The notes under the pieces are model-generated. The model was not told the origin of the DNA and did no database searches. It saw nothing but the letters and a program-made list of their open reading frames with translations. Positions 1 to 40,000 of a DNA stretch of 40,000 nt are shown piece by piece. Origin of the DNA: Oscillospiraceae bacterium (GTDB taxonomy: Bacteria; Bacillota; Clostridia; UBA1212). Both the position numbers and the translations under genes were made by a program. The stretch is taken from assembly GCA_015069195.1 (NCBI GenBank), contig SVJA01000016.1, positions 1 to 40,000 of the forward strand, in the 5' to 3' direction. Every line of letters begins with the position of its first letter. The first letter of the stretch is position 1.

Positions 1-1
1 T

Positions 2-571
2 CTTACTTGGTACAGACCTGATGATTATTACGGTCATTCTGATTGGAAAGGTACTTGGGACAAGGAAGGCGGCGGTGTTATCATTGACCAGGCGATTCAT
101 TCTATAGATATGGCGAATTGGTTTATAGGTGCAAATCCCGTAGAAGTACAGTCTACACTTCATAACAGAAATCACAAAAATATGGTGGTTGAGGACAGTG
201 CGGAAGGTCTTATAAAGTACGAGGACGGTACATTACTTGCGTTCTATGCGATGAATAACTATAAGACTGATGACGATATCGAAATCAGACTTTTCTGTGA
301 AAAAGGCTCTGTAAGACTTTCGTACAATGATGTTTCGATTATATATAATGACGGTACAAAAGAATACGAAGTCAACAAGGCACAAGAAATTGTTTCCTAC
401 ACAGGCGGAAAGAGTTACTGGGGAACACAGCACGCTGTTCAGATTGACCGTTTCTATCGTGCGCTTGGCGGTATGATACCTCTTGAGTTAAGTGCAAAAG
501 AAGTTCTTTCTACGCAGAAAATTATTTGTGACATATACAAAAATGATGATATGAAATTAAAACCTGTTTAA
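2..571 (+). CDS. Gfo/Idh/MocA-family oxidoreductase, C-terminal part (5' end outside window)
   Basis: The open frame runs in from the left edge and stops with TAA at 569-571, so about 189 residues of the C-terminal half are present and the Rossmann NAD-binding domain lies upstream of the window. The visible start carries the segment WKGTWDKEGGGVIIDQAIHS followed by DMANW. The G-G-G-x-(I/V)-x-D-x-x-x-H-x-x-D pattern is the typical substrate-side signature of this family, with the His and Asp near the active site. The rest fits the mixed alpha/beta C-terminal domain. Family members oxidise or epimerise sugars and inositols with NAD(P). The exact substrate cannot be told. An internal ATG at 110 is not the true start, because the conserved motif lies before it. 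The sugar isomerase downstream, across a tRNA gene, suggests a carbohydrate-catabolism neighbourhood. Confidence 0.85.
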   Translation, partial: LTWYRPDDYYGHSDWKGTWDKEGGGVIIDQAIHSIDMANWFIGANPVEVQSTLHNRNHKNMVVEDSAEGLIKYEDGTLLAFYAMNNYKTDDDIEIRLFCEKGSVRLSYNDVSIIYNDGTKEYEVNKAQEIVSYTGGKSYWGTQHAVQIDRFYRALGGMIPLELSAKEVLSTQKIICDIYKNDDMKLKPV

Positions 572-596
572 ATTTATCATATCGGAAAAATTTTAC

Positions 597-624
597 TTGC
601 AATAATTCAAAACTGATGTATAAT
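597..624 (+). promoter_or_regulatory. Sigma-70-type promoter of the tRNA-Leu gene
   Basis: A TTGCAA -35 box (597-602), a 16-base spacer and a perfect TATAAT -10 box (619-624) lie just ahead of the tRNA, which begins at 637. The predicted start, near 631, leaves a very short 5' leader. Confidence 0.75.
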
Positions 625-636
625 GGGTTCTGTTGT

Positions 637-720
637 GCCGGCGTGATGGAATTGGCAGACGTACTGGACTCAAAATCCAGCGGTGGCGACACCGTACCGG
701 TTCGACCCCGGTCGCCGGCA
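637..720 (+). tRNA. tRNA-Leu (anticodon CAA)
   Basis: This is an 84-base class II tRNA. The acceptor stem GCCGGCG (637-643) pairs with CGCCGGC (713-719), with discriminator A at 720. The D-arm contains TGGAATTGGCAGAC. The anticodon arm is CTGGA-CTCAAAA-TCCAG, giving anticodon CAA (reads UUG). A long variable arm follows, and the T-arm is ACCGG-TTCGACC-CCGGT. The 3' CCA is not encoded and must be added after transcription. The gene stands alone between a dehydrogenase and an isomerase gene and has its own promoter and terminator. Confidence 0.97.
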
Positions 721-726
721 TTTATG

Positions 727-765
727 AAATCGCCCTTATCAGTTTTGATAAGGGCGATTTTTCTA
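727..765 (+). terminator. Rho-independent terminator after tRNA-Leu
   Basis: A 14-bp perfect stem, AAATCGCCCTTATC (727-740) with GATAAGGGCGATTT (747-760), has a 6-base loop and is followed by T residues. Confidence 0.9.
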
Positions 766-813
766 TACTGTTTTTTTTTAATCGTAAATAAATTTTGAAG
801 GAGTGTTTTTATT

Positions 814-1647
814 ATGAAAATCGGTGCTATTATCGAAAGTTTTGCAAAACCGTTTGACGAGGCACTTGCTGAGGCAAAGAAAATCGGTGCTGACGGTATC
901 CAGGTATATGCAGGACATTCATTTTCTTTTGATGCGACTGATAAAGAATTAAAGGAAATCAGAAAAAAAGTTGAAGATCACGGACTTGCTTTTTCTGCCA
1001 TATGCGGTGACTTCGGTTGCGGTATGTACTATGAAAGAGATCGTGCGATGATAGACAGAGAAAAGAGAATTCTTGAGATGGCTAAGATTCTCGGCACAAA
1101 TATTGTTACTACACATATCGGTGTTGTTCCGGAGACCGAGAACTGCATACAGTATGAGTCTATGCATGTTGTATGTAAAGAACTTGCTGATTTTGCTAAG
1201 AGTATTGACGGTCATTTTGCTGTTGAGACAGGACCGGAGAAGGCGTATCTTTTGAAGGCTTTCCTTGACAACCTCGGCAGTGACGGTGTTGCGGTTAACC
1301 TTGACCCTGCAAACCTCGTTATGTGTGCCGGTGATGATCCGGTTGAGGCTGTTAAGATTCTTAAAGATTACATTGTGCATACTCACGCTAAAGACGGTGT
1401 TCAGGTATATCCTTTTGATACAAAGCAGTTATATGCACCTCAGTATTACGGTCTTGAATTTATCGGACTTGATTGCTTTAAAGAAGTTCCTCTCGGACAG
1501 GGTGGCGTAAATTGGAAAGAGTATATTGCAGCTCTTAAGAGTATCGGTTTTGACGGTTATCTCACCATCGAAAGAGAGTGCGGAGAGAATCCTGCTAAAG
1601 ATATCGGTGACGCGGTTAAGTTCCTTGAGTCTTTTAGTGTAAGATAA
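814..1647 (+). CDS. Sugar phosphate isomerase/epimerase (xylose isomerase-like TIM barrel)
   Basis: The 277-residue protein belongs to the AP-endonuclease-2/xylose-isomerase-like TIM-barrel superfamily. Such cytoplasmic metal-dependent enzymes interconvert sugars, inositols or related keto-sugars. Strand-end motifs that fit the metal and substrate site are visible: [11 protein letters not shown] (about residue 105), FAVETGPE (about 135), NLDPANLVM (about 162), VHTHAKDG (about 190) and [11 protein letters not shown] near the C-terminus. Start ATG 814 has AAGGAG at 798-803. A hairpin at 1671-1700 ends the transcript. The substrate is not identifiable. Proximity to a Gfo/Idh/MocA dehydrogenase and an AraC regulator suggests one carbohydrate pathway. 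Confidence 0.85.
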
Positions 1648-1668
1648 TAAAATATAAAGTTCATAAAA

Positions 1669-1706
1669 AAAAGCGGCACAGCATCAAAACTGTGTCGCTT
1701 TTTTAT
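1669..1706. terminator. Bidirectional terminator between convergent genes
   Basis: Stem AAGCGGCACAG (1671-1681) pairs with CTGTGTCGCTT (1690-1700), with one G:T pair and an 8-base loop. An A-run precedes it and a T-run follows it, so it can terminate both the isomerase gene and the opposing AraC gene. Confidence 0.85.
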
Positions 1707-1707
1707 T

Positions 1708-2538
1708 TTACCATTCTATGCTGCTTATTTTTGACGGTGGTACACCGTAATATTTTTTGAAGCATCTGTTAAAGTAGTTTATATCACTGAATCCGCTCTC
1801 TTTTGCAATTTGATTTATCGGGGCTTCTTTTTTTAGCAGAAGAGCTTTTGCATGTTGAAGTCGTAACAAATGAATATATTTTGTTGAAGAAACTCCCGTG
1901 ACTTCTTTGAATTTCCTGCTGAAATATGATTCGTTGTACTTGAAATGCTCGCTTATTGATTGTGTAGTTATATTTTTTGTGTAGTTTGTATTGATATATG
2001 AAATGATTTCTCCGAATGATTTGTCTGCATATATGGACGTGCTTAATCTTTCTTCGATGCATTTACATAGCTCGGCAAACAAAATATAGATATTACCCAA
2101 AATATAGAAAGAGCAGTAGTTTGCTTGTTTAGGCGGATATTTTTCCGAAAGTTCATACAATTTATCTAAAGTTTCGGAAACTTCTTGACTATGTATGATT
2201 TCGCTATATGAGAAGTAGTTGTTTTCAAAAATTTCGATATACCTGTTAAATGCCGCAATGTCATTTTTCAACAAAGCCAGATCAAACATTATGATATCAA
2301 ATGATACTCCTTCGTCGGAGGCTGTGCATTCGTGAGGCGTTCCGGGGAAGATAAACATTGTATCGCCTTTTTGGGCATTTATTATTGTTTTACCGTTCTG
2401 TATCTTCGCTGACCCGGATGAAACCCTGAGTATTTCGACTCGCTTATGTGCATGCAAAGGAATACATATAATATTTTTTTCTGATGACATAGTGGCTATT
2501 TTTGTAGAAATATCTGTATATATGACCTCTTGATACAT
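1708..2538 (-). CDS. AraC-family transcriptional regulator with N-terminal cupin sensor
   Basis: The protein has 276 residues. Residues ~20-90 form a cupin-like ligand-sensing barrel: the IPLHAHKRVEILRVSSG segment followed by GDTMFIFPGTPHECT has the spaced His and Glu residues of the AraC_binding fold. Residues ~175-276 contain the paired helix-turn-helix of AraC/XylS activators, ending with the hallmark GFSDINYFNRCFKKYYGVPP. Members usually bind a sugar and activate neighbouring catabolic genes. The start codon at 2536-2538 is preceded by AGAGG on the minus strand, and a promoter lies at 2608-2636. It is divergent from the large dockerin protein gene and convergent with the isomerase gene, so either could be a target; the sequence does not decide which. 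Confidence 0.9.
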   Translation of the reverse strand: MYQEVIYTDISTKIATMSSEKNIICIPLHAHKRVEILRVSSGSAKIQNGKTIINAQKGDTMFIFPGTPHECTASDEGVSFDIIMFDLALLKNDIAAFNRYIEIFENNYFSYSEIIHSQEVSETLDKLYELSEKYPPKQANYCSFYILGNIYILFAELCKCIEERLSTSIYADKSFGEIISYINTNYTKNITTQSISEHFKYNESYFSRKFKEVTGVSSTKYIHLLRLQHAKALLLKKEAPINQIAKESGFSDINYFNRCFKKYYGVPPSKISSIEW

Positions 2539-2607
2539 AAAAACCTCTTTGAGTAAAAATACGACAAGTTTGGATAAAAAATATTCAATTAAAGTTTCTA
2601 TGTTTTT

Positions 2608-2636
2608 ATGTTAAACTAAAGAAAATTGATTGTCAA
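2608..2636 (-). promoter_or_regulatory. Promoter of the AraC regulator gene
   Basis: On the minus strand TTGACA (2631-2636), a 17-base spacer and TAACAT (2608-2613) form a good sigma-70-type promoter reading into the AraC gene. The rest of the 205-base divergent region (2539-2743) is AT-rich and shows no clear promoter for the rightward gene. Confidence 0.65.
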
Positions 2637-2779
2637 GCTATATTGATTTGTTTTTTTAAAAGTAAAATTTCTTATATATTGTAAATGGAATTTCTTGCAA
2701 ATATGATTTGCTTTTTATCGAACATACTTAACTTTAACGGGAGGTGAATTTTGTCGCATATAACTGTGGCAAGATTGTG

Positions 2780-5700
2780 ATGCTTAAAAAAGTTCTTAGT
2801 TTTTTGATTGCTGTTTGTATATTGGTTTCACCGCTCACTTTTGGTGTGCAGTATACCGATAATTTTGATACCGCTTTTATGACTTCTGATGCGGCGTCTG
2901 TTGCTCCTAACTATCGGGTGTTCAGACAGATAGATCAGGTATGGGGACAGTACGATCCGTCGGGTGGTGCCGGCTGTACTATATATAAGAACGGTTGCGG
3001 ATTGATTTCGATTGTTAATGCCGTTTACTATCTTAACGGCAATATCATAAATGTAAAGGCTTTGTTTGACTGGGCTTACAGCACAGGCGGTTACGGTACA
3101 AGCGGTACTTACAGAAATACTATTTATCCGAAACTTACTTCGACAATGGGTTCTGTTTACGGATTTTCTGTCGGTACTATGAAGTACGGCAAAGTTACAG
3201 ATTCTGCATTTATTTCACATCTCCAAAATGGTGGTACTGCCATTGTACATGTTGCAAATCACTTTATGTGTATTGCCGATTACGATGCGGCATCAGGCAG
3301 ATATCTTCTTTTGGACTGCGGTACCACATGGGGAAACCGTCATTCTTCCGTCGGCGGTAACTGGATGACTGCAAACGAGCTGCAGGGTGGCATTACATCA
3401 AATCTCAATGTTGACTGGTGGTGTCTTTTCTCAGCGGCTTCAGCGTCTTGTACAAATTATACTTTAACTGCTAAGGCAGGTTCAGGTAAAGGTTCCGTTT
3501 TCTTCTTTGACGATGTTTCTACTGCAAAATTTGCAGGCGGTGACTGTGTATTCTTCAGACCGGTTCCTGCGAGCGGTTACAAAGTGTCGTCCATTACTTT
3601 GAACGGAACTTCTATTGCTGTTCAGAATAACGGAAATCCGGCGATGTACCAGCTTACTATGCCTAAGGCTAATGCAGAACTTGTTGTAAACTTTACAACA
3701 GGCGGTACTACGAATTCCAATAATATGATAGTATCTTCTGCATCATATACACTTCCTGCATCCCTCGGCTCGAGAGGTGACTGTGCTGAGCCGAATACTT
3801 ATGTAGGTTGGTTCCCGGCAGGTACAACATCTTTTACAAAGGCTACAGCTATTACGTATTATTCTGCTACTGCATATTTTTATGAAAATAATAAGAGTGC
3901 AATCGGTTATACGATGGAAATGCAGGCCGGTTACCGGGGCGGAAATTATACAAAGTACAATACTACGGGTACTTTTATAGAGGTTATTTTTGATAATTCT
4001 ACAGGTAAGGCTGTTTCTAATACTGTGAACGTTACCGTAAGCGGTTCTGATCCGTTTGCAGATACATTGACTTATATTCCGAGCGGTAAGAACGGTAATA
4101 TTTCTGATGACGGTACTTCATCAGGCGGTGGTAATACAGGTGGCGGAACGACTACATATAATCTTAAACCGACAGATATTATTTTTGACGTGCCGGATGC
4201 AGGTGCCTGGATAAGTGCGGGAGCCGTCAGCTCGACTTCGCTTGCTTTTGAAACTACTTCAAAAGGTGATACTGCGTTAAAAATGACAGCATCCGCTTCA
4301 AGTGATCCGTTTGTTACATTAAATTATTCATTGCTTGATGTTTTCAGTGCAAGCACGTACAAATATATGATTGTTACTGCTATGACAACTTCGTCAAATA
4401 AAAATGCCAAGATGTATCTTTCTGCAGGTTCTTTGCAGGGTGCCTCGGAGTCTTGTGCTAAAGGCTGGCAGTGGAATAATGACGGATTGTGGCATGATTA
4501 TGTGATCGATCTCAGCTCTTTAAGTAACTGGACAGGTAACGTAAATCAGATAAGATTTGACTATTTCGACGGTGAGACCGCAGCCAACAGCGTGCTTTAT
4601 CTCCGATCTGTTCGTTTCTTGAGTTCCGCACCGTCAAATCCTACTGTTACAACTTCTTATTCAACCTTTGCAGTCGGGTCTGATATTGTTGTAAGTTATT
4701 CGGGTATTGAGAGTTATCTCGGTACTAAGCAGAATGCAGATGTTTACGTAGGTATTTATCCGCAGGGCGTAAAACCCGGTGAGAATGCATCACTTTTGTG
4801 GGCGGCTACTTCTTCTGTAAGCGGTACGGTAAACGTAACACAGAATGCTTTGGGCGGAAGTAAGTACGGTCAGACTCTTTCTAAAGGAGACTATACTGCA
4901 TGGATTTCTTATGACGGAAAGGGTACTACGGAAAGTTATAATATAAACAACGTAATGTTTGCTTCGAGCAGTTCATCTTGTGATTTCAGCATTGCAGATA
5001 CTGCAAGTTCTAAATATCCGAGTCTTAAAACGGATGATATTATCTTCGATATGCCGGATGCCGGTGCTTGGATTAGTGAAGGTTCTGTTAATCAATCTGC
5101 TTTAGCTTTTGAAACCACTTCAAAAGGTGATACCGCGTTAAAGCTAACTGCAAATGCGACTGCTACTAACGATGCATACGTTACTCTTAAATATTCATTG
5201 CTTGATACGATCAGTGCCGATGATTACAAATATATGATTATCACAGCTATGACAACTTCTTCAAATACCGATGCTAAGATGTATTTTTCAGCAGGTTCTT
5301 TGCAGGGTGCATCAGAATCTTGTGCAAAAGGATGGCAGTGGAATAACGATGGTTTATGGCATGATTATGTGATAGATCTTACTTCTTTAAGTAATTGGAC
5401 GGGTAACGTAAATCAGTTAAGATTTGACTATTTTAACGGAACCGTTGCTACCGGAACAGCACTTTATTTGCGTTCCGTTCGTTTTGTTAAATCTGCTCCG
5501 TCTAAACCTACCGTAACAACAGAGACTCCTTCTTTTGTAGTAGGTTCAGATATAGTTCTTAATTACTCAGGTCTTGATAGCTACTTAGATACAAAACAAA
5601 ATGCAGACGTTTACGTGGGTATTTATAATAAAGGCGAAAAACCGGGTTCTGTCGCTTCGTTGCAGTGGGCTGCCACTACTTCTACTAACGGCACAGTAAA

Positions 5701-7186
5701 CGTAACACAGAATGCTTTGGGCGGTTCTATGTTCGGTGCTGAACTTCCTGTGGGTGAGTATACTGCATGGATTACTTATGATGCGATGGGTACTACATCT
5801 TCCTATAACTTAAATAATGTAATGTTTGATTCTGCAAGTGCATCATATGATTTTGCTATTACTGAAAACTTGTATTCGCTCAACGCTACTGTTTCCGGCG
5901 GAAGCGGCAGCGCACACTTTGGTAATAACGTAACAAGTCTTAACGTAGAAGCCGGCTGGACCGTAAACGTTCAGGTGACTCCAAGCACCGGTTATAAAGT
6001 AAGCTCAATAAAGATAAACGGTACAGCGCAGACTATAAAAAATAACGGCGGAGAGTATGTTTATACTTTCACAATGCCTGCTCAGAATACAACCGTTGCG
6101 GTTACCTTTACAAAGATTCAGTATGCGGTATCAGTCGGCACTGTTTCAAACGGTACGGTGACACTTTCTAAAACAGGAAACGTTGACTATGGTACAACTA
6201 TCACGGTTACCGCTACACCTGCTACAGGTTATAAACTCAATCAGATACTTGTAAACGGTACAGTTATTTCCGGTACAACATTTACAGTAACGGCTGCCTC
6301 CACGGTAACTGCTACGTTTACTCAGAACTTATATTCTCTCAATGCTACTGTTTCCGGCGGAAGCGGTGTCGTACACTTTGGGGACAATGTTACGAGCGGA
6401 AATCTTGCATATGGCTCGACTGTAAATTATCAGGTAACACCAAGCACAGGTTATAAGGTTTCTAAGATTTTGGTGAACGGAACCGAGCAGACTATAAAAA
6501 ATAACGGCGGAGAGTATGTTTATACTTTCACAATGCCTGCTCAGAATACAACTGTTGCCGTTACCTTTACAAAGATTCAGTATGCGGTATCAGTCGGCAC
6601 TGTTTCAAACGGTACGGTGACACTTTCTAAAACAGGAAACGTTGACTATGGTACAACTATCACGGTTACTGCTACACCTGCTACAGGTTATAAACTCAAT
6701 CAGATACTTGTAAACGGTACAGCTATTTCCGGTACAACATTTACAGTAACGGCTGCCTCCACGGTAACTGCTGCGTTTAAACCGGTTATTTCGGACACGG
6801 ATTATGATTTTGTTGTCGGTGGAAGTACAGGCAGCACTGTAATATCCGCAACAGTTGGTCATACGATAGATGTTGCTCTTAATAATCTTGTTGCACTCGG
6901 TGGTTCGGATTCTGTTACAATCAAGAAGGCTGATGGTGAAGTTGCTGTAAATACAGATTTAATAGCAACCGGTATGATTGCTGAAATTGACGGCAAGGAT
7001 TACACAATCGTTGTATTCGGAGACGTCGATTGCGACGGTAAGGTTACTGTTGCTGATGCTCAAACTGCTTATGCTTGCCTTAAAGGTACTGCTGAACTTT
7101 CTGCTGCATCAAAGGACGCTGCTAAAATGGCTAAATCAGGTGCTGTATCTATTATCGATGTAATGGCTGTTTTGAATATGATCTGA
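2780..7186 (+). CDS. Secreted multimodular protein: C39-like cysteine peptidase, duplicated modules, InlB-type repeats and C-terminal dockerin
   Basis: The frame is open from GTG 2744; ATG 2780 is preferred because a signal peptide (MLKKVLSFLIAVCILVSP) starts exactly there. Numbering below is from GTG 2744 (subtract 12 for ATG). Residues ~58-230 resemble a C39-like papain-fold peptidase: candidate oxyanion Gln in FRQIDQVWG, Cys85 in KNGCGLISIVNA, His173 in VANHFMC and Asp191 in YLLLDCG. A beta-repeat domain (~236-318) and a second small domain follow. A ~287-residue module then occurs twice (from ~474 and ~761), followed by four InlB/Flg_new-like repeats arranged as a 153-residue tandem pair. 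Residues ~1352-1425 form a small pre-dockerin domain and 1426-1480 a type I dockerin (GDVDCDGKVTVAD then SGAVSIIDVMAVLNMI). The protein is therefore extracellular and probably docked to a cohesin. The peptidase substrate is unknown. Autoprocessing or adhesin function is possible. Confidence 0.8.
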   Translation: MLKKVLSFLIAVCILVSPLTFGVQYTDNFDTAFMTSDAASVAPNYRVFRQIDQVWGQYDPSGGAGCTIYKNGCGLISIVNAVYYLNGNIINVKALFDWAYSTGGYGTSGTYRNTIYPKLTSTMGSVYGFSVGTMKYGKVTDSAFISHLQNGGTAIVHVANHFMCIADYDAASGRYLLLDCGTTWGNRHSSVGGNWMTANELQGGITSNLNVDWWCLFSAASASCTNYTLTAKAGSGKGSVFFFDDVSTAKFAGGDCVFFRPVPASGYKVSSITLNGTSIAVQNNGNPAMYQLTMPKANAELVVNFTTGGTTNSNNMIVSSASYTLPASLGSRGDCAEPNTYVGWFPAGTTSFTKATAITYYSATAYFYENNKSAIGYTMEMQAGYRGGNYTKYNTTGTFIEVIFDNSTGKAVSNTVNVTVSGSDPFADTLTYIPSGKNGNISDDGTSSGGGNTGGGTTTYNLKPTDIIFDVPDAGAWISAGAVSSTSLAFETTSKGDTALKMTASASSDPFVTLNYSLLDVFSASTYKYMIVTAMTTSSNKNAKMYLSAGSLQGASESCAKGWQWNNDGLWHDYVIDLSSLSNWTGNVNQIRFDYFDGETAANSVLYLRSVRFLSSAPSNPTVTTSYSTFAVGSDIVVSYSGIESYLGTKQNADVYVGIYPQGVKPGENASLLWAATSSVSGTVNVTQNALGGSKYGQTLSKGDYTAWISYDGKGTTESYNINNVMFASSSSSCDFSIADTASSKYPSLKTDDIIFDMPDAGAWISEGSVNQSALAFETTSKGDTALKLTANATATNDAYVTLKYSLLDTISADDYKYMIITAMTTSSNTDAKMYFSAGSLQGASESCAKGWQWNNDGLWHDYVIDLTSLSNWTGNVNQLRFDYFNGTVATGTALYLRSVRFVKSAPSKPTVTTETPSFVVGSDIVLNYSGLDSYLDTKQNADVYVGIYNKGEKPGSVASLQWAATTSTNGTVNVTQNALGGSMFGAELPVGEYTAWITYDAMGTTSSYNLNNVMFDSASASYDFAITENLYSLNATVSGGSGSAHFGNNVTSLNVEAGWTVNVQVTPSTGYKVSSIKINGTAQTIKNNGGEYVYTFTMPAQNTTVAVTFTKIQYAVSVGTVSNGTVTLSKTGNVDYGTTITVTATPATGYKLNQILVNGTVISGTTFTVTAASTVTATFTQNLYSLNATVSGGSGVVHFGDNVTSGNLAYGSTVNYQVTPSTGYKVSKILVNGTEQTIKNNGGEYVYTFTMPAQNTTVAVTFTKIQYAVSVGTVSNGTVTLSKTGNVDYGTTITVTATPATGYKLNQILVNGTAISGTTFTVTAASTVTAAFKPVISDTDYDFVVGGSTGSTVISATVGHTIDVALNNLVALGGSDSVTIKKADGEVAVNTDLIATGMIAEIDGKDYTIVVFGDVDCDGKVTVADAQTAYACLKGTAELSAASKDAAKMAKSGAVSIIDVMAVLNMI
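4163..5866 (+). repeat. In-gene tandem duplication of an 861-base module (two copies)
   Basis: Unit 1 (4163-5023) and unit 2 (5024-5866) encode the same ~287-residue module with an 861-base offset. Shared landmarks include PDAGAWIS, FETTSKGDTALK, SAGSLQGASESCAKGWQWNN, GLWHDYVIDL and QNADVYVGIY. The copies are clearly homologous but diverged. Each module looks like a beta-sandwich of carbohydrate-binding type followed by a second beta domain. Confidence 0.9.
5867..6784 (+). repeat. In-gene tandem duplication of a 459-base unit (InlB-type beta repeats)
   Basis: Units 5867-6325 and 6326-6784 are offset by exactly 459 bases (153 codons). The last ~292 bases of each unit (6028-6319 against 6487-6778) differ at only five positions, while the first parts are more diverged. 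Each unit encodes two beta repeats of the type GYKVSSIKINGT...YTFTMPAQNTTVAVTFT. Confidence 0.92.
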
Positions 7187-7217
7187 AAAAGGATTGTTTA
7201 AAACAAAATATTTTATA

Positions 7218-7254
7218 ACAACACCCGGCATCTATGGAAGATACCGGGTGTTGT
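7218..7254 (+). terminator. Hairpin after the dockerin peptidase gene
   Basis: ACAACACCCGG (7218-7228) pairs with CCGGGTGTTGT (7244-7254), and the stem extends inward past one mismatch. The T-tail is poor (ATTATA), so termination efficiency is uncertain. Confidence 0.65.
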
Positions 7255-7261
7255 ATTATAC

Positions 7262-7302
7262 TGAAAAAGCCGTTGCTGCGTTTGTCAGCCGCAACGGCTT
7301 TT
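7262..7302 (-). terminator. Terminator of serS
   Basis: AAAAGCCGTTGC (7265-7276) and GCAACGGCTTTT (7291-7302) form a stem. On the minus strand the T-run lies after the hairpin, as expected for serS, which ends at 7323. It could also work weakly in the plus direction. Confidence 0.8.
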
Positions 7303-7322
7303 AACGTTTAAATCGGAAGAAA

Positions 7323-8618
7323 TTATTTCTGCAAAATAATTTCTTTGCCGCCCATATAAGGACGAAGAGCTTCGGGTATTTTAACTGAGTATTTTTCTCC
7401 GTCGAAGTCAAGATTGTTTTCGAGGAATGCGATGAGCATACGCGGCGGAGCAACAACTGTGTTGTTAAGAGTGTGGGCAAGATATTTTTTACCGTCTGCG
7501 CCTTTAACTCTGATACCGAGTCTGCGTGCCTGGGCATCACCGAGGTTTGAGCAAGAGCATACTTCAAAGTATTTCTGCTGCTTAGGTGACCAAGCTTCGA
7601 CATCATAAGATTTGATTTTGAGGTCTGCGAGGTCTCCGCTGCAACATTCGAGTGTACGTACGGGTATATCGAGTGAGCGGAAGAGTTCTACGCTGTAGGA
7701 CCACATTTTATTGAACCAATCCATGCTTTCTTCAGGCTTACAGATAACAACCATTTCCTGCTTTTCGAACTGGTGGATACGGTAGATACCTCTTTCTTCG
7801 ATACCGTGTGCACCTTTTTCTTTTCTGAAGCAAGGAGAGTAGCTTGTGAGTGTGAGCGGAAGTGATTCTTCGGGAGTCATTGTGTCGATGAATTTGCCGA
7901 TCATCGAGTGTTCACTTGTACCGATGAGGTAGAGGTCTTCACCTTCGATTTTGTACATCATAGCGTCCATCTCTTCAAAACTCATAACGCCTGTAACAAC
8001 ATTGCTTCTGATCATGTAAGGGGGAATTACGTAAGTAAAACCTTTGTCTATCATAAAGTCACGTGCGTAAGCCAAAACAGCGCTGTGAAGTCTTGCAATA
8101 TCACCCATAAGGTAGTAGAAACCTTCTCCTGATACACGACCTGCGGCTTCTTTGTCAATGCCGGCAAATTTTGCCATAATGTCAGTATGGTAGGGTATTT
8201 CAAAATCCGGTACAGTCTTTTCACCGTACTGTGTGACTTCTACATTTTCTTCGTCATTTTTTCCGAACGGAACAGAAGGATCGATGATGTTAGGGATTTT
8301 CATCATAATGCCCTGAAGTCTGGCTGTAAGCTCGGTTTCCTGCTTTTCAAGTTCTGCAAGTTCTGCTGCCTGTTGGTTAACAAGAGCTTTCATTTCCTCA
8401 GCCTCGTCACGTTTTCCCTGTGCCATGAGTTTACCGATTTCTTTACTGATTTTGTTACGGTTTGCTCTGAGATCGCTTGCTCTCTGTATAGCTGCGAGCT
8501 TGTCCTTGTAAACTGCGATAGCTTCGTCAACTAAGGGAAGCTTAGCGTCTTTAAATTTCTTTTTTATATTTTCTTTTACGATGTCGGGATTTTCGACAAC
8601 AAATTTAATGTCAAGCAT
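7323..8618 (-). CDS. serS: Seryl-tRNA synthetase
   Basis: The 431-residue class II synthetase charges tRNA-Ser in the cytoplasm and is of normal family length. The N-terminus (MLDIKFVVENPDIVKENIKK) and the following ~100 residues form the long antiparallel coiled-coil arm that holds the tRNA variable arm. Motif 2 is visible as FRKEKGAHGIEERGIYRIHQ and the active-site Cys/Ser strand as KYFEVCSCSNLGDAQARR. Motif 3 reads AHTLNNTVVAPPRMLIAFLE in place of the usual LNGSGLAVGR form; its Arg is kept, but the glycine-rich part is replaced. Start CAT 8616-8618 is preceded by GGAGG on the minus strand. The upstream region (8619-8776) is short and shows no T-box. The gene is divergent from smc. Confidence 0.96.
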   Translation of the reverse strand: MLDIKFVVENPDIVKENIKKKFKDAKLPLVDEAIAVYKDKLAAIQRASDLRANRNKISKEIGKLMAQGKRDEAEEMKALVNQQAAELAELEKQETELTARLQGIMMKIPNIIDPSVPFGKNDEENVEVTQYGEKTVPDFEIPYHTDIMAKFAGIDKEAAGRVSGEGFYYLMGDIARLHSAVLAYARDFMIDKGFTYVIPPYMIRSNVVTGVMSFEEMDAMMYKIEGEDLYLIGTSEHSMIGKFIDTMTPEESLPLTLTSYSPCFRKEKGAHGIEERGIYRIHQFEKQEMVVICKPEESMDWFNKMWSYSVELFRSLDIPVRTLECCSGDLADLKIKSYDVEAWSPKQQKYFEVCSCSNLGDAQARRLGIRVKGADGKKYLAHTLNNTVVAPPRMLIAFLENNLDFDGEKYSVKIPEALRPYMGGKEIILQK

Positions 8619-8698
8619 ATTGTGCCTCCGTTTATATAGTATAGATTATTCATTAAATCAATCTTGATAATAATAACACTTTAATTTGCTTTAATCAA

Positions 8699-8727
8699 TT
8701 TACTTTTTGTTATTTTTAGTATATAAT
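8699..8727 (+). promoter_or_regulatory. Promoter of the smc-ftsY transcript
   Basis: TTTACT (8699-8704), a 17-base spacer and TATAAT (8722-8727) lie in the AT-rich divergent region between serS and smc. Confidence 0.6.
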
Positions 8728-8800
8728 TCCAAAGAATATTTATATTCAGATTACTGTAGTTACAGATTTATAGATTTTGATGAAATGGTGTGAGTTAGAC

Positions 8801-11800
8801 TTGCTGTTTAAACGACTTGAATTACAAGGTTTTAAATCGTTTGTAGACAAGACTGTTTTGGAATTCGGCTCAGGTATTACTGCGATTGTCGGTCCTAACG
8901 GAAGCGGTAAGAGTAATATTTCAGATGCTATCAGATGGGTTTTGGGTGAACAAAGTCCGAAAACTCTTCGTGGCGGCAGAATGGAAGATATCATCTTTGC
9001 CGGTACAGAGAACAGACGTCCTGTAGGATTTGCCGAAGTTTCCATAGTTATGGACAATGCAGACGGTGCGTTTAATGTTGATTATGAGGAAGTAAAAGTT
9101 ACAAGAAGATTGTTCCGCTCAGGCGACAGTGAGTACCTTATAAACGGTTCTCAATGCCGTCTTAAGGATATTTATATGCTATTTGCCGATACAGGTATCG
9201 GTAAAGAGGGTTATTCTATTATCGGACAGGGTAAAGTCGATGAGATTTTGAGCAGTAAATCCGATGAGAGACGCGGTATTTTCGAGGAAGCTTCCGGTAT
9301 TATGAAGTACCGTATGAGAAAGCAGGAAAGTGAAAGAAAGCTAGCTTCTACAGAACAGAATCTACTCAGAATAAATGATATTATTTCAGAGCTCGAGCTT
9401 CAGGTGAGTGCTTTGACTCGTCAGGCGGCTACCGCAAAACAATATCTTACTTTAAAGTATGAGCTTCGTGATATCGAAGTCGGAGTGCTTGCCGATTCAA
9501 TAATGAAGGCTACTGAAAAGCTTGCTGAAATAAAGAAGAATTCAGAGATAATCCAGAAGCAGATTGATGATGATTCCGCAGCATTAGAGAAGATAAAAGC
9601 TGATAACCAAGAACAGACTGTTTACAGCAGCCAGCTTGATGAAAGACGTACCCAAGCTCAGCAGAAAATCATAGAGCTTGAAAAGACTATAGAGCGTATA
9701 AATGCTAATATTGCCGTTAACAACCAAAAAATCTCGGCGATTGAGGAAAATTGTAAGCGTCTTGAGGGTGAAATTAAACTCAAAGAGGGTAAGCATTTAG
9801 AACAACAAAACATAATTGCGCAAATTGACTCACAATGTGAAGAAGCAGAAAAAATGCGTGTTTCCGTTACAGAGGAAATAACTGTTGCAGAGGAGAAGTT
9901 TAATAAGATTATTGCGCTTCTTAGTACTGATTCTGCGGCTGCCGGGAGTTTGCGTGATTCGATTATGGAAAAGAAACTTGCTTTCACACAAAGACAAAGT
10001 GCTATCACTGCACTTACTAGTCAGAATGAAAGCCTTTTGCAACGTCTTGCCATGCTTAATGAGGAACTTGACAACTGTGTAAGGAATAACCGTGAAACGC
10101 TTGCGGAAGCGGACAGAGCAAGTGCGGCTTACAAAGAGTGTAACGACGAACTCACTGCCGAAGGCAAAATTCTTGCAGATGCCGTAGAGGATGTTTTGCG
10201 AATCCAGGCTTCAAACGAAGCAAATGTTTCGAAAATTTCTTCTGTTCGTTCATCTATCCAGGCAAACGACGCCAGACTTAATCTCTTAAAAGAGATGGAG
10301 GAAAGCTTTGAGGGTTATGCAAAAAGCGTAAAAGAAATTCTTACTCTTTGCAGAGAGAACAAGTCTTTCGGCAAAGGTATTTACGGTGCTGTTGCACAGA
10401 TATTGAATGTGCCGGCAGATTATGAGCTTGCTATCGAAACTGCACTCGGTAATACATATCAGGATATCGTAACAGAGACAGAAGAAGATGCAAAACAGGC
10501 GATTGATTACTTAAAGCGTATGAAACTCGGACGAGCTACATTTCTTCCGCTTACTGCCGTAAACAGAAAACAGTTTGAAAGAGAAACTGTTACAAAACTC
10601 CAACTTACAGATGGTTTTATTGGTGTTGCGGCAGAGCTTGTAGAATATGATTCAAAGTTTGAAAACATCGCATTCAGTCTTTTGGGAAAAATTGCCGTGT
10701 TTGAGAATATAGATACAGCGATTGAAGCTTCAAAACGCTTTAAATATTCATTTATGTGCGTAACTCTTGACGGTGATGTTATCAGAACGTCGGGAGCCAT
10801 AACGGGCGGCAGCAGTGAAAAAATCAAACGCTCCGGTACTCTCACGAGAACAAGAGAAATACCGGTATTGCAGAAAAAACTTACCGACTTGAAAGCAGAA
10901 GTGGAAAAACTTGAGGCACTTATAGAAAAAGGTAAGTCGGAACTTTCAAATGCAGAGGCTATGAGATCGGCGGCTTTTGATAAAGTGCATAAGCTTGAAA
11001 TCAGTGCATCCGAACTCAAGTCTGCTATGGAGCGTGCTGCAGAGAGAAAGGCAAGCGTCGAACAAAGAATTCATCAGATTCAAGGTGATATAGACCGTTG
11101 TGACGGTGAGATAAAAGCTAACACAGAAGCTGTTTCGTCGTTCGAAGAAGAGTGTACTGCTCTTAAAGCTGAGGTTGCCTCTGCTGAGAACGAGCTTACT
11201 TCATACGAAGAGAAGGCTAAAACCGGAATCCAAATTCGAGACACGATGCAGAATGAGATAACAACACTCAAACTTCGCTTGGCTGACCTTAATAATAAAA
11301 TCGAGCGTTTTGCCGACGATAAAAAGCGAATTCTCGAGGATATCGAAAAAGAAAGCGAACTTTCGGATTTTATGCAGTTGCAACTTGATGAGAGTGCTTC
11401 AAACGTTGCAGAGATAAAACGCGAAAACGGCGAATATACTGAAAAGGTCGAAGAAGCAAAAGCTGAAAAGAAAGTATCTGACGAAGAATATGCAAAACTT
11501 ACAGCGGAGAAAAAATCCGTTGATGAGAGCTTATCGGGAATGATAACAAAAATTGCCGATATAAGCGGTGCAATAGGAATGCTTCGTGAAGAGATGGGTA
11601 GACTTGATATCAGAAGAACCAGAGCTGAGCATGAGTCGGAATCCGGTAAGAATAGACTTTGGGAAGAATACGAACTTACTTACACAAAAGCTCTCGAAAT
11701 AACAGGTGGCAAAGCTCCCGAAAATCTCGAAGAATGTCGTAAGAGAATTTCAGAACTGAGAGCCGGAATAAAACGTCTCGGTAATGTAAATGTAGACGCG

Positions 11801-12382
11801 ATCGAAGAACTCGAAAGCACTACCGAAAGATGTACTTTCCTTACCGAACAGCGAAAAGATATGGAGGAAACAAGAACAAAGCTTCTTAAGGTGATCGCAG
11901 AACTTACTAAGGTAATGCAAGAACAATTCAAAGAGCAGTTCGAATTGATTCGTGAGAACTTTAAGATTGTATTCAGTGAATTGTTCGGCGGAGGTAAGGC
12001 TGATATCACACTTGCAGACGAGGGCGATGTACTTGAAAGCGGCATTGAAATCGTTGCACAACCTCCCGGAAAGAAACTTCAGAATATGATGCTTTTGTCC
12101 GGCGGTGAAAGAGCACTTACTGCTATTGCGCTTTTGTTCGGTATTCTCAGAATGAGACCGACACCTTTCTGTATGCTTGATGAGATAGAGTCAGCTCTTG
12201 ATGATGCAAACGTTTATCGTTTTGCAAACTATACGAAGGCTGTTTCCGAAAGCACACAGCTCATTCTTATTTCACACAGAAAGGGAACAATGGAGTCTGC
12301 TGATGCACTTTACGGCGTAACAATGGAAGAAAAAGGCGTTTCCAGAGTTGTTGCGTTGAAAGTATCGGATGATAAGAAATAA
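8801..12382 (+). CDS. smc: Chromosome segregation ATPase SMC
   Basis: The protein has about 1193 residues, the usual SMC length. It forms the condensin core with ScpA and ScpB and organises the nucleoid. The N-terminal head has KRLELQGFKSF and Walker A GPNGSGKSN (about residues 31-39). Two long coiled coils flank a hinge at about 500-640 (YGAVAQILNVPADYELAIE to GAITGG). The C-terminal head has the ABC signature LSGGERALTA (about 1100) and Walker B PFCMLDEIESALDD (about 1122). The frame is open from TTG 8777/ATG 8780. TTG 8801 gives the family-typical start M-L-F-K-R-L-E-L-Q-G-F and has GTGAG upstream, so it is preferred, with ATG 8780 as the alternative. ftsY follows after 42 bases. rnc, often upstream of smc in Firmicutes, is not adjacent here. 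Confidence 0.96.
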   Translation: MLFKRLELQGFKSFVDKTVLEFGSGITAIVGPNGSGKSNISDAIRWVLGEQSPKTLRGGRMEDIIFAGTENRRPVGFAEVSIVMDNADGAFNVDYEEVKVTRRLFRSGDSEYLINGSQCRLKDIYMLFADTGIGKEGYSIIGQGKVDEILSSKSDERRGIFEEASGIMKYRMRKQESERKLASTEQNLLRINDIISELELQVSALTRQAATAKQYLTLKYELRDIEVGVLADSIMKATEKLAEIKKNSEIIQKQIDDDSAALEKIKADNQEQTVYSSQLDERRTQAQQKIIELEKTIERINANIAVNNQKISAIEENCKRLEGEIKLKEGKHLEQQNIIAQIDSQCEEAEKMRVSVTEEITVAEEKFNKIIALLSTDSAAAGSLRDSIMEKKLAFTQRQSAITALTSQNESLLQRLAMLNEELDNCVRNNRETLAEADRASAAYKECNDELTAEGKILADAVEDVLRIQASNEANVSKISSVRSSIQANDARLNLLKEMEESFEGYAKSVKEILTLCRENKSFGKGIYGAVAQILNVPADYELAIETALGNTYQDIVTETEEDAKQAIDYLKRMKLGRATFLPLTAVNRKQFERETVTKLQLTDGFIGVAAELVEYDSKFENIAFSLLGKIAVFENIDTAIEASKRFKYSFMCVTLDGDVIRTSGAITGGSSEKIKRSGTLTRTREIPVLQKKLTDLKAEVEKLEALIEKGKSELSNAEAMRSAAFDKVHKLEISASELKSAMERAAERKASVEQRIHQIQGDIDRCDGEIKANTEAVSSFEEECTALKAEVASAENELTSYEEKAKTGIQIRDTMQNEITTLKLRLADLNNKIERFADDKKRILEDIEKESELSDFMQLQLDESASNVAEIKRENGEYTEKVEEAKAEKKVSDEEYAKLTAEKKSVDESLSGMITKIADISGAIGMLREEMGRLDIRRTRAEHESESGKNRLWEEYELTYTKALEITGGKAPENLEECRKRISELRAGIKRLGNVNVDAIEELESTTERCTFLTEQRKDMEETRTKLLKVIAELTKVMQEQFKEQFELIRENFKIVFSELFGGGKADITLADEGDVLESGIEIVAQPPGKKLQNMMLLSGGERALTAIALLFGILRMRPTPFCMLDEIESALDDANVYRFANYTKAVSESTQLILISHRKGTMESADALYGVTMEEKGVSRVVALKVSDDKK

Positions 12383-12424
12383 TCTTAAAATACATTGCGT
12401 TTGCAATGGGATAACGGAGAAAAT

Positions 12425-13336
12425 ATGGGATTTTTTTCAAAATTAAAAGAAGGTCTTTCAAAGACAAAAGAAAACCTCATAGGTAAAATTGATAAGATGC
12501 TTGCCGGATTCGGTGTGGTTGATGATGATTTGCTTGACGAACTCGAAGAGATTCTCATAACATCTGATTTTGGTGTAGAGACTACAGAATACATTATTGA
12601 TTGTTTGAGAGATGAAATTAAATCACAAAAACTTACAAAACCGGAAGAAGTAAAAGGGAAGCTTCAGGAGATAATATGTGGAATACTTACTCAGGGTAAA
12701 CTTTGCGGTATTGATACCAATGCTGTACCTTGTGTTGTTTCGGTTATCGGTGTAAACGGTGTAGGTAAAACAACGTCTATAGGAAAACTTGCAAATATTT
12801 ACAAGAAAAACGGCAGAAAGGTTTTACTTGCGGCAGGAGATACATTCAGAGCTGCTGCGATCGACCAGCTTGAAATATGGGCACAGCGTGTTGGCGTTGA
12901 TATCATCAAACAGAATGAAGGATCTGATCCTGCGGCTGTTCTTTTTGATGCCTGTCGTGCAGCCAAAGCCAGAGATGTTGATGTGCTGATATGTGATACT
13001 GCCGGAAGACTTCATAACAAGAAGAATCTTATGGCAGAGCTTTCAAAAATGTCGAGAGTTGTCGAAAAAGAAATGTCAGAGGCAAAAAGAGAAATTTTTC
13101 TGGTGCTTGATGCCACCACAGGTCAGAATGCGGTAAGTCAGGCAAAAGCTTTTTCTGAGGTTGCCGATATTTCGGGCATAATTCTTACAAAGCTTGACGG
13201 CACATCAAAAGGCGGAATAATTGTTTCCATATGCAAAGAAATGGGTATTCCCGTAAGACTTGTGGGAGTCGGTGAAGGTATCGACGATATGCAATCATTC
13301 AGCGCCGAAGAATTTGTAAAAGCGATTTTTGAATAA
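12425..13336 (+). CDS. ftsY: Signal recognition particle receptor FtsY
   Basis: This 303-residue SRP GTPase receives ribosome-SRP complexes at the membrane for co-translational protein insertion. A short helical N domain is followed by the G domain, with [10 protein letters not shown] (about residue 109), [34 protein letters not shown] and the C-terminal [12 protein letters not shown]. The long acidic A domain of proteobacterial FtsY is absent, as is normal in Firmicutes. ATG 12425 with CGGAG at 12415-12419 is the start; a TTG at 12395 is in frame but lacks a site. It lies 42 bases after smc and is presumably cotranscribed. Confidence 0.97.
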
Positions 13337-13438
13337 TATGTCAGTAATTGACTATTTGTTTTTATAATGTTATTCTTAACTTAATGTTTTGTTTTAAATG
13401 TTTTGAAATAAAATTTATACGAAAGGACGTAATTTTGT

Positions 13439-15196
13439 ATGAAAAAATTTTTGTCTATTGTTTTGTGTATAGTTCTTGGTGTTTCCGTTCTTACAGGTTG
13501 CGGTGAAACGGATACTGATGGTGCAAATGACGGTACATCTGCTCCTTCTACATCGGTTCCTACAGCTACTCCCGAGCCGACACCCGTACCGGACGGAGAT
13601 ATTATTAAGAGCATGAACCTTTCAAATGTAGGACCTGAATTAAAGGATACTGCACTTGAACTTATGAAAAAAGAAGATGATGCGACTACTATTTATGTAA
13701 AAGATTACGGTGCTAAAGGTGATGGTGTTACCGACGATCGTAAAGCTGTTACCAAAGCGATTACCGCGCTTAAAAAACTTCCGAAAGGCAGCACTCTTGT
13801 TTTTGAACCAAATGCTACATACTATATGGGCAATAAAGGTGCGGCTATGACTCTCAACAATATGAAAAATCTCATTGTTAAAGGTGATAATACTACAATC
13901 TTGATTGATGCACCGGCGCAGTATTTTATAATGCAGAATAATGAGAACTTTGTTTTACAGGGCTTCAACTTCAACTATAAGACAAAACCGTATGCTTTCA
14001 CTACAAAGGTTGAAAATGTTGTCAATGGCGCAAAAGAATATTCTATTGTTGCTACATTGGATAGAAGTCTTGGTATTGATAAAAAAACTACATTTGCCGG
14101 ACTTGAAAGCTTTGGCGTATTGAACCGTGATGACGGAAGATATCATATGAGTATAAAATCTATTACTCCCGTTGATAAAGATGCATTTAAATACAAAATT
14201 GAGTTCAATAAAACAACTGCATTCCATCCGATCGATGACAGCTTAAAGCATGTTGAAAAAATGGGTATGATTGTACCTGTTCCGGGAATCGGACATAGTG
14301 TAGAGCAGGCGTTTACTGTTTTAAATAATAAGAACATTATGATGAAAGATTGTAATGTATGGTCTGCTTGTAAGTTTATGTTCTTTATAAGAGGTAATGA
14401 GGGTAAAGTTGTCTTTGATAATACAAATGTTACTCCGGATCCTGCCGAAGAGAAAAACGGCGATATAAGAATCGTAGGCTGGAGAGACGGTTTCCACTGT
14501 AAAGAAAACAGAGCACAGCTGGTATGGAAAGATTGTACTCTCGAATGGGTATATGATGATATATTTAACATTTGTTGTTCTATGCTCAAGGTAAATTCTT
14601 TTAAAGATAAAAATGTTGATTTAATTTGGCCTGAAACCAATGCTGCATACGGTCTGATAAAAAAAGGTGATGTAATCAGATTTTACAGCCCGAAAGGTAT
14701 TGATCTCGGAAGCGCGGAAGTTGTATCTGCAAAAGGCGACAGCGTTGTGTTGAAAAATGAAGTTGAAGGACTTGTTAAAAATTCATATGCTGCGGTTGAA
14801 ACACTTTCAGCTCCTAACTCGATGATTCTTAATTGTAAGATAAAGGGTACAATCAGATACAGAACACCTATGTATATTTACAATTCGGATATTCATGTTA
14901 CAAGAATGTGGCTTGCTTTTGAAATGGCAGGTGGCAGATATCTTGAAGGTCCTTGCCCGCATGATATTCTTTTCAGTAATTGTAATTTTACTTTTGATAA
15001 CACAAATGACAAATATATTGAGATTTTCTCTTCAAGTTCACAGGGTGAAAAAGCTCTGAAAAATCAAACCAAAAAACAGGATGAAGTTTTTCATGTAAAG
15101 AATATTGTATTCTTTAATTGTGAGCTTGATGAAGATCAGATTGAACTTAAATACGCAGAACTTTATTGTGACGATGTATATAGAATCGTAAAATAA
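13439..15196 (+). CDS. Lipoprotein with right-handed parallel beta-helix (pectate-lyase-like) domain, copy 1
   Basis: The 585-residue protein starts with a lipoprotein signal peptide (MKKFLSIVLCIVLGVSVLTGC; lipobox Leu-Thr-Gly-Cys) and a Thr/Pro-rich linker, so it should be anchored outside the membrane. Residues ~80-190 match the Pectate_lyase_3-type opening of beta-helix enzymes (VKDYGAKGDGVTDDRKAVTK, then FEPNATYYMG). Later coils carry VGWRDGFHCKEN and WVYDDIFNI, both conserved in the next gene. A KKGDVIRFY barrel-like segment inside the helix resembles the GH110 galactosidase layout, but this is only a resemblance. Polysaccharide binding or cleavage is inferred. ATG 13439 has AAAGGA upstream. 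A terminator at 15218-15253 separates it from its paralogue. Confidence 0.75.
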   Translation: MKKFLSIVLCIVLGVSVLTGCGETDTDGANDGTSAPSTSVPTATPEPTPVPDGDIIKSMNLSNVGPELKDTALELMKKEDDATTIYVKDYGAKGDGVTDDRKAVTKAITALKKLPKGSTLVFEPNATYYMGNKGAAMTLNNMKNLIVKGDNTTILIDAPAQYFIMQNNENFVLQGFNFNYKTKPYAFTTKVENVVNGAKEYSIVATLDRSLGIDKKTTFAGLESFGVLNRDDGRYHMSIKSITPVDKDAFKYKIEFNKTTAFHPIDDSLKHVEKMGMIVPVPGIGHSVEQAFTVLNNKNIMMKDCNVWSACKFMFFIRGNEGKVVFDNTNVTPDPAEEKNGDIRIVGWRDGFHCKENRAQLVWKDCTLEWVYDDIFNICCSMLKVNSFKDKNVDLIWPETNAAYGLIKKGDVIRFYSPKGIDLGSAEVVSAKGDSVVLKNEVEGLVKNSYAAVETLSAPNSMILNCKIKGTIRYRTPMYIYNSDIHVTRMWLAFEMAGGRYLEGPCPHDILFSNCNFTFDNTNDKYIEIFSSSSQGEKALKNQTKKQDEVFHVKNIVFFNCELDEDQIELKYAELYCDDVYRIVK

Positions 15197-15217
15197 GCTC
15201 TTAATCGATGATTCGGA

Positions 15218-15253
15218 CGCCGCAGATGTAATGCATCTGCGGCGCTGTTTTAT
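15218..15253 (+). terminator. Rho-independent terminator between the beta-helix lipoprotein genes
   Basis: An 11-bp perfect stem, CGCCGCAGATG (15218-15228) with CATCTGCGGCG (15234-15244), has a 5-base loop and is followed by CTGTTTTATT. Confidence 0.88.
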
Positions 15254-15278
15254 TAACCGGTAATGTGTTCCGAAAAAA

Positions 15279-15307
15279 TTGACTATAATGATTATAAATG
15301 TTAAAAT
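15279..15307 (+). promoter_or_regulatory. Promoter of the second beta-helix lipoprotein gene
   Basis: TTGACT (15279-15284), a 17-base spacer and TAAAAT (15302-15307) lie 37 bases before the ATG. With the terminator upstream, this suggests the two paralogues are transcribed separately. Confidence 0.6.
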
Positions 15308-15343
15308 GATTCCACTTAACTGTTATAAATGCGAGGTAAAAGT

Positions 15344-17260
15344 ATGAAAAAAATTGTTTCTGTAATTTTGCTTATTTGTGTCGCTTCGACTTTATTGTTC
15401 GGTTGCGGCGATGATTCTGCTAAGAAAACAGAAAGTCCGTCTGCTACTGTGGGTACAAATTCGTCGGAACCGGATGTTTTTGTTACTGATTATCCCGATA
15501 CAACAGCAACAGTAGATACTACTATTGCTCCTTCTGCGACAACCGGTACGCAGTCGACTTCAGCGCCGACTGCGACAAAGACTCCGTCTGCGACTTCGGG
15601 AAACTCGACAACGGTGTCAAAAGTATTTCCCCAAAATCCTAATGAGACAAATATTATTGAGTATCTCGGGCTGGAAAATGTAGGACGAAATGTTAAAAAT
15701 AATGCTGTTGAGAACCTTGCTAAGTACACAACCGGAACTACTTTGTACGTAAAAGATTTTGGTGCAAAGGGTGACGGTGTGACGGATGACCGTGCTGCTA
15801 TAAAAGATGCTATTTCCGCTCTGAACAAGGCTGCTGCCGGAAGCAAGTTGGTTTTTGAGTCCGGTAAAACCTATTATTGCGGAAAAAAGGCAGGTTCTGC
15901 GATGACTATTGCGGGTCTTAAAAATAAAATTGTTGATGGCAATGGTTCTACCATTCTCATTGATGCACCTGCTCAGTATCTTACAATGAATAACTCGCAG
16001 AACGTTATTCTTCGCGGTTTCAGCTTTAACTATAAGACTAAGCCGTATGCTTTTTCTACAAAAGTAGAGGATATAACTTCAAAAACTGCCGTTATCACTC
16101 TTGATCGTACTCTCGGTATTACCAGTACATACGAGACAAGTTATCTTGAATTCTTTGGACTTGTGAATCAGTATGAAGGCAGATATCATATGGGTATCTC
16201 AAAAATTGAGATTATTGATGCTGCTAAATTTAAATATAAAGTCACCTTTACGAATACATTTGGTGACATAGCCGGCAGAATAAAAGCTATCGAAAAAAAG
16301 GGTATAATATTCCCTGTGCCGAACATTGCACATAATGTTGAGCAGGCATTTACTGTTTTAAATAACACAAATGTGGCTTTCATGAATAACAACGTCTATA
16401 GTGCTTGCAAGTTCATGTTCTTTATCCATGGTACGGAGTCTCAATTATATTTTGATAATGTGAAAGTGGTTCCGGATCCGAAGGAAAATAACGGAAATAT
16501 TCTTATTTGCGGTTGGAGAGACGGTTTCCACTGTAAGGAAAATAGGGGACAGCTCATCTGGAACAATTGTACAATAAAGGCTCTTTATGATGACCTTTAC
16601 AACATTGCGAATACGATGACTCTGATAAAAGATCTTGAAAAAGCATCTGATGGTACAGTCTCCTTTAAACTTAGAAAATATACAGGTGCAAATGATATGT
16701 ATACCAATGTAAAGAAAGGCGACATTGTTTCGATATACGATTCCAGAACAGGTAAATTTGTAGGCACAAGTAAAATAAAAACATACAAGAAACAGATGAT
16801 TACTTTGGAAGATAACATTTCCGGACTTAAGAACGGACTGTATGTTTCGGTTGATTCACTTGCTGCACCGAATTCAATGATTTTAAATTGTAAACTTGAT
16901 GGCACGTTGCGTTTTAGAACTCCGATGCTTATTGCAGATTCAGAAATTCATTGCACCAGAATGTGGCTCGCTTTTGAAACTGCCGGTGGTCAGTACATAG
17001 AGGGTACTTGTCCGAAAAATATTTTGTTCAGCAATTGTAAGTTTTCTTTTGATAGTGAAGCCGGTGCACATATCGAGGTATATAATGCAAATACAAAGAG
17101 TACGTCTGCTCTTAAAGCTGATCCTTCTAAACAGGATGAGTATTTCCACGTAAAAGATATGATCTTCTATAAATGTAAAATAGATCAGAAACAGTTTGTT
17201 TATAAAAATGCAGAACAGTATTGTACTGACGTTACAAGATTTATAGAATGTACAAAATAA
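15344..17260 (+). CDS. Lipoprotein with right-handed parallel beta-helix domain, copy 2
   Basis: The protein has about 638 residues from ATG 15344 (GAGG at 15333-15336; an in-frame ATG at 15329 lacks a site). It has a lipoprotein signal (MKKIVSVILLICVASTLLFGC), a longer Ser/Thr-rich linker than copy 1, then the same domain order: VKDFGAKGDGVTDDRAAIKD, FESGKTYYCGK, CGWRDGFHCKENRGQL, LYDDLYNI, a KKGDIVSIY insertion and RTPMLIADSEIHCTRMW. Identity with copy 1 is high across the helix and low in the linker, which marks a tandem gene duplication. Function is inferred as a surface polysaccharide-active or polysaccharide-binding protein. No substrate can be assigned. Confidence 0.75.
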   Translation: MKKIVSVILLICVASTLLFGCGDDSAKKTESPSATVGTNSSEPDVFVTDYPDTTATVDTTIAPSATTGTQSTSAPTATKTPSATSGNSTTVSKVFPQNPNETNIIEYLGLENVGRNVKNNAVENLAKYTTGTTLYVKDFGAKGDGVTDDRAAIKDAISALNKAAAGSKLVFESGKTYYCGKKAGSAMTIAGLKNKIVDGNGSTILIDAPAQYLTMNNSQNVILRGFSFNYKTKPYAFSTKVEDITSKTAVITLDRTLGITSTYETSYLEFFGLVNQYEGRYHMGISKIEIIDAAKFKYKVTFTNTFGDIAGRIKAIEKKGIIFPVPNIAHNVEQAFTVLNNTNVAFMNNNVYSACKFMFFIHGTESQLYFDNVKVVPDPKENNGNILICGWRDGFHCKENRGQLIWNNCTIKALYDDLYNIANTMTLIKDLEKASDGTVSFKLRKYTGANDMYTNVKKGDIVSIYDSRTGKFVGTSKIKTYKKQMITLEDNISGLKNGLYVSVDSLAAPNSMILNCKLDGTLRFRTPMLIADSEIHCTRMWLAFETAGGQYIEGTCPKNILFSNCKFSFDSEAGAHIEVYNANTKSTSALKADPSKQDEYFHVKDMIFYKCKIDQKQFVYKNAEQYCTDVTRFIECTK

Positions 17261-17281
17261 TTCAGAAAGAGTTTGTTTTTA

Positions 17282-19123
17282 ATGTCTTATATTAGTGATG
17301 ATATTCTCTATAACGTAGAGAAGCCTGCCAGATATACGGGCGGCGAATGGAACAGTATAATTAAAAATAAATCCGATGTAGATATCCGCTTTGCTTTTTG
17401 CTTTGCGGATATTTACGATATCGGTATGTCTCATCTCGGAATGAAGATTTTATATCATCTTCTTAATGAGCGTCCGGGTACTTGGTGTGAGAGAGTTTTT
17501 TCGCCTTGGCCTGATCTCGAAAAAGAGATGCGTGCAAACGGTTTGAAACTTTTTGCTCTTGAATCGCAGGAACCGATTGATACTTTTGATTTTATCGGTT
17601 TTACGATGCAGTACGAGATGAGTTTTACAAATATCATAAATATGATTGAACTTGCAGGTGTTCCGATAAAATCCGCTGACAGAACAGAGGGGATGCCTTT
17701 TGTTATCGGTGGTGGACCTGCTGCTGTAAATCCGGAACCTTTGGCAGACTATTTTGATCTTTACAATATCGGTGACGGCGAGGAAATGCTTCCGGAAATT
17801 ATGGAAGTGTATGCGCAGTGGAAAAAAGACGGTGCTCCTCGTATCGAGTTTTTAAGAAGAGTTTCAAAAATTGAGGGTGTATATGTACCTTCTATGTACG
17901 AGCCTAAATATGACGAAAACGACGGTTTTATTTCACTCGACGCTAAACCCGAGTTTGCTGATTGCGCGCCTAAAACGGTCAGAAAAAGAGTTGTACAAGA
18001 TCTTGATAAGACTTATTTTCCGGAGAAACAGGTTGTGCCATATACTGCGGCGGTTCACGATCGCATTATGCTTGAAATTTTCAGAGGTTGTATAAGGGGC
18101 TGTCGTTTCTGCCAGGCTGGTTTTATATATCGTCCTGTGCGTGAAAGAAAGGCAGAAACACTTCTAAATATTGCAGATAAACTTGTAAAGAGTACAGGCT
18201 ACGAAGAGATTTCACTTCTTAGTCTTAGCACAAGTGATTTTACAGAACTTCCGTGTCTTACAGAAGGTTTACTTGATGCGTTTCAGGATAAACATGTTAA
18301 CCTTGCACTTCCGAGTCTTCGAGTCGATTCGTTTTCTCTTGATCTTATGGAGAAAGTTTCAAAAGTCAGAAAAAGCGGCATTACATTTGCTCCTGAAGCA
18401 GGTACGCAGCGTATGCGTGATGTCATAAATAAAGGCGTAAATGAAGAAGATTTGCTCAGATCCGTTGAAATGGTTTTCAAAGGTGGTTGGCATAACATTA
18501 AGCTTTACTTTATGATTGGTTTGCCTACGGAGACCGATGAAGACGTTCTCGGAATTGCAGACCTTGCTTTTAAAGTATTGAAAAAATATGACGAAGTACA
18601 CGCAGGCAAGAAAGCTCGCAGACCGGAGATTACTGTAAGCGTTTCTACGTTTGTGCCGAAGCCGTTTACGCCTTTCCAATGGTGCGAACAGATTACTATT
18701 GATGAGATCAGAAGACGTCAGGATTTACTCAAACACGCTCTTAATAAGCGCATAAGTTTCAGTTGGCACGATCCCAAAACTTCGGTTTTAGAGGGTGTTT
18801 TGGCGCGTGGTGACAGACGTTGCGGTGATATTCTTTATGAAGTATGGAAAGAAGGCGGAGGTTTTGATGCGTGGTCTGAATATATGGACTATGACAGCTG
18901 GCGCAGAATAATTGACGAAGCAGGAAAATGCTGTATCACGGGTAAAGATACAACACTCGAGACTCCGCTTCCATGGCAACACATTGATGTCGGTGTATCT
19001 CAGAAATTCTTCAAGAGTGAATATGAGAAGGCTATGCTAGGTATTCTGACACCTAATTGCAGAGAAAAATGCAGCGGTTGCGGTGCAGCTTGTTACAAAG
19101 GCGGTGTTTGTGTTGGAAAATAA
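17282..19123 (+). CDS. B12-binding-domain/radical SAM protein (TIGR03960-like)
   Basis: The 613-residue protein belongs to the radical SAM family that sits next to DUF2344 and RNase G genes in many Clostridia. The N-terminal ~200 residues form a cobalamin-binding-like alpha/beta domain (FADIYDIGMSHLGMKILYHL; FVIGGGPAAVNPEPLADYFD). The radical SAM core has the iron-sulfur motif CIRGCRFC at residues 270-277, followed by SLSTSDF, FAPEAGTQRMRDVINKGV and YFMIGLPTETDED. The C-terminus has a second Cys cluster (NCREKCSGCGAACYKGGVC), possibly an additional metal site. The reaction is unknown. ATG 17282 is preferred, with GAAAGAG about 10 bases before it. Its end overlaps the next gene by about 14 bases, showing translational coupling. 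Confidence 0.88.
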   Translation: MSYISDDILYNVEKPARYTGGEWNSIIKNKSDVDIRFAFCFADIYDIGMSHLGMKILYHLLNERPGTWCERVFSPWPDLEKEMRANGLKLFALESQEPIDTFDFIGFTMQYEMSFTNIINMIELAGVPIKSADRTEGMPFVIGGGPAAVNPEPLADYFDLYNIGDGEEMLPEIMEVYAQWKKDGAPRIEFLRRVSKIEGVYVPSMYEPKYDENDGFISLDAKPEFADCAPKTVRKRVVQDLDKTYFPEKQVVPYTAAVHDRIMLEIFRGCIRGCRFCQAGFIYRPVRERKAETLLNIADKLVKSTGYEEISLLSLSTSDFTELPCLTEGLLDAFQDKHVNLALPSLRVDSFSLDLMEKVSKVRKSGITFAPEAGTQRMRDVINKGVNEEDLLRSVEMVFKGGWHNIKLYFMIGLPTETDEDVLGIADLAFKVLKKYDEVHAGKKARRPEITVSVSTFVPKPFTPFQWCEQITIDEIRRRQDLLKHALNKRISFSWHDPKTSVLEGVLARGDRRCGDILYEVWKEGGGFDAWSEYMDYDSWRRIIDEAGKCCITGKDTTLETPLPWQHIDVGVSQKFFKSEYEKAMLGILTPNCREKCSGCGAACYKGGVCVGK

Positions 19124-19775
19124 TTTTACATACAGATTACGTTATTCGCGCGGTGCAGACGTAAGATACGTATCACATCTTGATATACTTAAACTTTTCG
19201 ACAGAGCTTGCCGCCGTGCAGAGTTACCGGTAGATTACTCGGAAGGATTTAATCCGCACCCTGAATTTGTTTTCGGAATGCCTCTTCCTGTCGGTGTTAC
19301 AAGTGAAGCAGAGTATGTTGATATAAAGTTGTACGAAAAGATAAGTAATACTGATTTTATCAGACGTTTAAATGATTCTTTGCCGCCTGCCGTAAGGATA
19401 ATGGAATCAAAGCACTTGGCAGAAAGAACACCGAATATTATGAAAACAGTTTCTGCCTCAAAGTACAGAGTGTTGGTGGATTTCAAGTGTGCCGATGTGT
19501 CAGATGCTTTTGAAAAAATTGAGGCGGAACTTGATCTTAACAGACCTCTTGTTGTTATGAAAAAAACAAAAAGTGCAACAAAAGAAACCGATATAAGACC
19601 TATGATTCATTCGATTGAATTTACGGATAAGGGCAACGGAATTGGCGAGCTTTTGATAGTTACTGCCGCAGGAAACCTTACTAACTTACGACCGGAACTT
19701 GCGATTAATTCTCTTTGCGAAGTTTGCGGAGTTTCTTGTAAGATAGAAAGCATTCACAGATTGGAGCTTATTTGA
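19110..19775 (+). CDS. DUF2344 (TIGR03936-family) radical-SAM-linked protein
   Basis: The protein has about 221 residues. The YRLRYSRGADVRYVSHLDIL start and SEGFNPHPEFVFGMPLPVGV are hallmarks of this family, which is nearly always encoded beside, or fused to, the TIGR03960 radical SAM protein. A role in the same modification pathway is inferred from that linkage; no biochemical activity is known to me. The frame opens at 19083, but GTG 19110 (or TTG 19113) fits the AAAGG at 19097-19101 and gives the family-typical N-terminus. It overlaps the radical SAM gene, and the RNase gene follows 4 bases after its stop. Confidence 0.85.
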   Translation: MLENNFTYRLRYSRGADVRYVSHLDILKLFDRACRRAELPVDYSEGFNPHPEFVFGMPLPVGVTSEAEYVDIKLYEKISNTDFIRRLNDSLPPAVRIMESKHLAERTPNIMKTVSASKYRVLVDFKCADVSDAFEKIEAELDLNRPLVVMKKTKSATKETDIRPMIHSIEFTDKGNGIGELLIVTAAGNLTNLRPELAINSLCEVCGVSCKIESIHRLELI

Positions 19776-19779
19776 CGCG

Positions 19780-20928
19780 ATGGAACGAAAAATTCTTCTT
19801 AAAACAAAAGGTGAAACCCAGAATCAGATCAGATATGTAGTAACAGAAGACGGAGAGCCGGTATTTTACGGTGTTTTTGATCCTATGGATGTGTATGGTG
19901 AAACAATATGTTCCGTGCGTATAAAGGAGCGTTTGACGGCGCACAAAGTTGTATTTTGCGATGTCGGAAGGGATAAACCTGCCTTCATAAATAATTGCAA
20001 TTTCCTGCCCGGTAAGATGATGCTTGTGCAGGCGGATTCCTCAGAGCACGATTCTAAAGGTATAAAATTTTCGACGGATATAAAGATTCGCGGAAAATAT
20101 CTTGTTGCGGTTATGCACCAATACAGTTCCAGATGCGGTCTGGAAGCAAAAATTTCGAAAAAAATAACTGACTATGAGTTAAAAAACAAACTTTTCAATT
20201 TTATTTCGGAATATCCTGTACGAAGATGTATCGACATGGATTGTTTCTGTGAGGTTATTTGCAGAACCTCGGTTGCAGAACTTGATGATTTATCGATTCT
20301 GGATGATGATTTGGATATGATTTTTGCTGAATGGAATGCGCTGTTGCATGATTTTTCGGAGAATTATAAAACAAATGCGAAAGTCGGTATCATTAAAGGT
20401 TATACTGATGTTATCGATTATATAAGGAAACATGAACGTACCGACGATTTTGCCGAGATTGTGTCTGATTGTCCGATTCTTTCTCATAATCTGTCCGAGA
20501 CCTCTCCTGCATTTGCTGACAAAATAAAATGTATGAGTGAAAAAAATGAATTTGACATTTTTACCGTATATGCTGTTGATAACAGACTTTGTCAACTTAT
20601 GAGAAAGCAAGTTTATCTTAAGTCGGGTGCATATCTTGTGATCGAATTCACCGAAGCTATGACCGTTATTGATGTAAATTCCGGCAAAAATACCGTAGGA
20701 AATTCTTTAGCTGTAAACAAAGAAGCTGCAGCAGAAATAATGAGACAGTTAAGGCTTCGCGACATCGGTGGAATAATTGTCTGTGATTTTATAAATATGT
20801 TTGACAGCCGAAAAGACCGTGAATTGGTTTTGTATCTGAAAGAACTTGCCGGCTCTGATACTCAGGAAATTTATATATCAAATGTAAGTCATTTAGGTTT
20901 GGTTGAGATAGCGCGAAAAAGAAGTTAA
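19780..20928 (+). CDS. Ribonuclease E/G family protein, short form
   Basis: The 382-residue protein carries the RNase E/G catalytic region: VYLKSGAYLVIEFTEAMTVI, then DVNSGKNT, and RQLRLRDIGGIIVCDFINM. Both metal-binding Asp residues of the DNase-I-like subdomain are present (in VIDVNSG and VCDFINM). The protein stops right after HLGLVEIARKRS, so it lacks the Cys-x-x-Cys zinc-link and the small domain that support tetramer formation in E. coli RNase E. The N-terminal S1-type region is present but diverged. It probably takes part in mRNA or rRNA processing, but with altered oligomerisation. It is third in the radical SAM-DUF2344-RNase operon. rplU and rpmA, which often follow, are absent here. 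Confidence 0.85.
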   Translation: MERKILLKTKGETQNQIRYVVTEDGEPVFYGVFDPMDVYGETICSVRIKERLTAHKVVFCDVGRDKPAFINNCNFLPGKMMLVQADSSEHDSKGIKFSTDIKIRGKYLVAVMHQYSSRCGLEAKISKKITDYELKNKLFNFISEYPVRRCIDMDCFCEVICRTSVAELDDLSILDDDLDMIFAEWNALLHDFSENYKTNAKVGIIKGYTDVIDYIRKHERTDDFAEIVSDCPILSHNLSETSPAFADKIKCMSEKNEFDIFTVYAVDNRLCQLMRKQVYLKSGAYLVIEFTEAMTVIDVNSGKNTVGNSLAVNKEAAAEIMRQLRLRDIGGIIVCDFINMFDSRKDRELVLYLKELAGSDTQEIYISNVSHLGLVEIARKRS

Positions 20929-20932
20929 ACAA

Positions 20933-20990
20933 AAAGAGTGATAATTAAAATCGACTCGATAATCGATTCTTAATCGTCACTCTTTCTGTT
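20933..20990 (+). terminator. Terminator after the RNase E/G gene
   Basis: AAAGAGTGA (20933-20941) pairs with TCACTCTTT (20977-20985). Inside it, ATTAA and ATCGA pair with TCGAT and TTAAT. The long imperfect hairpin ends in a T-rich stretch. Confidence 0.75.
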
Positions 20991-21020
20991 TAATATGAGT
21001 ATAAACTTTTTCACTACCAT

Positions 21021-21062
21021 AAAAAACCTCTTTAACGGTTTGTCCGGTAAAGAGGGTTTTTA
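21021..21062. terminator. Bidirectional terminator between the RNase and symporter genes
   Basis: AAAACCTCTTTA (21023-21034) pairs with TAAAGAGGGTTTT (21048-21060). It has A/T runs on both sides, so it can serve the NSS gene on the minus strand as well as rightward transcripts. Confidence 0.85.
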
Positions 21063-21084
21063 TCATTTCAAGTGGGCTGCTTTG

Positions 21085-22440
21085 TTAAATCTTAATTATA
21101 CCCAAACCGTTAAGCACTGATGATATCAGTATTGCTAAGATACAGAACGGAGCAATGTACTTGATCATCACAGTGAAAAATTTTTCTTGTTTGAATTTGC
21201 CTGCAAGTTTTACTTCGTTCGTAATTACGCTGGGTTTTACTATAAAGCCTACGAATATACAGGTGAGGAACGCTACTATCGGCATTATTACACTGTTTGA
21301 TAAAAAATCAAAGAAGTCGAGGATTGATAATCCCAGTATTTTTACACCGTCCCAGTGACCGTAGCCCAAGGATGAGGGAAGTGCCAGAATTATACAACCG
21401 ACAAGAACGACAAGGCAGGTTCTTATTCTTGGAATATTGAATTTGTCTCGGAGTATAGAAACAACGGTTTCCATAAGCGAAATCGATGATGTGAGCGCCG
21501 CAAAGAACACGAGCAGGAAGAATACGAATCCTATAATACTTCCGAACGGCATGGAATCAAATATTTTCGGGAGCATTTCGAACATAAGACCTGCACCTGC
21601 CTGGAGCTTTGCTTCGTCACCACCGGTGAAAACGAATACGGACGGAACTATCATAAGTCCTGCTACCATTGCGATACCAGTATCAAAGAGTTCTATCTGG
21701 TGGACTGATTTTTCTATATTTGCTTCTTTCGGCATATAAGAACCGTAAGTTATCATAATGCCCATTGCGATAGACATGGAGTAGAAGAGCTGACCGAGTG
21801 CGCCGAGTACCGTCATAACGGAGAACTTCGAAAAGTCGGGCATGAAGTAGTATTTGACGCCTTCCGTTGCACCATCGAGTGTAATTGTGTAAATTGCTAT
21901 GCCTACTGACAACACAACAAGAACCGGCATCAGTATTTTGCTGAATTTTTCAATACCCTTTTCAACACCGAGCATAACGATAATTGCAGTTGCAGCTATG
22001 TAAACCAAAAGCCAGATAATAGGTTCTACCGGTTTTGATATAAAGTCGCCGAAATATGTGTCACCTGCTGCAACGGACCCGTTTCCTAAAAGATATACAC
22101 TGAAATATTTTGTAACCCAACCACCGATAACGCAGTAATACGGAAGTATTATCATCGGAACAATTGCGGTCATTTTTCCGATGAATCCCCATTTGTTGTT
22201 TAGCTGACCGTATGCTTCAATAGCACTTTTACCGGTCTTTCGTCCGATGGCGATCTCTGCAACCATAAGTGTAAAGCCGAATGTTACCGCTAAAATTATA
22301 TATGTGAGTAAGAATATACCACCACCGTATTTTGCCGCTAGATAGGGGAATCTCCAGAGGTTTCCGAGTCCCACGGCACTTCCTGCAGCAGCAAATACAA
22401 ATCCGATTTTACTTGTAAAGCTGTTTCGTTTAGTTTCCAT
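21085..22440 (-). CDS. Neurotransmitter:sodium symporter (NSS) family amino-acid transporter
   Basis: The 451-residue, highly hydrophobic protein has a LeuT-type fold. The TM1 signature GSAVGLGNLWRFPYLAAKYG (about residues 20-39), with the unwound sodium and substrate site, is intact, followed by MVAEIAIGRKTGKSA. About 11 membrane segments can be traced; the length fits the bacterial 11-helix subgroup (such as MhsT and TnaT) and not 12-helix LeuT. It should import an amino acid with sodium; the substrate is unknown. The start at 22438-22440 has AAAGGA before it on the minus strand. It is a single-gene unit. Confidence 0.92.
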   Translation of the reverse strand: METKRNSFTSKIGFVFAAAGSAVGLGNLWRFPYLAAKYGGGIFLLTYIILAVTFGFTLMVAEIAIGRKTGKSAIEAYGQLNNKWGFIGKMTAIVPMIILPYYCVIGGWVTKYFSVYLLGNGSVAAGDTYFGDFISKPVEPIIWLLVYIAATAIIVMLGVEKGIEKFSKILMPVLVVLSVGIAIYTITLDGATEGVKYYFMPDFSKFSVMTVLGALGQLFYSMSIAMGIMITYGSYMPKEANIEKSVHQIELFDTGIAMVAGLMIVPSVFVFTGGDEAKLQAGAGLMFEMLPKIFDSMPFGSIIGFVFFLLVFFAALTSSISLMETVVSILRDKFNIPRIRTCLVVLVGCIILALPSSLGYGHWDGVKILGLSILDFFDFLSNSVIMPIVAFLTCIFVGFIVKPSVITNEVKLAGKFKQEKFFTVMIKYIAPFCILAILISSVLNGLGIIKI

Positions 22441-22560
22441 ATAGTGAAATCCTTTCTTATTTACACAATCTTATATAAAATACCACACTTAACCCCACGA
22501 GCGCAACCTGATATATTACCGGTTTTGCTCCGATAAAAAGGATTTTTTGGGGTTTTACAG

Positions 22561-22589
22561 TTGCGATATCATTATTAAACTGATATAAT
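22561..22589 (+). promoter_or_regulatory. Promoter of the engB-lysA transcript
   Basis: TTGCGA (22561-22566), a 17-base spacer and a perfect TATAAT (22584-22589) lie before the engB ribosome site. Confidence 0.7.
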
Positions 22590-22632
22590 AACTTGGTTAA
22601 ATTGCAGTGTGGGAAGAAAGGAGTCATATGAC

Positions 22633-23235
22633 GTGATAGTAAGAAATCCTAAATTTGTTTTATCTGCCATATCGGAGAAACAATATCCGGATTCGAATCT
22701 GCTCGAAGTTGCTTTTGCAGGCAGATCAAATGTAGGAAAATCTTCGCTTATAAATACCTTACTTAATCGTAAGAATCTTGCACGAAAAGGTTCGCGACAG
22801 GGTATGACGCGTATGATAAATTTCTTCAATATTGACGATGAGATACATTTTGTAGATCTCCCCGGTTACGGTTATGCATCTGTTTCAAAAAGCGAGATGA
22901 ATCTTTGGAGCAAGGTTATCACAAATTATCTTAATGTCAGACAGCAACTTTATCTTATGATTATGCTTGTAGATATCAGACACAAGCCGTCAAAAGAAGA
23001 TATTCAGATGTACAAATGGATTTTAGAGTCAGGCGTGCAACACATCATCGTTGCGACAAAGTCAGACAAGGTTTCACGTGCTGAGGCTCAGCGAAATATG
23101 AAGCTTATCAGAGAGACATTGGTTCTTCCGGATGATACAAAGATTTATCTGGTATCCAGCCAAAACCGAAACGGTATAAAAGAATTATGGGACGCAATAG
23201 ACAGTTACATTGTTGAGGAGGAAGAAAATGAGTAA
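22633..23235 (+). CDS. engB: Ribosome biogenesis GTPase YsxC/EngB
   Basis: The small 200-residue GTPase acts in late 50S subunit assembly. It has all G motifs: G1 AGRSNVGKSS, G3 VDLPGYGYA, G4 ATKSDK and the G5 region SSQNRNGIKEL. The frame is open from GTG 22609, but the ribosome site AAGGAG (22618-22623) lies downstream of that codon, so GTG 22633, giving MIVRNPKFVLSAISEKQYP, is the real start. Its last 8 bases overlap the start of lysA, which implies coupled translation. Confidence 0.95.
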   Translation: MIVRNPKFVLSAISEKQYPDSNLLEVAFAGRSNVGKSSLINTLLNRKNLARKGSRQGMTRMINFFNIDDEIHFVDLPGYGYASVSKSEMNLWSKVITNYLNVRQQLYLMIMLVDIRHKPSKEDIQMYKWILESGVQHIIVATKSDKVSRAEAQRNMKLIRETLVLPDDTKIYLVSSQNRNGIKELWDAIDSYIVEEEENE

Positions 23236-24487
23236 ATTACCTTTTTTTACAAAGGCACAGATAGATAATATTTGCAAGGATTACAAAACACCTTTTTATT
23301 TATACGATGAGAAGGGTATCCGCGAAGGCATCAGAAGATTACAGAATGCTTTTTCATGGGCTGATTTTAAGGAGTATTTCGCTGTGAAAGCCTGCCCAAA
23401 TCCGTATCTTATCAGAATGATGATTGAGGAAGGTTGTGGTGTTGACTGTTCTTCTATGACAGAGCTTATGATGGCAGAGGCACTCGGACTCAAAGGTGAG
23501 CAGATTATGTTTTCTTCAAACGTGACACCCGCTGACGATTTTGTAAAGGCTAGAGAGCTTGATGTTATTATCAACCTTGACGATATTACTCATATTGATT
23601 TTCTTGAGAAAAACGGCGGTTTGCCGGAAACTCTCTGTATGCGTTTTAATCCGGGCGGAGATTTCTGTATCGGAAATACTATCATGGGAAATCCCGGCGA
23701 TGCTAAGTACGGTATGACGAAAACACAGATTTTCGAAGCAGTTGAGATACTTATGAAAAAAGGCGTAAAGCATTTCGGACTTCATGCATTCCTTGCGAGC
23801 AATATGATCGAAAATGATTATTACGCAAGTCTTGCGGCGATTTTGTTTAAATTGGCTGTTGAGATAAACGAAAAGCTCGGTGCTGATATTTCGTTTGTAA
23901 ACCTCTCCGGCGGTGTAGGTATTCCGTACAAACCGGATGACAAGCCGGTTGATCTTGAATATGTGGGCAAAACCGTTAAAAAGGCATACAATGAGATAAT
24001 AGTTCCTTCAAAGCTTAAGAAAATTTCAATAAAATCAGAGCTCGGAAGATATATTACCGGACCGCACGGAATATTGGTTACAAAGGCTATTCACAAGAAA
24101 GATATTTATAAAAATTATGTCGGTGTAGATGCGTGTGCTGCAAACCTTATGAGACCTGCGATGTACGGTTCTTACCATCATATCACCGTTATGGGTAAAG
24201 AAAATGAAGCTCCCATGAAGATGTACGATATCACGGGCGGTCTTTGTGAGAACAATGATAAATTTGCGATTGACAGAATGCTTCCTGAAATTGAAAACGG
24301 CGATATTCTTGCGATACACGATGCTGGTGCTCACGGATTTGCAATGGGTTATAATTATAACGGCAAACTTAGAAGTGCTGAGCTTCTTCTCAGAGAGGAT
24401 GGAAGCGTTAAACTTATAAGACGCGCAGAGACTCCGGCTGACTATTTTGCGACATTTAATTTTGACGGCGCAGAAATAAAATTGTAA
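23228..24487 (+). CDS. lysA: Diaminopimelate decarboxylase
   Basis: The 419-residue PLP enzyme of the alanine-racemase-like fold catalyses meso-diaminopimelate to lysine. Lys54 in YFAVKACPNP should bind PLP. The following are all placed as in the family: HAFLASN, the phosphate-binding glycine loop SGGVGIPY, the substrate-side Arg in SELGRYITGPHG, and the dimer-interface Cys-Glu in GGLCENNDKF. It is slightly diverged from standard LysA, so a related amino-acid decarboxylase (for example carboxynorspermidine type) cannot be excluded. ATG 23228 sits after a GAGGAGGAAG ribosome site inside the end of engB; an in-frame TTG at 23210 is less likely. Confidence 0.82.
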   Translation: MSKLPFFTKAQIDNICKDYKTPFYLYDEKGIREGIRRLQNAFSWADFKEYFAVKACPNPYLIRMMIEEGCGVDCSSMTELMMAEALGLKGEQIMFSSNVTPADDFVKARELDVIINLDDITHIDFLEKNGGLPETLCMRFNPGGDFCIGNTIMGNPGDAKYGMTKTQIFEAVEILMKKGVKHFGLHAFLASNMIENDYYASLAAILFKLAVEINEKLGADISFVNLSGGVGIPYKPDDKPVDLEYVGKTVKKAYNEIIVPSKLKKISIKSELGRYITGPHGILVTKAIHKKDIYKNYVGVDACAANLMRPAMYGSYHHITVMGKENEAPMKMYDITGGLCENNDKFAIDRMLPEIENGDILAIHDAGAHGFAMGYNYNGKLRSAELLLREDGSVKLIRRAETPADYFATFNFDGAEIKL

Positions 24488-24518
24488 AAATAAATATGAT
24501 ATAAAGGAGAACTGTAAA

Positions 24519-25082
24519 ATGGCTGACAACAATGTTCAGATAAATGAAATTGCCTCGAGAATAGCCGAACTCCGTGATATTTGCGGATATACGGATGTCG
24601 AGATGGCAGAGTACCTTAATATTTCTCTTGAAACATACATTGCTTATGAAAATGCAGAACTTGATTTCCCTGTAAGTGTTTTGTATGCACTTGCGGCAAA
24701 GTTTAATGTTGACCTTACCGAGATTCTGACAGGAAAGTCTCCTAAGCTTGCAAATTGCTCGCTTGTCAGAAAAGGCGAAGGTATTATGGTTGACAGATAC
24801 AAGGGTTACGATTTTGAAAATATTGCTTACAAATTTATAAACAGAAAGATGGAGCCGATGGTGGTTACAGTAGGCGCTGAGACTGAAACCGAGGTACCGG
24901 AACTTGTTTCACACGAAGGACAGGAGCTCAACTACTGCCTCGAAGGTACTCTCAGAGTTACATTTGGAAAAAGTGAGTTTATTCTCAATGAGGGCGACTG
25001 CTTCTATTTTGACCCGTCTATTCCTCATGCACAGTCTGCCGTGGGCGGAAAGCCTGCTAAATTCTTAACGGTTATTCTTTAA
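24519..25082 (+). CDS. XRE-family regulator with C-terminal cupin domain
   Basis: The 187-residue protein has a helix-turn-helix of the XRE type in residues ~8-68 (ELRDICGYTDVEMAEYLNIS) and a cupin_2 barrel at about 105-187 (SHEGQELNYCLEGTLRVTFG, then LNEGDCFYFDPSIPHAQSAV, with conserved His, Glu and His residues). Such proteins sense a small ligand and regulate neighbouring genes. It lies 31 bases after lysA and 41 bases before the acyl-CoA synthetase, whose regulation is the best guess for its role. The start has an AAAGGAG ribosome site. Confidence 0.88.
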   Translation: MADNNVQINEIASRIAELRDICGYTDVEMAEYLNISLETYIAYENAELDFPVSVLYALAAKFNVDLTEILTGKSPKLANCSLVRKGEGIMVDRYKGYDFENIAYKFINRKMEPMVVTVGAETETEVPELVSHEGQELNYCLEGTLRVTFGKSEFILNEGDCFYFDPSIPHAQSAVGGKPAKFLTVIL

Positions 25083-25123
25083 TAAGCAGAAAAAGTGCAA
25101 ATACATTTTATTCGGAGGAAATA

Positions 25124-26794
25124 ATGAATTACATGTTAAATAAACTCGTAGGACGCTATAAGTTTGAGTCTTATGAGGATTTCAGAGAAAATTACAAGGT
25201 TACATATAACGACGATTTTAACTTCGGTTTTGATATAGTTGACGAGTGGGCAGCTTATCAGCCTGATAAGAAAGCTCTTGTCTGGTGTAATGATCACGGC
25301 GAGGAGCATATCTTTACATTTACCGATATAAAAAAATACAGTAATAAAATGGCTAACTATTTCAAGTCTATCGGTCTTAAAAAAGGCGACAGAGTTATGC
25401 TCATACTTAAGAGACGATATGAGTATTGGATGACAGTTACGGCTCTTCACAAAATGGGTGTTGTTGTTATTCCGGCATCTTTCCAGCTTACAAAAAAAGA
25501 TATCGTTTACCGTGTAAATGCCATCGGTGTCAAGATGGTTATATGTGCAGATGACGATTATGTTATCAGTCAGATAGAAGAATCACGTCCTGAGTGTCCG
25601 TCGATAGAATATCTTGCAAAAATCGGCAAAAAACTTGACGGTTGGATTGATTATACAGAAGCTTACGCAGGTCATTCTGATGTTTTTGAAAGACCGACAG
25701 GCGAGGATGCAGTATCTTGTAATGATCTTATGCTTATGTACTTCACATCAGGTACAACAGGTATGCCGAAAGTAGTTCAGCACGTACAGTCATATCCTCT
25801 CGGTCATATTCTTACTGCTAAATACTGGCAGCAGGTTAAAAATAACGGCTTGCACCTTACGGTATCAGACTCCGGTTGGGCAAAGTTTTCTTGGGGTAAG
25901 ATTTACGGACAATGGATTTGCGGTTCGGCTATCATGGGCTATGATATGGACAAGTTCGTTTCCGAGAAACTTCTCAAGGTTATTGAAAAATACAAAGTTA
26001 CAACTTTCTGTGCACCTGCGACGATGTACAGATTTATGATAAAAGAAGACCTTTCAAGTTTTGATTTGTCTTCCGTAAAGCATTTCTGTATGGCAGGTGA
26101 GCCTCTCAATCCTTCTGTTATGGAAGAGTGGAGAAAGATAAGCGGAAAGAAAATTTACGAAGGTTTCGGTCAGACAGAGACACCGGTTATCCTTGCAAAC
26201 TATCAGTGGTCAGAGCCTCAACCCGGTTCTACAGGTCGTCCGGCAGCATCATTCAATATAAAAATTATTAATGATGAAGGTAAAGAGTGTGAGATAGGTG
26301 AAGAGGGCGAAATCGTTGTTATCGGAGCTAAAGAAAATCGTCCGGTAGGTCTTACAATAGGTTATTACAATGACGATGCCGCAAATGAGAGACTTTGGAG
26401 AGACGGAAACTTCCACACAGGTGATAATGCTTGGTATGACGAAAACGGCTATGTATGGTTTGTCGGAAGAAATGATGATGTTATCAAATGTTCCGGTTAC
26501 CGTATAGGACCTTTCGAAGTTGAAAGTGCTTTGATGACACATCCGGCAGTTTTAGAGTGTGCTATTACAGCCGCAGATGACCCTGTAAGAGGTCAGGTTG
26601 TAAAAGCAACCATCGTACTCACAAAACAGTACACAGCGTCGGAAGAACTCAAAAAAGAGCTTCAGAACCACGTTAAAAAGGTAACTGCACCCTATAAGTA
26701 TCCGAGAATTGTCGAGTTTGTAAAAGAACTTCCGAAAACTACAAGCGGAAAGATTATGCGAGCACAGATAAGACGAAACGATGCAAACAAATAA
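25124..26794 (+). CDS. AMP-forming acyl-CoA synthetase (acetate/medium-chain type)
   Basis: The 556-residue ANL-superfamily adenylating enzyme joins a carboxylic acid to CoA using ATP. The P-loop is seen in LMYFTSGTTGMPKVVQH, the A5 motif as YEGFGQTETP, the A7/A8 hinge as FHTGDNAWYDENGYVWFVGR and RNDDVIKCSGYRIGPFEVES, and the A10 catalytic Lys in KTTSGKIMR. Length and motifs fit the medium-chain (MACS) or propionate/acetate branch; the acid cannot be named. A ribosome site CGGAGG precedes ATG 25124. The XRE-cupin gene immediately upstream is a likely co-transcribed regulator. Confidence 0.88.
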   Translation: MNYMLNKLVGRYKFESYEDFRENYKVTYNDDFNFGFDIVDEWAAYQPDKKALVWCNDHGEEHIFTFTDIKKYSNKMANYFKSIGLKKGDRVMLILKRRYEYWMTVTALHKMGVVVIPASFQLTKKDIVYRVNAIGVKMVICADDDYVISQIEESRPECPSIEYLAKIGKKLDGWIDYTEAYAGHSDVFERPTGEDAVSCNDLMLMYFTSGTTGMPKVVQHVQSYPLGHILTAKYWQQVKNNGLHLTVSDSGWAKFSWGKIYGQWICGSAIMGYDMDKFVSEKLLKVIEKYKVTTFCAPATMYRFMIKEDLSSFDLSSVKHFCMAGEPLNPSVMEEWRKISGKKIYEGFGQTETPVILANYQWSEPQPGSTGRPAASFNIKIINDEGKECEIGEEGEIVVIGAKENRPVGLTIGYYNDDAANERLWRDGNFHTGDNAWYDENGYVWFVGRNDDVIKCSGYRIGPFEVESALMTHPAVLECAITAADDPVRGQVVKATIVLTKQYTASEELKKELQNHVKKVTAPYKYPRIVEFVKELPKTTSGKIMRAQIRRNDANK

Positions 26795-26800
26795 TTTCTG

Positions 26801-26829
26801 TTGAGAAATTTTTAAATTTTTTGTATAGT
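26801..26829 (+). promoter_or_regulatory. Promoter of rhaB
   Basis: TTGAGA (26801-26806), a 17-base spacer and TATAGT (26824-26829) lie just after the acyl-CoA synthetase stop, about 60 bases before the rhaB start. Confidence 0.55.
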
Positions 26830-26890
26830 ATAAAAGATGTAATTAAGCGATAATTTATTGCTAAAATATATAAAATAGGAGCGAATAATT

Positions 26891-28363
26891 ATGAAGATTT
26901 TGGCTTTTGACTACGGTGCTACAAGCGGTCGTGCGATTTTAGGTAACTTTGACGGCAAAGTTCTTACTTTGGAAGAGACACACAGATTCCCCAGTGATCC
27001 GGTTATGGTAAACGGTACATACACATGGGATATTCTGAGACTTTACCACGAACTCAAAAAAGGTATTCTCAATACCGTAAATATGGGACACTCTGATATC
27101 GCAAGTATCGGTATCGACACATGGGGCGTTGACTTCGGTCTTATTTCTAAAGACGGTAAACTTCTCGGCAACCCTGTTCACTATCGTGATGCTCGTACAG
27201 ACGGTATGATTGAGGAAGCTTCAGAGACAGTTTCTCTGAAAGATATCTACGGTACAACAGGTATCCAGTTCCAGAAGTTCAATACACTTTATCAGCTTCT
27301 CGCTATGAAGAAAGCAAATGATCCGCTTCTTGATATTGCAGATACATTGCTTTTCGTACCTGACCTTTTCAACTACTTCCTTACCGGTGTTAAAAAGTGT
27401 GAGTACACAATCACAAGTACATCGCAGATGTATGATCCGGTAAAAGGCGATTGGGCATACGATATGCTTGAAAAGTTCGGTATCAGAACAGACATTCTTC
27501 CTGAAGTTATTCCGGCAGGTACAAAGATCGGTAATCTTAAAGAAGATATCTGCGCAGAGCTCGGTATTCCTTCTATCCCTGTTATCGCAGTTGCTGAGCA
27601 TGACACAGGTAGTGCCGTTGTATCAGTTCCTTTCAGCGACAAGAAAGCTGCTTACCTCAGTTCAGGTACTTGGTCACTTCTCGGTCTCGAACTTGATAAG
27701 CCGATCATCAATGAGAAGATGCGTGAACTCAACTACACAAACGAAGGTGGTATAAATAACTCAGTTCGTCTCCTTAAGAATATCATGGGTCTCTGGATCA
27801 ATACAGAATGTATGAGAACATGGGAGAAACTCGGTGAGACAGTTACATTTAAGTATCTTGCTGAAACTGCTTCTAAATCTGAGCCGTTCAGAAGCCTTAT
27901 CGATGTTGACGATCCGAGATTCTTCGAGCCCTTTGATATGCCTAACAAAATTATGGATTACTGCCGTGAGACAGGTCAGCCCGTTCCGCGTAACAAAGGC
28001 GAATTCTCTCGTTGCATAAACGAAAGCCTTGCTCTCAAGTACAGAGAAGCTATCGAAGGTCTTGACGAGATTGTAGGATACAGAATTCCTGCTCTCCACA
28101 TCGTCGGCGGCGGTTGCCAGAACAACCTTATCAACCAGTTCACAGCAAACGCTATAAACAGACCTGTTATCACAGGACCTGTTGAAGCTACTGCTATCGG
28201 TAACCTTATCACACAGCTTATCGCTCTCGGTGAAATAAAAGACCTTGACGAAGGCCGTGAGGTTATTAAAAACTCATTCCCGATGACAACATTCGAGCCC
28301 CAGGATACAGAAGCTTGGGATGCAGCATATGCAAAGCTTAGAAAACTTTCAGGTAAAGCGTAA
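26891..28363 (+). CDS. rhaB: Rhamnulokinase
   Basis: The 490-residue FGGY carbohydrate kinase phosphorylates L-rhamnulose to rhamnulose-1-phosphate. The N-terminal nucleotide fold starts AFDYGATSGRAILG, and the RhaB-type sugar-binding segments GIDTWGVDFGLI and PVHYRDART are present. The second ATP-domain motifs AYLSSGTWSLLGLE and HIVGGGCQNNLINQ lie further on. Length matches RhaB. No rhamnose isomerase, aldolase or regulator gene is adjacent in this window. The start has a TAGGAGCG ribosome site and its own likely promoter. A terminator follows at 28388-28425. Confidence 0.93.
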   Translation: MKILAFDYGATSGRAILGNFDGKVLTLEETHRFPSDPVMVNGTYTWDILRLYHELKKGILNTVNMGHSDIASIGIDTWGVDFGLISKDGKLLGNPVHYRDARTDGMIEEASETVSLKDIYGTTGIQFQKFNTLYQLLAMKKANDPLLDIADTLLFVPDLFNYFLTGVKKCEYTITSTSQMYDPVKGDWAYDMLEKFGIRTDILPEVIPAGTKIGNLKEDICAELGIPSIPVIAVAEHDTGSAVVSVPFSDKKAAYLSSGTWSLLGLELDKPIINEKMRELNYTNEGGINNSVRLLKNIMGLWINTECMRTWEKLGETVTFKYLAETASKSEPFRSLIDVDDPRFFEPFDMPNKIMDYCRETGQPVPRNKGEFSRCINESLALKYREAIEGLDEIVGYRIPALHIVGGGCQNNLINQFTANAINRPVITGPVEATAIGNLITQLIALGEIKDLDEGREVIKNSFPMTTFEPQDTEAWDAAYAKLRKLSGKA

Positions 28364-28387
28364 GATAATATAATGATACTTTTAAAG

Positions 28388-28425
28388 GCTGATGTAGTGC
28401 TAATCAGGCATTGCATCAGCTTTTT
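28388..28425 (+). terminator. Terminator after rhaB
   Basis: A 13-bp stem, 28388-28400 with 28408-28420, with G:T pairs in its upper part and a 7-base loop, is followed by TTTTT. Confidence 0.85.
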
Positions 28426-28457
28426 AAAAATAAAATCCCAAAAAGGAAAGTAATGTT

Positions 28458-30536
28458 ATGATAAATTTAAAAGCAACAAATCAAAAATGGTCAGATCGAA
28501 TAAGTAAGAAACTTTCATCGAATTTCATTGAGCTCGGTTACGGACTTCAGGTCGAAGGTATGAGTGCCGAGATGTTCTTTAATCGAAGTTTTGAACCGTT
28601 CTTTCCGTACCGACACATAAACAAAGTATGGTTTGATCTTTTGGAAGATGAAAACGATCCGACTTCTCGTTATGAAACCGATTGGAGTGTCTTTGATTGG
28701 TATCATTCATCGTACGAACATAATCCGTGGTTTGCATTTCCCGGTTCATGTACAGTATTACCGATAACAGATGATGTTGATTTTATTGTAAAAGAGTCGC
28801 CGACTGCAGATGTAAAGATTGATTACTGCGAAGAATCTGTACACGGAAAATATGCGATTAAAGTTATAAATAACAGTAACGCAGAAGGCGGTCTTGCACA
28901 GGCGGGTAAATACTGTTTTGCCGGTATGACTTATACATTCAAAGGCAAGATTCGCAGAGTCAGCGGTTCCGGAAATATTTATGCGGCAATGTTCAAGGAA
29001 GGTACAACTGACAAGCCTGTTGTTAAGGTGTCATTGGACGATATCAGCGATGAATATACTTCTTGTAAGGCGTCTTTTAAAATTTCAGAAGAGGGCAGAT
29101 ATACTTTTTGTATTCTGATCCCGGCAAACAGTTCTGTTTTATGTGATGATTTTACAATGATGCCGGATGATAACGTAAACGGTTGGAAGAAGATCACTGT
29201 CGAGGCAGGAAAGTTCGTAAAACCGGCGGTTATTCGTTGGCCGGGCGGTTGTTTTTCATCGTTTTATGATTGGAGAGACGGTGTAGGAGAATACAGACCT
29301 CCGATGTACTCATATTTCTGGGGCGGATACCAGTATAACGATATTGGTACTGATGAACTTGCTTCTTATGCTGAGAGCATAGGTGCTGAATCGATGGTAT
29401 GTATAAATATGTATCATCCGTTCAAAAGATTTTTTGATTATGTTCCGCCTGAGTCGATGAACGGCGATCCTAACGATAGAACACTTCGCGCGGCACCTCA
29501 CGGAAGAGATTTGCCTCAGTTTACCGATAAGGAGCAGGGCGCAAAAGATGCTGCGTTGTGGGTTGAATACTGTAACGGTGACGAAACTACGGAAGGCGGC
29601 AGAATGCGTATCGCTAACGGACGTAAAGAACCGTACAATATCAAATATTGGGAGATGGACAATGAAATTCATCGTTGGTTCACTCACAGCGAATATGCAG
29701 AAGAGTGTGTGCGATATTCAAGGGCGATGAAGGCTGTAGACCCGAGCATAAAAATCGGTATGGTTTCATATTGCCACGGTGTTGATTTGCTGACAGAGAT
29801 GATAGAAATTGCAGGAAAAGACATTGACTTTTTTGCTGACCGTGGTTTCACCGAAGAAGAATTGGTCGGAAAACTCAATGTTATAAAGACATACAACAAA
29901 GCCAACGGTACAAATATCAGGTATTGCAATACCGAATGGTTGCCTCTTAACGGTGCCGATGTTTACAACATGGTGCCTCGTGATTCCATTCAACACTCAA
30001 AGTGCTTTATGTTCAGCAAGTGGTCTTATGCGCTTGATGCGGCTGCCGTTCTCATGATGTGGCAACGCTACGGTGAAATCATTGATTTTATCAACTTCAA
30101 TAACTTTGCTAACACTCATTCACAGTCCGTAATCGAAACTGCAAAAGAAGGCTCATATATCACCGCGGCAGGCAGAATTATGAATTATTTTGCAAATACA
30201 AAAGCCGCCTATGCGCTCAAATTTGAAGGTTACCATCCTTTGCGTACTGAAAATGTGCAGATTCAGCTTTCTATTAATGAGACAGGCGATGCACTTATTC
30301 TGAATGTTCTGAACAGGACGGAAACAGAAGAAAAAGTACATCTTGATTTAAGTGATTTTGATATAGCTGATCATTGCACAGGAACGATGTTATATTCTGA
30401 CAATTTGCTTGCGATGAATACTCTTAATGATACTCAAATCAAAGAGAAGCAAGTGGAGTATGCGGTATGCGATAAATGCCTTGATTTTACGGCGGAGGCA
30501 CTTTCGTTTAGTGAGATAGTTGTGGCGATTAAATAA
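28458..30536 (+). CDS. GH51-like alpha-L-arabinofuranosidase
   Basis: The 692-residue protein has no signal peptide, so it should act in the cytoplasm on imported oligosaccharides. An inserted beta-sandwich of CBM4/9 type lies at about 95-245. The catalytic TIM barrel starts with VIRWPGGCFSSFYDWRDGVG, the GH51 landmark. Glu403 in KYWEMDNEIHRWF matches the acid/base Asn-Glu, and Glu493 in YCNTEWLPL is the likely nucleophile. A C-terminal beta domain (ALILNVLNRTETEEKVHLDL) completes the family layout. Sequence around the barrel is diverged, so the sugar specificity could differ from arabinofuranoside. With rhaB just upstream, a role in rhamnogalacturonan side-chain breakdown is plausible. The ribosome site is AAGGAAAG before ATG 28458. 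Confidence 0.82.
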   Translation: MINLKATNQKWSDRISKKLSSNFIELGYGLQVEGMSAEMFFNRSFEPFFPYRHINKVWFDLLEDENDPTSRYETDWSVFDWYHSSYEHNPWFAFPGSCTVLPITDDVDFIVKESPTADVKIDYCEESVHGKYAIKVINNSNAEGGLAQAGKYCFAGMTYTFKGKIRRVSGSGNIYAAMFKEGTTDKPVVKVSLDDISDEYTSCKASFKISEEGRYTFCILIPANSSVLCDDFTMMPDDNVNGWKKITVEAGKFVKPAVIRWPGGCFSSFYDWRDGVGEYRPPMYSYFWGGYQYNDIGTDELASYAESIGAESMVCINMYHPFKRFFDYVPPESMNGDPNDRTLRAAPHGRDLPQFTDKEQGAKDAALWVEYCNGDETTEGGRMRIANGRKEPYNIKYWEMDNEIHRWFTHSEYAEECVRYSRAMKAVDPSIKIGMVSYCHGVDLLTEMIEIAGKDIDFFADRGFTEEELVGKLNVIKTYNKANGTNIRYCNTEWLPLNGADVYNMVPRDSIQHSKCFMFSKWSYALDAAAVLMMWQRYGEIIDFINFNNFANTHSQSVIETAKEGSYITAAGRIMNYFANTKAAYALKFEGYHPLRTENVQIQLSINETGDALILNVLNRTETEEKVHLDLSDFDIADHCTGTMLYSDNLLAMNTLNDTQIKEKQVEYAVCDKCLDFTAEALSFSEIVVAIK

Positions 30537-30552
30537 AAATTGAATGATTTGT

Positions 30553-30598
30553 GGGCGGCGTGCTTTTAGTGATGAAGGCATGCCGCTAATTTTTTCTT
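30553..30598 (+). terminator. Terminator after the GH51 gene (member of a repeated hairpin family)
   Basis: A 12-bp stem, GCGGCGTGCTTT with AAGGCATGCCGC, lies within 30553-30586 and is followed by TAATTTTTTCTTT. The 34-base core matches 34545-34578 at 30 positions. Confidence 0.88.
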
Positions 30599-30684
30599 TA
30601 CAAATAAATTGTCAAGTTTTAAAATTATACTAGTAGTTAACCGTTTATTAGTTATATTTATTGCCTTTAAGGAGGGGATAGTGT

Positions 30685-33072
30685 ATGAAAAGATTGAAAA
30701 AAATCTTAGCTTTAGTGTTTGTAATAGCACTTTTGGTGAATAATTTTGCCGGTGTGACGACAGTCAGTGCGGAAAAGATTCCGTTGGTAGTGGAAGTAAA
30801 TCTGAATGGTATAGATTTGATGGAGATTAATATTCCTCGTTCTTTTAAACTCAGTCCTTATATGAGTTATTATCCTTTCGATATTTATTGGGATGAGGCT
30901 GACATTGACGAAGGTCCTTTTGTGGTTTTGAGCAAGGATAACTATGTTTGTATTGGTGATTATGATTTTTCTAACGTTAACAAAATTGTTATTACTTATC
31001 GTACTGACAGTGCTTTTTCTGCTGAAAGTTTGGTTACATCAGGTGAAAAGTATGCGGTAGGTCTTTCGAGTGTTGCCGGATCGTTCGGTACGGATACTAA
31101 TGTACCTGATTTTTCATCTGCAATAGTAAAAACTACTGTAGAAACCGGTTCAGGTAGTTGGACAGAAGAAAAAACGCTTACGATTACAAACAACATTGAT
31201 ACTTCATACAATGGTGAAGTCTGGCTGACAAACTATGCCACAAATGACCAAGCAATTATGATTTCAGGCATAACATTGTATTACGATGAATATGTTAAAG
31301 CTAATGTTTACGTTGAGGAAAGCTTATTCGGTAAAACAACTCTGAGCCACAGCGGTATGGTTGATATCGGTGAAGTAGTGACAGTAATTACAGAACCGGA
31401 TGAAAAGTATGAAGTTGATTATATAACTTTAAATGGTGGCATAATTGATGAGAACTCGTTTACTGTCAGAGGCGACACTGTCATCAGGGTTAATTATGTC
31501 AGAAAACTTCAATTCTATGATGGATATGACACGGAGTTTAATGTAACGGATGTTGATCCGACAGCCGTTTATGCAGGTTCTGTAAATTTGTTTACAAGTG
31601 CATCGAACGGAAACCGATATTCGTATGCAACAGGTGCGTGTGCGGTTCTCTGTAGTTATGACAGTGATAAGAATGCATACATTGTTGAGTCTTTTTCCAG
31701 AGGTGGGGGTAACTCATATTTGGAACTGGAACTTACGGAAAATCAAATATTATTATGGATAGGCATGAATGACAAAAATACTCAAAAGGCATTCACTTAC
31801 CTTAATGTAGGTACTTATATGTATCTTGAGGGTGTTGATTTGGTTAATAAGTCTGTTTCTGATGGTGCTTTGGCAGGATTCTTAAACAAGTATACTGCAA
31901 CTGTCGAACAGGCAGAACACGGAACTTTTTCAATAAAGAATCCCGAACCCGCTCCGTATGCTACAGAAATTTATTTAGAAGCAAAACCTGAACCGGGATA
32001 TAAGGTGGGTGGATATTGTGTTAATGGTGAACGAATAGAAGGTCATTCTTTCAAGATAACTCAGGACTCTGTAGTTAGTGCTGTATTTGTTGGCGATAAT
32101 ACACCGGATGGGCTGGATTATTATATTTCAGACAATGAAGTTATAGTCAAAGATTATTTTGGTAGTGGTACGGAGTTAAAAATTCCTGAAACTATAGAAG
32201 GATATCCTGTTACTACTCTTGATATGAATTCACTACGCTCGTGTCATACATTGGAAAGAATTTTTCTTCCGAAGACTATAAAAAGTATTCATCAAATAGC
32301 ATTGATATCAACAAGTAAGCTTTTATCGATTAGTGTTGATAAGGAAAATGAATATTTCAGTAGCGTTGATGGAGTTTTGTATACATCGGATTTAACTAAA
32401 TTGGTAAAATATCCTGATAATAAAGCAGATAGTTACTTTGTTGTTCCGGATGGTGTGACCGAATTGGGTTATTGTTCTTTTATGTATACGTATAACTTGA
32501 CTGCGTTATCATTGCCAAAATCATTGAAAATTATCGGTGATGCAGCCTTTTATTATGACAATATCACTGATGTATACTACAAAGGCACTGAAGCAGAGTG
32601 GGCTGATGTTGAAATCGTAAGAGGTGTTCCGCAATTGGCTAATGCCACTATTCACTATAACTGTGCATTTTCTCTTGCTGACAGTTTAGATATTAATATC
32701 AATTCAAACACCGGATTTATCACAGAGTTTGGTTTCGGTAAGACATTTGCAGAACTCAAAGGAATGTTTTCGGATACTGCTAACATCAGATTTACTGATT
32801 CCAAAGGTAATACACCTGAATCTACCGATATCGTAGGAACCGGATTTACCGTTGAACTTTTTTGCGATGACTTTGTAGTTGAAAAAATATCTGTGGTGCT
32901 TTCGGGTGACACAGATGGTGACGGTGCCGTTACTATTGCTGACACAATGGTTGCGTATAATCATTTAAGAGGAAAGGCTAAGGTAGATGGTGCTTACGCA
33001 GAAGCTGCAAAGGCAAGTGGTGGAGATAATATGTCGATTATCGACGTAATGACAATTCTTAATATGATTTGA
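30685..33072 (+). CDS. Secreted BspA-type leucine-rich-repeat protein with C-terminal dockerin
   Basis: The 795-residue protein has a signal peptide (MKRLKKILALVFVIALLVNN, with cleavage near VSA-EK). Residues ~30-210 form a beta-rich region of unknown family. Residues ~212-272 and ~405-475 look like InlB-type beta repeats. Residues ~475-660 are LRR_5/BspA-like leucine-rich repeats (LKIPETIEGYPVTTLD; LERIFLPKTIKSIHQIAL; VVPDGVTELGYCSF). A small pre-dockerin domain (~665-740) precedes a type I dockerin at 741-795 (GDTDGDGAVTIAD, then GGDNMSIIDVMTILNMI). It is probably cohesin-bound or surface-associated and used for adhesion or binding. No catalytic residues are apparent. A strong AAGGAGG site lies at 30669-30675. 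It has no homology with the first dockerin protein outside the shared module types. Confidence 0.82.
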   Translation: MKRLKKILALVFVIALLVNNFAGVTTVSAEKIPLVVEVNLNGIDLMEINIPRSFKLSPYMSYYPFDIYWDEADIDEGPFVVLSKDNYVCIGDYDFSNVNKIVITYRTDSAFSAESLVTSGEKYAVGLSSVAGSFGTDTNVPDFSSAIVKTTVETGSGSWTEEKTLTITNNIDTSYNGEVWLTNYATNDQAIMISGITLYYDEYVKANVYVEESLFGKTTLSHSGMVDIGEVVTVITEPDEKYEVDYITLNGGIIDENSFTVRGDTVIRVNYVRKLQFYDGYDTEFNVTDVDPTAVYAGSVNLFTSASNGNRYSYATGACAVLCSYDSDKNAYIVESFSRGGGNSYLELELTENQILLWIGMNDKNTQKAFTYLNVGTYMYLEGVDLVNKSVSDGALAGFLNKYTATVEQAEHGTFSIKNPEPAPYATEIYLEAKPEPGYKVGGYCVNGERIEGHSFKITQDSVVSAVFVGDNTPDGLDYYISDNEVIVKDYFGSGTELKIPETIEGYPVTTLDMNSLRSCHTLERIFLPKTIKSIHQIALISTSKLLSISVDKENEYFSSVDGVLYTSDLTKLVKYPDNKADSYFVVPDGVTELGYCSFMYTYNLTALSLPKSLKIIGDAAFYYDNITDVYYKGTEAEWADVEIVRGVPQLANATIHYNCAFSLADSLDININSNTGFITEFGFGKTFAELKGMFSDTANIRFTDSKGNTPESTDIVGTGFTVELFCDDFVVEKISVVLSGDTDGDGAVTIADTMVAYNHLRGKAKVDGAYAEAAKASGGDNMSIIDVMTILNMI

Positions 33073-33096
33073 TCTTAATTAAAACAGCTGGTTTTC

Positions 33097-33141
33097 ACGG
33101 CGCACCTTTTTCGGTAAAGGGTGCGCCGCGAATTTGTTTTG
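33097..33141 (+). terminator. Terminator after the second dockerin gene
   Basis: CGGCGCACCTTTT (33099-33111) pairs with AAAGGGTGCGCCG (33116-33128) and is followed by a T-rich tail. The arms are GCGGCG-rich, as in the neighbouring hairpins, but the sequence is distinct. Confidence 0.82.
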
Positions 33142-33200
33142 CGGCAATCAGTCACAGATAAACGTTCTGTTTTTTAGAAAAATTTTTTTAGGAAATAATA

Positions 33201-33237
33201 TTGACAATAGTTCGGTTGACCGATACTATAATATAAT
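33201..33237 (+). promoter_or_regulatory. Promoter with embedded palindromic operator for the XRE gene
   Basis: A consensus TTGACA (33201-33206) is followed after 17 bases by TACTAT (33224-33229), with overlapping TATAAT sequences at 33227-33232 and 33232-33237. The spacer holds an inverted repeat, ATAGT-TCGGT-TG-ACCGA-TACTAT, which would be covered by a dimeric helix-turn-helix protein. Autoregulation by the gene immediately downstream is the natural inference. Confidence 0.7.
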
Positions 33238-33249
33238 GAGGTGAATAAA

Positions 33250-33831
33250 ATGTATCTCAATAATTTATTGAAAGAGCTCAATATTTCAAGGTATCGTCTG
33301 GCAAAAGACAGCGGTGTTCCGAAAACAACCATAATAGATATTTGTAGTGGTAAAGCCAGTATTGAAAAATGTTCAGCTGATACGATTTATAAAATTGCTA
33401 AAACTTTGGGTGTATCGATGGAGAGCATTGTGAGAGATGCTATAGAGTGTCCCAAAATAGAACGGATTTCATTTGATATTTTCAGAAGTAATATTTGTCA
33501 TTTAGTAAAAGATAAAGGTGATATCGATTTTATTATTGATACACTTTCGTCTGATGAGGTGCGAGTACTTTTTAATAGAGGCTGGTACCCGGAAGCATTC
33601 TATTTGCTTGCAACGGTTGATTATCTTTCACGCATAAATGATGTGCCGATATGCACAAATTATAATGATATCAGGGCGCAAAAGTTAGAAAAACTTTTAT
33701 TCAATACCGGTGTAGTTCTTACTGATGTAGCATCGGAGTCTGATGATAATTCTGTTGAGAGTCTTAATAGTGCTATTCCGGAATTCTTGAATTTTAATAT
33801 TGTGGAGGATGATATCAGAGATGTCTGTTAA
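33250..33831 (+). CDS. XRE-family DNA-binding protein, putative antitoxin-like partner
   Basis: The 193-residue protein has an N-terminal helix-turn-helix (residues ~1-60: LLKELNISRYRLAKDSGVPK, then TIIDICSGKASIEK). The C-terminal ~130 residues match no domain I recognise but have a mixed helical character (FIIDTLSSDEVRVLFNRGWY). ATG 33250 is preferred over GTG 33241 because the ribosome site GAGGTG (33238-33243) sits 6 bases before it. The last 11 bases overlap an ATG (33821) opening the 5' end of the nucleotidyltransferase gene, an arrangement typical of two-gene toxin-antitoxin modules. A palindrome in its own promoter supports autoregulation. The antitoxin role is inference. Confidence 0.72.
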   Translation: MYLNNLLKELNISRYRLAKDSGVPKTTIIDICSGKASIEKCSADTIYKIAKTLGVSMESIVRDAIECPKIERISFDIFRSNICHLVKDKGDIDFIIDTLSSDEVRVLFNRGWYPEAFYLLATVDYLSRINDVPICTNYNDIRAQKLEKLLFNTGVVLTDVASESDDNSVESLNSAIPEFLNFNIVEDDIRDVC

Positions 33832-33909
33832 GTCTGCTTTTACCTATGAAAATATTACAGGATTTTCAGTAGACTTGCAAAACAGTACAAAAAACTTTGT
33901 AAAAATAAG
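33821..33909 (+). other. Frameshifted 5' end of the nucleotidyltransferase gene
   Basis: ATG 33821 (GGAGG at 33803-33807) opens a reading frame starting MSVKSAFTYENITGF that stops early. The -1 frame from 33850 reads protein-like sequence (RIFSRLAKQYKKLCKNKMPAE) straight into the nucleotidyltransferase. Adding one T to the run at 33863-33866 would give a continuous ENITGFFSRLAKQYKKL. The frame switch therefore looks like loss of one base, unless recoding rescues it. Confidence 0.7.
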
Positions 33910-34533
33910 ATGCCGGCAGAGATTGTTTTAATCGGTGGTGCTGCTATTCTTGCAAATTATGGTTTTCGTGAGTCAACTTATGACATTGATGCTATAATAA
34001 ATGCCTCGGAGTATATGAAAGATGCCATTAATATTGTAGGTGATGAGTTGGGACTACCGAATGGTTGGATGAATTCGGACTTTGTAAAGACTTCTTCCTA
34101 TTCACCGAAATTGATTTTATATTCAAAATTTTATAAACGTTTTGGGAATATTATTGATGTTCGTACTGTTACCGGTGAGTATCTTATTGCAATGAAACTG
34201 ATGTCCGCCAGGCAATATAAAAATGATATTTCAGATGTGATCGGTATTTTAATTGAAGAAAAAAGACGTGGCAATGATATTACGCACGAAATAATACGGA
34301 ATGCAGTTGTTAATTTATACGGAGAATGGATGTGTATTCCTGAGAAATCTCGAAAATTTTCTGAGGAATTGTTTGTTGGGGGAAAACTGGAATATTTGTA
34401 TAAAAAATACAGAGAGAATGAGATAGAAGCAAGAATTTTGTTGACTGAATTTAAACAGGAATACAAAGATGTTGTGAACATTGATAATGTTAATGAAATA
34501 CTTGAAAATTTAAAGAAGCGAAAAAAAGAATAA
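33910..34533 (+). CDS. Nucleotidyltransferase-fold protein (DUF6036-like), putative toxin component, 5' end frameshifted
   Basis: The main frame encodes 207 residues from ATG 33910. IGGAAILANYGFRESTYDID carries the minimal nucleotidyltransferase signature (Gly-Gly, spacer, Asp-x-Asp), comparable to that in AbiEii/MNT-type toxins. The rest is alpha-helical, with LIAMKLMSARQYKNDISDVI typical of this group (the K-x-x-A-x-R-x-K-D-x-x-D element). ATG 33910 has no ribosome site; the natural start is probably ATG 33821 in another frame, so the present sequence is either inactivated, mis-sequenced or recoded. The partner is the XRE protein upstream. A hairpin at 34545-34578 ends the unit. Confidence 0.75.
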   Translation: MPAEIVLIGGAAILANYGFRESTYDIDAIINASEYMKDAINIVGDELGLPNGWMNSDFVKTSSYSPKLILYSKFYKRFGNIIDVRTVTGEYLIAMKLMSARQYKNDISDVIGILIEEKRRGNDITHEIIRNAVVNLYGEWMCIPEKSRKFSEELFVGGKLEYLYKKYRENEIEARILLTEFKQEYKDVVNIDNVNEILENLKKRKKE

Positions 34534-34544
34534 TCTTTTTTATT

Positions 34545-34578
34545 GGGCGGCGTGCTTTTGGCGATAAAGGCACGCCGC
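34545..34578 (+). terminator. Hairpin after the nucleotidyltransferase gene (repeated hairpin family)
   Basis: A 12-bp stem, GCGGCGTGCTTT with AAGGCACGCCGC, differs at 4 of 34 positions from the hairpin at 30553-30586; the stem change C to T keeps pairing as G:U. The T-tail here is weak. Confidence 0.8.
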
Positions 34579-34620
34579 TTTGCTGTGCAAATTTTATGAC
34601 AAATTCAGCCAAATATATGG

Positions 34621-34648
34621 TTGACTTTACTTTGAGTGGTGGTATAAT
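34621..34648 (+). promoter_or_regulatory. Promoter of the hrcA-grpE-dnaK-dnaJ operon
   Basis: TTGACT (34621-34626), a 16-base spacer and a perfect TATAAT (34643-34648) lie directly upstream of the CIRCE operator. Confidence 0.85.
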
Positions 34649-34658
34649 ATGGGTGTTG

Positions 34659-34685
34659 TTAGCACTCGCTTGACTTGAGTGCTAA
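34659..34685 (+). promoter_or_regulatory. CIRCE operator (HrcA binding site)
   Basis: A perfect inverted repeat, TTAGCACTC (34659-34667), 9 bases, GAGTGCTAA (34677-34685), is the canonical HrcA-binding element. It lies just after the promoter's -10 box, so HrcA would block transcription of its own operon until heat or misfolded-protein stress. Confidence 0.98.
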
Positions 34686-34745
34686 TGCTTGAAAGAGTTG
34701 CATATACTGTATATGATTACTTATTCAGACGGAGGTGAGCGAGAT

Positions 34746-35822
34746 ATGTCAGAAGAAAATATTGACGGATTTCAGCGTGACGAAAGACTTGATCAAAGAA
34801 AACTTTCTATTTTAAAAGCTGTCATTGATGACTATATTCAGAGTTTTGAACCTGTCGGTTCGAGAACCATTGCTAAGAAATATCCGCTCGGTCTCAGTTC
34901 TGCTACAATAAGAAACGAAATGGCGGATCTTGAAGAGATGGGCTATCTGTGTCAGCCTCATACATCAGCAGGTCGTATTCCGTCGAATAAGGGCTACAGA
35001 ATGTATGTCGATCACATGATTGAGCTTGGTGAGATTGCACCGGAGGCTGCGGACACGATTATAGGTCTTTTAGAAAGCAAAATAGTTGAGTGTTCTACAG
35101 TTATGAAAGCAGCTGCACAGATCATTTCTGATATTACACAATGTACAGCGATAGCAGTTCCGCCGTCACCTGAAAATCTTATTATAAAAGCGTGTCAGCT
35201 TGTACCGGTAGAATCGGGCAGAGCTCTTGCTGTTGTTGTTACTGAGTCTAATGTTATAAAAAACCGTCTTATTGACATAAGCAGTTCGATTACCCCTGAG
35301 AATCTCATTTCGCTTTCTGCGATTCTGAATGAAAAGTTTGCCGGAAAGCCTGCGGATATGATAAGTCTTGTGATTATAAATGAGATTGTAAAAGAATCCG
35401 GTATTGACCGAAACGTGTTGCTTCCTGTAGTTGACGGCATTATTGATTGCATACATCAGTTTAATCGTCGTGAGATTATAAAAGAAGGCACGCAGAACTT
35501 GTTCAATTTCCCTGAGTTTCGGGATGTTTCAAAGGTTCAGGAAGCTCTCGGTTTGCTTCAGAATAATGATTTGCTTACAGAGATTGTTTCTGAGTCGGTT
35601 GAAAGTTCAAACGGCTTGGTAGTTAAAATCGGTGCGGAAAATGAGCTTTCTGCGATGAATGATTATTCGATAGTTACTGCGACATACAGCATTGACGGTA
35701 TAAACTTAGGCACGATAGGTGTTTTGGGGCCGACGAGAATGGATTATTCCAAAGTTATTACGTCGCTTGAATATGTTAGAAAATTACTTAATAATAAAAT
35801 GACTGACAATACGGGAGGTTAA
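34746..35822 (+). CDS. hrcA: Heat-inducible transcription repressor HrcA
   Basis: The 358-residue repressor of class I heat-shock genes has a winged-helix DNA-binding domain (ILKAVIDDYIQSFEPVGSRT, then SSATIRNEMADLEEMGYL) with the family landmark HTSAGRIPSNKGYR, followed by the GAF-like dimer region and the C-terminal GTIGVLGPTRMDYSKVI. ATG 34746 has a strong GGAGGTGAG site; an in-frame upstream ATG at 34689 has none. It is first in the operon, directly under the CIRCE operator; grpE follows after 2 bases. Confidence 0.97.
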   Translation: MSEENIDGFQRDERLDQRKLSILKAVIDDYIQSFEPVGSRTIAKKYPLGLSSATIRNEMADLEEMGYLCQPHTSAGRIPSNKGYRMYVDHMIELGEIAPEAADTIIGLLESKIVECSTVMKAAAQIISDITQCTAIAVPPSPENLIIKACQLVPVESGRALAVVVTESNVIKNRLIDISSSITPENLISLSAILNEKFAGKPADMISLVIINEIVKESGIDRNVLLPVVDGIIDCIHQFNRREIIKEGTQNLFNFPEFRDVSKVQEALGLLQNNDLLTEIVSESVESSNGLVVKIGAENELSAMNDYSIVTATYSIDGINLGTIGVLGPTRMDYSKVITSLEYVRKLLNNKMTDNTGG

Positions 35823-35824
35823 AA

Positions 35825-36436
35825 ATGTCTGATAATAAAGAAAATGTTGTTGAGGAAGAAATAAAGACAGACGATGCTGAGGATATTGCCGAAGATATTG
35901 GAAACGGTGCAGAATCCGAAGCTGAGGCAGAAGAAAAGTCTGACGGAAAAGGTTTCTTTGCAAAGAAAAAAGCTAATGCCGAGATAAAGAAGTTGACTGC
36001 TGCTGTTGAAGAAAAAGAAAACCAGATAGCAGAGCTTCGTGACAAGTACACAAGACTTGCGGCAGAGTATGACAATTACAAAAGACGTACTTTGAAAGAG
36101 CTTGATGCGAGATATTCCGATGCGAAGTTTGATGTGCTCAAAAGCATACTTCCTGTCATAGATAACTTCGAAAGAGCTCTCTCTACATTCAGTGATGATG
36201 ATCCGCAGAAGCAGGGTGTTACAATGATTTATGAGCAGTTTAAATCGATTCTTACTGCAAACGGCGTGTACGAAATCGAAGCACTCGGTGTAGAGTTTGA
36301 TCCGAATGTTCACAATGCGGTTATGCATGTTGAAGATCCGGAACTCGGTGAGAACATTATTGCAGAAGTTTTTGAAAAAGGTTACAAGACCGATGATAAA
36401 GTTCTGCGCTACAGTATGGTAAAAGTTGCTAATTAA
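35825..36436 (+). CDS. grpE: Nucleotide exchange factor GrpE
   Basis: The 203-residue cochaperone exchanges ADP for ATP on DnaK. An acidic disordered N-terminus (~1-55) precedes a long helix (~58-105, with RDKYTRLAAEYDNYKRRTLK) and the C-terminal beta domain (FDPNVHNAVMHVEDPE; GYKTDDKVLRYSMVKVAN). The start is 2 bases after the hrcA stop, with a GGGAGG site inside the end of hrcA, showing coupling. Confidence 0.97.
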   Translation: MSDNKENVVEEEIKTDDAEDIAEDIGNGAESEAEAEEKSDGKGFFAKKKANAEIKKLTAAVEEKENQIAELRDKYTRLAAEYDNYKRRTLKELDARYSDAKFDVLKSILPVIDNFERALSTFSDDDPQKQGVTMIYEQFKSILTANGVYEIEALGVEFDPNVHNAVMHVEDPELGENIIAEVFEKGYKTDDKVLRYSMVKVAN

Positions 36437-36458
36437 AAGTGTTTTAAATAACGCTTTT
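36435..36458 (+). other. Small hairpin between grpE and dnaK
   Basis: AAAAGTGTT (36435-36443) pairs with AACGCTTTT (36450-36458), with one G:T pair. It starts at the grpE stop codon and has no long T-run. It may be an mRNA processing or stability element or a weak attenuator; this is inference. Confidence 0.4.
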
Positions 36459-36479
36459 AAATATATATTAAACAGTTAA

Positions 36480-38369
<1,890 letters not shown>

Positions 38370-38397
38370 TTGGTTGATTTGAGGTAACAGTTTTAAA

Positions 38398-39525
38398 ATG
38401 GCTGATAAGAGAGATTATTACGAAGTCTTAGGCGTTGCAAAAGGTGCTACGGACGATGAAATAAAGAAAGCTTATCGTAAAGTCGCAAAAGAGTGTCATC
38501 CGGACTTACATCCGGGTGACACTGTTGCGGAAACCCGCTTTAAAGAAGCGAGTGAAGCTTACGAGGTACTTTCTAATTCTGAAAAAAGAGCAAAATATGA
38601 TCAGTTCGGCCACGCTGCATTTGATCAGAGTGCAGGCGGCGGATACGGTGGCTACGGCGGAGGAGCCGGATTTGATTTCGGAGATATATTCGAATCGTTC
38701 TTCGGCGGCGGTTTTGGCGGTGGTTCTTCTCGTTCCAGAGGTCCGCAACGAGGTCAGGATATTCGTGTATATGTAGACTTGTCTTTTGAAGAAGCTGCTT
38801 TCGGTGTAGAAAAAGAGATTTCCGTAAACAAGTATGTTTCGTGTGATGCTTGCGAAGGCACGGGTTCAAAATCAAAAGTACGCACAACTTGTTCAACTTG
38901 TAACGGCACAGGACAAATAAAAACACGCCAAAATACGCCGTTTGGACAATTTATGAATCAACGCCCGTGTGATAGGTGCAACGGCACAGGAACGGTCGTT
39001 TCTGACCCTTGTACAAGTTGTTCAGGTCGCGGTAAGGTTCGTAAGAATGTAAAACTTAATGTAAAACTTCCTGCCGGCATCGATCACGGTCAGGCGGTAT
39101 CCATTCCCGGAAAAGGCGAACCCGGTTCACTCGGCGGTCCTGCAGGAAATCTTCTTGTTTCGGTAAAAATCAAACCGCACAACATTTTTGAACGTGACGG
39201 ATTTAATGTTTACTCTGAACTTGACATAACATTTGCACAGGCAGCTATCGGTTCAACCGTAAAAGTTGATACACTTGACGGAAAAGTAGAACTTACAATA
39301 CCTACCGGTACGCAAACAGGATCCAGCTTCCGTATGAAAGGAAAGGGTGTACCAAAGCTCCAAGCTTCGGGTAGAGGTGATCACTACATCAAAGTTAATG
39401 TTGTAGTTCCTAAAAAGCTGAATGACAAACAAAAAGAACTTCTCAGGCAGTTTGACGAAGCAACCGACAATTCACTCGGAAGCGACTCCGGTGATAGCGG
39501 AAAGAAGTTTTGGAAGAAGAAATAA
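38398..39525 (+). CDS. dnaJ: Chaperone DnaJ (Hsp40)
   Basis: The 375-residue protein is a complete type I DnaJ. The J domain (1-70) has HPD at 34-36, stimulating DnaK's ATPase. A Gly/Phe-rich linker (~78-115) follows. Four zinc-finger repeats lie at ~140-220 (CDACEGTG, CSTCNGTG, CDRCNGTG, CTSCSGRG), and two substrate-binding beta domains complete it. It is last in the heat-shock operon, 28 bases after dnaK. Its stop codon lies inside a 30-bp perfect inverted repeat that ends the operon. Confidence 0.98.
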   Translation: MADKRDYYEVLGVAKGATDDEIKKAYRKVAKECHPDLHPGDTVAETRFKEASEAYEVLSNSEKRAKYDQFGHAAFDQSAGGGYGGYGGGAGFDFGDIFESFFGGGFGGGSSRSRGPQRGQDIRVYVDLSFEEAAFGVEKEISVNKYVSCDACEGTGSKSKVRTTCSTCNGTGQIKTRQNTPFGQFMNQRPCDRCNGTGTVVSDPCTSCSGRGKVRKNVKLNVKLPAGIDHGQAVSIPGKGEPGSLGGPAGNLLVSVKIKPHNIFERDGFNVYSELDITFAQAAIGSTVKVDTLDGKVELTIPTGTQTGSSFRMKGKGVPKLQASGRGDHYIKVNVVVPKKLNDKQKELLRQFDEATDNSLGSDSGDSGKKFWKKK

Positions 39526-39588
39526 CGAAAAACAATCAGGTTGAAATTTATGGAGAAAATAAATTTCAACCTGATTGTTTTTCGTTAT
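39522..39588 (+). terminator. Exceptionally long perfect hairpin ending the dnaK operon
   Basis: A 30-base arm (39522-39551) is perfectly complementary to 39559-39588 around a 7-base loop. The dnaJ TAA (39523-39525) lies in the left arm. The T5 run sits inside the right arm, so it may terminate with either partial or full pairing. Confidence 0.8.
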
Positions 39589-39726
39589 ACGGTTAATATA
39601 ACAGTAAATATTGTGGAGAAAATAATTTTGAAGGCATTGTTTTTTCGTCATACAAAAGTTTAGCGGTTTGGGATTGTAGTGAAATTTATGGGGAAAATAA
39701 TTTTGAAGACTTTTATTTTATCGTTT
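39548..39726 (+). repeat. Three degenerate tandem intergenic repeats after dnaJ
   Basis: Similar ~42-base segments occur at 39548-39590, 39610-39653 and 39685-39726. Each has TGG(A/G)GAAAATAA, then an AT-rich middle and a TTTT-TCGT(T/C)(A/T) end. Spacing is 63 and 75 bases. They occupy most of the 357-base non-coding stretch 39526-39882, in which I see no gene. Confidence 0.6.
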
Positions 39727-39824
39727 CAGAAGATATTGATTTTTGATGTTAGAAATGCTAGGGTTGTGGGCAGGAATAGAAAATAGATCAGTTTAACCGT
39801 TATTTTGTTACTTATAAAAGTTAC

Positions 39825-39852
39825 AAAAAAATCCACCTACACGGTGGATTTT
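39825..39852 (-). terminator. Terminator of the partial XRE gene
   Basis: AAAATCCACC (39828-39837) pairs with GGTGGATTTT (39843-39852). On the minus strand the hairpin is followed by a T-run (complement of 39825-39831). Confidence 0.88.
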
Positions 39853-39882
39853 CTACTTTCGGTATACCGGCTATATGCCTTT

Positions 39883-40000
39883 TTAAAAATAAAAAACGTC
39901 TTCAAACTTTTTATCAAGTGCTATACATATTACAAGTGCCAATTTTGCCGTTGGTGTGTATTGTCCTGTTTCGATAGAGGAAATTGTATTTCGTGATACG
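39883..40000 (-). CDS. Small XRE-family regulator, C-terminal end (5' end outside window)
   Basis: On the minus strand the sequence entering from the right edge encodes VSRNTISSIETGQYTPTAKL followed by about 18 residues, with stop at 39883-39885. This is the recognition helix and C-terminal half of a short helix-turn-helix protein of the YgzD/XRE type (S-R-x-T-I-S-x-I-E-x-G is diagnostic). Such proteins are usually about 65-70 residues, so roughly half is missing. A terminator follows at 39825-39852. No target is evident. Confidence 0.85.
   Translation of the reverse strand, partial: VSRNTISSIETGQYTPTAKLALVICIALDKKFEDVFYF

Follow-up and report, generated by a model that had tools for sequence, protein, structure and literature searches.

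Do the two dockerins encoded in this window (the whole 40,000-nucleotide stretch of DNA that was analysed, contig C13 of its genome) belong to a class of their own that docks on cohesins in a single orientation? Both stand at the C-terminus of a secreted protein. A sequence-only reading had described each as a module of 55 residues with one intact calcium loop and a closing tail of the pattern SIIDVMxxLNMI, and this description is borne out, a stop codon following at once in both cases. It had also proposed that loss of the second calcium loop together with the kept tail marks a single-mode class. The features on which the question turns are as follows.

2744..7186, forward strand: P0001, secreted, with a C39-peptidase-like N-terminal region, B-repeats (Flg_new_2), a duplicated module of ~250 residues, and a C-terminal X-like module plus dockerin
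6800..7018, forward strand: X-like module of ~70-75 residues before dockerin 1, conserved (alignment A3, 32 dyads), boundary approximate
7019..7183, forward strand: dockerin module 1, 55 residues
7022..7057, forward strand: intact calcium loop of dockerin 1 repeat 1, DVDCDGKVTVAD, its ligand positions near invariant in 29 modules
7124..7159, forward strand: loop of dockerin 1 repeat 2, KMAKSGAVSIID, without Asp/Asn at positions 1, 3 and 5, D12 kept
7151..7183, forward strand: fixed tail of dockerin 1, IIDVMAVLNMI, positions 10-20 of repeat 2
30685..33072, forward strand: P0002, secreted, with a carbohydrate-binding-like N-terminal domain, a B-repeat, BspA-type leucine-rich repeats, and an X-like module plus dockerin
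32905..33069, forward strand: dockerin module 2, 55 residues
33010..33045, forward strand: loop of dockerin 2 repeat 2, KASGGDNMSIID, without ligands at positions 1, 3 and 5, D12 kept
33037..33069, forward strand: fixed tail of dockerin 2, IIDVMTILNMI, positions 10-20 of repeat 2

Dockerin 1 spans residues 1426-1480 of the 2744-7186 frame and dockerin 2 residues 741-795 of the 30685-33072 frame. The first loop of dockerin 2 reads DTDGDGAVTIAD, and the tail segments are SIIDVMAVLNMI in dockerin 1 and SIIDVMTILNMI in dockerin 2. With Asp and Asn absent from positions 1, 3 and 5 of both second loops, neither module has the two calcium loops with Asp/Asn ligands of the Pfam family Dockerin_1 (PF00404). 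On the proteins, that profile gives 19.1 bits for module 1 and 13.7 bits for module 2, both under the curated cut-off of 22.9 bits. Searched against the DNA of the same genome, it scores module 1 above the cut-off (25.5 bits) and module 2 under it (18.3); 13 of the 24 places found in this way exceed the cut-off, some only with in-frame neighbours.

The N-terminal 330 residues of P0001 are 37-69% identical to those of paralogues, three of which match Peptidase_C39_2 under its cut-off. The ~250-residue module of P0001, of unknown function, is duplicated at window positions 4150-5770 (residues ~470-1010), its copies being 74% identical, and is common to most C39-like proteins of the tail class. 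The X-like module has no Pfam match, and AlphaFold confidence is low over most of it. Elsewhere in the window, positions 13439-15196 and 15329-17260 encode two lipoproteins, paralogues in tandem, whose GAKGDGVTDD motif is of the sort usually seen in pectate-lyase-like beta-helix proteins. Just past the second dockerin gene, positions 33241-34533 encode a Cro/CI-like helix-turn-helix protein and then a nucleotidyltransferase-like protein, possibly a toxin-antitoxin-like pair.

A genus-wide family with unequal repeats

The genome of the window (G000; 2.0 Mb, 23 contigs, 96% complete) has 23 places that match the module profile (alignment A2): 21 complete tail-class modules, the interrupted module L020/L093 and the canonical dockerin L003. 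Profile search of G001, the only other congeneric species examined (69% complete), finds nine complete modules, two of them in the identical loci L052 and L053, so that the two examples first noticed grow to 21 in one species and nine in the other. The sister genus (G002) holds a weaker relative in which the tail consists of NIL or NII, five mostly variable residues and LN, with T, A or S at position 12. No match was found in the other family or order genomes searched. In a class sample of 391 genomes, the one match at 1e-12 besides the genome itself is a canonical dockerin (L062). Among the matches listed for a genome search with alignment A4, most are ordinary two-loop dockerins from other bacteria and one is a similar loop-2-poor module, present in two uncultured Clostridium genomes (L065, L066). 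No name was found in Pfam or NCBIfam for either the dockerin group or the X-like module. As a hint at lineage, the DnaK gene has its closest DNA match, among the records of a plasmid collection, in Monoglobus pectinilyticus (73%). By profile similarity, the tail-class modules are a genus-wide family of about thirty members, 55 to 59 residues in length.

Conservation crosses over between the two repeats when positions 1-20 of each are counted in 29 modules from the two species. In repeat 1 the ligands are kept (D1 in 29/29, D5 in 27/29, D12 in 29/29) and positions 14, 17 and 18 of the helix face are variable. Repeat 2 has D1 in 7 of the 29 modules, D or N at position 5 in six, D12 in 22 and E12 in four, and its helix is nearly fixed: M14 and L17 occur in every module, N18 in 28, and I/V at position 10 and L/I at position 11 in all. 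Mean entropy at ligand positions 1, 3, 5 and 12 is 0.39 bits in repeat 1 versus 2.44 in repeat 2. At positions 10, 11, 17 and 18, the named recognition positions of R. albus dockerins (PMC4081043), it is 1.58 bits versus 0.44.

The crossover statistic for the 21 modules of the own genome is 3.38, a value reached by none of 10,000 within-sequence repeat-swap permutations; as the positions were picked with the finding already known and the sequences are related, this count differs from an independent-sample probability. The statistic is -0.26 for 21 dockerins of a control genome from the same family (G007, 9% contamination listed), whose loop 2 is intact in 21/21, and repeat-to-repeat identity is 0.21 in tail-class modules versus 0.71 in that control. 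G007 was used in place of the A4 search matches, which were left out as a symmetric control because the query pattern had chosen them. G007 itself (loci L133-L161) encodes about 50 dockerins, most of them symmetric, along with 27 cohesins, and several proteins bear both modules. As aligned, the tail-class modules do not have the near-symmetric recognition faces that are the dual-mode trait of PF00404; this does not exclude membership of that family, since single-mode type I dockerins are known.

The state of loop 2 is graded across the family, from 0 to 3 of 3 ligands. Asp or Asn is kept at positions 1, 3 and 5 in only three of the 29 modules (L002, L005 and, in G001, L052), and there the tail is unchanged. 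Second-loop loss, which had been taken to define the class, therefore does not define it. What survives of the single-mode proposal is a distinct asymmetric group with a selected tail, for which binding in one orientation is the best explanation.

Candidate cohesin partners and cargo

We consider it fairly probable that these are genus-specific asymmetric dockerins with divided labour, which bind in one orientation, likely on an anchor cohesin. Repeat 1, whose ligands are seen in the sequence, would retain the calcium site that holds the fold. Helix 3 of repeat 2 would present the invariant cohesin-facing positions I/V10, L/I11, M14, L17 and N18 and thereby impose one orientation. The calcium loop of repeat 2 would then be freed to decay, and in most members the helix may instead begin at an ordinary N-cap box, S/N9-x-x-D/E12. 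R. flavefaciens group 1 dockerins rely chiefly on helix 1 for their single binding mode (PMC5429695), so that in tail-class modules the main contact might lie elsewhere than in the conserved helix 3. Through the module, some twenty secreted proteins would be fixed to the cell surface; the most likely receptor is the anchor cohesin at G000:C17:312471-312779, in preference to the tandem cohesins of the neighbouring scaffoldin.

Profile search places five cohesins in the own genome, four of them above the cut-off. Two cohesin genes adjoin canonical dockerins: L001 lies next to the cohesin-plus-membrane-anchor gene L026 (C23) and L003 next to L029 (C18). G001 retains the L003/L029 pair, and G002 has one like it. 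Other dockerins of the genome with both loops intact and no shared tail had been named as evidence against a separate class; L001 and L003 are such dockerins, but each sits beside its own cohesin-anchor gene, and they look like separate private dockerin-cohesin pairs. The C23 pair combines an LRR-dockerin with a cohesin, and the C18 pair an SH3/glucosaminidase-like X-dockerin with a cohesin-cadherin-like protein (L088, L089, L123, L129).

The anchor cohesin belongs to a scaffoldin cluster composed of a tandem-cohesin scaffoldin and a cohesin-Ig-membrane anchor. The contig end cuts the scaffoldin in G000, and it is complete in G001; its cohesins are represented by G000:C17:315324-315668 and by gene B of L122. 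It is conceivable, though unlikely, that the same single-mode dockerins bind these tandem cohesins and build a small multi-protein complex. Where cargo proteins are numerous, they are usually received by tandem cohesins. A count of twenty cargo proteins is high for one anchor cohesin, which speaks against the anchor reading. The scaffoldin and anchor genes are neighbours in each of the two species. Of 29 order genomes searched, 3 have the scaffoldin, the same three that carry the module or its relative; these three are close kin, so their co-occurrence lends weak support. Against this arrangement, identity between G000 and G001 is only 23% in the scaffoldin cohesins, with the recognition residues of the dockerins staying the same; it is 65% in the anchor cohesin and 79% in the remainder of the scaffoldin. 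Given identical recognition residues in G000 and G001, the better-conserved anchor cohesin is favoured over the scaffoldin cohesins, and from this one species pair we infer the membrane-anchored single cohesin to be the best-supported candidate partner. The C22 cohesin, with 69% identity between G000 and G001, is a further possible partner. Choice of the anchor cohesin agrees with the C. thermocellum dockerins that recruit proteins straight to the cell surface, which are single-mode (PMC5429695).

The scaffoldins compared are those of L086:4653-7358 and L122:5261-8308. Within G001 the cohesin copies are 97% identical, which, with the low identity between the species, suggests cassette replacement and homogenisation. 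The scaffoldin C-termini in L086 and L122, VGSLTADATVTDLLKLSNYGTALVTTDLIAVRNIAVRAN, resemble a shortened dockerin with both calcium loops reduced.

Pfam assigns the cargo to C39-like peptidases (under the cut-off), BspA-type leucine-rich repeats, GDSL esterases, SH3 domains and B-repeats, together with a transglutaminase-like domain, a tyrosine phosphatase and a metallophosphoesterase. There is no glycoside hydrolase among the cargo proteins scanned with Pfam, and several have no recognised catalytic domain. Going by this domain content, the system looks like surface display of other proteins rather than a cellulosome.

Calcium, history and order of the halves

The AlphaFold model of window module 1 has a pLDDT of 84-94 per ten-residue block over the dockerin part. 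Segment 83-140 of the model superposes on C. thermocellum dockerins to within 0.9-1.0 A (55-58 residues, Z 10.8-11.9), with Z 11.9 and 0.9 A for 2CCL chain B. In the model, the loop-helix, linker helix, loop-helix fold of type I dockerins (PF00404) is present. The input alignment included canonical dockerins, and the model thus speaks for compatibility with the fold and not for absence of calcium. Sequence is likewise no proof of ion loss in tail-class modules, since the crystallised ScaA dockerin of R. flavefaciens keeps a second calcium ion although its second repeat is unrecognisable in sequence (PMC5934362). With this precedent, and with D12 in 22 of 29 modules and E in four, the ligand-less loops might hold a second calcium through D12, main-chain carbonyls and water, like the altered loops of R. 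flavefaciens ScaA and CttA. We regard this as improbable. Position 12 together with S/N9 would read as an ion-free helix-capping box, the sister genus has T, A or S there, and the recognition face is asymmetric either way, as the repeat-to-repeat identities indicate.

The history of the tail bears on whether the second half has a function at all. For seven G000-G001 pairs, whose orthology was assigned from similarity and the tree, identity reaches 77% both in loop 1 and in the tail, as against 49% in loop 2 and 48% in helix 1 (Fisher p 0.0004-0.0009). Where the tail residues of paralogues agree, their codons are identical in only 45% of comparisons. This diversity rules out recent copying or gene conversion of the tail and points to protein-level selection as the force that maintains it. 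That the second half is simply decaying, with modules becoming non-functional and the tail a leftover, could draw on the gradation of loop 2 from intact to absent and on one module with a large insertion; it is nonetheless very improbable, given that loop 1 and the tail exceed loop 2 and helix 1 in identity between the species and that tail residues are fixed though their codons differ. In the tree, ligand-less modules group as between-species pairs, which makes loop-2 loss older than the species split. Ligand-rich second loops persist in two clades, L004/L006/L007 and L009/L052, and the tree, whose branches are partly unsupported, suggests more than one loss. L002 and L005 have no X-like module and are absent from the tree; in both, a full loop 2 is followed by the usual tail. 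It is therefore probable that the tail arose before loop 2 was lost.

Two unusual arrangements concern the halves themselves. Against the family profile, L018 (G000:C21, protein L092) rises from 11.8 to 32.9 bits when its halves are swapped, and its counterpart L057 (G001:C6) from 25.6 to 43.1. In the controls, two family members fall from 89.0 to 49.9 and from 79.9 to 50.3 bits, three symmetric dockerins shift by less than 4 bits, and four others score no better swapped. The improved scores indicate that L018 and L057 carry the calcium half and the recognition half in reverse order, an order conserved in two species that the two-fold shape of the dockerin would tolerate. In L093:1961-4018 (G000:C10), the dockerin extends from open-frame residue 119 through helix 1 and the linker, gives way to an insert of ~150 residues, and resumes with SLSILDVMGAINLI, the tail kept and a GDSL esterase next. 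The carbohydrate-binding-like insert, seen in a single assembly (G000), occupies the expected site of the second loop. Its relatives are the P0002 N-terminal domain and a protein of the scaffoldin cluster (27-28% identity, E 3e-7 and 2e-9). These putative reversed and interrupted modules fit specialised dockerin halves. A role of the fixed tail in C-terminal sorting or anchoring, with no relation to cohesins, is scarcely credible. Although the tail ends most of the proteins, it need not do so: in L015, L024, L054 and L093 it is internal and followed by further sequence including enzyme domains. It also lies in the first half of reversed L018/L057 and is always accompanied by an intact first loop (29 modules).

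A broader proposition, offered tentatively, follows the reading of divided labour: the halves may have separate jobs and be so loosely coupled that their order was reversed once and a domain inserted once, with peptidases and leucine-rich-repeat proteins, in place of recognisable plant-cell-wall enzymes, fixed on a constant surface cohesin while the scaffoldin cohesins were replaced. In some thirty natural variants, the family seems to have uncoupled calcium binding from cohesin recognition, and the second loop that accompanies the shared recognition helix may be intact, partial or absent. Such variants allow one to ask whether the second calcium matters for binding, for stability or for docking in one or two orientations, questions that symmetric dockerins make hard to separate. 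How independent the dockerin halves are can be probed with the reversed and interrupted modules, and designed complexes could use tail-class modules as orthogonal connectors of a single orientation.

Relation to known dockerin systems

Membership of an already described dockerin group had been named as a further ground against a new class, and here the outcome is divided: the feature is known from R. flavefaciens, but the sequence group is absent among solved dockerins and the other genomes searched. An altered or unrecognisable second loop, or a single mode, occurs in R. flavefaciens group 2 (PMC2930009, PMC5301203), in ScaA (PMC5934362) and in type III dockerins generally (PMC12484212). The group 2 or "half" dockerins resemble the tail class in that only the first calcium repeat is recognisable and in their C-terminal position. 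They differ, going by their description as truncated and group 4-like, from tail-class modules, in which the second helix has its full length and is the most conserved part.

The group 5 ScaA dockerin (type III, 5N5P) likewise has an unrecognisable second loop with an insert in it, and its single binding mode has been shown (PMC5934362). It is, however, a lone member that serves scaffoldin assembly, and it coordinates two calcium ions. The family profile matches 5N5P chain B with 19.7 bits over positions 1-25 (the first loop) only, in a PDB from which most R. flavefaciens group sequences are absent. Single-mode binding through lost internal symmetry is also shared with R. flavefaciens groups 1, 3 and 6 and with C. 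thermocellum cell-surface dockerins (PMC5429695, PMC5301203), groups 3 and 6 standing in a half-swapped relation to each other (PMC5301203). Unlike that of the tail-class modules, their cargo is mostly plant-cell-wall enzymes, and the solved group 1a complex has two dockerin calcium ions. The classic type I dockerin of C. thermocellum Xyn10B (1OHZ/2CCL) shares the fold of the module 1 model, but has two intact loops, a symmetric face and a dual mode. Lopsided, loop-2-less or single-mode dockerins are thus already known from R. flavefaciens; the novelty lies in the sequence group, in a crossover measured across many paralogues, some of them with loop 2 intact, and in the modules whose halves are reversed or interrupted.
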